From contig NZ_JAOBPO010000003.1 of NCBI RefSeq assembly GCF_025574485.1, forward strand, positions 101,867-165,866: DNA of 64,000 nucleotides. The letters run 5' to 3'. Positions 1 to 64,000 of the stretch are shown piece after piece. The translations under genes and the position numbers were made by a program. Each line of letters begins with the position of its first letter. Position 1 is the stretch's first letter. The notes under the pieces are model-generated. The model saw only the letters and a program-made list of their open reading frames with translations. It searched no databases and was not told where the DNA came from. The stretch is from Kordiimonas aquimaris. GTDB lineage: Bacteria; Pseudomonadota; Alphaproteobacteria; Sphingomonadales; Kordiimonadaceae.

Positions 1-1135
1 TGGACATTAAAGCAGCTGCAACGGCCAGATCTGCCGCAGGTTCCGATATTTTGAGACCTCCAGCAACGTTCAGATAAACATCACAACCCGAAAGCCCTAA
101 ACCACCACGTGCATCAAGAACCGCTAAAACCATGGCTAACCGACCCGAATCCCACCCAACAACTGCGCGGCGTGGATTTGCTGCACTTGATCTAGCTACA
201 AGCGCTTGAATTTCAACAAGTAATGGTCGCGAACCTTCGATTCCGGCAAACACAGCTGTGCCAGGTTCACGCGTGTTATGATCTGCCAAGAAAAGTTCAG
301 ACGGGTTAGTCACTTCTTGCAAGCCAAGGCCAGTCATTTCAAAAACGCCGATTTCATCTGTTCCGCCAAATCGATTTTTAACAGCACGTAGAATGCGGAA
401 TTGATGGCCACGATCGCCTTCAAAATACAAAACGGTGTCGACCATATGCTCAAGCACGCGCGGTCCGGCAATTTGACCATCTTTAGTCACATGGCCAACA
501 ATAAGAACAATGATACCACGACGTTTGGCAAAACTGATCAGTTCGTGCGCACACACACGTACTTGACTTACCGTACCTGGGGCTGCTTCAACATGGTCAG
601 CAAAGAGAGTTTGTATCGAATCGATTACAACAGCCTTCGGAGCAGGGCCGTTATCAAGAGTTGTTAATATATTGCGAAGGCTGGTTTCGCTACCAAGCTT
701 AAGCGGCGCTTTACTAAGGCCGAGTCTGTCGGCCCGCATTTGAATTTGGGCTGTCGCTTCTTCGCCAGAAAAGTAAACACAGTCTTCGCCCTTTAAGGCA
801 AGTGCCGCCATAGCTTGTAGCAGTAACGTTGATTTACCAATACCAGGGTCGCCGCCAATAAGCACCGCACTACCAGCAACAAAACCACCCCCTAAAGCGC
901 GATCAAACTCAGAGATACCCGAGAGGGTACGTGGTGCATTAACGACAGGTTCATTAAGCGAAACAAGCGATACAGTAGAACCCTTTTGTTTACTTAGACC
1001 TTTGGGCGCGCCAGATACAGCGGCTGTTTGTTCTGAAATGGTGTTCCAGTCATTGCAGTCGTCACATTTACCTTGCCATTTTGTATATACACAGCCGCAA
1101 TTGGCACACGCGAATGTTTTTTGCGGTTTTGCCAT
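1..1135 (-). CDS. radA: DNA repair protein RadA (partial, C-terminus beyond left edge)
   Basis: RadA is a RecA-related ATPase that drives branch migration in recombinational repair. Translating the minus strand from the ATG at 1135 gives an N-terminal C4 zinc finger (CANC followed by CDDC), a Walker A motif GGDPGIGKST, and the RadA signature KNRFGGTDEIG, then the start of the Lon-like C-terminal domain. The frame stays open to the left edge, so the end of the gene is outside the window. Its ATG shares one base with the mlaF stop (TGATG), which implies translational coupling. The mlaE-mlaF-radA order is common in Alphaproteobacteria. Identity is firm. Confidence 0.96.
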   Translation of the reverse strand, partial: MAKPQKTFACANCGCVYTKWQGKCDDCNDWNTISEQTAAVSGAPKGLSKQKGSTVSLVSLNEPVVNAPRTLSGISEFDRALGGGFVAGSAVLIGGDPGIGKSTLLLQAMAALALKGEDCVYFSGEEATAQIQMRADRLGLSKAPLKLGSETSLRNILTTLDNGPAPKAVVIDSIQTLFADHVEAAPGTVSQVRVCAHELISFAKRRGIIVLIVGHVTKDGQIAGPRVLEHMVDTVLYFEGDRGHQFRILRAVKNRFGGTDEIGVFEMTGLGLQEVTNPSELFLADHNTREPGTAVFAGIEGSRPLLVEIQALVARSSAANPRRAVVGWDSGRLAMVLAVLDARGGLGLSGCDVYLNVAGGLKISEPAADLAVAAALMS

Positions 1136-1908
1136 CAGCGCTTCAACAATTCCATTTCAATTGGGCCTTGTGCACGCCCATGGATAAATTGTTCGACATA
1201 CTCGTTACCAGACGTGTCGATTTGTGACTTGTCACCATGCCATATAATTTTTCCGTTATAGAGCATCGCAATTTTGTCAGCTATTTTACGTGCACTGGCC
1301 ATATCGTGTGTGATTGACAATGTGGTGGCACCCAAGTCTTGGACACATTCAACAATTAAATCATTTATGATATCTGCCATAATGGGGTCAAGCCCGGTTG
1401 TGGGCTCATCAAAAAAGATAATTTCCGGCTCAGTTGCTATTGCACGGGCGAGGCCAACACGCTTTTGCATGCCGCCTGACAACTCAGAAGGAGAGAGCAA
1501 GCCAACATCAGGGGACAAACCAACACGCCTCAGCTTTTCAATTGCTATCTCTTTTGCATCTTTCTTGTTTAGGCCTTTGCCCTGAATAAGCCCAAAAGCA
1601 ACATTTTCCCAAACCGAAATACTATCGAAAAGAGCAGCGCTCTGAAACAGCATACCAAAGCGCGTTAAAACCTGCTTTCGTTCGCTATTGGACAAACGTA
1701 CTATATCTGTTCCGTCTACATAAATGGCGCCTTCGTCTGCTTTTAGCAAACCGAGAATACACTTCAATGTTACGGATTTTCCGGTACCTGAACCACCGAT
1801 AATGACTAGTGATTTGCCTTTTTCAACTGAGAAATCGACACCGTTAAGCACAGCTTTATTACCAAAAGACTTGGTAACACTAGACAGAGAAATCATGGGA
1901 GTTGCCAT
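1135..1908 (-). CDS. mlaF: MlaF-like phospholipid ABC transporter ATPase
   Basis: This 257-residue protein is the ATP-binding subunit of an MCE/Mla-type ABC transporter that moves phospholipids between inner and outer membrane. It has Walker A (GGSGTGKSVT, near residue 38), the signature LSGGMQKRVGLARA and Walker B EIIFFDEPTTGLDP. The ATG overlaps the stop of the permease gene (TAATG), so the two are coupled. No MCE-domain (MlaD) gene follows; radA comes next. MlaF is preferred over a generic ABC ATPase because of the adjacent MlaE-type permease. Confidence 0.9.
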   Translation of the reverse strand: MATPMISLSSVTKSFGNKAVLNGVDFSVEKGKSLVIIGGSGTGKSVTLKCILGLLKADEGAIYVDGTDIVRLSNSERKQVLTRFGMLFQSAALFDSISVWENVAFGLIQGKGLNKKDAKEIAIEKLRRVGLSPDVGLLSPSELSGGMQKRVGLARAIATEPEIIFFDEPTTGLDPIMADIINDLIVECVQDLGATTLSITHDMASARKIADKIAMLYNGKIIWHGDKSQIDTSGNEYVEQFIHGRAQGPIEMELLKR

Positions 1909-2702
1909 TAACCTACACTCCCAAAAACGATAACCGTGATGATCAAGTTTGCTAACAGTATCATGATGAAAGCAGAAACAACGGCATTAGTGGTTGCTTT
2001 ACCAACACCCTGCGCGCCGCCACTACTTTTATAGCCGTGGTAGCTACCCATCAGGGCAATGATAAATCCAAATACTGCAGCCTTCACAAGCGATGAAATG
2101 ACATCAGCTTGCTCAAGAAAGTCCGTTGTAACTTTCAAGTATGTTCCTGCATTGAGCCCAAGTCTTTCAGTACCGATTAGAAACCCACCAAGAACACCAA
2201 TAATGTTAGCGATGAGTACGAGAAGAGGCAAAGTAGCAACCGCAGCAATCAGACGCGGCACTACCAGATATTTTATAGGGTCAGTCGAGAGCGTTGTCAG
2301 TGCATCAATTTGTTCCGTAACGCGCATCGTACCTAATTCAGCAGCCATGGCGCTTGAAACACGACCGGCTACCATTAAACCGCCTAAAACGGGCCCAAGC
2401 TCGCGTACAATAGCAATCACGACAACGCCCGGCACCACTGACTCTGCATTAAAGCGGCTACCGCCAACAAAAATTTGTTGTGCAAGTGCTGCGCCGGTAA
2501 ACAAAGCCGTGAGACCTACTACTGGAAGACTATTATACCCAATAAGCCACATTTGTTGCAGCGTAAGGCGCCAATAAAATGGTGGACGAATAATATGACT
2601 GACAGCATTGGCAGCAAATTGAGACAAGTTACCGACTTCAGCTAATGCAGCAATGAAAACGCGACCGATTATAGCTAAAGGATTAACCACTGAAAATCTC
2701 AT
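1908..2702 (-). CDS. mlaE: MlaE-like ABC transporter permease
   Basis: This 264-residue integral membrane protein belongs to the MlaE/YrbE permease family. It has an N-terminal amphipathic stretch and about five hydrophobic segments. The family-typical segment around residues 105-140 (VRELGPVLGGLMVAGRVSS, then AAELGTMRVTEQIDAL) is clear. It pairs with the downstream MlaF ATPase. The substrate is presumably glycerophospholipid, by family. The gene starts an apparent mlaE-mlaF-radA transcription unit; about 100 bases separate it from the crotonase-family gene upstream. Confidence 0.9.
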   Translation of the reverse strand: MRFSVVNPLAIIGRVFIAALAEVGNLSQFAANAVSHIIRPPFYWRLTLQQMWLIGYNSLPVVGLTALFTGAALAQQIFVGGSRFNAESVVPGVVVIAIVRELGPVLGGLMVAGRVSSAMAAELGTMRVTEQIDALTTLSTDPIKYLVVPRLIAAVATLPLLVLIANIIGVLGGFLIGTERLGLNAGTYLKVTTDFLEQADVISSLVKAAVFGFIIALMGSYHGYKSSGGAQGVGKATTNAVVSAFIMILLANLIITVIVFGSVG

Positions 2703-2805
2703 TTGTTGCCAATTTGTTCACAAACATGACTATGTTTAACGACACTAGATGGAAATGAAAAGTGGCTATTTCATGGAAACATGAAAGTTATGACGAAAGC
2801 TTTCA

Positions 2806-3597
2806 TTATTTACCGGTAAATTGGGCAGGGCGTTTCTGCAAGAAGGCCGAAATGCCTTCAATACAATCATTACTTGCCCCCATCCTTCTTTGAACAACGG
2901 CTTCCATTTGAAGCTGCTCAGCATAATTGTTTTTCATTGATCCCGCCATAAGTTGACGAATACCTGAAAGCGCCTGCGTTGGTCCCGCTGCAAGTTTAGA
3001 AACAATAATATGAGACCTTTCATTCAAGTCTTCATCATCCACCACTTCTGCTATCATACCCCAGTTCAGTGCCGTTTCCGCCGTTACTTTTTCTCCAAGC
3101 ATCATCATTGCATTGGCACGCGCATTACCAATAAGGCGAGGTAGAAGATAGGTACTACCAGAATCTGGAACAAGACCAATATTAACAAACGCTTGTAGAA
3201 AGTACGCAGAGCGTGCGGCAACGACAATGTCAGCAGAAATAGCAATGCTCATACCGGCACCGGCGGCAATGCCATTGACAGCAGAAACAACTGGTATTTC
3301 AAGATTAGCCAATTCCAGCAACATAGGATGATAATCACTGATAAGGCTTTCAGCGAGGTCAACCTTTTTCATGTCAACTATTCCATCGCCCAAGTCTGCA
3401 CCAGCGCAGAAAGCACGGCCGTTGCCAGTGATTAACAAAGCACGAGCAGAGCCGGGGTTTTGGTTAAGGAACCTTACGGCGGAAAGAAAATCAGCCTTCA
3501 ATCCATCTGAAAGAGCATTTAACCTTTCAGGTCGATTAAGCGTGATTTTTGCAATATGATTTTCAATAGAAAATTCAATATTAGAATATGTGTTCAC
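2806..3597 (-). CDS. Enoyl-CoA hydratase/isomerase family protein, PaaG-like
   Basis: This 263-residue crotonase-fold protein acts on a CoA thioester. The start is GTG, with AGGAG six bases upstream. The substrate-binding signature (RAFCAGADL, residues 61-69) and the oxyanion-hole region (NGIAAGAG, 108-115) are present. The two glutamates of classical hydratases (rat Glu144 and Glu164) are replaced by Ser and Phe. An Asp at residue 145 in PDSGST matches the pattern of PaaG-type isomerases. Isomerisation of an unsaturated acyl-CoA is therefore more likely than hydration, but the substrate is unknown. It stands alone between rhlE and mlaE. Confidence 0.8.
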   Translation of the reverse strand: MNTYSNIEFSIENHIAKITLNRPERLNALSDGLKADFLSAVRFLNQNPGSARALLITGNGRAFCAGADLGDGIVDMKKVDLAESLISDYHPMLLELANLEIPVVSAVNGIAAGAGMSIAISADIVVAARSAYFLQAFVNIGLVPDSGSTYLLPRLIGNARANAMMMLGEKVTAETALNWGMIAEVVDDEDLNERSHIIVSKLAAGPTQALSGIRQLMAGSMKNNYAEQLQMEAVVQRRMGASNDCIEGISAFLQKRPAQFTGK

Positions 3598-3662
3598 GCC
3601 TAACTCCTATTTCAGATTTAGTACCTAAAATAGGACGGCCTTGCTTCCTGGCAAGCAACGAA

Positions 3663-5069
3663 TTACTCGCCTGTTTGTTTTTGCTTAGAACTAGGCTTCG
3701 CAACAATAGACATAAAAGACGGTACATGTGGACCCATGCCGACAAAAGGCTCTTTGGGCATGTCGTCAGGGGCAAAATTTGCTGATGGATCCTGACCTCG
3801 TGGCGCAGTACGGCGGCGTGTTTCGCGAGCAGGGCGTTCTTTACTGTTTTTTTCTTTTACAGGCTTAGCGTCAGCGCGTTTAGCGCGTGGTTTAACAACT
3901 TTATCTTCTGTATCAGATTTCTGCTGTTTTGCTTTGTCACTGCCAACATCAAATCCGTCAACGATATCAAGTGGATTGCCTATCAACTTTTCTATAGCTT
4001 CTAACAAGCGCACATCAGTTTTAGATTTAGTAGCAAGCATAAAGGTTTTACCCTTTCGGCCGGCACGACCGGTTCTGCCAATTCTGTGCACGTAATCATC
4101 GGCATGTCCTGGAACATCGAAGTTGAAAACATGACTTACTGCAGGCACATCCAAGCCACGTGCAGCAACGTCAGATGCGACAAGTAATTGAATTTCGTTT
4201 TCCTTGAACTGACGTAATATTTCCATGCGATCACGTTGCTCCATGTCACCGTGAAGCTGGCCAACGCTAAAACCATGACGCTTTAAAGAAGCGTACACTT
4301 CTTTCACATCGGTTTTCCGGTTGCAAAATACGATACCATTCTGCACATCTTCATCGCTCAGCAGTTTACGCAAAGCTCTTCGTTTTTCACGTGGCGCAAC
4401 TTTAACAACAAATTGCTGGATTGTAGATGCAGTGGTTGCTGGTCTGGCAACTTCAATTTTCTTTGGATCATTCAGGAATTGCTGCGTCAACCTTTGGATA
4501 GGCGGCGGCATTGTTGCAGAGAAGAAAAGTGTTTGATGTTGTTTTGTAATGCGTTCGCATATTTTCTCAACATCGGGGATAAAGCCCATGTCAAGCATAC
4601 GATCCGCTTCATCAACCACAAGAATTTCAATTCCATTAAGTAGCAATTTACCACGCTCAAAGTGATCAAGTAACCGACCAGGTGTGGCAATTAAAACATC
4701 AACACCGCGGTCTAGAGCCTTTTCCTGATCAGAAAAATTAACGCCTCCAATAAGGAGAGCCATAGATAGTTTATGGTTCTTTCCGTATTTCTCAAAGCTT
4801 TCAGCTACTTGAGCGGCTAGCTCTCGGGTTGGCTCAAGAATAAGCGAGCGCGGCATGCGGGCACGAGCGCGGCCTTCAGCAAGAATGTCAATCATCGGCA
4901 AAGTAAACGATGCAGTTTTGCCTGTACCGGTTTGAGCAATACCTAAAACATCACGGCCCATAAGAACTTGAGTTATAGCTTGCGCCTGAATGGGGGTAGG
5001 CTCTGTATAACCGGCATCTGCAACCGCAGTCAGTGTCGGATCACTTAACCCTAAACGTTTAAAACCCAT
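3663..5069 (-). CDS. rhlE: DEAD-box ATP-dependent RNA helicase, RhlE-like
   Basis: This 468-residue protein is an RNA helicase that unwinds short duplexes in rRNA maturation and RNA decay. All the family motifs are visible: the Q-motif region at the start (GFKRLGLSD), AQTGTGKTA, PTRELA, VDEAD, SAT, the RGLD region and HRIGRTGRAG. After the helicase core (about residues 1-370) comes a basic, low-complexity tail rich in Lys, Arg and Ala, a common RNA-binding extension. RhlE subgroup assignment is by general likeness; it could be named differently among RhlE/RhlB/CsdA-type enzymes. Confidence 0.85.
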   Translation of the reverse strand: MGFKRLGLSDPTLTAVADAGYTEPTPIQAQAITQVLMGRDVLGIAQTGTGKTASFTLPMIDILAEGRARARMPRSLILEPTRELAAQVAESFEKYGKNHKLSMALLIGGVNFSDQEKALDRGVDVLIATPGRLLDHFERGKLLLNGIEILVVDEADRMLDMGFIPDVEKICERITKQHQTLFFSATMPPPIQRLTQQFLNDPKKIEVARPATTASTIQQFVVKVAPREKRRALRKLLSDEDVQNGIVFCNRKTDVKEVYASLKRHGFSVGQLHGDMEQRDRMEILRQFKENEIQLLVASDVAARGLDVPAVSHVFNFDVPGHADDYVHRIGRTGRAGRKGKTFMLATKSKTDVRLLEAIEKLIGNPLDIVDGFDVGSDKAKQQKSDTEDKVVKPRAKRADAKPVKEKNSKERPARETRRRTAPRGQDPSANFAPDDMPKEPFVGMGPHVPSFMSIVAKPSSKQKQTGE

Positions 5070-5231
5070 TCTTTTTCCTAGTCCTTAACTATTCATTATT
5101 TGGCGGCAGAATAGGCAGGAAGTCTACAAAGTCAACGTTGTATGCTTGCTTGCAGCTCAATCAAGCATCAAAACTTATTTATTTGCCGTAATTATGTGAC
5201 AGGTTTGATCTGTTCCGTATATGCCAAGGCC

Positions 5232-7208
5232 CTATATATCCAATTGTTCGATATCCGCTTCGTTATCACGTATAAATTCAAAGCGTTTTTCAGGCTTTTT
5301 CCCCATAAGGTTATCAACCAGCGTGTTCACTTCGGCGCGTGATGCATATTCTGGCGGCAACGTAACCCTTAGCAGAGTTCTGTTTTTACGAGTCATCGTT
5401 GTTTCTTTTAGTTGAGCAGGCGGCATTTCACCAAGCCCTTTAAACCGGCTAATTTCTATTTTACTTTTGCCTGCAAACTCTGTCGCCATTAGCTCGTCTT
5501 TATGCTCATCGTCGCGGGCATAAAAAACTGTGCCACCTTTAGCAAGACGATATAACGGTGGCATTGCAAGATATAGGCGGCCATCACGAACCATGCCTGA
5601 CATCTCCTGGAAGAAGAAAGTCATTAAGAGCGTAGCAATATGAGCGCCGTCAACATCCGCATCGGTCATGATAATAACTTTTTCATAACGCAATGCATCA
5701 CCATCATAATGATCACGTGTACCACACCCAAGCGCTTGTATTAGGTCACGAATTTCCTGATTTGCAGCAATTTTATCACGCGTAGCCGAGGCCACATTCA
5801 GAATTTTACCACGTATGGGCAAGATAGCTTGTGTTTTACGGTCTCGCGCCTGTTTTGCAGAACCTCCAGCACTATCACCTTCAACAATATAGATTTCCGT
5901 CCCTTCATTGCTAGCGCTAGAACAGTCTGTCAGTTTACCAGGTAACCGTAGCTTACGTTTGCTAACCGCCGTCTTACGCTGTATATCACGCTCTTGTTTA
6001 CGGCGCAGGCGCTCTTCCTGGCGCTCTAGCGCCCATGTAAGTAAGCCATTTGTTCTGTCAGGAGATTCTGCGAGCCAGTGATCAAAAGCATCTCTCACAG
6101 CGTTTTCAGTAAGGCGGTGCGCATCTGTTGTTGAAAGTTTATCTTTTGTTTGCCCTTGAAATTGTGGGTCACGAATAAATACAGACAACATAGCGCAGGA
6201 AGATCCGCACAGATCCTCGAGTGTTAATGTAACTGCCTTTTTGTTACCAGTTAGGTCTGCATATGCCTTAAGTCCTTTAAGCAATGCTGCTCTGAAACCA
6301 TTTTCATGTGTTCCGCCTTGGGGAGTAGGGATCGTGTTACAGTAGCTGCTTGAAAACCCGTCGCCAAACTCAGGCCAGTGAATGGCCCACTCAACACGAC
6401 CTTGTTCTTCCGGGAAAGCGACCAATCCTGCAAATGGCTGCTCGGTTACACATGTGCGTTTTTTAACGGTGTCCACAAGATAGTCGGCCAAACCACCAGG
6501 AAAATGCAGTGTTGCCTCAGAAGGAGTTGTGTCACCTTCAGTTATCAAAGCGGGTGCGCATTTAAAGCGAATTTCAACACCCCGAAACAAGTAAGCTTTT
6601 GAACGGGCTAAATTATATATCCGTGATGGTTTAAATTTGAGTTTTTTTCCGAATATTTCATGGTCAGGTAAAAAGCTCACTTTGGTTCCGCGTCGATTTG
6701 CAACCGGCCCCATATCTTCCAGAGAGCCCATTGATAAACCGCGAGAAAAGCTTTGCCTGAATAGTTTCTTGTCGCGCGCAACCTCAACACTGAGCCACTC
6801 GGAAAGTGCATTGACAACAGAAATACCAACCCCGTGTAGACCACCAGATGTTGCATAAGCATCGGAGTTAAACTTACCACCAGAATGGAGTGTTGTGAGA
6901 ATAACTTCTAACGCAGATTTGTTAGGAAATTTCGGATGTGGATCAATGGGAATACCCCGCCCATTATCGCTAATTGATAAAGAACCATCTTCATGTACTG
7001 ATACATTGATACGACTGGCATGGCCGGCAACAGCCTCATCCATTGAGTTATCAAGTACTTCAGCGACAAGATGGTGCAAAGCCCGCTCGTCCGTGCCGCC
7101 TATGTACATGCCGGGTCTTTGCCTGACAGGCTCTAACCCTTCAAGAACCTCGATGTCTTTTGCAGAATAATCTGATTTTGTTTGCGAAACTTCAAACAGG
7201 TCGCTCAT
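5232..7208 (-). CDS. parE: DNA topoisomerase IV subunit B
   Basis: ParE is the ATPase subunit of topoisomerase IV, which decatenates daughter chromosomes together with ParC. The N-terminal GHKL ATPase has EVLDNSMDEAVAGHA, DNGRGIP and HGVGISVVNALS. The TOPRIM domain has EIYIVEGDSAGGSA and DADVDGAHI. The start chosen is the ATG at 7208 (658 residues), with GGTGAGG just upstream; a TTG at 7220 would add four residues and absorb that putative binding site. The opening 'AKDIEVLEGLEPVRQRPGMY' and the length below 700 favour ParE over GyrB. parC is not in the window. Confidence 0.93.
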   Translation of the reverse strand: MSDLFEVSQTKSDYSAKDIEVLEGLEPVRQRPGMYIGGTDERALHHLVAEVLDNSMDEAVAGHASRINVSVHEDGSLSISDNGRGIPIDPHPKFPNKSALEVILTTLHSGGKFNSDAYATSGGLHGVGISVVNALSEWLSVEVARDKKLFRQSFSRGLSMGSLEDMGPVANRRGTKVSFLPDHEIFGKKLKFKPSRIYNLARSKAYLFRGVEIRFKCAPALITEGDTTPSEATLHFPGGLADYLVDTVKKRTCVTEQPFAGLVAFPEEQGRVEWAIHWPEFGDGFSSSYCNTIPTPQGGTHENGFRAALLKGLKAYADLTGNKKAVTLTLEDLCGSSCAMLSVFIRDPQFQGQTKDKLSTTDAHRLTENAVRDAFDHWLAESPDRTNGLLTWALERQEERLRRKQERDIQRKTAVSKRKLRLPGKLTDCSSASNEGTEIYIVEGDSAGGSAKQARDRKTQAILPIRGKILNVASATRDKIAANQEIRDLIQALGCGTRDHYDGDALRYEKVIIMTDADVDGAHIATLLMTFFFQEMSGMVRDGRLYLAMPPLYRLAKGGTVFYARDDEHKDELMATEFAGKSKIEISRFKGLGEMPPAQLKETTMTRKNRTLLRVTLPPEYASRAEVNTLVDNLMGKKPEKRFEFIRDNEADIEQLDI

Positions 7209-7427
7209 AACCTCACCCAATACAATTACATTACCACCGGTATCTCACAGAAGGGTCAAGGTCAAGCACCCGCCTGTAATTGCGGCACTTTAATAGCCAT
7301 ATCTATATCTTGTGTTGAATAATTGTTAAAAATACTATATTTTGATTTTAATAGAAGTATTTAGTTAGAAGTTTGAACGGATAGATTAGCCGTTAGGTTT
7401 TTGATTTCGGTAATTACAGGTGTAATG

Positions 7428-7712
7428 ATGCCAGGCGTTCACGAAACAAGTATTTTTAAAAAAGTTAGCCTATCGTTGGTTGGCAAATCATATACGAATC
7501 AATTAAATTCTGTACAGACTAATACCCCTGAAGTAGGAGCTCGCTTCACTCAATCGTCAACTCACGCACCGGTATGGGTTGTTCAAAGTGTGATGAATGT
7601 GAAATCTAGTCAGTTTCCACTCGTGCGCCTGACGAGCGAACGATACCCAGATCTTCTAAAAGTCGTTTCATTGTCAGCTTTGTATGATGATGAAGAATTT
7701 ACGCCTGCCTAA
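7428..7712 (+). CDS. Conserved small hypothetical protein
   Basis: This encodes a 94-residue protein of unknown function. The start chosen is the second of two adjacent ATG codons, seven bases after CAGG; an in-frame TTG at 7401 is less likely. No signal peptide or membrane segment is seen. The C-terminal half (about 50-94) has a pattern I associate with small alphaproteobacterial proteins: VWVV, then PLVRL, then VVSLSALYDDEEF near the end. This suggests a compact beta-rich domain. It lies between divergent parE and a convergent hypothetical gene, with only 3 bases to the latter. No function is assigned. Confidence 0.62.
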   Translation: MPGVHETSIFKKVSLSLVGKSYTNQLNSVQTNTPEVGARFTQSSTHAPVWVVQSVMNVKSSQFPLVRLTSERYPDLLKVVSLSALYDDEEFTPA

Positions 7713-7715
7713 ATC

Positions 7716-8252
7716 TTAATCAAATAGCTTATCAATGTCTTCTTGGGATTGTACTTCTTCCGAAGATGGTTCTGAATATGTTTCAGTTCTTTGCTCTTCG
7801 TATTTTCCGTGAATAACTTGATTTAATTGCAGCAACAAGTTCTGCATATCTTCTATGCGTTGCCGTATTAAAGCTTGAGCAGCAGGAGATACGCCACGCT
7901 CAACAATGTTAACCGCTTTCAAGCCTTGCAGGGTTGCCTGAATCGAAGCATTGATCTTGCCACATAAGTTTTCAAATTCATCACGAAAAGAAGAGGGCGC
8001 AAGAGCATACGCTTCTATGGCCAGGTCCTTGGCCTGAAAGCCGCTGTCGTTAAAGTGCTGTGGATAGCTTTTGGGCGCCCAATCTGCAGCATCTTCCATT
8101 AACTCGGGCATATCAGGTATCATCTCAAGTAACATCACTATTTCATTGAAATGATTAAGATAATCTGTTGCGAGAAAACTCTCTGGATTAATATTGGCTG
8201 CAGCTAATAGAGGTTGGATTTCCAATTGTTTAGCAGTGTAGCTGACCTGCAT
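7716..8252 (-). CDS. Hypothetical helical protein with a CheY-binding-like C-terminal tail
   Basis: This is a 178-residue soluble protein I do not recognise. It is predicted to be mostly helical (about residues 30-55, 70-135 and 115-150), then has a polar linker rich in Glu, Ser and Gln (about 150-167). It ends in SQEDIDKLFD. That tail resembles the acidic-hydrophobic motif at the FliM N-terminus and the CheZ C-terminus that binds phosphorylated CheY. This is likeness only: the catalytic Asp/Gln pattern of CheZ was not found and no chemotaxis genes are near. It begins upstream of the glnA terminator, so it is probably transcribed separately. Confidence 0.7.
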   Translation of the reverse strand: MQVSYTAKQLEIQPLLAAANINPESFLATDYLNHFNEIVMLLEMIPDMPELMEDAADWAPKSYPQHFNDSGFQAKDLAIEAYALAPSSFRDEFENLCGKINASIQATLQGLKAVNIVERGVSPAAQALIRQRIEDMQNLLLQLNQVIHGKYEEQRTETYSEPSSEEVQSQEDIDKLFD

Positions 8253-8350
8253 TGTTGTGCCTTTAAAGTTTTCTCTTGTTACAAAGCAACTTTAGCGAAC
8301 AGCTATTGCCAAAAAGTAAACGAATAAACAGAAGTTTTAGTTTTCGACAT

Positions 8351-8375
8351 AAAGGCTCGCCTAAGCGAGCCTTTT
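8351..8375 (-). terminator. Rho-independent terminator after glnA
   Basis: A perfect 10-base inverted repeat (AAAGGCTCGC, loop CTAA, GCGAGCCTTT) lies 22-46 bases after the glnA stop. The flanking T/A runs are short, so it may be only moderately efficient. It separates glnBA from the hypothetical gene at 7716-8252. Confidence 0.75.
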
Positions 8376-8396
8376 ACACATTTATTTTATGAAACC

Positions 8397-9821
8397 TTAT
8401 GAACTGTAATACATATCAAATTCAACAGGGTGCGGTGTCAATTCAAGGCGTGTTACATCTTCCCATTTAAGGTCGAGATATGCATCAATTTGATCATCGG
8501 TGAAAACATCGCCCTTCTTCAAGAAGTCACGGTCACCGTCCAGTGCATCAAGAGCTTCCCGCAGAGAGCCCGCAACAGTTGGAACGCCTTTCAATTCTTC
8601 AGGTGGCAAAGCGTATAAGTCTTTGTCCATTGCATCGCCTGGGTGAATCTTGTTCTCAATACCGTCAAGGCCCGCCATCAACATTGCTGCAAACGCGTAG
8701 TATGGGTTGGCAAGGGCATCTGGGAAACGAACCTCAACCCGTTTAGCGTTAGGGCTTGAGGTATAGGGAATGCGGCACGATGCAGACCTGTTCCGGCTTG
8801 AATACGCTAATAAAACAGGCGCTTCGAAACCTGGCGTAAGGCGTTTGTAGCTATTCGTTGTGGGGTTTGTGAATGCATTAATGGCTTTAGCATGCTTAAT
8901 GATACCACCAATATAATATAAAGCTGTTTCTGATAGATCGGCGTACCCGCCACCAGCAAATGTCGGTTTTCCGTCTTTCCAGATAGACATGTGTGTGTGC
9001 ATCCCGGAACCATTGTCACTGGCAACCGGTTTTGGCATAAATGTAGCCGTCTTGCCGTATGTGTGTGCCACCTGATGGGTCGCGTACTTGTAAATCTGAA
9101 CGTTATCCGCTGTTGTTGTTAGCGTATCGAACGTTATCCCAAGTTCATGCTGACTAGCGGCAACTTCGTGATGATGCTTATCCATTTTAAGGCCCATTTC
9201 TTTCATGACCTTCACCATTTCACCGCGCAAATCAACGCAACTGTCTACAGGCGCAACAGGGAAATAGCCGCCTTTTTCGCGTGGACGATGTGCATAGTTA
9301 CCGCCATCATACTCTTTGTCTGAATTATACGGGCCTTCAATGTCGTCAATCCTATACATTGCGCCTTGATAGCCAACCTTGAATTTTACATCATCAAATA
9401 CGAAAAATTCCGGTTCAGGTCCAAAGTAGGCCGTATCCCCAACACCTGAAAATTTCAAATATGCTTCGGCTTTTTTGGCTGTTGAACGTGGGTCGCGGTC
9501 ATATGGTTGACCTGTGCCTGGCTCAAGCACATCACAAAATAAAACAAGGGTAATATCAGCAGTAAACGGGTCTAGTGTCGCAGATCCCAAATCTGGCATT
9601 AAGACCATGTCTGATTCGTTAATTGTTTTCCATCCTGCAATTGATGATCCATCAAACATGAAACCATCAGTAAGCATATCCTCATCTATAACGTCAGCAC
9701 ACATTGTAAGGTGCTGCCATTTTCCTTTTGGATCAGTGAAGCGTAAATCAACCCATTCCGCGTTTGTTTCTTGTATTAGTTCAAGAAAGCTCTCGATTGA
9801 TAAATCAGTGTATTTAGCCAT
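8397..9821 (-). CDS. glnA: Glutamine synthetase type I
   Basis: This enzyme condenses ammonia and glutamate into glutamine using ATP. It is 474 residues long, typical of bacterial GSI. Visible signatures are the N-terminal DGSSIAGW region, the ATP-binding [18 protein letters not shown] stretch and [10 protein letters not shown]. The adenylylation site is intact: Tyr403 in LYALPPEE, so activity is probably switched off by GlnE-type adenylylation. It follows glnB by 38 bases in the same direction and so should share the sigma-54 promoter upstream of glnB. Confidence 0.97.
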
Positions 9822-9859
9822 TAGCTAGCTCCCTGCTAAAATAGTCTTAAAAATTTTTA

Positions 9860-10201
<342 letters not shown>

Positions 10202-10235
10202 TCAAAAGACCCAATATTATTATTACGTCATAATT

Positions 10236-10252
10236 TGCATGCTTCGTGCCAA
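10236..10252 (-). promoter_or_regulatory. Sigma-54 (-24/-12) promoter of glnBA
   Basis: On the minus strand the sequence reads TTGGCACG-AAGC-ATGCA. The -24 element is an exact match to TTGGCACG. The -12 element differs from TTGCA at one position. GG and GC are exactly 10 bases apart, as sigma-54 requires. Transcription would start near 10226, giving a leader of about 28 bases before the glnB ATG at 10198. This fits nitrogen-limited induction through NtrC. Confidence 0.75.
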
Positions 10253-10322
10253 TTCAACAGCGGTCCGTATGTGTTTACAAACTCCCATTTTGAAGCGATT
10301 TAAATTTCAATAGATACAAATG

Positions 10323-10350
10323 TGTGCACATTTATTAGGCAGGTGCCTAA
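10323..10350. promoter_or_regulatory. Palindromes upstream of the glnBA promoter (candidate activator site)
   Basis: TGTGCACA (10323-10330) is a perfect 8-base palindrome, and TTAGGCA-GG-TGCCTAA (10335-10350) has perfect 7-base arms. They lie about 70-100 bases upstream of the -24 element, where an enhancer-binding protein such as NtrC would sit. Neither matches the enteric NtrC consensus closely, so this is a position-based inference. Confidence 0.4.
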
Positions 10351-10462
10351 AAATAAGCCGTTACTTTATGCGACGGTACATGCGTCTTAAATTAATTATG
10401 CTATTTTCACGCTTGACGAACGATCATTACTCGTCATAAAACGGCGCACCTTCAGAAGTGCG

Positions 10463-10539
10463 GCGGGTGTAGCTCAGTTGGTTAGAGCGCCAGTTTGTGG
10501 TACTGGAAGTCGCCGGTTCAATCCCGGTCACTCGCCCCA
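10463..10539 (+). tRNA. tRNA-His (GTG)
   Basis: Cloverleaf with acceptor stem GCGGGTG/CACTCGC, anticodon GTG at 10497-10499, and a T-arm GCCGG-TTCAATC-CCGGT. An extra G at 10462 can pair with discriminator C10536, the G-1:C73 identity pair of tRNA-His. The CCA end is encoded (10537-10539). It lies between divergent glnB and the nnr gene. Confidence 0.97.
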
Positions 10540-10659
10540 TTCTGAAATTTTTTTCAATAAGCCTCTACCGGGGCTTTATTCTTTTGTTAAACTGCCGCGA
10601 TTCTACAGCAACGTAAACGCATACTTAAAATAGCGTTTAAGCTGCATCAGGGGGACACG

Positions 10660-12159
10660 GTGCAAGCATTAACGAATAGAAAACAACACGTTTTACTTAC
10701 AGCTCAAAAAGCACAAATGCTTGACCAGCAAGCCATTAGCCTTGGTGTGTCTGGGTCTGAATTAATGAATAATGCGGGACGTAGTGTTGCCGAAATATTA
10801 GTTGATTACATAGGAACGCCACTAGAGGCGGGCGGCACTATTATCATATTATGTGGGCCGGGTAACAACGGTGGAGATGGCTTTGTTGTCGCCCGGTATC
10901 TGGAAGACTGGGGATATATTGTATCCGTTCGGTGCTCTACTCAGGTAAAGAAATTAACTGACGACTCAAGGTCTGCTGCTGACGCATGGGGTGGCTCTGT
11001 AGAAGACTTTACTGGCAATGGCTTTGGAGATGCAGTCGCGCTTGTTGATTGCCTCTTTGGTACAGGGCTAAACAAACCCATAGAAGGTGAAATTGCCAAG
11101 ATTATCGAAGAGATAAACACGTCTTCCACTTTCACCCTTTCCGTTGACTTACCCTCTGGTATTGGTACTGACACTGGCTTACCTTTGGGGCCATGTGTAA
11201 AAGCAGATGCAACAGTAACCTTCAGTCACAAAAAGCCGGCTCATCTAATTGCGCCCGGGCGCTTTTTGTCTGGTGGTTCTGATAACATCCATGTTGCCAA
11301 TATAGGCATTCCCACAGCTGCTCTTGTTGACCTTGAAAGTAACATTTTCGATAACATTCCCGCACTTTGGGGGCAGACTTTTCCTTTTTCCGGCCCACAA
11401 ACTCACAAATATGAAAGAGGGCACATGCTGGTGCTTGGTGGCCGTGAACCAACACTTGGCGCTTCAAGGCTTGCGAGTATTGCAGGCCTCAGAATTGGGG
11501 CAGGGCTTGTTACACTTGCTGCTCCAACCGAGACTTATGCCGTACAAGCATCCGCATTAATGGATGTAATGGTCAGGCGGTTCGATTCTTCATTTGGCTT
11601 TATGGGTATTGTTAACGACCCTAGAATACGAGCCGTATTGATTGGCCCTGGTTCTGGACTGGGCGAAAAAACAGTTGAATTAATTCAACATGTAGGCGCT
11701 AAAGACAAGAAACTGGTTTTAGATGCCGATGCACTAACAAGCCTCGTTGGTCGTATTGACTTAATAAGTAAGCTAAAAGCTGGCGATATTGTACTTACAC
11801 CGCATGAAGGTGAGTTCACGAAGCTGTTTCCAAAGATAAGTCTTGATGGCGATAGAGTTGAAGCAGCACTAGAGGCGGCAAAAGCAACACGCACGACTAT
11901 TGTTCTTAAAGGTGTGTCCACAATCGTTGCATCCTCTGATGGGCGCGTAAGTATTGCAGCGAATGCCCCTGCGTGGCTTTCTGTGGGCGGTACCGGCGAT
12001 GTTCTATCAGGAATTATATGCGGCTTGATGACACAGGGCATGCCTGCATTTGAGGCCGCATCAGCAGGGGTGTGGTTGCACGGTGAAGCTGGTATGAAAG
12101 TTGGGCGCGGTTTAATTGCCTCTGATCTTCTGGACGCTATCCCCAAGATTTTGCCATAA
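10660..12159 (+). CDS. nnr: Bifunctional NAD(P)HX epimerase / ADP-dependent NAD(P)HX dehydratase
   Basis: This enzyme repairs hydrated NADH/NADPH: the N-terminal YjeF domain (about residues 12-215) epimerises NAD(P)HX, and the C-terminal ribokinase-like domain (about 240-499) dehydrates the S form using ADP. Signatures are LCGPGNNGGDGFVVARYL in the first domain and GGTGDVLSGIICGLM with upstream TPHEGEF in the second. It has 499 residues, the normal fused length. The start is GTG with GGGGGA about five bases upstream. It is divergent from glnB, with tRNA-His in between. Confidence 0.93.
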   Translation: MQALTNRKQHVLLTAQKAQMLDQQAISLGVSGSELMNNAGRSVAEILVDYIGTPLEAGGTIIILCGPGNNGGDGFVVARYLEDWGYIVSVRCSTQVKKLTDDSRSAADAWGGSVEDFTGNGFGDAVALVDCLFGTGLNKPIEGEIAKIIEEINTSSTFTLSVDLPSGIGTDTGLPLGPCVKADATVTFSHKKPAHLIAPGRFLSGGSDNIHVANIGIPTAALVDLESNIFDNIPALWGQTFPFSGPQTHKYERGHMLVLGGREPTLGASRLASIAGLRIGAGLVTLAAPTETYAVQASALMDVMVRRFDSSFGFMGIVNDPRIRAVLIGPGSGLGEKTVELIQHVGAKDKKLVLDADALTSLVGRIDLISKLKAGDIVLTPHEGEFTKLFPKISLDGDRVEAALEAAKATRTTIVLKGVSTIVASSDGRVSIAANAPAWLSVGGTGDVLSGIICGLMTQGMPAFEAASAGVWLHGEAGMKVGRGLIASDLLDAIPKILP

Positions 12160-12386
12160 AATAACAAGAAAAATCCCTTTTAATATAAGGTTACATGCAA
12201 ATAATTGCTGTAATTAGTGCATATACGTATAAAAATACTTGTACTCCGCCACGTGCCTGCTATAAGCCCCCCTGAAATGGCGTCAGCCCTGCATATTATA
12301 GGTAATTTTGTGTAGTGATGATGACCTTTGAATATTAACAGATCAATGATGAAACCATTAGTCATTACGATTTGTTGCTTTGGTAC

Positions 12387-12471
12387 GCGGGCGTGGCGAA
12401 ATTGGTAGACGCGCTAGATTTAGGTTCTAGTTTCTTCGGAAGTGGGGGTTCAAGTCCCTTCGCCCGCACCA
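12387..12471 (+). tRNA. tRNA-Leu (TAG)
   Basis: An 85-base class II tRNA with acceptor stem GCGGGCG/CGCCCGC, anticodon stem CTAGA/TCTAG and anticodon TAG at 12421-12423. A variable arm follows, and the CCA end is encoded (12469-12471). It sits 65 bases upstream of the trigger factor gene, the usual alphaproteobacterial placement. Confidence 0.97.
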
Positions 12472-12535
12472 AAATTCAGAAATATGATGGCACTCCCATC
12501 AAAAGCGGTTTCACACTAGTTAGAGAGAATATGAC

Positions 12536-14026
12536 ATGCAGATCGAAGAACTGCTGGTTGACGGCCTAAAACACGAATACAAAATTACCGTCCCAGCGAA
12601 AGACCTTGATGAGCGTCTTGACGCAATTTTGTTGGAATTTCGTGCTACAGCAAAAATCAAAGGTTTTCGCCCTGGTAAAGCACCGCTTTCTTTGTTGCGC
12701 CGCATGCACGGCGAGCGCGCTCAAGGTCAGCTTCTCTCAGAAACAATGCAAGAAACATCCGCGAAGCTTTTTGAAGACAAAAACCTTCGCCCTGCATTGC
12801 GTCCGGACGTTGATATGGAAGGCGAGTTTGCTCTTGGGAAAGACCTTGAGTATAAATTAAGCGTTGAAGTACTGCCAACAATTGAAGTTGACGACTTTAA
12901 AGCGCCGTCTCTCGAGCGTTGTGTCGCTGAAGTATCTGATAAAAATGTAGCTGAATTTGTTGAGCGTATTGCCGGACAACAAAAATCATTTAAAAAAGCT
13001 CCGAAAACAGCGAAAGCTGCTGACGGCGATGCTGTTTTGATCAATTATGTTGGTCGCGTTGACGGCGTTGAATTTGATGGCGGTAAAGGTGAGGACTTCC
13101 AGCTAGAACTCGGTTCAGGCATGTTTATTCCTGGTTTCGAAGAGCAGTTAGTTGGCAGCAAGGCTGGCGACGAAAAAATTGTTAAGGTTACTTTCCCTGA
13201 AAATTACCAATCCGATGACCTTGCCGGTAAAGACGCTGAATTTACAGTAGACGTTTCTGAGGTTCGCAAACCTACAGACGCAAAAGTTGATGAAGACCTT
13301 GCTAAAAACATGGGATTTGAAACGCTAGCTGAATTAAAAGATTCTGTTAAAGGTCAACTTGAAACTGACAACGCATCACTGACGCGTTCGCACCTGAAAC
13401 GTGCATTACTTGATGAATTAGCAGACAAATATACTTTTGACGTACCTGCGGGAATGGTCGATCTCGAATTTGCTCAAATTTGGGAGCAAATCAAACGCGA
13501 CGCTATATCTTCTGGTGAAGCAAAAGCCGAAGATTTCGAAGGCATGGATGCACCTGCAGATAAAGACGAAGCTGATGAGTTTCGTTCCATCGCTGAACGA
13601 CGCGTTCGTTTGGGGCTTTTACTTTCTGAGATTGGCGTGAAAAATGACGTTCAGGTAAATCAGGAGGAAGTTAATCGCCGCATTATCGAAGAAGCGCGTC
13701 GTTTTCCTGGTCAAGAAGCGCAGGTATTTGAATACTTCCAAAGCAATGAGGAAGCCCGCGCTCAATTGAGAGCACCAATTTTTGAAGAAAAAGTTGTTGA
13801 TTTTGTTCTTGAGAGCGCAAATCTGAAAGACAAAAAAGTCTCTCGTGAAGAACTTGAAGCTTTAGTGAGGGCTATAGATGAAGAAGAGGCCAGCCCGGCT
13901 AAAACAAAAAAGAAAACCGCTTCAAAGAAAAAGGCGCCAGCCAAGAAAACTACAGAAAAGAAAGCAGCAGCTAAGCCTGCCGCAAAGAAAAAGGCACCAG
14001 CTAAAAAGGCTGCGACTAAGAAATAA
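12536..14026 (+). CDS. tig: Trigger factor (ribosome-associated chaperone)
   Basis: Trigger factor binds ribosomal protein L23 at the exit tunnel and folds nascent chains. The ribosome-docking signature GFRPGKAP is at residues 43-50. The FKBP-type prolyl isomerase domain lies at about 155-245 (DAVLINYVGRVDG, then GSGMFIPGFEEQL). The rest is the helical chaperone body. The protein has 496 residues, longer than the usual 430-450 because of a Lys/Ala/Pro-rich tail at 455-496. It is followed by clpP, clpX and lon, a proteostasis cluster, and by its own terminator. Confidence 0.96.
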   Translation: MQIEELLVDGLKHEYKITVPAKDLDERLDAILLEFRATAKIKGFRPGKAPLSLLRRMHGERAQGQLLSETMQETSAKLFEDKNLRPALRPDVDMEGEFALGKDLEYKLSVEVLPTIEVDDFKAPSLERCVAEVSDKNVAEFVERIAGQQKSFKKAPKTAKAADGDAVLINYVGRVDGVEFDGGKGEDFQLELGSGMFIPGFEEQLVGSKAGDEKIVKVTFPENYQSDDLAGKDAEFTVDVSEVRKPTDAKVDEDLAKNMGFETLAELKDSVKGQLETDNASLTRSHLKRALLDELADKYTFDVPAGMVDLEFAQIWEQIKRDAISSGEAKAEDFEGMDAPADKDEADEFRSIAERRVRLGLLLSEIGVKNDVQVNQEEVNRRIIEEARRFPGQEAQVFEYFQSNEEARAQLRAPIFEEKVVDFVLESANLKDKKVSREELEALVRAIDEEEASPAKTKKKTASKKKAPAKKTTEKKAAAKPAAKKKAPAKKAATKK

Positions 14027-14056
14027 CGCTGTATTCACTAAAATATGTAGTGATTT

Positions 14057-14088
14057 AAAGGGGTCTTTTGAGGCCCCTTTGTTTTTTT
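14057..14088 (+). terminator. Rho-independent terminator after tig
   Basis: AAAGGGG and CCCCTTT form a stem around a ten-base loop, followed by GTTTTTTT. It lies about 30 bases after the tig stop. Confidence 0.85.
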
Positions 14089-14232
14089 CCCTTTAAATAA
14101 CTGAATAAAGTACCAAGTTACTGAGTTCGAAACAGTTATTCCCTTGCGAGCGCACAAGTTACTTTGCTAGAAATCGCATGTGTTAAATTAAGATCTTATG
14201 CAGCATATTGCAGCACATACAGGAGCGAGCTT

Positions 14233-14859
14233 ATGAGAGACATCATGCATGAAATGACTAACAACCTTGTGCCTATGGTGGTCGAACAAACTAACCGCGG
14301 CGAACGCTCCTTTGACATATATTCAATGTTGCTTCGCCAGCGAATTATTTTCCTGACAGGGCAGGTTGATGATTATATTTCAAGTCTGATTGTTGCGCAG
14401 TTGCTTTATCTGGAAGCGGAAGATCCCACCAAAGATATTTCATTCTATATTAACTCCCCGGGCGGCGTCGTTACCAGCGGGTTGGCAATGTATGACACAA
14501 TGCAATATATTCGCCCAAAAGTTGCCACCATCTGTATAGGCCAAGCATGCTCAATGGGGTCGCTTTTGCTTGCTGCCGGTGAGCCAGGTATGCGTTACGC
14601 ACTGCCAAACTCGCGTGTCATGATTCATCAACCTTCAGGTGGCGCAAGCGGTCAAGCTGCTGACATTGAAATTCAGGCAAAAGAAATCTTGAAGATGCGT
14701 AAACGCTTGAACGAAATATATGTAAAGCATACCGGCCAGAAACTAAGTAAAGTAGAGACTGCTATGGACCGTGATAATTTTATGAGTGCTGAAGAAGCTC
14801 AAAAATTTGGCCTGATTGATGAAGTCTACGAGAGTAGAAAAGACGTAGAAAGCGAGTAA
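14233..14859 (+). CDS. clpP: ATP-dependent Clp protease proteolytic subunit
   Basis: ClpP is the tetradecameric serine peptidase that degrades substrates unfolded by ClpX or ClpA. The start chosen is the ATG at 14233, preceded by AGGAG seven bases upstream (208 residues); an in-frame ORF reaches back to 14164 but has no ribosome-binding site and is not conserved in character. The catalytic triad is visible: Ser107 in GQACSMGS, His132 in VMIHQPSGG, and Asp181 in MDRDNF. It is followed by clpX after a gap of 128 bases. Confidence 0.96.
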
Positions 14860-14883
14860 ATTCACTTTATAACGAAGTGTCTA

Positions 14884-14928
14884 TTCGGCAATGTGATATT
14901 CCATGCATTACCGAAACATAGTTTTTTT
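14884..14928 (+). terminator. Hairpin with T-run between clpP and clpX
   Basis: TTCGGCAATG (14884-14893) and CATTACCGAA (14906-14915) form a 10-base stem with one C-A mismatch, followed shortly by seven T residues (14922-14928). It may be a partial terminator that lowers clpX expression relative to clpP; the gap of six bases between stem and T-run makes it weak. Confidence 0.45.
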
Positions 14929-14987
14929 AGTTGTAAGCTTCTTTTTAACCAGTTTACGATAAGATATAAGAAGCGAGAGTATTTGCG

Positions 14988-16253
14988 GTGACCGATTTGA
15001 CGAACAATGATTCCAAAAACACACTTTACTGTTCTTTTTGCGGTAAGAGTCAGCATGAAGTGAGAAAGCTCATTGCTGGGCCTACAGTGTTCATTTGTGA
15101 CGAATGCGTTGAGCTGTGTAACGACATCATTAAAGAAGAAAGCAAAGGCGCACTTTCAAAAAGTGGCGATGGCGTTCCTGCTCCGCTAGAAATACTTAGT
15201 GTTCTTGATGATTATGTAATTGGTCAAGCTTCGGCAAAAAAAGTGCTTTCTGTTGCCGTACATAACCATTACAAACGCCTGCATCACGCAACTAACAATA
15301 ATGATGTTGAACTCTCGAAATCAAATATTCTGCTTGTTGGGCCAACAGGGTGCGGTAAAACGCTTCTTGCGCAAACGCTCGCGCGCATTCTTGATGTACC
15401 ATTCACTATGGCAGATGCGACTACGCTTACTGAAGCTGGTTATGTGGGTGAAGATGTTGAAAACATTATCCTTAAGCTTTTACAGTCTGCGGACTATAAC
15501 GTTGAGCGCGCCCAACGTGGAATTGTCTATATTGATGAAGTAGACAAAATCAGCCGGAAATCTGACAACCCATCCATTACACGTGATGTATCTGGTGAGG
15601 GTGTACAGCAAGCTTTGTTGAAAATCATGGAAGGCACTGTTGCCAGCGTGCCCCCTCAAGGTGGGCGAAAGCATCCACAGCAAGAATTTTTGCAAGTTGA
15701 TACTACAAATATTCTATTCATCTGTGGTGGCGCATTTGCTGGGCTCGATAAGGTTATTGCTAATAGAATGCAAGGCAAGTCTATTGGATTTGGTGCGAAT
15801 GTTAGCGCACCGGATGACCGTGGTGTTGGTGAGCTTTTGGCTGGTACAGAACCTGAAGATTTGTTGAAGTTTGGCCTTATTCCTGAGTTTGTTGGACGTT
15901 TGCCAGTTATAGCAACGCTTGAAGACCTAGATGAAGATGCGTTGGTTAAAATTCTCTCTCAACCAAAGAATGCGCTTTTAAAACAATATCAAGCACTGTT
16001 CGATATGGAGGATGTTGACCTCACATTTACCGACGATGCATTGTCGGCTATTGCTCAAAAAGCAATTGAACGTAAAACTGGCGCTCGCGGCTTGCGTTCC
16101 ATAATGGAAACTACGCTTCTTGATACAATGTTCGATTTGCCGTCAATGGATGGTGTTGAAGAAATTGTTGTTAACGATGATGTCGTAAATCAAAAGTCGA
16201 GTCCTTTACAAATTTACGCTGAAAGGCGTGATGAAGCTGACCAACCAGCTTAA
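14988..16253 (+). CDS. clpX: ATP-dependent Clp protease ATP-binding subunit ClpX
   Basis: ClpX is the AAA+ unfoldase that feeds ClpP. The N-terminal C4 zinc domain is complete (Cys15, 18, 37, 40). Walker A is [12 protein letters not shown], and Walker B is [10 protein letters not shown]. The protein is 421 residues, the usual length. Translation starts at a GTG with GAGAG about nine bases upstream; the reading starts in the normal family position. It lies downstream of clpP and upstream of lon. Confidence 0.97.
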
Positions 16254-16273
16254 TTTATCCTTTAAATATACTT

Positions 16274-16307
16274 TTTAAGGCTTGAAACATCTGTTTCAGG
16301 CCTTAAA
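16274..16307 (+). promoter_or_regulatory. 15-bp hairpin overlapping a heat-shock-like promoter upstream of lon
   Basis: TTTAAGGCTTGAAAC (16274-16288), loop ATCT, and GTTTCAGGCCTTAAA (16293-16307) form a 15-base stem with one T-G wobble but no T-run after it. The same bases contain CTTG (16281) and, 17 bases on, CTTAAAT (16302-16308), close to the alphaproteobacterial RpoH pattern CTTG-N17-CYTATNT with one mismatch. It could end clpX transcripts, start lon transcripts, or both. Confidence 0.45.
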
Positions 16308-16430
16308 TGCTTATAGAAGCCAGTATAAAGTCATTTTTAAGCTTTTAAGGCTGTATTTTTCTTTTCCAAAGCATCAAAAATACTCTAAACCTTGAAGTTA
16401 AGTATTATTTATTGTCCGAAAGTATCAAAT

Positions 16431-18848
16431 ATGTCTGAAACTTTACCAGAAGACACCAATTCAGTATTTCTACCAGTTCTACCGCTCCGTGACATAGTTG
16501 TCTTTCCACATATGATAGTTCCGCTATTTGTCGGCCGCGATAAATCCGTTCGCGCACTTGAAGAAGTTATGGCAAAAGACAAGCAGATATTACTGGTTGC
16601 GCAAAAGCATGCAGGTGATGATGACCCAACACCTGAAGATGTCTATGAAATAGGCACTGTTGCTTCAGTTCTTCAACTCCTCAAATTACCTGACGGTACT
16701 GTAAAAGTACTGGTTGAAGGCTTTAACCGAGCAGAGATCAACGAATTTGTACGCGTAGACGACTACTTTGAGGCCAAGGCTACTTTGCTTGCTGGCGAGA
16801 TAGCTGAGGAAGATGAAGTGGAAGCACTGGCTCGTACTGTGGTCACTCAGTTTGATAATTATGTTAAGCTAAATAAGAAAATTCCAGCCGAAGTATTAGT
16901 GACTATCGGTCAAATAGATGACCCAACCAAGCTTGCAGACACAGTTGCCAGCCATTTGGCCTTGAAGATAGAAGACAAGCAAAAACTACTTTCTACAGTT
17001 TCAGTAACTGAGCGATTAGAACAAATTTTCAGCTTCATGGAAGGTGAAATCGGAGTTCTTCAGGTAGAGAAAAAAATTCGCGGCCGTGTGAAGCGTCAGA
17101 TGGAAAAAACACAGCGCGAATATTATTTGAATGAGCAAATGAAGGCCATTCAAAAGGAACTCGGCGAGAATGATGACAGCCGTGAAGAAACACAAGAACT
17201 CGAAGAGAAAATAGCAAAGACAAAGCTTTCCAAAGAAGCACGCGAAAAAAGCTTGGCTGAGTTGAAAAAGCTCAAGTCTATGAGCCCTATGTCCGCAGAA
17301 GCTACCGTAGTACGTAATTTTCTGGATTGGATGCTAGGAGTTCCATGGAACAAGAAAAGCCGCGTTCTTAAAGATATAAAGAAAGCAGAGTCTATTCTTG
17401 ACGAAGATCACTATGGTCTTGAAAAAGTAAAAGAACGTATCGTTGAATATTTAGCGGTGCAACAAAGGGCGAAAAAGCTCAAAGGGCCAATACTTTGTTT
17501 AGTTGGCCCACCGGGCGTTGGTAAGACCTCTCTCGGTAAATCTATAGCCAAGTCAACAGGCCGGGAATTTGTGCGCTTCTCATTGGGGGGTGTGCGCGAT
17601 GAAGCTGAAATACGTGGTCATAGAAGAACTTACATCGGTTCTATGCCTGGTAAAGTAATGCAGTCAATGAAGAAGGCAGGGACCACTAATCCGTTATTCT
17701 TGTTTGATGAAATTGACAAAATGGGCCAGGACTTCCGCGGAGATCCAGCCTCAGCCTTGCTTGAAGTATTAGACCCGGAGCAAAACAGTAAGTTCAATGA
17801 TCATTACTTGGAGATCGATTACGATTTATCCAATGTAATGTTTGTTACCACAGCAAACTCATTAAACATGCCTCGTCCGCTATTGGACCGAATGGAAATT
17901 ATTCATCTGTCTGGCTACACAGAAGATGAGAAGCTTGAAATTGCAAAAAGACACTTAATACCAAAACAAATTCGAGATCATGGCCTTCGCGAAGGAGAGT
18001 GGTCAATATCTGATGGCGCACTTAAGGACGTTATTCGTTATTATACACGTGAAGCCGGCGTACGTAGTTTAGAACGTGAAATTGCGAAGCTTGCCCGCAA
18101 AGGCCTTAAAGAGATTGTTGAAGGTTCGAAAGAGAAGATTGTTGTAACATCTCGTAATCTTAATATTTATGCAGGCGTTCAGCGCTTTCGTTATGGCCTT
18201 GCTGAGGAAGATGACCAAGTTGGAGCAACGACAGGTTTGGCATGGACTGAAGTTGGTGGTGAACTGCTAACGATAGAATCAGTCACTGTTCCTGGTAAAG
18301 GGCTTGTCAAACAGACAGGTAAACTGGGCGATGTGATGAAAGAATCGATACAAGCAGCCTGGTCTTATGTGCATTCTCGCTGCATTGAATTTGGTATTCA
18401 TCCAAAATTCTTCGAAAAAAGGGACTTACATATACATGTTCCAGAAGGTGCGACTCCAAAAGATGGCCCATCAGCAGGCGTCGCCATGTGTACATCGATG
18501 GTTTCTGTCCTAACAGGGATAGCGGTTAGAAAAGATATAGCCATGACCGGGGAAGTGACACTGCGAGGTCGTGTATTGCCGATCGGCGGTCTAAAAGAAA
18601 AGCTTTTGGCCGCACGAAGAGGCGGAATTACTAAGGTATTGATACCAAAAGATAACGAAAAAGACTTGGTTGATATTCCAGACAATGTGAAGAAAAGCCT
18701 TGAAATTGTTGCAGTTTCTAGCGTGGACGAAGTACTCGAGCATGCACTTGTGGCACCACTAGAAGCCATGGAGTGGGACGAAGCAAAAGCGCTTGAAGAA
18801 ATGAAATCAAGCGGCCCTTCAGGTAAGGATGAAATGACGACTCATTGA
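16431..18848 (+). CDS. lon: ATP-dependent protease Lon
   Basis: Lon is a hexameric cytosolic protease that removes misfolded and regulatory proteins. The start chosen is the ATG at 16431 (805 residues); a TTG at 16392 would add 13 residues. Domains are an N-terminal substrate-binding region (about 1-210), a coiled coil, AAA+ with Walker A GPPGVGKTSLGKS, and a C-terminal peptidase. The catalytic dyad is Ser681 (PKDGPSAG) and Lys724 (GGLKEK), spaced 43 apart as in E. coli. It is likely heat-shock regulated, given the promoter-like site upstream. Confidence 0.96.
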   Translation: MSETLPEDTNSVFLPVLPLRDIVVFPHMIVPLFVGRDKSVRALEEVMAKDKQILLVAQKHAGDDDPTPEDVYEIGTVASVLQLLKLPDGTVKVLVEGFNRAEINEFVRVDDYFEAKATLLAGEIAEEDEVEALARTVVTQFDNYVKLNKKIPAEVLVTIGQIDDPTKLADTVASHLALKIEDKQKLLSTVSVTERLEQIFSFMEGEIGVLQVEKKIRGRVKRQMEKTQREYYLNEQMKAIQKELGENDDSREETQELEEKIAKTKLSKEAREKSLAELKKLKSMSPMSAEATVVRNFLDWMLGVPWNKKSRVLKDIKKAESILDEDHYGLEKVKERIVEYLAVQQRAKKLKGPILCLVGPPGVGKTSLGKSIAKSTGREFVRFSLGGVRDEAEIRGHRRTYIGSMPGKVMQSMKKAGTTNPLFLFDEIDKMGQDFRGDPASALLEVLDPEQNSKFNDHYLEIDYDLSNVMFVTTANSLNMPRPLLDRMEIIHLSGYTEDEKLEIAKRHLIPKQIRDHGLREGEWSISDGALKDVIRYYTREAGVRSLEREIAKLARKGLKEIVEGSKEKIVVTSRNLNIYAGVQRFRYGLAEEDDQVGATTGLAWTEVGGELLTIESVTVPGKGLVKQTGKLGDVMKESIQAAWSYVHSRCIEFGIHPKFFEKRDLHIHVPEGATPKDGPSAGVAMCTSMVSVLTGIAVRKDIAMTGEVTLRGRVLPIGGLKEKLLAARRGGITKVLIPKDNEKDLVDIPDNVKKSLEIVAVSSVDEVLEHALVAPLEAMEWDEAKALEEMKSSGPSGKDEMTTH

Positions 18849-18890
18849 CCCCTTGTGCTTAAAAAGAAAAAATTCAAGTAAAAAAAACCT

Positions 18891-18917
18891 AAAAACCGCA
18901 GTTTTCTGCGGTTTTTT
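18891..18917 (+). terminator. Rho-independent terminator after lon
   Basis: AAAAACCGCAG, loop TTTT, CTGCGGTTTTTT: an 11-base stem ending in a T-run, about 45 bases after the lon stop. It isolates the HU gene. Confidence 0.9.
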
Positions 18918-19008
18918 GCTTTGACAATTGGAAAACTACAAGACTACACTGCCTTCGCATTTCGGGGATCATTCCCGGGATTAGCTCTTCAACTCAGAGG
19001 GGGATACC

Positions 19009-19284
19009 TTGAACAAAAATGATTTGATCGCAAGCGTTGCTGATGCAGCGGAACTTTCTAAAGCAGATTCTGGCAAAGCAGTTGATGCTGTTTTCGATGC
19101 AATTTCAGGCGCACTAGCTTCTGGCGGTGACGTTCGTCTTGTTGGTTTTGGCACATTCTCAGTTGCAAATCGTGCAGCTACTAAAGGCCGTAATCCACGT
19201 ACTGGCGAAGAAATTGATATTCCTGCGTCTAAGCAGCCTAAATTCAAGGCAGGCAAGGGTCTTAAGGATGCTGTGAACGGTTAA
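19009..19284 (+). CDS. hupB: DNA-binding protein HU
   Basis: HU is a dimeric nucleoid protein that bends DNA. It has 91 residues, the standard length. The beta-arm region is visible (VGFGTFSV, then [15 protein letters not shown]), and the end [14 protein letters not shown] is typical. The start codon is TTG, with AGAGGGGG about six bases upstream; no in-frame ATG exists near the N-terminus, so TTG is required. Linkage to lon upstream and nuo downstream is usual for Alphaproteobacteria. The symbol is a family-level choice. Confidence 0.94.
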
Positions 19285-19307
19285 TACCTTCACAATATTT
19301 TTGAGGA

Positions 19308-19343
19308 AGCGGCGGGGAATTTTTCTCCGCCGTTTTCTTTTTT
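19308..19343 (+). terminator. Rho-independent terminator after the HU gene
   Basis: CGGCGG (19310-19315) and CCGCCG (19327-19332) form a GC-rich stem around an AT-rich loop, followed by TTTTCTTTTTT. Confidence 0.85.
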
Positions 19344-19426
19344 GCACTGAAATATTCTTTAAAGCGAAAATAGGGCTGGACAGCGATATAATTATTGCCT
19401 AAAAGCGCGCTCACTGTAGTGGTTAC

Positions 19427-19502
19427 GGGCGATTAGCTCAGTTGGTAGAGCATCTCGTTTACACCGAGAGGGTCGGCAGTTCGAGCCTGTCATCGCCCAC
19501 CA
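19427..19502 (+). tRNA. tRNA-Val (TAC), copy 1
   Basis: Cloverleaf with acceptor GGGCGAT/ATCGCCC, anticodon stem TCTCG/CGAGA, anticodon TAC at 19460-19462, T-arm GGCAG-TTCGAGC-CTGTC, and encoded CCA. It is identical to the copy 39 bases downstream. Confidence 0.97.
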
Positions 19503-19541
19503 TTTCCACACATTACAGGATTAATCCTGTTCCTAGAAGAT

Positions 19542-19617
19542 GGGCGATTAGCTCAGTTGGTAGAGCATCTCGTTTACACCGAGAGGGTCGGCAGTTCGAG
19601 CCTGTCATCGCCCACCA
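19542..19617 (+). tRNA. tRNA-Val (TAC), copy 2
   Basis: All 76 bases match copy 1, including the encoded CCA. The spacer between the copies is unrelated to the flanks, so the duplicated unit is essentially the tRNA gene alone. The two are probably processed from one transcript. Confidence 0.97.
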
Positions 19618-19799
19618 TCTTCTTATAAGATCAATATAATTAAACACTCATGGCTTTTGATGAGCTTAGCGGCCCATATAGCAGGTGAGGGTGCCGTATA
19701 TTGCTTTTTGCCCGGCAATTAATTAACACTGACTACCGAGAACATGATCTCCATAGTCAGCATTATTTCACCTGAGATGTTTCAGTGCACGCGACAGGG

Positions 19800-19961
19800 T
19801 TAGTCTATTTTCAAGATAACCCAAATGGCGTGAATGATGCCTGGCACGTAACCAAATAATGTTAAGACAATATTCAACCAGAAATGTAGACCGATTCCGA
19901 CCTGCAAAAATACACCAACTGGTGGAAGAATTATTGCTAATATGATTCTAAGTATATCCAT
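19800..19961 (-). CDS. YqaE/Pmp3 family small membrane protein
   Basis: A 53-residue protein with two hydrophobic segments (about 3-20 and 27-50). The sequence shows the Pmp3/YqaE (UPF0057) pattern: ILPPVGVFLQVGIG in the first segment, LNIVLTLFGYVPGIIHA in the second, and a short tail ILKID. The ATG at 19961 has GGGGA six bases upstream. Proteins of this family are linked to membrane potential and salt or cold stress in yeast and plants; the bacterial role is unclear. It lies alone, antisense to the flanking tRNA genes. Confidence 0.88.
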   Translation of the reverse strand: MDILRIILAIILPPVGVFLQVGIGLHFWLNIVLTLFGYVPGIIHAIWVILKID

Positions 19962-20245
19962 TTGAAGTCCCCGTTAAAAAATCTACCCCCTCCAAAATCA
20001 TATAAGTGAATCATGCATAGCTGCAATATGTTCTTTAATTTTGGGCTAGTAGTTTTTGTTTGTTATTTTGTTTATCAGTCTCAAAGTCCTTACTATAGGC
20101 TCTTTATAGAGTGGGATTACTATAGAAAGATAGCTTTAGTGACAGCCGCAAATACATAAAAACTGCATTATCATAATATTTCTTAAAAAAGGTGATTGAC
20201 ACAGACAGTGCCAAAGCCTAAACACCGTCCCGCAACAAGCGACGC

Positions 20246-20322
20246 GCGGGTGTAGCTCAGTTGGTTAGAGTGTCGGCCTGTCACGCCGAAGGTCGCGGGT
20301 TCGAGCCCCGTCACTCGCGCCA
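20246..20322 (+). tRNA. tRNA-Asp (GTC)
   Basis: Acceptor GCGGGTG/CACTCGC, anticodon stem TCGGC/GCCGA, anticodon GTC at 20280-20282, discriminator G at 20319, and encoded CCA. It shares the acceptor stem with the tRNA-His gene but lacks the His-specific extra pair. Confidence 0.97.
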
Positions 20323-20355
20323 CTTGTTTGCGAAAGAATGATCAATCATTCAATG

Positions 20356-20391
20356 AAAGCGTATCACTTCGGTGGTACGCTTTTGTTTTTT
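20356..20391 (+). terminator. Rho-independent terminator after tRNA-Asp
   Basis: AAAGCGTATCAC, tetraloop TTCG, GTGGTACGCTTT: a 12-base stem with one T-G wobble and a C-closed UUCG loop, then TTTGTTTTTT style T-run. It is one of the strongest terminators in the window and separates tRNA-Asp from nuo. Confidence 0.93.
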
Positions 20392-20573
20392 ACCTACTTT
20401 TCAAATAACTTCGATTTATTCCAACGAATTAGCGTTTGATAAGGCTTTCCTTAACCAATTATCTGCCTATACTCTACAACGATGGCTTTTCGGCAATTTC
20501 TCTCTTTACTGATGAGGATTGGGCCGATAAAAGAGCCGCAGTATTTAGGGCCAATCATAAAGAGGGGACTCCA

Positions 20574-20939
20574 ATGGAGTCATTGCTCATAGAATATTTC
20601 CCAATCCTTGTTTTTTTAGGGATTGCTATTGCTTTCTCCGCAATATTCGTTGGAGCAGCGATGTTACTTGCTAATCAAAACCCAGATGATGAAAAACTCT
20701 CCGCCTACGAATGCGGATTTGAGGCATTTGAAGAATCACGTAATCAGTTTGATGTACGCTTCTATCTGGTAGCCATCTTATTCATCATCTTTGACCTTGA
20801 AGTTGCCTTCTTATTTCCTTGGGCAATCACACTTGGTGATATTGGCGTTTATGGCTTTTGGTCCATGATGGTGTTTCTTGCTGTGCTAACTGTAGGTTTT
20901 GTTTACGAGTGGAATAAAGGAGCATTGGAATGGGAGTAG
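20574..20939 (+). CDS. nuoA: NADH-quinone oxidoreductase subunit A
   Basis: NuoA is a small membrane subunit of complex I near the quinone site. The start chosen is the ATG at 20574 (121 residues), preceded by AGAGGGG; the open frame extends upstream to about 20436 but that part has no family character. Three membrane segments are visible (about 8-30, 63-83 and 92-112), plus the conserved motif YECGFEAF between the first two. It opens the 14-gene nuoA-N operon and overlaps nuoB by 10 bases. Confidence 0.95.
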
Positions 20940-21481
20940 TCAGCCCAAATCACCCTGCCGTTCGTGAAAATGGTGACAATCCGGCGGAAACTCAATTTTT
21001 TCAAGGCTTGAACGAAGAGCTGACAGACAAAGGCTTTGTTGTCACCTCTCTCGAGGACCTTGTTACGTGGGCCCGCACAGGTTCCTTATGGTGGATGACG
21101 TTCGGTTTGGCTTGTTGTGCTGTAGAGATGATGCACACGAGCATGCCTCGCTATGACGTGGAACGATTTGGCTTTGCGCCACGTGGTTCGCCGCGCCAAA
21201 GTGACGTTATGATTGTTGCCGGTACGCTGACCAACAAAATGGCGCCGGCAATGCGTAAGGTTTACGATCAAATGTCCGAGCCACGCTACGTGATCTCTAT
21301 GGGCAGCTGCGCAAACGGTGGTGGATATTATCACTATTCTTATTCAGTTGTGCGTGGCTGTGACCGTATTGTTCCGGTTGATATATATGTGCCTGGGTGC
21401 CCCCCAACAGCGGAAGCCTTGTTATACGGTATCCTACAATTACAGCGTAAAATCAGACGCACTGGCACTTTTGAGCGATAA
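20930..21481 (+). CDS. nuoB: NADH-quinone oxidoreductase subunit B
   Basis: NuoB carries cluster N2, the last 4Fe-4S centre, which passes electrons to quinone. Its ligands are visible: adjacent Cys62 and Cys63 (ACCAVEMM), Cys127 (GSCANGGG) and Cys157 (VPGCPP). It has 183 residues. The gene overlaps nuoA by 10 bases and is followed by nuoC after 64 bases. Confidence 0.97.
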
Positions 21482-21545
21482 TAATTTAAACCTCACCTAA
21501 CAGTGAGATCAATACCATCACGCCTCGGTAAGAGAGTGGAAAGTA

Positions 21546-22157
21546 ATGCAAGATATAGCAGACCATATAAGTCAAGCCATCGAGAATGACATTGTTTCAG
21601 CGTCAATTAAACACGGTGAACTTACACTTGTAGCACGTGCTGATCATATCACGCAGGTTTTGACATTTCTTAGGGATGATCAGACTTGTCTTTTTAAGCA
21701 ATTAATAGACATAACCGGGGTTGACTATCCTGAGCGTGCTAAACGATTCGATGTTGTCTACCATTTACTTTCACTTGAATTAAATCAGCGTGTTCGAATT
21801 AAAATTGAAACTGACGAAGACACACCAGTACCAAGCGCAGTCAGTGTATATGCTGCTGCGGGTTGGTTCGAGCGTGAAGCCTGGGATATGTACGGCATTT
21901 TCTTTTCTGGCCATCCAGATTTGCGCCGTATGCTTACTGATTACGGATTTAAAGGGCATCCATTACGCAAAGATTTCCCTCTAACTGGCTTCGTTGAGTG
22001 TCGTTATTCAGAAGAAGAAAAACGTATTGTTTACGAACCTGTAGAATTGAAGCAGGAATTTAGAGACTTTGATTTCATGAGCCCATGGGAAAGCGCAAAG
22101 TATATCCTGCCTGGTGATGAAAAAACAGATGCCAACAATAATAGCGGTGATTCATAA
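21546..22157 (+). CDS. nuoC: NADH-quinone oxidoreductase subunit C
   Basis: NuoC is a 30-kDa-family peripheral arm subunit without cofactors that packs against NuoD. It has 203 residues, with the family signature around 115-125 ([20 protein letters not shown] split over this region) and the downstream [10 protein letters not shown]. It is separate from NuoD, unlike the fused NuoCD of enterics. Its stop overlaps the nuoD start (TAATG). Confidence 0.97.
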
Positions 22158-23335
22158 TGGCTGAAGTTGATATCAAAAATTATTGCTTGAACTTTGGACC
22201 ACAACACCCTGCAGCGCATGGCGTTTTGCGAATGGTGATGGAGCTTGATGGAGAGGTTATTGAACGGGTTGACCCTCACATTGGTCTATTGCACCGTGGC
22301 ACCGAAAAACTAATTGAGCACAAGCAATACCTCCAAGCTATGCCATATTTTGATCGGCTTGATTATGTTGCGCCGATGAATCAAGAACATGCGTTTGTGC
22401 TGGCGGTAGAAAAATTGCTCGGCGCAGAAGTACCAGAGCGTGCTCAGTATATTCGTGTGTTGTTCAGTGAAATAGGGCGTGTTCTCAATCATCTCTTAAA
22501 CTTAACAACTCATGCACTTGATGTTGGCGCTCTTACGCCGATTCTCTGGGGTTTTGAAGAGCGTGAAATTCTTATGGAGTTTTACGAAGCAGTTTGCGGT
22601 GCGCGTTTACACGCAGCTTATTTCCGGCCTGGCGGCGTTCACCAAGATATGCCTAAAGGTCTGGACGAGCGCATAATGGCTTGGACGGAAAGCTTTCCCA
22701 AAACATTACAAGATATGGAATCATTGCTGATTGATAACCGAATATTCAAGCAGCGGAATGTAAATATTGGTTCCATAACTGTTGATGATGCAATGACTTG
22801 GGGTTTTTCAGGTCCAATGCTCAGAAGTGTTGGCGTTCCTTGGGATTTACGAAAGTCCCAGCCCTATGAAGTTTACGACAAGATGGATTTTCAGGTTGCA
22901 GTTGGCACATCTGGAGACTGTTATGATCGTTTCATGCTTCGCATTGCAGAGATCAGAGAATCCTTGAAGATTATCCGTCAGTGTATCGAGAGGATGCCTG
23001 AAGGACCTGTGATGTCGCTGGATAATAAAATAGCGCCTCCGAAGCGGGCTGAAATGAAGCAGTCAATGGAAGCACTAATCCATCACTTTAAATTATACAC
23101 CGAAGGCTTCAAAGTTCCTGAGGGTGAAGTATACGCTGCCGTAGAAGCCCCTAAGGGGGAATTTGGTGTGTATCTCGTTTCAGATGGTTCTAACAGGCCT
23201 TATAAATGTAAAATACGCGCACCTGGCTTTGCTCATTTGCAAGCGATGGACTTTATGTGTCGCGGCCACATGCTTGCTGATGCACCTGCAGTGCTTGGCG
23301 CGATGGATATTGTATTTGGTGAGGTTGACCGATGA
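22157..23335 (+). CDS. nuoD: NADH-quinone oxidoreductase subunit D
   Basis: NuoD is the 49-kDa-family subunit that forms the quinone pocket with NuoB. It has 392 residues. Clear features are [14 protein letters not shown] near the start, [14 protein letters not shown], and the C-terminal end [12 protein letters not shown]. It is derived from hydrogenase large subunits but lacks the NiFe cysteines. It is coupled to nuoC (1-base overlap) and to nuoE (4-base ATGA overlap). Confidence 0.97.
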
Positions 23336-23931
23336 CTAATACAGCCAAATTCGAGTGGACTGCTGAAAACGAAAAAGCAGCGCAGAAACATATATCAAAA
23401 TACCCTGAAGGCCGTCAGCAAAGCGCTGTTATGCCATTACTTGATATTGCACAACGTCAAAATGGCGGGCATCTAACTATCGAGATTATGGAATTTATTG
23501 CTGCCTACCTAGGAATGGCACCTATAAAAGTTCAAGAAGTTGCAACTTTCTACACAATGTATAATCACAAGCCTGTTGGTAAGCATCACGTACAAGTATG
23601 CGGCACTACACCATGTTGGCTTCGCGGTTCAGATGAAATAATCGGCGCTTGCAAAAAACAACTTGGTATAGGCATGGGCGAAACCACTGCAGACGGACAA
23701 TTTACATTGTCAGAAGTTGAATGTGCAGGAGCATGCGTTAATGCCCCGGTTTTTGCTATCAACGATGACTATTACGAAGACCTAACCGCTGAAAGTGCTA
23801 CAGAAATTCTAAAAGCACTAGCAGATGGTAAAACTGTAAAGCCTGGACCTCAAACAGACAGACAAACCAGTGCACCTCTTGGCGGCGCTACCACGCTCTC
23901 TGATTTTATTAAAGACGGGGAGAGTGCATAA
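23332..23931 (+). CDS. nuoE: NADH-quinone oxidoreductase subunit E
   Basis: NuoE holds the 2Fe-2S cluster N1a next to the flavin subunit. Ligands are Cys90, Cys95, Cys131 and Cys135 (CGTTPC and CAGAC). It has 199 residues; the tail after about 160 is longer than in E. coli and is polar, which is common in Alphaproteobacteria. The start overlaps nuoD by four bases and the stop overlaps nuoF by one. Confidence 0.97.
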
Positions 23932-25211
23932 TGTTAGCCGATAAAGACCGCATATTTACCAACCTATACGGGCACCAAAGCCCTGGTATTGAAGCTGCAA
24001 TGAAACGTGGTGACTGGGATGGCACTAAGTCTCTGATTGAAAAAGGTCGAGACTGGATTATTGGCGAAATGAAAGAGTCTGGTCTACGTGGTCGCGGCGG
24101 AGCCGGCTTCCCAACTGGCTTGAAATGGTCTTTCATGCCGAAAGAGTCAGATGGTCGTCCATCGTATCTTGTTGTTAACGCTGATGAAGGCGAGCCAGGG
24201 ACCTGTAAAGACCGTGACTTAATGCGTCACGATCCACATAAATTAATCGAAGGCTGCTTGATAGCTGGTTTTGCTATGAACGCTGTGGCTGCTTACATCT
24301 ACATTCGCGGAGAATTTTACCGTGAAGCAGAAGCGCTGGAATCAGCAATTGAAGAAGCCCGCAAAAAAGGTTTCCTAGGTAAAGATGCTTGTGGCAGTGG
24401 CTACGCTTTTGATGTGTATGTTCACCGCGGTGCAGGCGCATATATTTGCGGAGAAGAAACCGCACTTATAGAAAGCCTTGAAGGTAAAAAGGGTCAACCA
24501 AGACTTAAACCGCCATTTCCAGCTAATGTTGGTGTTTGGGGCTGTCCAACCACCGTGAATAATGTTGAGTCTATCGCGGTCGCGCCAACGATTTTGCGTA
24601 GAGGCGGCACATGGTTCGCCGGGCTTGGTCGTCCTAACAATACAGGAACAAAGGTTTTCTGCATTTCAGGCCATGTTAACAACCCTTGCAATGTTGAAGA
24701 AGAGATGGGTATTCCTTTGAAGGAGCTCATTGAGAAACATGCTGGCGGCGTTCGTGGTGGTTGGGATAATTTACTTGCTGTCATCCCTGGTGGATCGTCA
24801 GTGCCGGTTTTGCCCAAAGATGTATGCGATACAGTCTTAATGGATTTCGATAGCTTACGCGATGTCCAGTCAGGGCTTGGCACAGCCGCTGTGATCGTAA
24901 TGGATAAATCTACCGATATTGTTAAAGCAATTGCTCGGTTATCCGAGTTCTACAAGCACGAGAGTTGCGGACAATGCACCCCTTGCCGTGAAGGTACAGG
25001 GTGGATGTGGCGCGTAATGGAACGCTTGGTTGAAGGAAGCGCTGATAAGTCTGAAATTGACATGCTTCTTGAAGTAACAAAGCAAGTTGAAGGACATACT
25101 ATTTGTGCCCTCGGCGATGCTGCTGCTTGGCCTATTCAAGGGTTGATGCGCCACTTCCGCGGTGAAGTGGAAGCGCGTATCGATGCCTATCAAGCCAAAG
25201 CTGCTGAATAG
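23931..25211 (+). CDS. nuoF: NADH-quinone oxidoreductase subunit F
   Basis: NuoF oxidises NADH through FMN and passes electrons to cluster N3. It has 426 residues. The NADH/FMN-binding glycine-rich segment [13 protein letters not shown] is near residues 50-62, followed by [13 protein letters not shown]. The 4Fe-4S ligands appear in [11 protein letters not shown] near residue 345. The C-terminal domain ends in a long helix. It is coupled to nuoE by a one-base overlap. Confidence 0.97.
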
Positions 25212-25238
25212 TAACGGCGCGCGGATCAGGAGAGATCG

Positions 25239-27290
25239 ATGCCCACGCTTACGATTGACGGAACAGAAGTTACTGTAGACCCTGGTACAACAGTACTGCA
25301 GGCATGTGAGGAAGTAGGCGTTGAAGTGCCTCGCTTCTGCTATCATGAACGCTTGTCTATTGCTGGCAATTGCCGCATGTGTCTTGTTGAAATGGAAAAA
25401 GCCCCAAAACCGATTGCTAGCTGCGCTATGCCTGCAGGTGATGGTATGATTATTCACACAAACACTGAGCTGGTTAAGAAGGCGCGTGAAGGTGTGATGG
25501 AGTTTTTACTTATCAATCATCCACTGGATTGCCCAATTTGTGACCAGGGCGGTGAATGTGATCTGCAAGACCAAGCCATGGCTTTCGGCCGCGGTCGTAA
25601 TCGTTTCGATGAAAACAAACGTGCAGTTGAAGATAAAGAAATGGGCCCGCTTATTTCTACAACGATGACACGTTGTATCCACTGCATGCGCTGTGTACGG
25701 TTTTCAGAAGAAGTTGCCGGTGTTCCAGATATGGGTGCACTTTACCGCGGTGAAAACATGCAAATCACCACTTACCTTGAGAAAACGCTTGATAGTGAAA
25801 TGTCAGGTAATGTCGTGGATTTATGTCCGGTTGGTGCGCTTACGTCCAAACCATATGCATTTACTGCACGTAGCTGGGAGCTTAAGCATACTGAAACAAT
25901 TGATGTTATGGACGCGCTGGGCTCTAACATTCGCGTAGATACGCGCGGCGCTGCTGTAATGCGCATTTTACCACGTTTGCATGAAGAGATTAATGAGGAA
26001 TGGATTTCTGACAAAACCCGATATGTATTTGATGGGTTAAAATCTCGCCGCCTCGACAAAGCTTATGTACGTAAGAATAAAAAACTAACTGAAGCATCAT
26101 GGGCCGATGCTTTTGCAGCCATCAAGAAAAAGCTGAAGGCTATAAAAGGCAGTGAAATTGCAGCAATTGCCGGTGATCTTGCTGACATGGAATCCATGGC
26201 TGCTTTAAAAGACCTTATGGGTACGCTAGGTAGTAAACGCGTAGAGTGTCGCCAAGACGGTGCAGCACTCGATGCCAGCATCCGAGCCGGTTATGTGATG
26301 AACTCAGGTATCATGGGAGTTGAAGACGCTGACTATCTCCTGTTGGTTGGTACCAACCCGAGGTTGGAAGCACCAAGTCTCAATACACGGATACGTAAAG
26401 CCGTACGCCATATGGGCCTTAAAGTTGCTAACATTGGTTCCTCAGAGGATTTCACATATCCAACGACTGAATACGGCAACGATGCTAGCTTGCTGAAAAA
26501 AGTACTCGGTGGCAGACACGAAATATCTAAAGCCCTCAAAGCAGCTAAAAACCCAATGATTATCGTTGGGCAAGGAGCCCTTACGGGCGCAAGCGGTAGT
26601 GCTGTCCTAAAAACGGCGCACGACATTGCTGATAAATACTGCATAAAAGACAACTGGAACGGTTTTAACGTCCTCCATACTGCGGCTGCTCGTGTTGGGG
26701 GGCTTGATCTTGGCTTAACCACTCAGGGCGGCATCCGCTCTATTGTGGAAGACGCTCAAGCTAAAAAACTAAAGGCTGTGTTTCTTTTAGGTGCTGACGA
26801 GATTGATACATCAGTTTTCAAAGACACATTTGTTGTCTACGTTGGCACACACGGTGACGAAGGTGTTAAAAACGCTGACGTTATTTTGCCTGCCGCTGCT
26901 TACACAGAGAAATTCGGTAGTTATGCTAATACTGAAGGACGTTTTCAGCGTACAGACAAGGCAACGTTTGCACCAGGAGACGCGCGTGAAGACTGGACAA
27001 TCTTCCGGGCTTTATCAGATGTAATCGGTAATACTTTACCGTACAACAATCTGAAAGAGCTGCGTACGCGCATCGCTAAGGACGTTCCAAATTTTGATGA
27101 TTTAGACATGCTACATGTTAATTCTTGGGGTGATTTTGGTGTCGAAGGCGACATTAAAGATACTGAAATGCACGTAGCAGTTACCAACTTTTACCAAACT
27201 AACCCTGTAGCACGTTCCAGTCAGATCATGAGTGACTGTGTGGATGCGCGTTCAGAGTTGGCAGAGGAGGCAACGGGAACTCATGGTTGA
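25239..27290 (+). CDS. nuoG: NADH-quinone oxidoreductase subunit G
   Basis: NuoG is the large iron-sulfur subunit of the NADH-oxidising module. It has 683 residues, typical for Alphaproteobacteria and shorter than the enteric form. The N-terminal ferredoxin fold has Cys34, 45, 48 and 62. A further cluster region follows ([16 protein letters not shown] with a nearby His), then CIHCMRC and CPVGAL. The remainder is the molybdopterin-oxidoreductase-like domain without cofactor. The last eight bases overlap nuoH. Confidence 0.97.
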
Positions 27291-28350
27291 AGCATTTTTT
27301 GAATGGTTCCCGACAACTTGGTTGGGCCTGTTTTTAGGAATAGAACAAACTTCGGCATTCTATTTTGTCGCAATTGTTCTTATTATTTTGGCAATAGTTC
27401 TGCCACTTTTGATTTCTGTAGCCTTTGCTGTTTACTTCGACCGTAAAATTTGGGCCGCAGTTCAATTGCGCCGTGGTCCAAACGTTGTGGGGCCATTTGG
27501 TTTACTACAGTCATTCGCTGATGGTCTTAAACTGTTTCTTAAAGAAACGATTATACCAGCTGGTGCTAACAAGGGAATTTTCCTTATTGCACCGATGATT
27601 ACATTCACATTGGCGCTCATATCATGGGCAGTTATTCCTTTTGGTGCTCAAATGGCTATTGCCGACCTCAACGTTGGCATTCTCTATTTGCTGGCTATAT
27701 CTTCACTTGGCGTTTACGGCATCATTATGTCTGGCTGGGCGTCGAATAGCAGGTATGCATTCCTTGGTGCATTGCGGTCTGCCGCACAGATGGTTTCTTA
27801 TGAAGTGTCAATCGGCTTCGTACTAGTTTGTGTATTGATGGCTGTAGGCTCATTAAACATGACTGACATTGTAGAGGCACAGGCTGGTAGCATTTTGAAT
27901 TGGTATGTATGGCCGTTTCTGCCAATTTTTGTAATTTTCTTTATTTCAGCACTAGCAGAAACAAACCGACCACCATTTGACTTGCCTGAAGCGGAAGCTG
28001 AATTGGTTGCTGGCTATCAAGTTGAATACAGCTCAATGGCTTTCGCATTATTTTTCCTCGGCGAATATGCAAATATTCTTTTGATGTCAGCGGTAATGGC
28101 AATTCTGTTCTTTGGGGGTTGGTATGCACCAATTCCAGTTCTTGATTTTATTCCAGGGTGGATTTGGCTGTTGATTAAAACGGGCTTTGGTTTCTGGATG
28201 TTTGCAATGGTGAAAGCATTTGTGCCGCGGTATCGCTATGATCAGTTGATGCGTTTAGGTTGGAAAGTATTCCTGCCATTATCTTTATTCTTTGTCGTAA
28301 TGTATGCGAGCATCATGGTGTATGCCGACTTATTGCCGACTAACGGTTAG
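27283..28350 (+). CDS. nuoH: NADH-quinone oxidoreductase subunit H
   Basis: NuoH is the membrane subunit that joins the two arms and lines the quinone entry. The start chosen is the ATG at 27283 (355 residues), downstream of AGGAGG inside nuoG; an upstream GTG at 27232 is rejected because it would translate nuoG sequence in another frame. About eight membrane segments are seen. The conserved acidic loop [17 protein letters not shown] is at about residues 223-240. Confidence 0.97.
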
Positions 28351-28361
28351 GGGGCTAGAAA

Positions 28362-28850
28362 ATGACTACTGTAATTCGTGCGTTAGATAGCCTGTTGTTG
28401 CGAGAATTTATTTCCGCATTCTGGTTGTCTTTGAAGTATTTCTTCCGCGCAAAACATACAATTAATTATCCTTATGAAAAAGGCCCATTATCTCCTCGTT
28501 TTCGCGGCGAGCATGCTCTGCGTCGGTATCCTAACGGGGAAGAACGTTGTATTGCCTGTAAACTTTGTGAGGCTATATGCCCGGCACAAGCCATTACCAT
28601 CGAGGCAGAACCAAGAGAAGACGGCTCAAGGCGCACAACACGTTATGACATTGATATGGTCAAATGCATTTATTGCGGCTTCTGTCAGGAAGCATGCCCT
28701 GTCGATGCAATTGTTGAAGGCCCAAACTTTGAGTTTGCTGCGGAGACACGCGAAGAGCTCCTGTATAACAAAGATAAACTACTTGCGAACGGCGAGCGTT
28801 GGGAGCGAGAAATCGCTGCAAACCTGCTTGCTGATGCGCCGTATAGGTAA
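28362..28850 (+). CDS. nuoI: NADH-quinone oxidoreductase subunit I
   Basis: NuoI carries clusters N6a and N6b between NuoG and NuoB. Two full 4Fe-4S motifs are present: Cys63, 66, 69, 73 and Cys102, 105, 108, 112, each followed by the CP pair of bacterial ferredoxins. It has 162 residues. An N-terminal amphipathic region (about 10-35) docks it to the membrane arm. Confidence 0.97.
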
Positions 28851-28864
28851 GGAAAGATAGTCTT

Positions 28865-29506
28865 ATGGATATTGCGCTTGCCGATCTTATTTTTTACTTG
28901 TTTGCCTCAATTACTGTGGCGTCAGGTTTATTGGTTATTTCCGCCAAAAACCCTGTCCATAGTGTTCTTTGGCTCATCCTTGCATTTTTCTCTGCCGCAG
29001 GCCTATTTGTGCTCATGGGGGCAGAGTTCCTGGCGATGTTGCTGATCGTCGTTTATGTAGGCGCCGTAGCAGTATTGTTCTTATTTGTTGTCATGATGCT
29101 CGACATCAATTTTACAGAGTTAAGAAAAGGGATGCTGCAGCACCTCCCTCTAGGTGGCTTGATTGGTCTTGTTTTGCTTGGTGAGTTGCTCACACTTGGC
29201 GTCGCATGGAACTTCGGTGACAATGTCGCTCAAAATGTTTCTGCGCCTACGCCAACATTGACTGATACCACTAACACTGAAGCATTGGGGCATCTGCTGT
29301 ACACTGATTATATTTTTGTATTCCAAACATCCGGCTTAATCCTTCTGGTCGCCATGATCGGTGCAATTGTACTGACATTGCGTGATCGTCCAGGTGTGCG
29401 CCGCCAAAACATTGGCGCACAAAACCTCAGGAAACCAGCCGATGCATTTAAACTCGTTGACGTAGAAAGCGGCAAAGGTGTTTCCCTGTCGCAGAAGAAA
29501 GGTTAG
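28865..29506 (+). CDS. nuoJ: NADH-quinone oxidoreductase subunit J
   Basis: NuoJ is a membrane subunit with five predicted helices (roughly 5-25, 30-50, 55-80, 92-115 and 145-168). It takes part in coupling quinone reduction to proton movement. The conserved stretch AEFLAMLLIVVYVGAVAVLF in helix 3 is clear. It has 213 residues. The C-terminal 40 residues are polar and cytoplasmic. Confidence 0.96.
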   Translation: MDIALADLIFYLFASITVASGLLVISAKNPVHSVLWLILAFFSAAGLFVLMGAEFLAMLLIVVYVGAVAVLFLFVVMMLDINFTELRKGMLQHLPLGGLIGLVLLGELLTLGVAWNFGDNVAQNVSAPTPTLTDTTNTEALGHLLYTDYIFVFQTSGLILLVAMIGAIVLTLRDRPGVRRQNIGAQNLRKPADAFKLVDVESGKGVSLSQKKG

Positions 29507-29515
29507 GGCGCTGAT

Positions 29516-29824
29516 ATGAGCGTTGGGCTAGGACATTACCTGACTGTTGCCGCGATCCTGTTTGTTTTTGGGATATTCGGTATTTTCCTTAATAGGAAAA
29601 ACGTCATCATTATTTTGATGTCAGTGGAATTGATGCTGCTGGCAGTTAACATCAACTTGGTCGCTTTCTCCACATTTCTTGGAGACATGGTTGGACAGGT
29701 GTTTGCCATGTTTATATTGACCGTTGCAGCTGCTGAAGCTGCAATTGGTTTAGCAATTCTTGTTGTATATTTCCGCAGCCGCGGTTCCATTGCGGTTGAA
29801 GATATCAACCAAATGAAGGGGTAG
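29516..29824 (+). CDS. nuoK: NADH-quinone oxidoreductase subunit K
   Basis: NuoK is the 102-residue, three-helix homologue of MrpC and ND4L. The conserved membrane Glu residues are visible: one in [11 protein letters not shown] (helix 2) and one in [13 protein letters not shown] (helix 3), part of the proton relay. It lies nine bases after nuoJ and four bases before nuoL. Confidence 0.97.
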
Positions 29825-29828
29825 GGTT

Positions 29829-31766
29829 ATGTTCTTTGAATCTATTGTCTTCCTGCCGCTTATAGGATTTCTGGTCGTTGGTATGTTTGGTCGTCAACTA
29901 GGTGATCAAACCAGCCAGATCCTGACATCACTGTTGGTTTCAATTGCTGCATTATTGTCATGGTTTGCATTCGCTGATGTTGCGCTAGGCGGCAACAAGC
30001 ATACTGTTCATGTCCTGGATTGGGTTAATTCCGGCACGTTATCTTTCTCATGGGCATTTAAAATTGATACATTGACCGCGGTAATGCTGGTTGTTGTTAA
30101 TTCAGTGTCAGCGCTCGTGCACTGGTACTCAATGGGGTATATGTCGGAAGATCCAGACAAGCCGCGTTTCTTTGCCTATCTATCCTTATTTACATTTGCC
30201 ATGTTGATGCTGGTTACGTCAGACAATCTGGTCCAAATGTTCTTTGGTTGGGAAGGTGTAGGCCTTGCTTCATACTTGTTAATTGGGTTTTGGTTTAAGA
30301 AACCAAGTGCAAACGCTGCTGCAATTAAAGCGTTTGTTGTTAACCGTGTAGGTGATTTTGGCTTTGCTCTTGGTATTTACGGTGTATTTTTACTTACCGG
30401 CTCCGTTGAGTTTGATGTTATTTTTGCCAGCATTGCAAATTACGAACAAACAGAAATTGTATTTCTTGGTTCACAGTATCACGCTATCACGGTGATCTGC
30501 TTACTTCTGTTTATAGGCGCAATGGGTAAATCCGCTCAGCTTGGTCTTCACACATGGTTGCCTGATGCGATGGAGGGTCCGACACCTGTTTCTGCACTTA
30601 TTCACGCAGCAACGATGGTAACAGCTGGTGTGTTCCTCGTGGCACGCTTTAGTCCCGTGTTCGAGTTTTCACCATTTGCCTTGACTGTTGTTACATATGT
30701 AGGTGCGGCAACAGCATTATTTGCAGCAAGTGTTGGTCTTGTGCAGAACGACATTAAGCGTGTGATCGCTTATTCAACATGTTCGCAGCTTGGCTATATG
30801 TTCTTTGCGCTCGGCGTTTCTGCATACGGTGCCGCTATTTTTCACCTATTTACACATGCTTTCTTCAAAGCACTTCTTTTCCTTGGCGCAGGGTCGGTAA
30901 TCCACGCAATGCATCACGAGCAAGACATGCGTAAAATGGGGGGAATTTATAAAAAAATCCCCATTACTTATATCGTTATGATTATCGGCACTTTGGCAAT
31001 AACCGGCGTCCCTTATCTTGGCTCAGGTTTCTTCTCAAAGGATATGATTATTGAAGCTGCGTATGCTGCAGATCGCCAAGGTGCTGAATTTGCCTTCGTT
31101 CTCAGTATACTTGCTGCATTGATGACCAGCTTTTATAGTTGGCGTCTTATTTTCATGACATTCCATGGCAAAACGCGTGCAGATGATCATACATTTGATC
31201 ACGCACATGAAGGGCCATGGACAATGGTCATACCTCTTCTGATTTTGGCCGTTGGTGCATTTGGCGCAGGTGCGTTTTTCTATGATGCGTTTGTTGGTGA
31301 TGGACGTTTCGCTTTCTGGAATGGTTCTCTAATTACAACAGCTGGTGATGTTCTTGATGCCGCTCATCATGTTCCATTTGCAGTAAAAGCAGCGCCGTTC
31401 ATTGCCATGTTCCTTGGTTTGTTCATTGCCATAATGTTTTACATGCGCGGTTCTGATATTGCTCAACGCACGGCCAAAACATGGGACGGCCTATATGCCT
31501 TCCTTTTGAACAAATGGTACTTCGACGAACTTTATAATCTGATATTTATTCGCCCGGCCTTCTGGCTTGGCCGTATGTTCTGGAAGCGTGGCGACGAAGA
31601 CACGATTGACGGCTTTGGACCTAACGGTGTTTCATCATTGGTGGCTAATGTTGCTGGTCGGGTACGTAAATTACAAACTGGTTATGTATATCATTATGCA
31701 TTTGCGATGATAATTGGCCTTGCTGTCGTCGTGACTTGGTTCATGACACAAAGCGGCACGCATTAA
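29829..31766 (+). CDS. nuoL: NADH-quinone oxidoreductase subunit L
   Basis: NuoL is the distal antiporter-like proton pump of complex I. It has 645 residues and about 14 core helices, plus the long lateral helix region near the C-terminus (after about 520) that is specific to NuoL. Conserved features are [16 protein letters not shown] with its Glu, [21 protein letters not shown] split across about residues 225-245, and [13 protein letters not shown]. Confidence 0.97.
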
Positions 31767-31781
31767 GGGTTGGGACCAAGT

Positions 31782-33317
31782 ATGTTTTTAGATAGTTTTC
31801 CTATGCTGACCTTAATGATGTTGGCTCCGATTGTTGGCTCTTTGGTTATTCTAATGATTAACCATAAAGATCAGGACATTGCCGACCGCAATATACGGTC
31901 CGTAGCTTTACTGACGACAATAACAGTTTTTGTCATGAGCATCTTCCTATGGGTTGGGTTTGACAATAACACTGCCGATTTTCAGTTTGTCGAGAAACAC
32001 GACTGGATTGGGGATAGCATCAGCTACTATATTGGCGTTGATGGTATATCTGTCCTGTTTGTTGTGCTGACAGCCTTCCTGATGCCAATTGTTGTACTAT
32101 CAAGCTGGGAAGCAATTGCTACACGCGTTAAAGAATACATGATTGCGTTTCTTATTCTTGAAACATTGATGATTGGCGTGTTTTCAGCGCTGGACATTTT
32201 CCTATTCTATGTCTTCTTTGAAGGTGGCCTCATCCCAATGTACCTGCTCATAGGCGTTTGGGGTGGTGCCAACCGTATTTATGCAAGTTTCAAATTCTTC
32301 TTATACACCCTCTTAGGGTCGGTTCTGATGCTGGTTGCGGTGCTGTATATGTACATGCAAGCGGGCACGACAGACATTCCTGTGTTGATGAATTATGATT
32401 TTGCGCCAGGTGTGCAAACATGGCTGTGGCTTGCATTTTTTGCATCTTTCGCAGTGAAAATGCCAATGTGGCCTGTACACACGTGGCTTCCTGATGCGCA
32501 CGTACAGGCCCCAACAGGGGGTTCAGTTATTCTTGCTGGTGTACTACTGAAAATGGGCGGCTATGGCTTCTTGCGTTTTAGTTTGCCTATGTTCCCGGAT
32601 GCTACGCACGAATTTGCATGGCTTGTATTTGCGTTGTCTATTATTGCTATTATATACACATCGCTTGTAGCGTTAGTACAAGAAGACATTAAGAAGCTTA
32701 TCGCTTACTCATCTGTTGCTCATATGGGCTTTGTAACAATTGGTATTTTTGTTCTTAACCCAAACGGGATTGAGGGCGCGATTTTCACCATGTTAAGCCA
32801 CGGTGTTGTTTCAGGTGCTCTTTTCCTGACTGTTGGTGTAATTTATGACCGATTGCACACTCGTGAAATCAGTCGCTATGGCGGCCTTGCCAATAATATG
32901 AAAATGTACGCCGTTATTTTTGTTCTGTTTTCAATGGCATCGATTGGTTTGCCCGGAACCAGCGGGTTTATTGGCGAATTCCTAGTCCTTAACGGTAGCT
33001 TTGCCTATAATAGCTGGATTGCCTTCTTTGCCGCTTTTGGTGTTATTCTTGGTGCAGCATATATGCTGTATCTCGTTCGACGCCTTATCTATGGCCCATT
33101 GGATAAAGACGATGTAAAGGCTATGCCTGATCTGTCGTTGAGGGAAAAAATCATATTTGCACCACTAGTGGCTGTTGTCTTGTGGATGGGCATATACCCA
33201 AATAGTTTCCTTGATCCGTTGCATGCCACAGTTGAAAATCTAATTGAAACACGTTTCTCGAATAATGTCGGCCATGCCGCTCAGGATGTAACTCCTGACG
33301 CTGCGGTTGGCCGTTAA
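31782..33317 (+). CDS. nuoM: NADH-quinone oxidoreductase subunit M
   Basis: NuoM is the middle antiporter-like proton pump. The start chosen is the ATG at 31782 (511 residues), with GGGA upstream; a TTG at 31770 would add four residues. Conserved features are [18 protein letters not shown] with the key Glu, [20 protein letters not shown] and [13 protein letters not shown]. About 14 membrane segments are present. Confidence 0.96.
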
Positions 33318-33328
33318 GGAGCATACCG

Positions 33329-34780
33329 ATGAACGGTAATATTCCCGAATTATTGCCAGTACTGCCAGAGATTGTTTTGGCGATTGGCGCAATGATCTTG
33401 CTAATGCTCGGCGTATTTCAAGGTAACAAAAGCTATAAACAAGTTGCAAACCTATCAGTATTGTTACTTGCGATTGCTGCACTATTAATGTTCACCCAAG
33501 TTGGCGGTGAACGACAAACTACCTTTAATGGTATGTTCGTAACCGATGCGTTTGCGGTATTCATGAAAACATTAACTTATATTGGTAGTGGCGTTGCGAT
33601 ATTGTTGTCTGGAAAGTTTCTTACTGAACACAAGATAGCTAAATTTGAATTCCCGATACTTATCATTTTTGCCACGCTTGGTATGATGATTATGATTTCA
33701 GCCAACAATCTCATGAGCTTGTACATTGGTCTGGAACTACAAAGCTTGTCACTTTACGTACTAGCGGCGATGAACCGTGATCGTTTGCGCTCAACTGAGG
33801 CTGGTCTGAAATATTTCGTATTAGGTGCGCTCAGTTCAGGCATGTTGTTATATGGTATCTCACTAATATATGGCTTTGCAGGGACAACAGAGTTCGATGT
33901 GCTTGCAACAAGTTTGCGTAGTGACGGAACGCCAGCAATTGGTATTGTTATTGGCCTGGTATTTTTGCTGGCAGGATTGGCATTTAAAATATCAGCCGTG
34001 CCATTCCACATGTGGACACCAGACGTTTATGAAGGTTCACCAACACCGGTCACTGCTTTTTTTGCGGCAGCACCAAAAGTTGCAGCACTTGCCTTGCTTG
34101 TACGTGTTCTTATTAACGGTTTTCCTGGCCTTACGCATGAATGGCAACAGGTTATTATCTTTATCTCAATTGCATCCATGTTAGTTGGTGCGTTTGTTGC
34201 CCTTGTACAAACAAACATTAAGCGCCTGATGGCTTATTCATCTATTGGGCATATAGGTTATGCTCTTGTCGGGCTTGCTGCCGGCACACAAGGCGGTATC
34301 GAAGCACTAATGGTATACATTGCAATATACCTGACAATGACACTAGGTGCATTTGCTGCCATCTTATCTATGCGTAAACCCGAAGGTATGGTTGAGGACA
34401 TTGATGACCTAGCCGGTTTATCGCAAACTAATAAACCAATGGCCGTAGCAATAGCGATATTTATGTTCTCATTAGCTGGCATTCCTTTGCTAGCCGGCTT
34501 TTTTGGTAAATGGTATATTTTCCTTGCTGCCGTGGAAGCAGGATTAATTCCACTAGCAATTATTGGTTTTCTTGCAAGTGTCGTTGCCTGTTACTACTAC
34601 CTACGTGTCATCAAGATTATGTTCTTTGATGAACCAACCGCTTCATTTGACGGCGAACACGGCGGCGCAGTTTCATTTGTTGTCGGTGCTGCTGCGGTAT
34701 TGAATTCGCCTGTTAGTTTTCTGCTGATTTCACCACTTGTGGCAGCCGCTGCATGGGCATCCGGCGCTCTGTTATTTTAG
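33329..34780 (+). CDS. nuoN: NADH-quinone oxidoreductase subunit N
   Basis: NuoN is the proximal antiporter-like pump and the last nuo gene. It has 483 residues with about 14 helices. Conserved segments are [35 protein letters not shown] and [19 protein letters not shown]. Its stop codon shares one base with the GTG proposed for birA, so birA appears to be the fifteenth gene of the same transcript. Confidence 0.97.
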
Positions 34781-35550
34781 TGACGACTAGTACAAACACA
34801 AATTGGGAAGCATTGGTGCCACAAGGCACTAATGCTTTTTTCATACCTGAATGCGACAGCACCAATACCCTTGCGGTAGAAGCTGGAAACAAAGGTAAAG
34901 TTGTGCCCAGTTGGTTCATAGCTGGCAAACAAAATGCAGGCAGAGGTCGTCGAGGCCGGCCATGGACATCAGAAACCGGTAATCTATTTTGTTCTTACCT
35001 TTTTCAACCTTCCGCTCAATTGTCGAATATAACACCTCTACCGTTTATTGTTGCCCTAGCTTTACGTGACACCCTTATCGCTCTTGGCTGCCACCCTGAA
35101 CAGGTAAAATGCAAATGGCCGAATGATGTTTTGGTCAATGAACAAAAAATAAGCGGCATTTTAATTGAAAGCAGTACAGCCCACGCGGGCAATACAGGCT
35201 TTATCGTTATTGGTATCGGTGTAAACCTTGCACACACGCCTTCAGGCACACAGTTTATTGCGACATCGCTTACAGATATTCTGGATAAAACTTTAAGCCC
35301 GCAAACTGTGTTTAAAAAACTTGCCAAAAACTTAGCAGAACGATTGCAATCGTGGACGCAAGACCAGATGTCGTTGCTGGTTGAAGAATGGAGTGCATGT
35401 GCTTGGGGCCTTGGCAATCGCAGAGAGATTCGTACAAATGACGCTACTTTTCACGCCAGAGTGATGGGACTTGCGCCTGATGGTGCCTTAAAACTAAAGC
35501 TGGATGACGGCTCATCAAAGCAAATATATGCTGGTGACGTTTTTAAGTAA
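34780..35550 (+). CDS. birA: Biotin--[acetyl-CoA-carboxylase] ligase
   Basis: BirA activates biotin as biotinyl-AMP and attaches it to the biotin carboxyl carrier protein. The catalytic domain shows GRGRRGRPWTSETGNLFCS, KWPNDVLVNEQKISGILIE and IGIGVNLAHTP, followed by a small C-terminal SH3-like domain. With about 256 residues it has no N-terminal helix-turn-helix, so it is a ligase only, not a repressor. The start is uncertain: GTG at 34780 overlaps the nuoN stop, while an ATG at 34753 would overlap nuoN by 28 bases. Confidence 0.92.
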   Translation: MTTSTNTNWEALVPQGTNAFFIPECDSTNTLAVEAGNKGKVVPSWFIAGKQNAGRGRRGRPWTSETGNLFCSYLFQPSAQLSNITPLPFIVALALRDTLIALGCHPEQVKCKWPNDVLVNEQKISGILIESSTAHAGNTGFIVIGIGVNLAHTPSGTQFIATSLTDILDKTLSPQTVFKKLAKNLAERLQSWTQDQMSLLVEEWSACAWGLGNRREIRTNDATFHARVMGLAPDGALKLKLDDGSSKQIYAGDVFK

Positions 35551-35588
35551 GCCTGATTTTAAGCACTAGGAAGAAAAGGACCACACAG

Positions 35589-36362
35589 ATGTTGTTAACC
35601 ATTGACGCAGGCAACACAAACACTGTCTTTGCATTGATTGATGGCAAAAACATTGTGGAACAATGGCGTATTTCAACTGGCGACCAACGTACAGCTGAAG
35701 AATATATGGTTTGGATTAGTCAGCTGATGGCGCTGCATAATCGTAAAACAGATGATGTTGAAGGTGCAATTATCGCGAGTGTTGTGCCTCAGGTTGTTTG
35801 GCCTCTTACACAGTTATGTAAAAAGTATTTTAACTGCAAGCCCATGATTGTCGGTGCACCAGATATCGACCTCGGCGTAGACGTACGAATAACCAATCCG
35901 CAAGAAGTAGGGGCTGACCGCCTTGTAAATGCTGTTGCAGCCAATGCAATATACGGCGCGCCGCTTGTTATCGTTGATTTTGGAACTGCTACAACATTTG
36001 ATGTTGTTGGAGAAGACGGTGCGTACTTAGGTGGATTAATATGTCCTGGTATAAACCTGTCTCTCTCAGCTCTTCATCAGGCCGCAGCAAAATTACCTCG
36101 TATTGCCGTAATTGCACCCGACACAGATCGTGTTACAGGTAAGACAACACAAGAAGCTATGCAATTTGGTGTTTTTTGGGGCTATGTTGGCATGATTGAA
36201 GGATTAGTAGATCGGCTCAAGGCTGAGCATCGTGAAGATATGAAGATTTTGGCCACTGGTGGGCTTGCGCCTATTTTTGCAAATAGAACAGACGCAATTG
36301 ATGAAGTTTCTGGCGAATTAACGCTTGAAGGCCTTCGCCTTATTTACGAACGGAATAGCTAA
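35589..36362 (+). CDS. coaX: Type III pantothenate kinase
   Basis: CoaX catalyses the first step of coenzyme A synthesis. It has 257 residues and an ASKHA fold. The N-terminal phosphate loop is TIDAGNTNTVFALIDG, the catalytic segment is VDFGTATTFDVV, and GGLICPGINLSLSAL follows. It is insensitive to CoA feedback and needs a monovalent cation, by family. It follows birA and precedes the RNase J gene, an order repeated in many Alphaproteobacteria. Confidence 0.95.
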   Translation: MLLTIDAGNTNTVFALIDGKNIVEQWRISTGDQRTAEEYMVWISQLMALHNRKTDDVEGAIIASVVPQVVWPLTQLCKKYFNCKPMIVGAPDIDLGVDVRITNPQEVGADRLVNAVAANAIYGAPLVIVDFGTATTFDVVGEDGAYLGGLICPGINLSLSALHQAAAKLPRIAVIAPDTDRVTGKTTQEAMQFGVFWGYVGMIEGLVDRLKAEHREDMKILATGGLAPIFANRTDAIDEVSGELTLEGLRLIYERNS

Positions 36363-36363
36363 T

Positions 36364-38043
36364 TTGGCTTATTTTTCAACTAACGATGATCGTTTGCTAT
36401 TCCTACCATTAGGTGGATCCGGCGAAATTGGCATGAATTTGAATCTATACGGCCATAAAGGTAAGTGGCTCATGGTTGACTGTGGCATGTCATTCGCGGA
36501 CGATCATTTTCCCGGCGTTGATCTCGTCTTTCCTGACCCATCCTTTATCGCAAGTGAGAAAGATCAATTACTTGGGCTGGTAGTGACCCACGGACATGAA
36601 GATCATATTGGTGCAATTCCATATATTTGGGACAGATTTGAATGCCCTATTTATGTTACCGCGTTCACAGCGGCTTTAGTGCGTGACAAGCTTCAAGAAG
36701 CAGGACTGACCGATCGTGTTGAGCTCCATGTTGTTAAAGCTGATGAAGCGTTTAAACTAGGCAGCTTCGAGATCACATATCTTGCGCTAGCACACTCCAT
36801 TGCTGAAGGGCATGGCTTGGTTATTAAAACAGGTAAAGGTACACTTTTTCATACAGGTGACTGGAAACTTGATGATAATCCATTGATCGGACCTGTTTGT
36901 CCATCTGCCAAGCTAAAGGCGCTGGGAGAAGGGGGGGTTCTTGCGCTGGTTGGTGATTCAACTAACGTGTTTAACCTTGGCGAATCAGGCTCTGAGCTTG
37001 CGGTGCGCGACAGCTTAATTGCATTGTGCAAGGAAATGACTGGTCGCATTATAATCACTACGTTTGCATCAAATGTTGCGCGACTGGATACAGTTGGTGA
37101 AGTGGCTCGACAGACTGGTAGGCACCTCGTACTTCTTGGGCGCTCCATGCAGCGCATTAGTAAGGCCGCAATGGAAACGGGCTATCTGTCCAATTTTCCG
37201 CCAATGATGAACGAAGAAGACGCAGCGCATATCCCGCGCGACAAAGTACTTATCGTTTGCACAGGCTGTCAGGGTGAAAGCAGAGCGGCACTTTCGCGTA
37301 TAGCACGCGATGAACATCGTCACCTTACGCTTTCCGAAGGCGATAATGTTATCTTTTCTTCGAAAATAATTCCTGGGAACGAACTCACACTTGGCCAGCT
37401 TTTCAATACACTTGCTGCGAACAAAATTAATGTCATTACTGAAAAAGACGAATTTGTCCATGTATCGGGGCATCCTGCGCAGGCTGAGCTCGCTAAAATG
37501 TACGAATGGACACGGCCTAAAGTAGCTATACCTGTTCATGGAGAAGCTAGACACTTACTCAAACATGCTGCTTTTGCACGCGCGCAAGGTGTTAAACATG
37601 CACTAGCGCCAAAGAACGGCGATGTTATTGAGATTACTTCTGAAGGTGCTTTTGTTGTTGATGAAGCGCCGGTTGGCCGGCTGATTCTTGATGGTGATGT
37701 CGTTACTGAAGCAGGTAATTTTGCTGTTACAGAGAGACGGCGGGCCAGTCAGCAGGGGTTTGTGACTGTAAGCCTTATTATAGCAGATGACGGTGTTGTT
37801 TCGGCAGAACCTCAACTTGCAATTTTGGGGCTACCTGCAAAAATACCGGAGCTATTATACGATACACTTCTAGATGCTGTCGAAGGTGCTATTGAACGAA
37901 TGTCATCCAAAAAACGCCAAGATAATAACAGCGTCGAAGAAACAGTGCGCGTTGCTATCCGGCGTATTTGTCGCAGCTCTATCGGTAAGAACCCAGGTGT
38001 GGGAGTATTGATAACACGGCAAGATGAAATTGAATTTGCATAG
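36364..38043 (+). CDS. rnj: Ribonuclease J
   Basis: RNase J is a metallo-beta-lactamase/beta-CASP ribonuclease with endonuclease and 5'-3' exonuclease activity. The zinc motif is HGHEDH at residues 76-81 (THGHEDHIGAIPY). The N-terminal segment FLPLGGSGEIGMNLNLYG is typical of the family. The start chosen is a TTG at 36364 just after the coaX stop (559 residues); another TTG at 36325 would overlap coaX by 38 bases. No ATG fits, so one of these non-ATG starts is used. Confidence 0.94.
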   Translation: MAYFSTNDDRLLFLPLGGSGEIGMNLNLYGHKGKWLMVDCGMSFADDHFPGVDLVFPDPSFIASEKDQLLGLVVTHGHEDHIGAIPYIWDRFECPIYVTAFTAALVRDKLQEAGLTDRVELHVVKADEAFKLGSFEITYLALAHSIAEGHGLVIKTGKGTLFHTGDWKLDDNPLIGPVCPSAKLKALGEGGVLALVGDSTNVFNLGESGSELAVRDSLIALCKEMTGRIIITTFASNVARLDTVGEVARQTGRHLVLLGRSMQRISKAAMETGYLSNFPPMMNEEDAAHIPRDKVLIVCTGCQGESRAALSRIARDEHRHLTLSEGDNVIFSSKIIPGNELTLGQLFNTLAANKINVITEKDEFVHVSGHPAQAELAKMYEWTRPKVAIPVHGEARHLLKHAAFARAQGVKHALAPKNGDVIEITSEGAFVVDEAPVGRLILDGDVVTEAGNFAVTERRRASQQGFVTVSLIIADDGVVSAEPQLAILGLPAKIPELLYDTLLDAVEGAIERMSSKKRQDNNSVEETVRVAIRRICRSSIGKNPGVGVLITRQDEIEFA

Positions 38044-38064
38044 TTATATTCAAGGGGAATACAT

Positions 38065-38469
38065 GTGATTGGTAATCTAAATCATATTGCAATAGTAGTA
38101 CCAGACCTTGCTGCTGCAAGCGAAGTATACCGCTCAACGCTAGGGGCCGATGTTTCTGATCCAAAAGACCTACCAGATCATGGTGTAACAACCGTATTCG
38201 TAAATTTACCGAATACTAAAATTGAGCTTTTGCACCCTTACGGTGAAAATTCACCAATTGCAAAGTTCCTTGAACGAAACAAAGATGGTGGCATGCATCA
38301 TATTTGTTACGAGGTCGTCGACATTATCGCTGCAAGAGATAAGTTAAAGGCAGAGGGTGCTCGTGTTCTTGGCGACGGCGAGCCCAAGATTGGCGCGCAC
38401 GGCAAACCAGTTTTATTTTTACATCCAAAAGACTTTTGCGGCACTTTGGTTGAAATTGAACAGGTGTAG
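38065..38469 (+). CDS. mce: Methylmalonyl-CoA epimerase
   Basis: This VOC-fold metalloenzyme interconverts the S and R forms of methylmalonyl-CoA in propionyl-CoA breakdown. It has 134 residues. The first metal-ligand region is NHIAIVVPDL, and the second half has GMHHICYEVVDI and the ending GTLVEIEQV with its metal-binding Glu. The start is GTG, with AAGGGGAA upstream. The mutase genes are not in the window. Confidence 0.93.
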   Translation: MIGNLNHIAIVVPDLAAASEVYRSTLGADVSDPKDLPDHGVTTVFVNLPNTKIELLHPYGENSPIAKFLERNKDGGMHHICYEVVDIIAARDKLKAEGARVLGDGEPKIGAHGKPVLFLHPKDFCGTLVEIEQV

Positions 38470-38471
38470 AC

Positions 38472-38714
38472 ATGAATCCTGCAACCATTATTCTTGTTTA
38501 CGTTATTGCGTGGTGGATGGTGTTTTTTGCAGCACTACCTGTCGGCGTTAAAGCCCAACACGAAAGCCCTGAAGATATGGTTAAGGGTAGCCCTGAGAGC
38601 GCTCCTGTTAATCCGAATTTGAAAACAAAAGCCAAAGTAACAAGTGTAATCGCTGCGGCGCTTACCATCGCATATTACTTTCTAGCCACGTCAGATCTTA
38701 TAAATTTTCGGTAG
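38472..38714 (+). CDS. DUF1467 family membrane protein
   Basis: This 80-residue protein has two membrane segments (about 5-25 and 56-74) separated by a polar loop with Pro and Glu. The family pattern is WWMVFFAALPVG in the first segment. Genes of this family sit between mce and proS in many Alphaproteobacteria, as here. Function is unknown. It follows mce by two bases and is the last gene of the nuo-birA-coaX-rnj-mce run. Confidence 0.88.
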   Translation: MNPATIILVYVIAWWMVFFAALPVGVKAQHESPEDMVKGSPESAPVNPNLKTKAKVTSVIAAALTIAYYFLATSDLINFR

Positions 38715-38734
38715 TTTTGAATGTAATACATAAT

Positions 38735-38766
38735 AAAAAAGCAAGGCTAAAATGCCTTGCTTTTTT
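38735..38766 (+). terminator. Rho-independent terminator closing the nuo-mce-DUF1467 run
   Basis: AAAAAAGCAAGGC, loop TAAAAT, GCCTTGCTTTTTT: a perfect 13-base stem with a T-run, 20 bases after the DUF1467 stop. Confidence 0.93.
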
Positions 38767-38990
38767 AAATATCCAGACAGTGGTTTTTATCGCGTATATC
38801 GCAACCTACCGTATGAAGCACCCGTCCTCCCTGAGCGTGGACCACGTTAGCGTATAACCGCTTGTGCACTACATTCGTAGAAAATGATATTGATGTTGTC
38901 ACCTGACATCTGCTTCGACGTCATCAATGTTCAGCTTTCTTTTCAAATGATGTGACTGATTTACAACATACCCGATAGCAACATGTTACA
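38767..38990. other. Intergenic stretch with no recognised gene
   Basis: This is most of the 387-base gap between the DUF1467 gene and proS. No convincing coding frame or RNA gene is seen. It contains a slightly GC-richer patch near 38790-38860 with a short palindrome CGTGG-A-CCACG (38836-38846) and a repeated GCGTATA. Confidence 0.5.
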
Positions 38991-39018
38991 TTGCCGTCCC
39001 ACTTAAAATGCGAGATAA
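38991..39018 (+). promoter_or_regulatory. Candidate sigma-70 type promoter of proS
   Basis: TTGCCG (38991-38996), a 16-base spacer and GATAAT (39013-39018) fit a housekeeping promoter. Transcription would begin near 39025, about 75 bases before the proS ATG. Confidence 0.45.
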
Positions 39019-39101
39019 TCATAAAACTCATTGCGTTAATTTACATTGAAGGCCAAAAGAAGCACTATTATTTAGCGTATCTAATTGGAAATGTATTTAT
39101 C

Positions 39102-40415
39102 ATGCGTTTAAGCCGTTATTTTTTGCCAACACTTAAAGAAACTCCTGCAGAAGCGCAGATAGCTTCACACAGGTTGATGTTGCGTACAGGAATGGTGCGC
39201 CAAGGAGCCGCAGGTATATATAGCTGGCTACCACTCGGACTGCGCGTTTTGAAAAAAATAGAAGCTATCGTTCGTGAAGAGCAAGACAAGGCAGGGGCAA
39301 TCGAAATGCTGATGCCTACAATACAATCATCTGAACTCTGGGAGGAAAGCGGTCGCTACGAAGACTATGGCAAGGAAATGCTGCGCATTGAAGACCGTCA
39401 TGGACGGCACATGCTCTTTGGGCCAACAAATGAAGAAATGATAACGGATATTTTCCGCAGGGAAATCAAGTCATACAAAGACCTGCCTATAAATCTTTAT
39501 CATATTCAGTGGAAATTTCGCGACGAAATCCGACCTCGCTTTGGTGTCATGCGTGGGCGTGAATTCTTGATGAAAGATGCGTACAGTTTTGACTTAACAC
39601 CAGAGGATGGTGTGAAGTCATATAATGCTATGTTTGTTGCTTACCTGCGTACGTTTGCGCGTATGGGCCTAAAGGCCATTCCAATGCGTGCCGACACAGG
39701 GCCAATTGGTGGCGATCTGAGCCATGAGTTTATTGTGCTGGCAGACACTGGGGAAAGCGAAGTTTTCTTTGATAAAGGCTTCGATAAGTTTGACCCACTA
39801 GCGGTTCAACCAAACTTCGGTGACGACCTTCAACCCATTGTGGACCAATGGACGAGCCTTTATGCTGCCACAGAAGAAATGCACGATGACACTAATTGCC
39901 CCGTAAGTGATGACAGTCTTATTAAAGGACGCGGTGTAGAAATTGGGCATATATTTTTCTTTGGTGATAAATATTCGAAACCTATGGGGGCATCAGTTCA
40001 AAATGCGGAGGGAAAACCTGTTGATGTTCAAATGGGCTCATATGGTGTTGGTGTTTCACGGTTAGCTGGTGCAATCATTGAAGCTAGCCATGATGATAAC
40101 GGTATTATCTGGCCAGAAGCCGTTGCACCTTTCAAGGTTGGCCTGATGAACCTTGGCCCTAAAGATGAAAACTGCACAAAAACTTGCGATACTATATATG
40201 AAGAGCTTCAGGAAAAAGGCGTTGAAGTACTTTATGATGATAGAAGCGTTGGAGCAGGGGCTAAATTTACCAATATGGACCTTATCGGGCTACCATGGCA
40301 GATAGCTCTTGGTAAACGAGGGCTGGAAAATGGCGTAGCGGAATTGAAGAACCGTGTCACCGGCGAAAAACAAGAAGTTGCCATCAATGATATTGCGTCA
40401 AAACTCGCTTCATAA
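39102..40415 (+). CDS. proS: Prolyl-tRNA synthetase, short alphaproteobacterial type
   Basis: ProRS charges tRNA-Pro. The start chosen is the ATG at 39102 (437 residues), where the family sequence [15 protein letters not shown] begins; an open frame upstream to 38991 is not conserved. Class II motifs are visible: motif 2 around [21 protein letters not shown] split over about 145-165, and motif 3 around [14 protein letters not shown]. The editing insertion of E. coli ProRS (about 180 residues between motifs 2 and 3) is absent. Misacylated tRNA must be cleared by a separate protein such as ProXp or YbaK, not seen here. Confidence 0.95.
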
Positions 40416-40434
40416 TTAGATAAAGGAACATTCA

Positions 40435-41682
40435 TTGCTTGCTCGCGGTTATGAAGTTGCAGTTGCTAAACGTTACATTCTACGCCCACCTTCGGACGGG
40501 TTTATATCGTTGAATGCTATACTTTCAGCCATCGCTATTGCTATCGGCGTATGGGCACTTATCTTTGTAATGTCGATCATGAACGGTTACCGCGTAAACC
40601 TGCTTGATAAAATACTCGGCTATCATGGTCATGTTCTTGTGCAAGGATACGGCGGCCAAATCGCTGATTATGAAAACCTGACAAATGAGCTCTCAGCCAT
40701 ACCAGGGGTCGTATCAGCTTTGCCATTTAGCGAGTCACAAGTGATGTTAACTAACCGTGGTCGTGCGCTTGGTGCATTGGTTCGCGGCTTACCTGATGAT
40801 CACTTTAAGGAAAATAAACTGAATGTTACCAGTGTAGTATCAGGCACTCTTGAATCAACACTTGAAGATAGAGGTGTTGTTCTCGGTGTGGAGCTAGCAA
40901 GAAATCTAGGGGTTAACGTTGGCGATGAAGTTACTATTGTCAGCCCAAACGGTGTAGCTACACCGTTTGGTTCAACACTCAGATACCTTGCATATCCAGT
41001 CTCGGCAATCGTCGAGATTGGTGTTTATCAGTTTGACGAAAGCTTTGTTGGTATGCCCCTTTCTGAAGCGCAGCGGTTTTTCCGCATGGGCGATACGGTT
41101 ACCAATATCGAATTTTTTCTTGATGACCCCAACATGGTAGATGAATTGGCTCCCCAAATGCAGGAAATAACAGGCAACCGCGCGTTTGTACGTGGTTGGC
41201 GTAGCTTCAATTCTGCCTTATTTGGCATACTGCAGTCAGAACGTGTCATGATGTTTATCGTTCTGTCACTCATAATATTGGTAGCTGTTTTCAACATTGC
41301 TTCCAGTTTGTTTATGTTAGTGAAAGACAAACGAGCCGACATCGCCATTTTACGCACCATGGGCGCTACGAGCGCGTCGATAAGACGCATATTTGTAACC
41401 GTTGGTCTTGTCATCGGTTTGGCCGGGATTATGTTTGGTGCATTACTTTCCGCTGCATCAATCTACTATGTCGATGAATTGAAGTACGGCGTTGAAACGA
41501 TACTTGGCATCAATGTGTGGGATCCATCGGTTCGTTTTCTGAGCGAACTGGACGCTATCGTTGACTGGACAGAAACCTCTCTAACGCTAATCCTCGCCAT
41601 AATCCTCACATTTCTGGCAACTATTGTTCCGGCAGGACGGGCAGCCAAACTCGATCCGGTTGAGGTTCTCAGGTATGAGTAG
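40435..41682 (+). CDS. lolC: Lipoprotein-releasing ABC transporter permease (LolC/E family)
   Basis: This permease extracts outer-membrane lipoproteins from the inner membrane together with LolD. It has 415 residues: one N-terminal membrane segment (about 25-50), a large periplasmic domain, then three membrane segments of the FtsX domain (about 272-410). The family motif ALIFVMSIMNGYR is at the end of segment 1. The start is TTG, with AAAGGAAC upstream. There is a single permease gene before lolD, so it probably works as a homodimer or a LolC/E hybrid form. Confidence 0.92.
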   Translation: MLARGYEVAVAKRYILRPPSDGFISLNAILSAIAIAIGVWALIFVMSIMNGYRVNLLDKILGYHGHVLVQGYGGQIADYENLTNELSAIPGVVSALPFSESQVMLTNRGRALGALVRGLPDDHFKENKLNVTSVVSGTLESTLEDRGVVLGVELARNLGVNVGDEVTIVSPNGVATPFGSTLRYLAYPVSAIVEIGVYQFDESFVGMPLSEAQRFFRMGDTVTNIEFFLDDPNMVDELAPQMQEITGNRAFVRGWRSFNSALFGILQSERVMMFIVLSLIILVAVFNIASSLFMLVKDKRADIAILRTMGATSASIRRIFVTVGLVIGLAGIMFGALLSAASIYYVDELKYGVETILGINVWDPSVRFLSELDAIVDWTETSLTLILAIILTFLATIVPAGRAAKLDPVEVLRYE

Positions 41683-41690
41683 GCTTTAAA

Positions 41691-42374
41691 ATGGAACACA
41701 CAATAGCATTAGAACTTAAGGAAATTACCCGCACCTTCACGCAGGGTTACAAAACAATTGATGTTCTCAAAGGTATAGATGTCACCATCAACGCAGGTGA
41801 ACTTGTTGCACTTGTCGGTGCCTCTGGATCAGGGAAATCCACTTTATTGCAAATTGCAGGCCTTTTAGACCAACCAAGTAATGGCAATGTGTCGATAGAC
41901 TCTGAGGATACAGCAGGTCTCAATGATGACCGGCGGACTCAAGTGCGGCGAGAAAAGCTTGGTTTCATATATCAGTTTCATCACCTTATGCCTGAATTTA
42001 CAGCACTTGAGAATGTCGCATTAGCGGCACGAATAGCCAACTTTAACGATAAAGAAGCGACGCAGTCTGCAACTGATATTCTCATACGTCTTGGTTTAAA
42101 GGAACGTTTTGATCACGTGCCTGCTCGCCTATCTGGCGGAGAGCAGCAGCGTGTTGCTATTGCACGTGCTCTTGTTACAAAGCCAAAACTTATCCTCGCT
42201 GATGAACCAACAGGAAACCTGGACGAAGAAACCGCGACTAAAGTGTTTGAGTTGCTAATTGAAATTGTTCGTGATTTTGGCGTTTCAGCATTCATTGCTA
42301 CGCATGACAAATCACTGGCCTCAAAAATGGATAGGCAACTTTTCTTGCGAGAAGGTATTTTGCGTTCGGAATGA
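41691..42374 (+). CDS. lolD: Lipoprotein-releasing ABC transporter ATPase LolD
   Basis: LolD powers lipoprotein release by the Lol permease. It has 227 residues. Walker A is [12 protein letters not shown], the signature is [15 protein letters not shown], and Walker B is [14 protein letters not shown]. The tail after the H-loop (ATHDKSLA) is short, as in LolD. It lies eight bases downstream of the permease gene, so the two form one operon. Confidence 0.94.
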
Positions 42375-42439
42375 ACCATCACACTTGAGCCATCTCCCGA
42401 ACCGCGTTAATCTCATGCCTCATCTTGGGAGAGGGAATA

Positions 42440-42862
42440 ATGACAAGTATTTTAGCTGAAATTAATTGGCTAGCAGTTTTTGCTGGCGGAATTATATATA
42501 TGTTTGTTGGTGGCCTTTGGTACGGCCCGATAGCAGGCAAAGCCTGGCTTGAAGAAATGGGTATGACTGAAGAAGAAGTCAAAGCATCAGGTAGCCCTAC
42601 AGGTGCCATGATTAAAAGCTTCATCGCTTCGCTATTTCTTACCTTTGGTATGGCATTTCTCTTTAATATGATGGGAATAACAAACGCAGACTGGATACAC
42701 GGTGCGATTTCTGGCGCATTTATGGCGCTGTTGATTGTTGGTGCTGCTACATTCCCAAATTATGCGTTCGAAAGTAAAACAACACGGCATTTTATCATTC
42801 ATCTTGGTAGCACAACTGTTGCCATGACCTTAGTTGGGGCCATGCTGGCCGCTTGGCAGTAA
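42440..42862 (+). CDS. DUF1761 family membrane protein
   Basis: A 140-residue membrane protein with four predicted helices (about 6-26, 55-77, 85-105 and 115-137). The first helix carries the DUF1761 pattern NWLAVFAGGIIYMFVGGLWYGP with WYGP at its end. The start chosen is the ATG at 42440, with GGGAGAGGG upstream; a TTG at 42425 is less likely. Function is unknown. It sits between lolD and dnaE, which are often closer neighbours. Confidence 0.83.
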   Translation: MTSILAEINWLAVFAGGIIYMFVGGLWYGPIAGKAWLEEMGMTEEEVKASGSPTGAMIKSFIASLFLTFGMAFLFNMMGITNADWIHGAISGAFMALLIVGAATFPNYAFESKTTRHFIIHLGSTTVAMTLVGAMLAAWQ

Positions 42863-42881
42863 TTGTTTGGAGTAATTCTTT

Positions 42882-45800
42882 ATGCCCTATGCTGATTTTG
42901 TACACCTACGTGTGCATACGGCTTATTCTTTGTCTGAAGGTGCTATTCACGTCAAAGACTTGATTAAGCAATGCATAGGGCATCATATGCCCGCAGTTGC
43001 CGTTACAGACACAAATAACATGTTTGGTGCACTGGAATTTTCTACTTACACTGCCGAAGCGGGAATACAGCCAATAATTGGTGTGACCATAACTGTTGGC
43101 ACACCTTGTGGCACTAAAGAAATTTCAAAAAAAGCATCAAAGGCCAATGACGAAACAAGCAAGCTAGTCCTAATTGCTCAATCTAACGTCGGGTATCAGA
43201 ACCTGATGAAAATAGTTTCGAAAGCTCACCTAGAGAGCGATCCACAGTCAGGTGTTCATTTTAATATCGAAGATTTTGAGAACTTTACAAGTGACATAAT
43301 ATGTCTTTCAGGTGGCCCAGAAGGCCCGGTTGGACGCTTGCTATTATCCGGAAAATCAGAAGAAGCAGAATCGTGTTTCTTGCGCCTTAAAGCTTTATTC
43401 GATGATCGACTTTACTGCGAGATCATGCGCCATGGGACTGATGAAGAAAATGCAACCGAAGATGCATTTCTAGACTTAGCTTACGAACACAATGTCCCGA
43501 TCGTAGCGACAAATGAACCATACTTCATTAGCCCTGATATGTATGAGCCACATGATGCCCTTCTATGCATGGCAGAAAGCACATATGTTGCGGTAACCGA
43601 GCGACGTAAACTTAATGCTGAATATCGTTTTAAAACAGCAGAGGAAATGAACACTCTTTTCTCTGACTTACCAGAGGCGATTGAAAACACTATTAAAATA
43701 GCACAACGCTGCCATTTCAAAGTCGACATTATAGACCCGTTATTGCCAAACTTTACCAGCGGCCTTGATGTATCTGAAGCGGACATGCTGCGCGTAGACT
43801 CGAAAGATGGCCTGCGACAACGCCTCGATAAAAAAGCTAAAATTGAAAAGCTAAAAGCCGGCAATGATCAAGAGTGGGAAAAAGAATATTGGGATAGGTT
43901 AGATTTTGAGCTTGATGTGATTAATCAGATGGGTTTCCCGGGTTATTTTCTTATCGTTGCTGACTTCATACAATGGGCGAAAGATAATGATGTTCCTGTC
44001 GGTCCTGGTCGTGGCTCAGGCGCAGGTTCTGTTGTTGCTTGGGCGCTTAAAATTACCGATCTTGACCCATTACAATTTTCGCTGCTGTTTGAACGTTTCT
44101 TAAATCCAGAACGTATATCAATGCCAGATTTTGACGTTGATTTCTGTCAGGACAAACGTGAATTGGTAATAAAATATGTGCAAAAAAAATACGGATATGA
44201 CCGTGTTGCACAAATCATTACATTCGGAAAATTACAAGCTCGCGCAGTTGTGAAAGCATGTGGCAGGGTTCTTCAACAGCCGCACGGCGCTACAGACCGC
44301 CTGTCAAAGATGATACCCAATGACCCAACTGCACCAACAACATTGCAGGAAGCAATCGACGGCGAACCAAGACTTAGATCAGAGATTGATTCAGATGAGC
44401 TTACACGCCGTGTTATGGAGCGCGCGCTTAAACTAGAAGGTTTTTATGCCCATTCATCAACACACGCGGCTGGTGTAGTAATCGGTGATCGGCCTCTCGA
44501 TGAATTAGTGCCTCTATACCGTGACCCTAAATCAGACATGCCAGTTACACAGTTTAATATGAAATGGGTAGAGCAGGCGGGTCTGGTTAAGTTTGATTTT
44601 CTCGGCTTAAAAACCCTAACGGTTTTGCAACGCGCTGTTGCATATGTCGCGAAACGCGGGATCGATATTGATATTGATAACTTGCCTCTGGACGACAGAA
44701 CTTCATATGAAATGCTTCAAGCGGGTACTGCAGCAGGCGTATTCCAGCTTGAGAGCTCAGGCATGCGGTCAGTATTGAAAGGACTAAAGCCAGATAAATT
44801 TGAAGATATTATCGCGATTGTTGCTCTATACCGCCCAGGACCTATGGCAAATATTCCAACCTACATTGACCGTAAACACGGTCGTGAAGAGGTTGAATAT
44901 CCGCATGAAATTTTAGCTGAAATTCTTGACGAAACATACGGCGTTATCATTTACCAGGAACAGGTGATGCAAATTGCACAGCTGATGTCAGGCTACAGCC
45001 TAGGCGAAGCCGACATTCTTCGCCGTGCAATGGGTAAAAAAATCAAAGAGGAGATGGATAAACAGCGTGGTCGTTTTTGCGATGGTGCGGTTGAACGAGG
45101 CATTGATGCTGAAAAAGCCAGCTATATTTTTGACCTCGTAACTAAATTTGCATCATATGGTTTCAATAAATCACATGCTGCTGCTTATGCTTTGGTTGCA
45201 TACCAAACGGCATATATGAAGGCTAATTATCCTGCTGAATTCATGGCTGCGATCATGACACTGGATATGGGGAACACTGACAAACTGGCTGCTTTCAAAC
45301 AAGAGCTACAACGAATGGAAGTGCCTTTACTGTTACCGGACATCAATAAATCCGACGTATCGTTTGTTGTTGAAGCAATGCCGGAATCATACTGCGAGGA
45401 AGACGATCCACGTCACAACCTTGCTGTCAGATACGCGCTAGGCGCAATCAAAGGTGTTGGTGAAAAAGCAATGGAATCGATCATCCATGAACGTGCTGAA
45501 AATGGGCCCTTCAAGGACATGTTTGATTTTTCAGATCGCATTGACCCTAAACTAGTTAATAAACGCCAAATGGAGCGCTTGGCATCAGCCGGCGCATTCG
45601 ATAGTCTATTGGAAGGTCGTTCACAAGCCTTTGCTGCTGCTGAAATTCTGATGCGTATGGCGCAGCGTATGGCAGAAGAACGTGCTAGCAATCAAGTAAG
45701 CTTGTTCGCCGACGCTTCAATGGAAACAATTGATCGTCCAGCATTGCCAATCGTAAAAAGTTGGACTCCGACGGAACAGCTTGAGCAAGAAAAGAAAGCA

Positions 45801-46400
45801 CTTGGCTTTTACCTTTCTGCTCACCCACTAGATGCCTATACGACCATTCTGGAGCGAGAGCGCATCGTTTCAGCGAAAGATGTGATGACTGACTCCGTTC
45901 TAATTGGGCAAACCGTTAACATGGCAGGCGCCATTGCTGGATACCGGGAAGGGACAAGTAAACGCGGCAACAAGTTTGGCAGGTTGACATTGTCTGACCG
46001 TACAGATGCTTATGAGCTCATGTACTTTGGGGATGATATAGAAACTATGCGCCGCCTTGTTGATGAAGGCGCTCCTGTTGTTGTAGCGGTCTCTATCAGG
46101 CGCCGCGATGACGATGATAGCGTCGGTTTATCTTGTCGAAGCATCGACTCCCTAGAGCAAGTGGCAGCCAGATCATCAAAAGGGTTGTTCATCGATGTAG
46201 AAGACCCGGCATGCTTTGATTCTATTAAAGCCGTATTAGACCGAAAGTCCGGCGGTAAGGGCAGGGTAACTGTTAAATTTCCTGTCGCAGAGGATAGCCG
46301 TGTTGCGGAATTTAGATTACCCGGAGGTTATAAAGTGTCACCAGAGCTGCGGCAGGCAATAGCTGCTGAAATTGGCATATTATCGGTTGAAGAAGTATAA
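42882..46400 (+). CDS. dnaE: DNA polymerase III subunit alpha
   Basis: DnaE is the replicative polymerase catalytic subunit. It has 1172 residues, the usual length. The N-terminal PHP domain starts with HLRVHTAYSLSEGA. The catalytic aspartates are in PDFDVDF (Asp416, Asp418). A beta-clamp-binding motif QVSLF is at 938-942. The OB-fold and C-terminal tau-binding region follow. It is preceded by the DUF1761 gene after 19 bases and followed by a Nudix gene after 7. Confidence 0.97.
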   Translation: MPYADFVHLRVHTAYSLSEGAIHVKDLIKQCIGHHMPAVAVTDTNNMFGALEFSTYTAEAGIQPIIGVTITVGTPCGTKEISKKASKANDETSKLVLIAQSNVGYQNLMKIVSKAHLESDPQSGVHFNIEDFENFTSDIICLSGGPEGPVGRLLLSGKSEEAESCFLRLKALFDDRLYCEIMRHGTDEENATEDAFLDLAYEHNVPIVATNEPYFISPDMYEPHDALLCMAESTYVAVTERRKLNAEYRFKTAEEMNTLFSDLPEAIENTIKIAQRCHFKVDIIDPLLPNFTSGLDVSEADMLRVDSKDGLRQRLDKKAKIEKLKAGNDQEWEKEYWDRLDFELDVINQMGFPGYFLIVADFIQWAKDNDVPVGPGRGSGAGSVVAWALKITDLDPLQFSLLFERFLNPERISMPDFDVDFCQDKRELVIKYVQKKYGYDRVAQIITFGKLQARAVVKACGRVLQQPHGATDRLSKMIPNDPTAPTTLQEAIDGEPRLRSEIDSDELTRRVMERALKLEGFYAHSSTHAAGVVIGDRPLDELVPLYRDPKSDMPVTQFNMKWVEQAGLVKFDFLGLKTLTVLQRAVAYVAKRGIDIDIDNLPLDDRTSYEMLQAGTAAGVFQLESSGMRSVLKGLKPDKFEDIIAIVALYRPGPMANIPTYIDRKHGREEVEYPHEILAEILDETYGVIIYQEQVMQIAQLMSGYSLGEADILRRAMGKKIKEEMDKQRGRFCDGAVERGIDAEKASYIFDLVTKFASYGFNKSHAAAYALVAYQTAYMKANYPAEFMAAIMTLDMGNTDKLAAFKQELQRMEVPLLLPDINKSDVSFVVEAMPESYCEEDDPRHNLAVRYALGAIKGVGEKAMESIIHERAENGPFKDMFDFSDRIDPKLVNKRQMERLASAGAFDSLLEGRSQAFAAAEILMRMAQRMAEERASNQVSLFADASMETIDRPALPIVKSWTPTEQLEQEKKALGFYLSAHPLDAYTTILERERIVSAKDVMTDSVLIGQTVNMAGAIAGYREGTSKRGNKFGRLTLSDRTDAYELMYFGDDIETMRRLVDEGAPVVVAVSIRRRDDDDSVGLSCRSIDSLEQVAARSSKGLFIDVEDPACFDSIKAVLDRKSGGKGRVTVKFPVAEDSRVAEFRLPGGYKVSPELRQAIAAEIGILSVEEV

Positions 46401-46407
46401 ATTTCTT

Positions 46408-47169
46408 ATGAGTGATAACAAAGCTATACCGCCAGCATATCCAGCTGCCTCTATATTGTTAATACGTGATGGGCGCACCGGCATGGAAGTTTTAATGATG
46501 GAGCGCGCCAAGACCATGCGTTTTGCTCCTGGTGCATTTGTGTTTCCAGGCGGAAAGGTTGACCAGCAAGACACACAGTTATGGCGCTGGAAGCGTTATT
46601 TGAAAAATGAGCGCACAGTGCCCAAGGACTTTGCTTTTCGTATCGCAGCCTTACGCGAACTTCACGAAGAAGTAGATATTGTCTTAAGTAACAATCCGAT
46701 GAAAGCGACACTCTCTAAATCAAAGCCGTTCGAAGCTGCATTGATTGAGCAAAATGCACAGTTATCACTTAATGCAATGGTACCTTTCGCGCACTGGGTA
46801 ACTCCGGAAACAATGCCTCGCCGCTTTGATACTCATTTTTACCTGGCTGAAGATATAGGTCATTATGAAAAACATGACGGAAATGAAGCTATTTCTGCGA
46901 GGTGGGTAAAACCCAGAGAAATATTAGCTGACTGGGCAGCCGACCAAATACCTCTTATGTTTCCAACGCGCCTAAACCTTATGAAATTAGCCCGTTCCAG
47001 CACAGTAAAAGCAGCTCTTTTAGCCAGTAAGCAAGCCCCTGTTGTTCGCATATTGCCAGAGTTTTCGAAGAAAGGCCGTAAGATTGATCTCACTATTTTG
47101 CAAAACTCTGGCTATGACGTTTCGGAGGCTACCGAACGCGAATTATCGGTTGAAACGGTAAAATCATAA
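46408..47169 (+). CDS. Nudix hydrolase family protein (NUDT19-like)
   Basis: A 253-residue protein with a Nudix fold. The Nudix box is split: FVFPGGKVD near residue 45, then about 25 residues, then AALRELHEEVDI near 87, a pattern seen in the NUDT7/NUDT19-type and CoA-like pyrophosphatases. Substrate is unknown. The start chosen is the ATG at 46408; an upstream in-frame extension overlaps dnaE. It follows dnaE by seven bases and may be co-transcribed. Confidence 0.82.
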   Translation: MSDNKAIPPAYPAASILLIRDGRTGMEVLMMERAKTMRFAPGAFVFPGGKVDQQDTQLWRWKRYLKNERTVPKDFAFRIAALRELHEEVDIVLSNNPMKATLSKSKPFEAALIEQNAQLSLNAMVPFAHWVTPETMPRRFDTHFYLAEDIGHYEKHDGNEAISARWVKPREILADWAADQIPLMFPTRLNLMKLARSSTVKAALLASKQAPVVRILPEFSKKGRKIDLTILQNSGYDVSEATERELSVETVKS

Positions 47170-47187
47170 AGTTAGCTAAGAAAACGC

Positions 47188-47216
47188 TTGATATTCAGTA
47201 TTTACAGGCCTATATG
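47188..47216 (+). promoter_or_regulatory. Candidate promoter of rpsB
   Basis: TTGATA (47188-47193), a 17-base spacer and TATATG (47211-47216). The -10 match is modest. Transcription would start near 47223, giving a leader of about 120 bases before rpsB. Confidence 0.4.
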
Positions 47217-47243
47217 GACCCCGACTTCACACGCAGGGGTCGG
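47217..47243 (+). promoter_or_regulatory. Hairpin at the start of the rpsB leader
   Basis: GACCCC (47217-47222) and GGGGTC (47236-47241), or alternatively CCGAC (47221-47225) and GTCGG (47239-47243), can pair. The stretch lies at the predicted 5' end of the rpsB mRNA. Autoregulation of rpsB by S2 through its leader is known in other bacteria; whether this hairpin takes part is inference. Confidence 0.35.
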
Positions 47244-47345
47244 CAGTCTACTGTGTTGGTAGAACGCCATCCGGTGTTGGTATGAGTATTTAAACGCATA
47301 TTAACGCAACCCTGTGGAGGATTAACCGGAAAAGGATTTAGAATT

Positions 47346-48347
47346 ATGGCAATGCCTGTCGTAGATATGCGTGCGCTTTTAGAAGCTGGCGTACACTTTG
47401 GTCACCAAACCCACCGTTGGAACCCTAAAATGGCGTCGTATATATACGGCGACCGTAACGGTATTCACATCATTGACTTGTCACAAACCGTTCCCTTTAT
47501 GACCCGCGCTCTGCAAACAGTAAGAGACGTAGTCGCTGGTGGTGGTCGTGTACTTTTTGTTGGTACTAAACGCCAAGCATCCCCAATCATTGCTGAAGCA
47601 GCAAAACGTTGCGGTCAGTACTATGTCAATCACCGTTGGCTCGGTGGGATGATGACAAACTGGCAGACAATTTCTCAATCTATCAAGCGTTTGAAACAGC
47701 TTGATGAGCAACTTGGTAAAGAGCACACAGGCCTTACTAAAAAAGAAACGCTGCAAATGACACGTTTGCGCGACAAGCTAGAGCTGTCACTTGGTGGTAT
47801 CCAAGACATGGGTGGACTGCCTGATCTTGTGTTTGTTGTTGATACAAACCGTGACGACATTGCAATTGCTGAAGCAAATCGCCTCAAAATACCTGTAATT
47901 GGTGTTATCGATACCAACTCTAAGCCAGACGGTGTAGATTTCCCAATCCCTGGTAATGACGACGCAACGCGCGCCATTCGCCTATATTGTGACTTGGTCG
48001 CGGGCGCTGTTCTTGACGGCATTCAAGCTGACTTAGCTGCAAAAGGCGTTGACCTTGGTGCTGCAGCGGCTGCACCAGCAGAAGTTGTTGCTGAACCAGT
48101 AGCAGAAGAAGCAACAACAGAAGTAGCTGTTGAAGAAGTTCCTGCTAAAGCAGAAGAAGCTGCACCAGCTGAAGAAGCAAAAGAAGAAAAGAAACCTGCC
48201 GCGAAGAAGGCTCCAGCAAAAAAAGCTGCTGTAAAAAAGCCTGCAGCTAAAAAAGCTGAGCCAGCGAAAAAAGCACCAGCAAAAAAAGCTGCTGCCAAGA
48301 AACCAGCGGCGAAAAAGGCTCCAGCGAAAAAAGCTGACGCTGAATAA
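47346..48347 (+). CDS. rpsB: 30S ribosomal protein S2 with extended C-terminal tail
   Basis: S2 binds the 30S neck region and S1. The core (about residues 1-245) has [19 protein letters not shown] and, later, [14 protein letters not shown]-type sequence ([20 protein letters not shown] region). The protein has 333 residues, against about 240 in E. coli. The extra 86 residues (248-333) begin acidic (Glu/Ala/Val) and become Lys/Ala/Pro-rich with repeated PAKKA units. It heads the rpsB-tsf-pyrH-frr-uppS run. Confidence 0.96.
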
Positions 48348-48360
48348 TAAACCAATGCTG

Positions 48361-48402
48361 TTAAGCCTGCGCATATCATGCTCAGGCTTAATGCATTTTT
48401 CA
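48361..48402 (+). terminator. Hairpin between rpsB and tsf
   Basis: TTAAGCCTG-c-GCAT, loop ATC, ATGC-t-CAGGCTTAA: 13 paired bases with one mismatch, followed by TGCATTTTTC. It looks like a terminator with an imperfect T-run, or an attenuator that lets part of the transcripts pass into tsf. Confidence 0.65.
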
Positions 48403-48435
48403 CTCACTCTATGAGAGACCGCAAGGAGACCTTCG

Positions 48436-49362
48436 ATGGCACAAATTACTGCCGCTCTCGTTAAAGAACTGCGCGAAATTTCTGGCGCAGGCATGATGGA
48501 CTGTAAAAAAGCACTCGGCGAAAACAACGGTGATCTTGACGCTGCTGTTGATTGGCTGCGTACAAAAGGTTTGGCCGCTGCTGCGAAAAAATCTGGCCGT
48601 GTAGCTGCTGAAGGTTTGGTTGCAGTTAAAGCAACTGGAACAAAAGCTGTCGCTGTAGAAATTAACTCAGAGACAGATTTTGTTGCACGTAACGAGCAAT
48701 TCCAAGAATTTGTTTCTAGCGTTGCATCTGTTTCAATGGAAACAGGCAATGATATGGACGCATTGGCTGCTGCAACATACCCAGGGGCATCAAAAACTGT
48801 TGCTGAAACATTAACAGACACAATTGCTAAAATTGGTGAGAACATGACATTGCGTCGTGCAGCAACCGTTGAAGTTGATACTGGCCTTGTTGCTACATAT
48901 ATCCACAGTTCTGTTGCTGATGGAATGGGCAAGATTGCCGTTCTTGTTGGCTTGAAATCAGAAGCTAGTGAAGATGTACTTGCACCACTTGGCAAACAAC
49001 TAGCTATGCATATCGCCGCGGCAAACCCAGCATCACTGAATGAAGCTGACCTTGACCCGGAACTTGTTGAGCGTGAGAAACAGGTTCAAATTGAAAAGGC
49101 ACGCGAGTCTGGTAAGCCAGAAGAAATCATTGAAAAAATGATTATTGGTCGCATGCGTAAATACTTTGAAGAAGTTGTACTGTTGAACCAGATTTTCGTA
49201 ATTGATGGTGAAACGCCAGTAAACAAGGTTATCGCTGCTGCTGCCAAAGAGGCAGGTACCGCAATTGAACTTACTCAATTTGTTCGCCTTGAAATGGGTG
49301 AAGGTCTTGAGAAAAAAGAAGATGATTTTGCCGCTGAAGTAGCTGCTGCTGCAGGCGTTTAA
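48436..49362 (+). CDS. tsf: Elongation factor Ts
   Basis: EF-Ts regenerates EF-Tu-GTP. It has 308 residues. The N-terminal UBA-like module has [13 protein letters not shown] and [12 protein letters not shown]-type sequence ([15 protein letters not shown]). The two subdomains of the dimerisation region follow. AAGGAG lies seven bases before the ATG. It is the second gene of the rpsB-tsf pair and is closed by a strong terminator. Confidence 0.97.
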
Positions 49363-49380
49363 GTCAATCTGCTCTATTTA

Positions 49381-49411
49381 AAGGCTCGAGCTTCCCGCTC
49401 GGGCCTTTTTT
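49381..49411 (+). terminator. Rho-independent terminator after tsf
   Basis: AAGGCTCGAGC, loop TTCCC, GCTCGGGCCTT: an 11-base stem with one wobble, ending in a run of six T residues. Confidence 0.92.
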
Positions 49412-49534
49412 GTATCCATTTTAATAAAATTGACTTTTCTGCACATTCAAATGTGGTCAATAGTGCTCTAAGCGGATAAGCTGCACAACACTGTGGGGGC
49501 AGCACTATTCAGTGTAGGAACAAAAGGGTTAAAA

Positions 49535-50251
49535 ATGTCTCAGACACCACTCTACAAACGCATCCTTTTAAAATTATCTGGCGAAGCTTTAATGGGCAAT
49601 GGCTCATATGGCATTGACCCTGAAACGGCTGCACGCGTATCGCGTGAAGTTAAGCAGGCGAGAGATATTGGAACCGAAGTATGTATCGTTGTTGGGGGAG
49701 GAAATATATTCAGGGGCATTAAAGGTGCAGCAGAAGGTTTAGATCGTTCTACTGCTGATCATATGGGTATGCTGGCAACAGTGATGAACGCCTTGGCATT
49801 GCAAAACGCTTTAGAAAAAGTAGGGGTGGACACACGCGTTCTCTCAGCAATCCCGATGGCAAGTGTCAGCGAACCATATATTCGGCGCCGCGCCATACGC
49901 CATTTGGAAAAGGGGCGTGTTGTTATTTTTGCCGCGGGCACGGGAAATCCATTCTTCACAACAGATACAGCAGCAGCACTGCGCGCCGCTGAAATGAACT
50001 GTGACGCCTTACTTAAGGGAACACAAGTTGACGGCGTATACAATGCTGATCCGAAACTTGACCTAAGTGCAACAAGATATGAAAAATTAAGTTATATGGA
50101 TGTGTTAAGCCAAGACCTTAAGGTAATGGATGCATCAGCTATTTCTTTGAGTAGAGAGAATAACATTCCTATCGTTGTGTTTTCTATTCACACTGAGAAC
50201 GAGCTGGTTAATGTCCTTAACGGCGCTGGTACATGCACAACTGTAGGCTAG
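49535..50251 (+). CDS. pyrH: Uridylate kinase
   Basis: PyrH phosphorylates UMP to UDP. It has 238 residues from the ATG at 49535, which follows AAAGGG; the open frame from 49493 starts in the leader. Family signatures are LLKLSGEAL near the N-terminus, [10 protein letters not shown] and, toward the end, [14 protein letters not shown]. It lies ten bases upstream of frr, a standard pairing. Confidence 0.97.
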
Positions 50252-50261
50252 GAGAGACGAT

Positions 50262-50825
50262 ATGAGCAACGATGAGATTGACCTTGATGATATTGAACGC
50301 CGGATGAAAGGTGCTGTAGAAGCACTTCGGCATGAGTTTGCTGGCTTGCGGACAGGCAGGGCAACCACGAGCCTTTTGGACCCAGTTGTCGTTGACGTTT
50401 ACGGTGCAAGCATGCCGCTTAATCAAGTTGGCACTGTAACGGTGCCTGAACCTCGCATGCTCTCGGTACAAGTTTGGGATAAGGCAAATGGACAGGCTGT
50501 GGAAAAAGCCATACGCAATGCCGGGCTGGGCCTTAATCCGATGCTCGATGGACAACTTGTTCGTATTCCTATTCCGGAGTTGAACGAAGAACGCCGGGCT
50601 GAACTCGCTAAAGTTGCCGCAAAATATGCAGAGCAGGGACGCATTGCTATCCGGAATGTTCGCCGCGATGGTATGGATACTCTAAAGCGGCAAGAAAAAG
50701 ACAAATCTATTAGCGAAGATGATCACAAAATGTATGCTGATGAAGTACAGGAACTGACAAATCAGTACGTCGCAAGCATCGATGAAACATTGCAGGCAAA
50801 AGAAGCAGAAATAATGCAGGTTTAA
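50262..50825 (+). CDS. frr: Ribosome recycling factor
   Basis: RRF splits post-termination ribosomes with EF-G. It has 187 residues, the standard size. The sequence shows [25 protein letters not shown] and the helical bundle ending [16 protein letters not shown] before the C-terminal helix. It is followed by uppS after four bases. Confidence 0.97.
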
Positions 50826-50829
50826 GCAA

Positions 50830-51579
50830 ATGGTTTTGCAAGCTGTCGCAGACATACCTGCTGAAACAGGCCAGGCGCCCACACCACCTAAGCATGTTGC
50901 CATCATTATGGATGGCAATGGCCGCTGGGCTGCTCGCTCTGGAGTGTCTCGCAGCAGAGGCCATCGTAAGGGCGCTGACGCCGTAAAAGAGGCGATAGAG
51001 GGCGCTATTATCAATAACGTACAGTATTTAACTCTGTATGCGTTTTCATCGGAAAACTGGAACCGACCAGAAGACGAAGTAACTGACCTGATGGGCTTGT
51101 TGAAAATGTATCTTAAAAAAGAGATACGTACACTCAACAAAGAAGGTGTTTGCCTAAAAGTTATTGGTTGCCGCGATACACTTTCCCCAGACATTCTGAA
51201 ACTGATTGATAAAGCCGAGGCGCTTACGAAAAGCAATACTCGAATTACACTCGTGATAGCTCTTAGTTACGGTTCACGCGATGAAATTACTCTTGCAGTA
51301 AAAGAGATTGCATCCAAGGTCGGTCTAGGAACGCTAAAACCTAATGATATTTCAGAGAAAACAATCGAGGAACATCTGTTCACAAGTAAAATACCTGATC
51401 CGGACCTGCTAATTAGAACGAGTGGTGAGCAACGCCTTTCAAACTTTTTGTTATGGCAGTCAGCTTATACTGAATTTTTGTTCTTACCTGTTTTGTGGCC
51501 TGATTTTACACAGCAAACGTTTACTGATGCAGTTTTAGAGTTTCAATCTCGAGACCGCCGCTATGGTGCAAGGCCATAA
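50830..51579 (+). CDS. uppS: Undecaprenyl diphosphate synthase
   Basis: UppS makes the C55 lipid carrier used for peptidoglycan and surface polysaccharide. It has 249 residues. The catalytic loop VAIIMDGNGRWA is at about 24-35, and the C-terminal signature RTSGEQRLSNFLLWQ with YTEFLFLP is intact. It is translationally close to frr (four bases) and precedes cdsA. Confidence 0.96.
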   Translation: MVLQAVADIPAETGQAPTPPKHVAIIMDGNGRWAARSGVSRSRGHRKGADAVKEAIEGAIINNVQYLTLYAFSSENWNRPEDEVTDLMGLLKMYLKKEIRTLNKEGVCLKVIGCRDTLSPDILKLIDKAEALTKSNTRITLVIALSYGSRDEITLAVKEIASKVGLGTLKPNDISEKTIEEHLFTSKIPDPDLLIRTSGEQRLSNFLLWQSAYTEFLFLPVLWPDFTQQTFTDAVLEFQSRDRRYGARP

Positions 51580-51602
51580 TTGTTGGGCAAGGACTCACAT
51601 AA

Positions 51603-52445
51603 ATGCCACTAGGTTTATCAGATAACCTTTTTAAGCGAATTATTTCGGCATTAGCGCTTCTGCCTGTCGTGCTGGGCGCGATATATCTTGGTGATTGGTG
51701 GTTCTATACGCTTCTCGTTATAGGTGGCTACATGATGACCACTGAATGGCACATGATGTTAAAAAATAATCAAAAGCCATACATCATAGGATCGTTTCTA
51801 TGCGTATCCACACTTCCTTTGCCAATTCTTGTTTTTCAAACAGAAGAAACACAGTTTGCATTGTGGACAATTGGAATCATCCTGCTGTTTGCACTAATTT
51901 TACTCTTATACAGACCGGCCAAACTCAGCCAAATCGATAGTTCAGCCAGTGTAGCAACAAGCTTATCAGGTGTTGCTTATATTGGATTAGCAATTTTGTC
52001 TTTAATGTGGTTACGGCATTTAGATAATGATGGCTTGTTGGTTATTTGGTTGTTTTTTGCTGTATGGGCAATGGATGTTGGCGGGTATTTTGCGGGTAAG
52101 TCAATTGGCGGACCAAAACTAGCTCCGTCGATAAGCCCCAAGAAAACATGGGCAGGGTTAATTGGTGGCATGTTGTTAGCCGCATTGGTGTCACTGGTTA
52201 TCAGTTATCTATTTGGGTGGGGCACACCGCTGAATTTTGCAATCGCTGGTGCAGTTGTCGCATTAGTCGCACAACTTGGTGACCTATACGAAAGTGCTAT
52301 CAAGCGACATATGGATATTAAAGATAGTGGATCAATTATTCCCGGCCATGGCGGTATTCTTGATCGTGTGGACGGTATTATTTTTGCCGCACCTTTTACC
52401 GCGCTCGTTATTGCTGTCGCTATTCTAAACGGTGCAGGGCAATAA
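51603..52445 (+). CDS. cdsA: Phosphatidate cytidylyltransferase
   Basis: CdsA makes CDP-diacylglycerol, the branch point of phospholipid synthesis. It has 280 residues and about eight membrane segments. The family signature, spanning about residues 228-250, is present (SAIKRHMDIKDSGS, then GHGGILDRVDG). It lies between uppS and dxr and its stop abuts the dxr start. Confidence 0.95.
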   Translation: MPLGLSDNLFKRIISALALLPVVLGAIYLGDWWFYTLLVIGGYMMTTEWHMMLKNNQKPYIIGSFLCVSTLPLPILVFQTEETQFALWTIGIILLFALILLLYRPAKLSQIDSSASVATSLSGVAYIGLAILSLMWLRHLDNDGLLVIWLFFAVWAMDVGGYFAGKSIGGPKLAPSISPKKTWAGLIGGMLLAALVSLVISYLFGWGTPLNFAIAGAVVALVAQLGDLYESAIKRHMDIKDSGSIIPGHGGILDRVDGIIFAAPFTALVIAVAILNGAGQ

Positions 52446-53618
52446 ATGAGCACCGTTAAGCCAAGACGTATTACTGTATTAGGAGCCACCGGCTCTATTG
52501 GCATGAGTACTCTCGATTTAGTGCGCCGTAATCCAGACAAGTTTATCATTTCTGCCTTAACCGCTAACAGCAATGCACAAGCTCTAGCAAAGCTTGCGAT
52601 TGAATTTAACGCAGAACTCGCAGTTGTTGCTGACCCAAAGCAATATAGGCTTCTAAAGGAGCTACTGGCCGGTACTGCTATTCAAATAGCAGTTGGAGAA
52701 GAGGGGTTGATACAAGCTGCAACGCTCAATGCAGATTTTGTAATGTCAGCCATTGTAGGAGCTGCCGGCTTAAGGCCGACTTTATCTGCTATAAGATGCG
52801 GCACAACTATTGGCCTCGCTAACAAAGAAAGCCTTGTCTGCGCTGGCGATATTATGATGCAAGAAGCGATAACGCATAAGACAAAAATCATGCCTGTCGA
52901 TTCTGAACATAATGCAATTTTTCAGGTTTTTGATAACGCCGAAAACAATAGCGTCGAGAAAATCATATTGACCGCTTCAGGCGGTCCGTTTTTGGGCCGA
53001 GACCAGAAAAGCCTAAAAAATGTCACCCCCAGCGAAGCCATTAAGCATCCAAACTGGGAAATGGGTCAAAAAATATCGATCGATTCTGCCACAATGATGA
53101 ATAAAGGCCTTGAAGTTATCGAAGCCTTTCATCTCTTTCCTGTCTCGACTAAACAAATTGAAGTATTGGTACATCCACAGTCCGTTATACATTCCATGGT
53201 TCAGTATGTAGATGGAAGTGTTCTCGCTCAACTTGGCAGCCCGGATATGCGTACGCCAATTGCATACAGTCTTGCATGGCCTGAACGCATGCATGCTCCG
53301 GTTGATCGCTTATCTCTTGCTGAAATAGGGCAACTTTCATTTTTTACGCCTGATTTGGAAGCTTTCCCTTGCTTGCGTCTCGCGACAGAAGCTCTGCATG
53401 CAGGAGGTAGTGCTTCCATTGTTTTAAATGCTGCCAATGAAATTGCTGTTGAAGCATTTTTAAACAAGAAAATTTCTTTTACGGATATTTCATCTGTTGT
53501 TCAGGAAGTATTAGGCAAAAACGACATGAAAGCGCCACATTCACTTTCGATGGTGTTCGAAATAGATGAGAATGCGCGACGAAATGCAGAAAATACAATT
53601 TTAAACTCATTTTTATAA
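52446..53618 (+). CDS. dxr: 1-deoxy-D-xylulose 5-phosphate reductoisomerase
   Basis: Dxr makes 2-C-methyl-D-erythritol 4-phosphate, the committed step of the MEP isoprenoid pathway, using NADPH. It has 390 residues. The Rossmann motif GATGSIG is at about 10-16. Substrate and metal-binding segments VDSEHNAIFQ, TASGGPF and the later SATMMNKGLEVIEA region are present. It starts directly after the cdsA stop. Confidence 0.96.
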   Translation: MSTVKPRRITVLGATGSIGMSTLDLVRRNPDKFIISALTANSNAQALAKLAIEFNAELAVVADPKQYRLLKELLAGTAIQIAVGEEGLIQAATLNADFVMSAIVGAAGLRPTLSAIRCGTTIGLANKESLVCAGDIMMQEAITHKTKIMPVDSEHNAIFQVFDNAENNSVEKIILTASGGPFLGRDQKSLKNVTPSEAIKHPNWEMGQKISIDSATMMNKGLEVIEAFHLFPVSTKQIEVLVHPQSVIHSMVQYVDGSVLAQLGSPDMRTPIAYSLAWPERMHAPVDRLSLAEIGQLSFFTPDLEAFPCLRLATEALHAGGSASIVLNAANEIAVEAFLNKKISFTDISSVVQEVLGKNDMKAPHSLSMVFEIDENARRNAENTILNSFL

Positions 53619-53672
53619 AACATTCGCGGTATAAACACGGATGCAAACGACATAGCGATATGGAAGACTAAA

Positions 53673-54782
53673 ATGGAAACTGAAGGTCCAGGTTTACTAT
53701 TTACGATTGCTGCCTTTATAGGCGGGTTTTCAATTCTGGTTTTTATTCACGAATGGGGTCATTTTATTGTTGCCCGTATATTCGGTGTAAAAGTGGATAC
53801 TTTCTCTATCGGTATGGGAAAAGAACTTTTTGGCCGTACTGATCGCAACGGTACCCGCTGGAAAGTTAGTGCATTTCCAATAGGAGGGTATGTTAAATTC
53901 TTTGGAGATGCATCTGCCGCCAGTAACCCTGGTGACATTCCAAATGACATGCCAGAACACGAGAAAGCCGTTTGTTATCATTTCAAACCTCTCTGGCAAC
54001 GTGCGCTTATCGTCTTTGCCGGTCCAGCAGTTAACCTTATTGCTGCGGCTGTAGTTTTTGCAGGTTTCTTCCTTAATTACGGCGTCGGCATATCTGAGCC
54101 TATTATTGCTAGTGTACAGGAAGAGTCGGCTGCTGAAGCCGCTGGGCTATTGGTAGATGACAGAATTCTGTCTGTTAACGGCGACACCATTGAGCGTTTC
54201 AGTGATGTTGGTGCCATTATCCGTCTTTATCCAGCAGGCCGTGTGCCAATTGTCATTGAAAGATCAGGTAATACACAAACGGTTATGGTTGAACTCGGAG
54301 TTCGCTATATGGAAGACCGGTTTGGCAACCGCTATCCATATGGCCACCTAGGTGTACAATCTCCGCCATTAACGCGAGTGGAATTAGGCCCAATTGGAGC
54401 ACTCGGCGAGGGTTTCCGTCAAACAGCCTCAATGGCCGACAGTATGTTTACAACGCTTGGTCAAATGGTAATCGGTTTACGTTCTGTAAAAGAGTTAGGT
54501 GGTCCAGCGCGTATAGCCAACATGGTGGGTGAAGCCGCCCATATTAGTTTCGAAAATTTTGTTTGGATCCTTGCTATCCTCTCTCTAAATCTAGGCATAG
54601 TTAATTTATTACCGATTCCAATGCTGGATGGTGGTCATTTGTTGTTCTATGGCTTGGAGGCATTGAAGGGGTCACCACTTAGTAAGAAGGCCCAAGAAGT
54701 CAGTTTTACTGCCGGAATGGCAATAATGTTCATTTTTATGGTTCTTGTGACATTGAATGACTTGCAATCCATGGCACTCTAG
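53673..54782 (+). CDS. rseP: Site-2 protease RseP
   Basis: RseP is an intramembrane zinc metalloprotease that cleaves anti-sigma factors and signal peptides. It has 369 residues. The zinc motif HEWGH is at residues 26-30, and the third ligand region LDG is at 318-320 (PMLDGGHLLF). One PDZ domain lies at about 115-200, against two in E. coli, as in many Alphaproteobacteria. Four membrane segments are visible. It sits directly before bamA. Confidence 0.95.
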   Translation: METEGPGLLFTIAAFIGGFSILVFIHEWGHFIVARIFGVKVDTFSIGMGKELFGRTDRNGTRWKVSAFPIGGYVKFFGDASAASNPGDIPNDMPEHEKAVCYHFKPLWQRALIVFAGPAVNLIAAAVVFAGFFLNYGVGISEPIIASVQEESAAEAAGLLVDDRILSVNGDTIERFSDVGAIIRLYPAGRVPIVIERSGNTQTVMVELGVRYMEDRFGNRYPYGHLGVQSPPLTRVELGPIGALGEGFRQTASMADSMFTTLGQMVIGLRSVKELGGPARIANMVGEAAHISFENFVWILAILSLNLGIVNLLPIPMLDGGHLLFYGLEALKGSPLSKKAQEVSFTAGMAIMFIFMVLVTLNDLQSMAL

Positions 54783-54800
54783 GCCAATTTCACCGCCATT

Positions 54801-57428
54801 ATGCAGAAGACTTTTAGATTGGGTCAAAACTTGAGTTTATTACCTATGCGCATTATCAAGCCCGTGTTGTTGTTTTTGGGTTTATATCTGTCCTTTATTC
54901 TAGGCAGCAATGCAACTGCACAACAACCCGCTGCAGAGCAGCAGGTGCCGATCATTCAACAAATCAGCGTTTCGGGTAACGAGCGTGTTGAACCGGAAAC
55001 AATTGCATCTTATTTATCAGTTCGCCCTGGTGACCCTTTTGATCCCTCATTGCTTGACGCGAGCCTAAAATCTTTGTTCGCCACCGGTTTGTTTTCTGAT
55101 GTTGAGCTAACGGAGCGCGGCGGCGCGTTGATCGTCCGCGTTGTTGAAAATCCAATTATCAACCGGATTATTTTTGAAGGTAATAAGAAGCTTGATAACG
55201 AAGAACTTGCTGAAGAAGTTCGCTTACGCCCACGTCAGGTATTTACACGGGCACGCGTTCGTTCAGATGTTCAACGCATGCTTGAGCTGTACCGCCGTTC
55301 TGGCCGTTTCGCTGCCATCATCGAACCCAAAGTAGTACAACGTGAACAAAACCGCGTCGATTTGGTTTTTGAAATTCAAGAAGGCCCAAAAACCAAAGTA
55401 AGTAAAATCAACTTCATTGGTAACAAAGTATACGGCGATGGCGACCTGCGTGACGTGTTGGCAACAAAGCAAGCACGTTGGTGGAAAATTTTTACTTCTA
55501 ATGACACATTTGACCCTGACAGGCTTGCATACGATCAACAGGTTTTGCGTCAGCACTATCTTAATGAAGGTTACGCTGACTTTCGGGTAGTGTCAGCCGT
55601 ATCAGAGCTTACGCCGAACCGTGAAGATTTCTTTATTACCTTCACTGTCGAAGAAGGCGAGATTTACACCTTTGGTGAAATCAAGGTGGAAAGTGAAATA
55701 CGCGACATTAATGAAGACCTGTTTCGTGCATTCTTGTTGATGCGTGAAGGTGCAAATTATAACGCTGAAGCAATTGAAAACTCAATTGAATCACTTTCAA
55801 ATGCAGCTGGTTTACTTGGTTATGCATTTGTTGATGTGCGACCGCAAATTAACAGAGACCGTGAAAACCGGATCATGAACATTACATTCCGTATTCTTGA
55901 TGCACCGCGTGTTTATGTGGAGCGCATTAATATTAAAGGTAACGTTGTAACCCTTGACAAAGTTGTCCGCCGTGAATTCCGTTTGCAAGAGGGCGATGCT
56001 TTCAACTCTGCACTTGTTTCGCGGTCTGAAAATCGTTTGCGCCGTCTAGATTTCTTCCGTGAAGTTGAAATTGAGCAACTGCAAGGCTCGTTGCCGGACC
56101 GACTTGTGCTAGATGTAACTGTCGATGAGCAGGCAACTGGTGAATTGAACCTTGGGGCAGGCTTTTCCAGTTTGGAAAACTTTATTTTCGACTTCTCAAT
56201 TCGCCAGCGAAATTTCCAAGGTAAAGCACATGATTTACGCCTCGGCGTTCGTTTATCTGGCACACGACAAGAAATTGACCTCGGCTTTACAGAGCCGTAT
56301 TTCTTGGGTCGCCGCGTTGCAGCAGGCTTTGATATATTTGCACGTAGAATTGATTCTACAAACTTTGGTTCATTTTTTAACACCAACTCACTTGGCTTTT
56401 CCTTAAGAGCAGGTATGGCGCTTAATGAATACTGGACATTGTCTACACGCTACACACTGCGTCAGGATGATGTTTCTGTGCCAAATGGTTTGTTGAACTC
56501 CACATTCGCGTCCTTTGTTAGCAACGTTCAAGCCTCCTTGAACGGGGACCCAGCTAATGACCAGCTTGTTTTGGATCGGTTTGACCTTAACAACGACGGT
56601 GAGATTACCGCTGATGATTTTGATACTAACGCTGACGGGGACTTTAGCGATGTTGAGTTAGCGGTGGGTCTTGGACGTTCGCTTCAGGAATCTCTCGGAA
56701 AACGTTTCCAGTCAATTGTTGGATACTCTTTAAACTACAATACACTTAATAGCTTCATTCGACCAACTAGAGGTAATCGCATAACCTTTAGCCAGGACTT
56801 TGCAGGACTCGGCGGCGATGTAAGATATATTAGAAGCCAGTTAAATCTTGATAACTATTGGACACCTTGGGCAGGTTGGACCTTCCGCTTAGGTGGTGAA
56901 GCTGGATTAATTGAAGGGTTAGGACAAGGCATTCTGGTTTCTGATCGCTTCTATATTGGTGGCCCACGTATTCGTGGTTTTGATATCGCAGGGATCGGAC
57001 CACGCGACTTCTCAGGCACAACCACAGGCTCAAGAAGCGCACGTGGTGGCACCGCATTCTATATTACTCGCGGCGAGCTTTTCTTCCCGTTAGGGGATGC
57101 TGCGCTTGAATCTGGCATTAATGCATCTGTATTCGTTGACGCTGGCTCCTTGTTCCGCGGCCAAATTGATGATAGTCCCAATTGTGAATTTAGTAGAAGA
57201 GAGTTCGAGGACTTCCAAACTGCGTCAGCAGAAGATCCTTCACTCGTATTTGGTTTTAATACCAACTGTATCGCAGGTGATTCAATATCACCTCGTGTAG
57301 CCGTTGGTATTGGCTTCTCATGGCAGTCGCCATTTGGGCCATTCCGTATCGATTTAACACGTGCTCTTAAGCGTCAGCTTGGTGACCGTACACAAACGCT
57401 ACAGTTCAATGTAGGCACAACATTTTAA
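54801..57428 (+). CDS. bamA: Outer membrane protein assembly factor BamA
   Basis: BamA folds and inserts beta-barrel proteins. It has 875 residues from the ATG at 54801. A signal peptide is seen (hydrophobic segment, then ATAQQ); an ATG at 54846 would give a shorter signal. Five POTRA domains fill about 50-390, and the barrel follows, ending in an aromatic C-terminus (FNVGTTF). The barrel signature GGPRIRGFDIAGIGPRD is present. Unusual: two tandem EF-hand-like loops at 595-606 and 608-619. BamA follows rseP and precedes the OmpH gene. Confidence 0.95.
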   Translation: MQKTFRLGQNLSLLPMRIIKPVLLFLGLYLSFILGSNATAQQPAAEQQVPIIQQISVSGNERVEPETIASYLSVRPGDPFDPSLLDASLKSLFATGLFSDVELTERGGALIVRVVENPIINRIIFEGNKKLDNEELAEEVRLRPRQVFTRARVRSDVQRMLELYRRSGRFAAIIEPKVVQREQNRVDLVFEIQEGPKTKVSKINFIGNKVYGDGDLRDVLATKQARWWKIFTSNDTFDPDRLAYDQQVLRQHYLNEGYADFRVVSAVSELTPNREDFFITFTVEEGEIYTFGEIKVESEIRDINEDLFRAFLLMREGANYNAEAIENSIESLSNAAGLLGYAFVDVRPQINRDRENRIMNITFRILDAPRVYVERINIKGNVVTLDKVVRREFRLQEGDAFNSALVSRSENRLRRLDFFREVEIEQLQGSLPDRLVLDVTVDEQATGELNLGAGFSSLENFIFDFSIRQRNFQGKAHDLRLGVRLSGTRQEIDLGFTEPYFLGRRVAAGFDIFARRIDSTNFGSFFNTNSLGFSLRAGMALNEYWTLSTRYTLRQDDVSVPNGLLNSTFASFVSNVQASLNGDPANDQLVLDRFDLNNDGEITADDFDTNADGDFSDVELAVGLGRSLQESLGKRFQSIVGYSLNYNTLNSFIRPTRGNRITFSQDFAGLGGDVRYIRSQLNLDNYWTPWAGWTFRLGGEAGLIEGLGQGILVSDRFYIGGPRIRGFDIAGIGPRDFSGTTTGSRSARGGTAFYITRGELFFPLGDAALESGINASVFVDAGSLFRGQIDDSPNCEFSRREFEDFQTASAEDPSLVFGFNTNCIAGDSISPRVAVGIGFSWQSPFGPFRIDLTRALKRQLGDRTQTLQFNVGTTF

Positions 57429-57447
57429 AAGTTCATGGGGTATAACA

Positions 57448-58116
57448 ATGAACACCGTACTTAAAACGATCAAATTTGCGACAGCTGGCCTATTGGCAGC
57501 GGCAACAATATCAACTGCTTCACTTGCAGACATCCTGCTAGTTGATGACGAGCGTGTTGAGCGTGAAGCTGCTGCATACAAAGACTTTAACTTACAGACG
57601 ACGCAAATTCGCGAGTCTATTCTGGCACTACGTAATCGCCTCGCACGGGGTGGTACATTTGAGCAAGCACTTGCCGATTTTTCAAATCGTCAAAAAGCTG
57701 CATTTGATGATCTTGAAAAGCGTAAATCATTAATCGGTAACGACGCTTATCAGGCTGAATTTGCTCAAAAAGAAGCTGAGTATCAAGCCGAAGGTGCTAA
57801 CCTTCAACGTAGCTATCAAAACGAAACAGAGCAGCTACAACGCTTGGAACTCGTATTCGATCGCTTGCGTCAAGAAGCTCAAACACAAGTAGAACGCGCA
57901 CGTCAACCGGTTATACGTAATATACTCAAAGACCGTAGCGCAAAAATTATTATGCGCAAACGTTTGGTAATGGGTTCGGCAAGTGGTCTTGATGTTACAA
58001 CAGAATTTATCGAGCAGCTAGACGTTGAGCTACCAGCAGTAACGCTTGCTTTGTTGCAACAACAGCAGCAACAACCAGCAGCTGAAGGCGCAACACCTGA
58101 ACAGGGTGGCAATTAA
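57448..58116 (+). CDS. OmpH/Skp family periplasmic chaperone
   Basis: A 222-residue protein with a signal peptide (about 1-30, ending near SLA-DI) and a long charged helical region rich in Gln, Glu, Arg and Lys, as in Skp/OmpH. Skp holds unfolded outer-membrane proteins for BamA. The C-terminus is low-complexity (QQQQQQPAAEGATPEQGG). It lies 20 bases after bamA, the common position. Confidence 0.85.
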   Translation: MNTVLKTIKFATAGLLAAATISTASLADILLVDDERVEREAAAYKDFNLQTTQIRESILALRNRLARGGTFEQALADFSNRQKAAFDDLEKRKSLIGNDAYQAEFAQKEAEYQAEGANLQRSYQNETEQLQRLELVFDRLRQEAQTQVERARQPVIRNILKDRSAKIIMRKRLVMGSASGLDVTTEFIEQLDVELPAVTLALLQQQQQQPAAEGATPEQGGN

Positions 58117-58150
58117 TCAGAGCAACTGATTAAGCGAATGGGAGGCTTTA

Positions 58151-58588
58151 ATGGAACTATCCATTGCTGAAATAATGGAAATGATACCTCATAGGTATCC
58201 TTTCCTACTGGTTGATAAAGTGGTGGACATTGTTCACGGTGAAAGTGCAACCGGCATCAAGAATGTGACAATGAATGAGCCATTCTTTCCAGGTCATTTT
58301 CCTCAAAAACCAGTAATGCCAGGCGTTCTAATATTAGAAGCCATGGCTCAAACAGCTGGCGTTATAGCCATTCAGTACTTAGGCGATGATGCCAAAGGTA
58401 AAGTTGTTTACTTCATGGGTATCGACGGAGCGAAATTTCGTAGACCAGTAGTACCTGGTGATGTACTATATATGAAGCTCACGAAAACACGTGGTGGTGG
58501 GGCAGTTTGGAAGTTTGATGCTGAAGCCTACGTCGATGATGAATTAGTCGCTCAAGCAAAACTAACGGCAATGTTGGGCGCCGAATAA
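58151..58588 (+). CDS. fabZ: 3-hydroxyacyl-ACP dehydratase FabZ
   Basis: FabZ dehydrates 3-hydroxyacyl-ACP in fatty acid elongation. It has 145 residues and a hot-dog fold. The catalytic pair is His49 ([15 protein letters not shown]) and Glu63 ([11 protein letters not shown]). In most relatives fabZ lies between lpxD and lpxA; here it directly follows the OmpH gene and precedes gltA, with no lpx gene on either side. Confidence 0.95.
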
Positions 58589-58606
58589 ACTTCATTTTTA
58601 CTAGCA

Positions 58607-58638
58607 ACAAAAAAAGCCGACCACATTGTGGTCGACTT
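58607..58638. terminator. Bidirectional terminator between fabZ and gltA
   Basis: AAAAGCCGACCAC, loop ATT, GTGGTCGACTTTT: a stem of about 12 bases with one mismatch, with an A-run before and T-run after, so it works for both convergent genes. Confidence 0.88.
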
Positions 58639-58664
58639 TTCTGTAACAACATCTATTCTCAGGT

Positions 58665-59951
58665 TTATCTGTCTTCAACTCGAATATAATCCCGTTTTGG
58701 TGTTCCCGTGAATAGTTGGCGAGGACGACCAATTTTTTGTGTTGGATCTTCAATCATTTCATTCCACTGGGCAATCCAACCGCTTGTACGAGCAAGAGCA
58801 AACAACACAGTAAACATCTCTGTCGGGAAGCCCATCGCTTTTAGAATCACGCCTGAGTAGAAATCAACATTAGGGTACAGTTTCTTCTCAACAAAGTATG
58901 GGTCTTCAAGTGCAATTTTCTCCAGCTCCATAGCAACGTCAAACAATGGGTCGTCAACGCCTAGCTCTTTTAGAACCTGGTGTGCAGTTTCACGCATAAC
59001 AGTCGCGCGTGGATCAAAGTTTTTGTAAACACGATGACCAAAGCCCATCAAACGGAACGAGTCATTCTTGTCTTTAGCTCGTGCCACGAATTCCGGTATC
59101 CGGTCTACAGTACCAATTTCACCAAGCATATTGAGGCATGCTTCATTAGCGCCACCATGTGCAGGGCCCCATAAACAAGCAATACCCGCAGCAATACACG
59201 CAAATGGGTTAGCACCAGATGAACCAGCTAAACGAACTGTTGATGTTGAAGCGTTCTGTTCATGATCAGCATGAAGGATGAAGATCAAGTCCATCGCTTT
59301 TTCAAGAACAGGGTTAACCACATAGTCTTCCGCTGGAACAGAGAACATCATCTTCAGGAAGTTACCTGCGTATGACAAATCGTTATCAGGATAAACAAAC
59401 GCTTGGCCAATAGAGTATTTATATGCCATTGCTGCGATAGTTGGGATTTTCGCTATCATGCGATAACTCGCCACCATTCGCTGATGAGGGTCGTTTATAT
59501 CCGTACTGTCATGATAAAATGCAGCCAAAGCACCAACAACACCAACCATGATGGCCATAGGGTGAGCATCACGGCGAAAACCACTAAAGAACCTGTGCAG
59601 TTGCTCATGAACCATTGTGTGATGTGTAATATCGTAAGAGAATTTCTCTTTTTCAGCTTTACTTGGTAGCTCACCAAAAAGAAGCAAGTAACACACTTCC
59701 ATAAAATCACTGTCGGCAGCTAATTGCTCGATAGGGTATCCACGATATTGTAGCTCGCCTTTTTCGCCGTCAATGTATGTGATCTTGGATTCACAGCTCG
59801 CAGTCGATGTAAATCCGGGGTCAAATGTGAACATACCAGACTCAGCATATAACTTACGGATATCTATTACTTTAGGGCCCACGGAGCCTTCCATCACAGG
59901 TAGATCAACATCCAGCCCTGTGCCGGTGAGTTTGAGGGGATCATTAGACAT
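58665..59951 (-). CDS. gltA: Citrate synthase
   Basis: Citrate synthase condenses acetyl-CoA and oxaloacetate into citrate. It has 428 residues, the hexameric NADH-sensitive type. Family segments are [39 protein letters not shown], and [17 protein letters not shown] with the catalytic His. It is preceded by AAGGAG seven bases before the ATG. gltX lies 49 bases upstream on the same strand, so the two are likely co-transcribed. Confidence 0.97.
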
Positions 59952-60000
59952 GGTCGTACTCCTTCTTAAATATACTTCTGCGCAGCGTTTTCCGTCAAAC

Positions 60001-61401
60001 TTATGTATTTGCTTGATCTAGCAAACGATCATACGATTCTTGTTGGCCTAAAATTTCCAACAAATCCGTCAAATCACCTGATGGTAAACCGCCTGTTAAG
60101 GCAGCTCTGATCGGTTGCATTACTTTGCCCAGTTTCAATTCCTTTGCTGTTGCATAGGAAATAATAGCTTCCTTAATTTGATCTGATTTCCAAGAGGAAA
60201 CAGATAGTAGTTTTTCTGCTAGCTCAACCAGCATCGGACCATTGCCGGATAAAGTTGCGCTAGCTTTCTCGGTGAGTTTTAGAGGGCGCGTGTTACAATA
60301 AAGAGACGCAGCCTCCACAACATCTGGCAACCGCTTTGCTCGTTCTGCAATTGATGGCATCGCAGCAAGTAAGCGCTGTATTTCGATTTCAGCTAATTTA
60401 TCGCCTGTATATATTTCTAGTTCGTTTTTCACGAGTGACAAGATAGTTTCAGAATTCATTGTACGCATGTAATGCGCATTAAGATTATCAAGTTTATCAA
60501 AATCGAACCGGGCAGGGCCGCGGCCAACATTTTCCAGGTTAAACCACTCAATCGCTTGTTGTGTTGATATAATCTCGTCGTCGCCGTGGCTCCAACCTAA
60601 ACGCAGCAAATAGTTGCGCATAGCCTCGGGTACAAAGCCCATTTCAGCATATTCTTCGACACCCAGGGCTCCGTGCCGTTTGGATAGCTTCTTGCCATCA
60701 GGTCCGTGAATAAGGGGAATATGAGCAAATACGGGCACTGACCATCCCATTGCTGCATATACCTGATATTGACGAAACGCGTTATTAAGATGATCATCCC
60801 CACGAATAACGTGCGTCACCCCCATGTCATGATCATCTACAACAACAGCAAGCATATAAGTCGGCGTTCCATCCGACCGCAGCAAAATCATGTCGTCCAA
60901 CTCTTTATTTTGGACAGTTACATTTCCTTGCACTTCGTCATTTATGGTTACCTCACCTTCGCGTGGCATCTTTATCCGGATGGCATAAGGGCGTTTTGCC
61001 GTTTCAGCATCTGGTTCTTTATCACGCCAAACATCTCCCAGAAAAGGCTTGCCTTCATCACGCGCTTTTGAACGCAATTCAGCAAGTTCTTCACTAGTTG
61101 CATAACATCGATATGCTTTGCCGTCCGCTAAAAGCTTTAACGCGACTTCTTTATGGCGCTCTGCCTGAGCATACTGGCTAACAGCTTCGCCATCACAGTC
61201 CAAACCAAGCCACGACATGCCAGCCAAAATAGCGGCGACAGCCTCATCAGTTGAGCGTTTTCTATCTGTGTCTTCAATTCTAAGTAGAAATTGACCATTA
61301 TGCCTTCGTGCATATAACCAATTATATAAAGCAGTACGAGCTCCACCAATGTGAAGGAAACCCGTTGGGGATGGCGCAAACCGTGTTATTACTTTGGGCA
61401 T
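60001..61401 (-). CDS. gltX: Glutamyl-tRNA synthetase
   Basis: GluRS charges tRNA-Glu. The class I HIGH motif appears as [12 protein letters not shown] near residues 9-20 and the KMSKS motif as KKLSKRHG in the middle. The start is uncertain: ATG at 61401 (466 residues) is chosen; a GTG at 61413 with AAGG upstream would add four residues. It is divergent from the ComEC-like gene. Discriminating or non-discriminating type cannot be told here. Confidence 0.95.
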
Positions 61402-61431
61402 GTCTTTTTGCACGCTCAGCCTTAAATTCTA

Positions 61432-63729
61432 TTGTTTCTGTCAAAAAACAGCGCTAACCGGTTGGAAAAGCACCGTATAAGAAGCTTGATAAGGCTTGTA
61501 TCATATGTTTTTGCTGAATACAAATCTGGTGTGTCAAACTGTGGCGCGAGTCTGTCACCGAGTAAATGTGGTTCACAGAATAAATTTACCAAGAGTGTTT
61601 ATATTTTTTCATCGCACACACATAGATTGTCACGTTTAGCTGAGGCTCAAAATATAAAGCTTCATGAAGATTGGCGGTTGTTGGGTTTAACCAGCTTGTT
61701 TGCCACAATAATTCTCCTTCGTTTATATTATGTCGCCTCTTGGCCAAGTTGGTGGTGGTATTTGTTTAGTGTTATCCCATTATATTTACTTTGGTATTTT
61801 AAAAAAATTACGCTTCAGCATAATCTGCTGTTCGCGGTTGCATTTCTTGCTTTAACAACAGCAAGTTATCGCATGGAGACAGTTCCTAAAAGCGCAATTG
61901 AACGCGAAACCTTTGCTTCTATAATCGGCATCGTTAAGCGTCTAGAGCTAAGACCTAACAAGCCCACCCGCTTAACACTTCATGTTACAAACATTGACAA
62001 TAAAACACCCATTTTAAACGCGGACATACAGTTATACGTTCGCACTCAAATACCTGAAAAACTGAAAGCAGGCGATACTGTCAGTACGCTCGCAGTATTT
62101 AACCCGATGAATGGTCCAATAGTTCCAGGCGGGTTCAATTTTGCACAATATAGCCTATTAAATAATATTGTCGCCCAAGGCTTTACCGTTTCAAAAGTAC
62201 AAAAAATTGCGACAATGCCGAGAGAGTACAATTTTCAAGTGTGGCTCGAGAATTTTAGGACCAATATTGCTCAACAAATATCAAAACACATGGAACCAAT
62301 AAACGCTGGCATTGCTGTCAGCCTCATTACTGGCCAAAGACACTACCTAGATAGTGAAACGAATGCAGATTTACGTGACACAGGTCTCTCACACCTGCTT
62401 GCTATATCAGGGTTGCACATGGGCTTGTTAACAGCAGCAGCGTTTGCTTTATTTGAATTAGCTTTTGCCAGTATTTCTGTTGTCGCGTTGCGATACTCAC
62501 CAAAGAAACTGGCTGCAATTTTATCCTGGATGTTTGCATGCATATATCTGATGGTTTCTGGTGGAAGCACGGCCACCATTCGCGCCTTCATTATGGTTTC
62601 AGTAGCTATTCTTGCGGTCTTGACAGATCGTCGAGTTGTTTCACTGCGTAGTGTCGCACTTGCAGCTTTCATTGTTCTTTTAATTGATCCTGCGGCACTA
62701 TTAAGCGTCAGCTTTCATATGTCATTTGCTGCAACTACGGCTCTAGTTTTGGCATTTGAGCACATAGATGCCATAAGACGAGATAAAAGAAGAACACAGA
62801 AAACCGCTAATACCCGATCATTATTCAGAACCACTATATTTTATATTCTCGCAACTGCAGGCACGACATTAATTGCACAAATCGCTGTAGCTCCTTTTGC
62901 TTTATATCATTTTCAAGCGTTATCACTTGTAGGTTTGCTTACAAATATAATTGCTATCCCTATAATGGCATTCATTGTTATGCCTGCTGCTTTTTTAAGC
63001 CTATTGTTCATTCTTATAGGTATCGAGCCGTTTCCATTAATTATTATGGAATATGGTTTAGAAGTAATTTTGTATTTAGTTCAATATGTTAGAGGAATTT
63101 CCGAAGGTGTTTTTTATTCCTTGCCTTATCATTCAATATTGCTGCCAGCCAGTGGGGTTTGCATTGTTATTTCATGCGTTATGAGTGGAAGAAATGGGCT
63201 GTTGTTTTGGTCCATATCTGTTCCTCTTGCTTTAGTTCTGCTCGCAGCTGAACCGGCTGATATATTAATTGATAACGGTGGAACCGTCATCGCATACCAT
63301 ATTGATGATGAACAAAGCATCGCAATCGTCGGAGGTCGTCGAGGCGGCTTTCGAGATGAAGCATGGAAGAATTACTGGGGGGTAGACCCTGAAATTGCAG
63401 TTCGTAAAATCGATCAAAAGTGCGACACCAGAGCCTGTTTAATAAATATACCGCATAATAATTTATCAGGCAGTCCGCTCAAAATCATACGCTCAAATAC
63501 GCTTGAAACAACCAGAGTTGCATGCAGTGCTGGTGCAGTCGTCATAGCATCATATAGGCATAAAAATTATTGCAGAGAAGCTGGATTATTTTTAGCTGCA
63601 GAAGACATCAAGCGATATGGTCCTGTTGGCCTTTGGTTGCAAAAGGCTAACAACAACATATCGCCTGACAATCAAGACGTTTGGCCAATATTAAAAGTAC
63701 GCTGGAGTACACCGTTACCTGTAAGGTAA
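61432..63729 (+). CDS. ComEC/Rec2-family membrane protein
   Basis: A polytopic membrane protein of up to 765 residues. N-terminal part: a DUF4131-like region with about three membrane segments (about 85-145), then a soluble domain. The competence domain starts near 290 (GLSHLLAISGLHMGL) with about eight helices, including VSGGSTATIRAFIM. The C-terminal domain (about 600-765) lacks the HxHxDH motif of metallo-beta-lactamase ComEC enzymes. DNA uptake is the family role, but this form may be reduced. The true start is uncertain; TTG at 61432 is the most upstream. Confidence 0.85.
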   Translation: MFLSKNSANRLEKHRIRSLIRLVSYVFAEYKSGVSNCGASLSPSKCGSQNKFTKSVYIFSSHTHRLSRLAEAQNIKLHEDWRLLGLTSLFATIILLRLYYVASWPSWWWYLFSVIPLYLLWYFKKITLQHNLLFAVAFLALTTASYRMETVPKSAIERETFASIIGIVKRLELRPNKPTRLTLHVTNIDNKTPILNADIQLYVRTQIPEKLKAGDTVSTLAVFNPMNGPIVPGGFNFAQYSLLNNIVAQGFTVSKVQKIATMPREYNFQVWLENFRTNIAQQISKHMEPINAGIAVSLITGQRHYLDSETNADLRDTGLSHLLAISGLHMGLLTAAAFALFELAFASISVVALRYSPKKLAAILSWMFACIYLMVSGGSTATIRAFIMVSVAILAVLTDRRVVSLRSVALAAFIVLLIDPAALLSVSFHMSFAATTALVLAFEHIDAIRRDKRRTQKTANTRSLFRTTIFYILATAGTTLIAQIAVAPFALYHFQALSLVGLLTNIIAIPIMAFIVMPAAFLSLLFILIGIEPFPLIIMEYGLEVILYLVQYVRGISEGVFYSLPYHSILLPASGVCIVISCVMSGRNGLLFWSISVPLALVLLAAEPADILIDNGGTVIAYHIDDEQSIAIVGGRRGGFRDEAWKNYWGVDPEIAVRKIDQKCDTRACLINIPHNNLSGSPLKIIRSNTLETTRVACSAGAVVIASYRHKNYCREAGLFLAAEDIKRYGPVGLWLQKANNNISPDNQDVWPILKVRWSTPLPVR

Positions 63730-63751
63730 CTCAGCAGCTCCATCCAAAAAG

Positions 63752-64000
63752 CTAATGATATTGGCGGAATAATCCAACAAGCTTACCTTGTACTTGAACA
63801 CGGTCAGCTTTATAAACTTGTGTTTGATGGTCCCTATTTGCAGGCACAAGGGCTATCTCAGCACCATTCTTTTCCAACGTTTTAAGTGTGGCTTCTTCTC
63901 TATCAACAAGCGCAACCACAACGTCTCCGCTCCGCGCAACATTACCACTTTCAATAATAACGGTGTCACCATCCATGATCCCAAGTTCAATCATTGATTC
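63752..64000 (-). CDS. lexA: LexA repressor (partial, N-terminus beyond right edge)
   Basis: LexA represses the SOS regulon and self-cleaves when RecA is activated. The minus-strand frame from the right edge reads ESMIELGIMDGDTVI, the cleavage-active Ser region, then VVVALVDREEATLKT with the catalytic Lys, and ends with LVGLFRQYH. The DNA-binding domain lies outside the window. The residue before the active Ser is Glu rather than the usual Asp. The gene is convergent with the ComEC-like gene. Confidence 0.92.
   Translation of the reverse strand, partial: ESMIELGIMDGDTVIIESGNVARSGDVVVALVDREEATLKTLEKNGAEIALVPANRDHQTQVYKADRVQVQGKLVGLFRQYH

Follow-up and report, generated by a model that had tools for sequence, protein, structure and literature searches.

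Tandem EF-hand-type loops in predicted extracellular loop 4 of BamA in Kordiimonas and its relatives: a putative calcium brace

Described calcium loops and outer-membrane barrels

In thrombospondin type 3 (TSP3) repeats, Asp-rich calcium loops run head to tail with a period of about 13 residues, with Asp as the ninth residue of each loop and Cys between one repeat and the next. Dockerin type I has two DxNxDG loops, set in separate loop-helix repeats that are linker-separated and about 20 residues or more apart. The linear motif Dx[DN]xDG has also been found inserted into folds other than the EF-hand, is strongly biased toward periplasmic, surface or secreted proteins, and was counted in 16 structural contexts in 2011 (Rigden et al. 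2011, PMC3123361). The two BamA loops discussed here have the same six-residue core as the motif of that paper, whose main text contains neither "outer membrane" nor "barrel", so that a surface loop on a barrel would add to its known contexts.

An outer-membrane loop ordered by calcium is already described in BtuB, where the ion is reported to limit the mobility of extracellular loop L2 (PMC7360065). What we propose for BamA is a similar restraint, by calcium, on a surface loop of a barrel in the outer membrane; BtuB differs in being a TonB-dependent receptor whose calcium is tied to cobalamin affinity (PMC7360065). At the topological position of our insert, E. coli BamA has a loop 4 (L4) that is described as short and partly helical (PMC12578637) and is essential: with L4 deleted the protein is folded and non-functional (PMC3871556). 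It is much shorter than the corresponding loop of Kordiimonas, eL4, and the accounts of L4 given in passages of these two papers mention no calcium loops (PMC12578637, PMC3871556).

The BamA loops are in several ways those of a canonical, calmodulin-type EF-hand. They share its 12-residue length and its pattern of D, N, D, G and D/E at 12, loop 1 has the hydrophobic residue at position 8 in all 26 aligned rows, and the insert has a predicted helix before loop 1 and another after loop 2. They differ in lying one residue apart, with a one-turn helix shared between them where a standard pair would have two complete helix-loop-helix units, and in sitting in a loop of an outer-membrane barrel; in the models they do not form the paired units, each loop with two full flanking helices, by which EF-hands are defined.

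An earlier note on this DNA had judged the pair closer to TSP3 or dockerin-like loops, which we reject, as the EF-hand families of Pfam rank higher and as the spacing, position 9 and the absence of Cys disagree. For the segment in the window (the whole 64,000-nucleotide stretch of Kordiimonas aquimaris DNA that was analysed), EF-hand_5 gave 17.1 bits (cut-off 25.9, E 0.0036), EF-hand_6 14.4 (cut-off 25) and EF-hand_7 13.7 (cut-off 30), all below their cut-offs. At E <= 1, EF-hand_6 reached 22 of 26 members and EF-hand_7 18 of 26 (best E 6.3e-6 and 3.1e-6, respectively); Dockerin_1 reached 10 of 26, fewer and more weakly than the EF-hand families, with 14.1 bits for the window segment (cut-off 22.9). 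TSP3 resembles BamA in its tandem Asp-rich loops, but position 9 in the window is T in one loop and S in the other (D occurs there in 7/26 rows for loop 1 and 4/26 for loop 2), eL4 of the window has no Cys, and predicted helices surround the loops; together with the spacing and the Pfam ranking, this removes TSP3 as the closest relative. Dockerin, which has two loops as the insert does, was set aside on the one-residue spacing and on the weaker ranking of Dockerin_1. When the insert was searched against the sequences of solved structures, the best 60 of 96 matches at E <= 10 included EF-hand proteins, centrin and calmodulin for example, and so did the best 60 of 380 in a second search.

The insert and its predicted structure

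The gene that carries the insert encodes BamA: its product matches the POTRA family (PF07244) in five stretches and then the Omp85 barrel (PF01103, E 2.3e-63), the arrangement required of a BamA. It lies in a genome of 3.8 Mb, between what we take, from their sequences, to be rseP upstream and an OmpH/Skp-like gene followed by fabZ downstream. The window protein is 69-81% identical to BamA at ten named loci, six of them from Kordiimonas and two more from Kordiimonadaceae or Kordiimonadales; BamA sequences of the same genus group were identical to these.

Table 1. Features of bamA and of its eL4 insert, in window positions
Feature	Positions	Strand	Residues	Basis or remark
bamA	54801..57428	+	875 aa	five POTRA domains and Omp85 barrel
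predicted barrel strand 7	56433..56477	+	545-559	AF2 model
extracellular loop 4 (eL4) with insert	56478..56696	+	560-632	between AF2 strands 7 and 8
predicted helix 1 of insert	56484..56534	+	562-578	barrel AF2 model and insert-only model
predicted entry helix to loop 1	56550..56582	+	584-594	barrel and insert-only models
EF-hand-type loop 1, DLNNDGEITADD	56583..56618	+	595-606	translation, family alignment
one-turn helix where loops join	56610..56621	+	604-607	barrel and insert-only models
EF-hand-type loop 2, DTNADGDFSDVE	56622..56657	+	608-619	translation, family alignment
predicted exit helix of loop 2	56649..56672	+	617-624	617-632 in insert-only model
predicted barrel strand 8	56697..56741	+	633-647	AF2 model

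Two 12-residue loops of EF-hand type with a one-residue spacer had been read from the letters in the earlier note, and the translation puts both exactly where it had placed them (Table 1). Each has 12 residues, with ligands at positions 1, 3, 5 and 12 and Gly at 6. A tandem of this kind (D, D/N, D/N, G and D/E at positions 1, 3, 5, 6 and 12, one-residue spacing) is expected by chance 1.4e-7 times per 875 residues, given BamA's own composition.

An AlphaFold2 model was made from the window BamA barrel aligned with the ten named relatives. It is weak overall (mean pLDDT 57.3, pTM 0.50), with pLDDT 79-86 in the ten-residue blocks that span model residues 121-180 and 66 in the next block, which holds part of the loop 2 exit helix. 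The modelled barrel fold resembles that of solved BamA (E. coli 8pzu_A: Z 21.0, rmsd 4.0, 302 residues aligned; best Foldseek match 8bo2_A, E 2.2e-14). Seven strands precede the insert in the model, so that it joins strands 7 and 8 and is placed in eL4 by the E. coli numbering; the surface location in the barrel half that had been thought probable for the loops is thereby supported, with both predicted within this one extracellular loop. The further claim that there is no room for helices is true of the space between the loops, where one residue separates them and the joining helix has four, and is contradicted outside them by the helices modelled ahead of loop 1 and behind loop 2. Folded alone (mean pLDDT 76.5), the insert took the same layout as in the barrel model: two helices, then loop 1, a single turn, loop 2 and a final helix. 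Foldseek returned no match to the insert-only model at E <= 10; compared with two chains only, the insert model gave Z 2.5 (rmsd 4.2, 59 residues aligned) against 2ggz_A, guanylate cyclase activating protein 3.

Distribution and selection

A barrel match was present in 27 of 29 genomes of the Kordiimonadaceae (f1), and of the 27 distinct family BamA sequences 20 have both loops, four have one and three have neither. The alignment with close relatives, on which the earlier note had made its reading depend, thus finds the loops to be common among them and not a private insertion. Across these 27 sequences the length of the eL4 segment ranges from 69 to 93 aa. Neither loop is present in K. laminariae (L041/L024), in its near-copy L025 or in L053. 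K. laminariae and its near-identical relative retain a long eL4, with no intact calcium loop and no Cys pair, so that some of the family can do without the brace. L053, which has neither calcium loop, has the only Cys pair among the 27 rows, a single case that is suggestive and no proof. In L017 and L019, of the same genus, loop 2 is longer by five residues.

Within the order, the motif was found in none of 16 sampled rows from six other families (f2, f3, f4, f6, f7 and f8); the eL4 segment there is 15-20 aa in 15 of the 16 and 48 aa in the other (L054, f3). In a quick tree built without the eL4 columns, the 27 family rows formed one clade (SH-aLRT 100), the forks that set the nearest motif-less families beside it had support of 82-85, and the tandem label needed three changes over 104 rows. 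The simplest reading is that the tandem arose once, in the ancestor of the family, and was later lost in part, the change counts themselves being unable to separate gain from loss.

Among the 26 aligned family rows the ligand columns are nearly fixed and the neighbouring columns variable: D 24, N/D 25, D 22, G 21 and D 24 in loop 1, and D 22, N/D 26, D 18, G 22 and E/D 26 in loop 2. To judge from the codon counts, the ligand codons are under purifying selection inside a fast-evolving insert, at least among close relatives. In seven close sequences the ratio of non-synonymous to synonymous change was 0.16 at ligand codons, 1.30 in the rest of the insert and 0.34 in the barrel outside it; the underlying pairwise changes, which reuse sequences and are not independent events, numbered 99 synonymous and 16 non-synonymous at the ligands, and 454 and 589 respectively over the remainder of the insert. 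This conservation does not come from residue type, since D, N, G and E elsewhere in the insert had a ratio of 1.27 in the same sequences (135 synonymous and 172 non-synonymous changes). Random sets of ten insert columns were equally conserved in 4 of 20000 draws for the seven sequences and in 0 of 20000 for all 11. With the 11 sequences, two of which have lost loops, the ratios were 0.61 for ligands, 2.5 for the insert and 0.54 for the barrel. With all 26 rows (26 of the 27 distinct family rows in insert alignment A2, leaving out L025, near-identical to L041), they were 0.80 for ligands, 5.53 for other loop positions, 4.32 for the rest of the insert and 0.72 for the flanking strands. Once distant rows, some of them loop-less, are included, the contrast between ligands and barrel is gone and that between ligands and insert stays.

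The sampling of the wider class favoured long open frames. One search gave a BamA match in 144 genomes, of which 90 were read, and another in 183, of which 72 were read (the window's own genome, two read before, the 29 best-scoring and 40 picked mainly for long open frames); a further search with matches in 119 genomes contributed 30 loci, of which 22 were new rows. The BamA genes were read directly because a profile of the insert depends on its flanks and can miss distant loops: profile A2 matched 2 of 240 genomes at E <= 1e-5, namely that of the window and an f5 genome (profile positions 71-121).

A single Dx[DN]xDG in eL4 was found in 28 of 47 rows of f5, which are presumably Sphingomonadaceae (L068-L074 and the L119-L158 range), in both rows of f11 (L194, L208) and in one of three of f162 (L243), accompanied every time by a Cys pair. 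These are mostly not full EF-hand loops, as the acidic residue, in f5 mostly at 11 instead of 12, is at position 12 in four of the 31 motif rows, at 11 in 22 and at neither in five. The view that BamA normally has no such motif therefore holds for the 126 of 181 rows that lack it in eL4, and needs qualifying for these three families. In L164, L177 and L219, of other alphaproteobacterial families, Dx[DN]xDG occurs later in the BamA barrel, at residues about 273-320.

The eL4 of the 181 BamA rows is at least 25 aa long in 87 and shorter in 94. A Cys pair, a calcium motif or both occur in 82 of the 87 long loops (Cys pair with motif 31, Cys pair alone 27, motif alone 24, all of these in f1; neither in five), and the 94 shorter ones have no calcium motif and six Cys pairs. 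Overlapping barrel segments of the same length outside eL4 had two Cys in 346 of 5113 cases and the motif in 42 of 5113. In relatedness-controlled pairs, long eL4 and brace agree in every informative pair, and the association of length with brace is not significant (median p 0.0625, 0.25 and 0.25 at cuts of 20, 25 and 30 aa) because informative pairs are too few; for the calcium motif alone the median p was 1, 0.5 and 0.125 at the same cuts, with one opposite pair at 30.

Possible roles of the insert

We think it likely that the insert is a calcium-braced mini-domain in eL4, in which Ca2+ acts as a structural cross-brace of an elongated loop. The two EF-hand-type loops, fused head to tail, would share the one-turn helix, and each would take up one Ca2+ from the water outside, held by the side chains of loop residues 1, 3, 5 and 12 and by the backbone of residue 7. 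By stapling the entry and exit helices together, the ions would keep the long eL4 in a single shape over the barrel, and this brace would replace the disulfide that probably braces long eL4 in other lineages. We infer that the loops are occupied, by one ion each, that calcium stabilises eL4 and that BamA needs it for activity. Inhibitory antibodies and nanobodies are reported to bind BamA surface loops, including one antibody that binds extracellular loop 4 (PMC13067283); with the folded but non-functional L4 deletion of E. coli (PMC3871556), this suggests that a fixed shape of eL4 matters.

A bolder extension, which we regard as unlikely, is that the BAM machinery of Kordiimonadaceae is calcium-dependent as a whole: external Ca2+ would fold eL4 through the tandem loops, lock it outside and set the working shape of BamA, making BAM activity conditional on the calcium of the water. 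Since other Alphaproteobacteria have calcium motifs in the same loop, tuning of BamA by calcium may then have arisen as an adaptation more than once.

About as unlikely is a calcium-triggered latch, with eL4 unfolded in the low-calcium interior of the cell and folding only when it reaches the calcium-rich outside, and so either ratcheting eL4 outward during BamA assembly or tying BAM activity to external Ca2+. The predicted extracellular position of the loop and the intact ligand sets would suit it, as would the essential L4 of E. coli (PMC3871556), the inhibitory antibody that targets loop 4 (PMC13067283) and the calcium-limited loop of BtuB (PMC7360065), but the family members that have lost loops live without them. 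That eL4 is a decoy or recognition surface, changing fast to evade phages, predators or competitors while the calcium loops merely hold the variable display, seems to us improbable as the main explanation; the high ratio at non-ligand positions (1.30 against 0.34 in the barrel) and the range of loop lengths in the family agree with it, yet plain relaxed constraint on a loop also fits the fast change, and a display of this sort would be compatible with the calcium brace. Very improbable indeed is a neutral acidic insertion with an accidental EF-like pattern or functionless relic, which has in its favour the seven of 27 family sequences that lack one or both loops, and against it that, within the insert, it is precisely the ligand codons that are under purifying selection, that the motif occurs in eL4 of three other families too and that the chance expectation is minute; this expectation, with that selection, the alignment of relatives and the recurrence of the tandem, also rules out chance or a private acidic insertion.

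The motif that would form the calcium brace is of a known kind, the Dx[DN]xDG or EF-hand-type loop. What appears to be new is the setting, two copies with a single residue between them in a surface loop of a barrel protein that is essential. Among the matches listed in searches of mostly open-licence literature, no title or abstract beginning concerned an EF-hand or calcium loop in BamA. To our knowledge it is not settled why deletion of L4 abolishes the function of E. coli BamA. A natural BamA with an apparently calcium-stapled eL4 would provide a reversible switch, in which removal of Ca2+ could reveal the assembly step that fails.

LpxC had no match at E <= 1e-10 in any of 147 genomes of the order, with the E. 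coli and Caulobacter controls matching, and LpxB had none in the 29 family genomes; LptD is present in 25 of those 29. The family is thus probably without classical lipid A, yet keeps the LptD transport barrel, and BamA probably works in an outer membrane of that kind. The absence of LpxC alone is no explanation of the insert, since families of the order with a short eL4 also lack it. In the usual gene order, lpxD lies between skp and fabZ, and lpxA directly after fabZ. At 57448-58588 of the window, which holds what we take to be the skp-like gene and fabZ, there is no lpxD-like frame from the one to the other and no lpxA right after fabZ, in agreement with the missing LpxC.

Elsewhere in the genome of the window, a 185-aa frame (G000:C20:609189-609596) has two EF-hand_5 matches, one of them the best of 13, all below the cut-off. 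In another genome (G478:C3:1056943-1058529), the BamA match lies within an open frame of 4678 aa, an odd length that may reflect a fusion or a chance frame.
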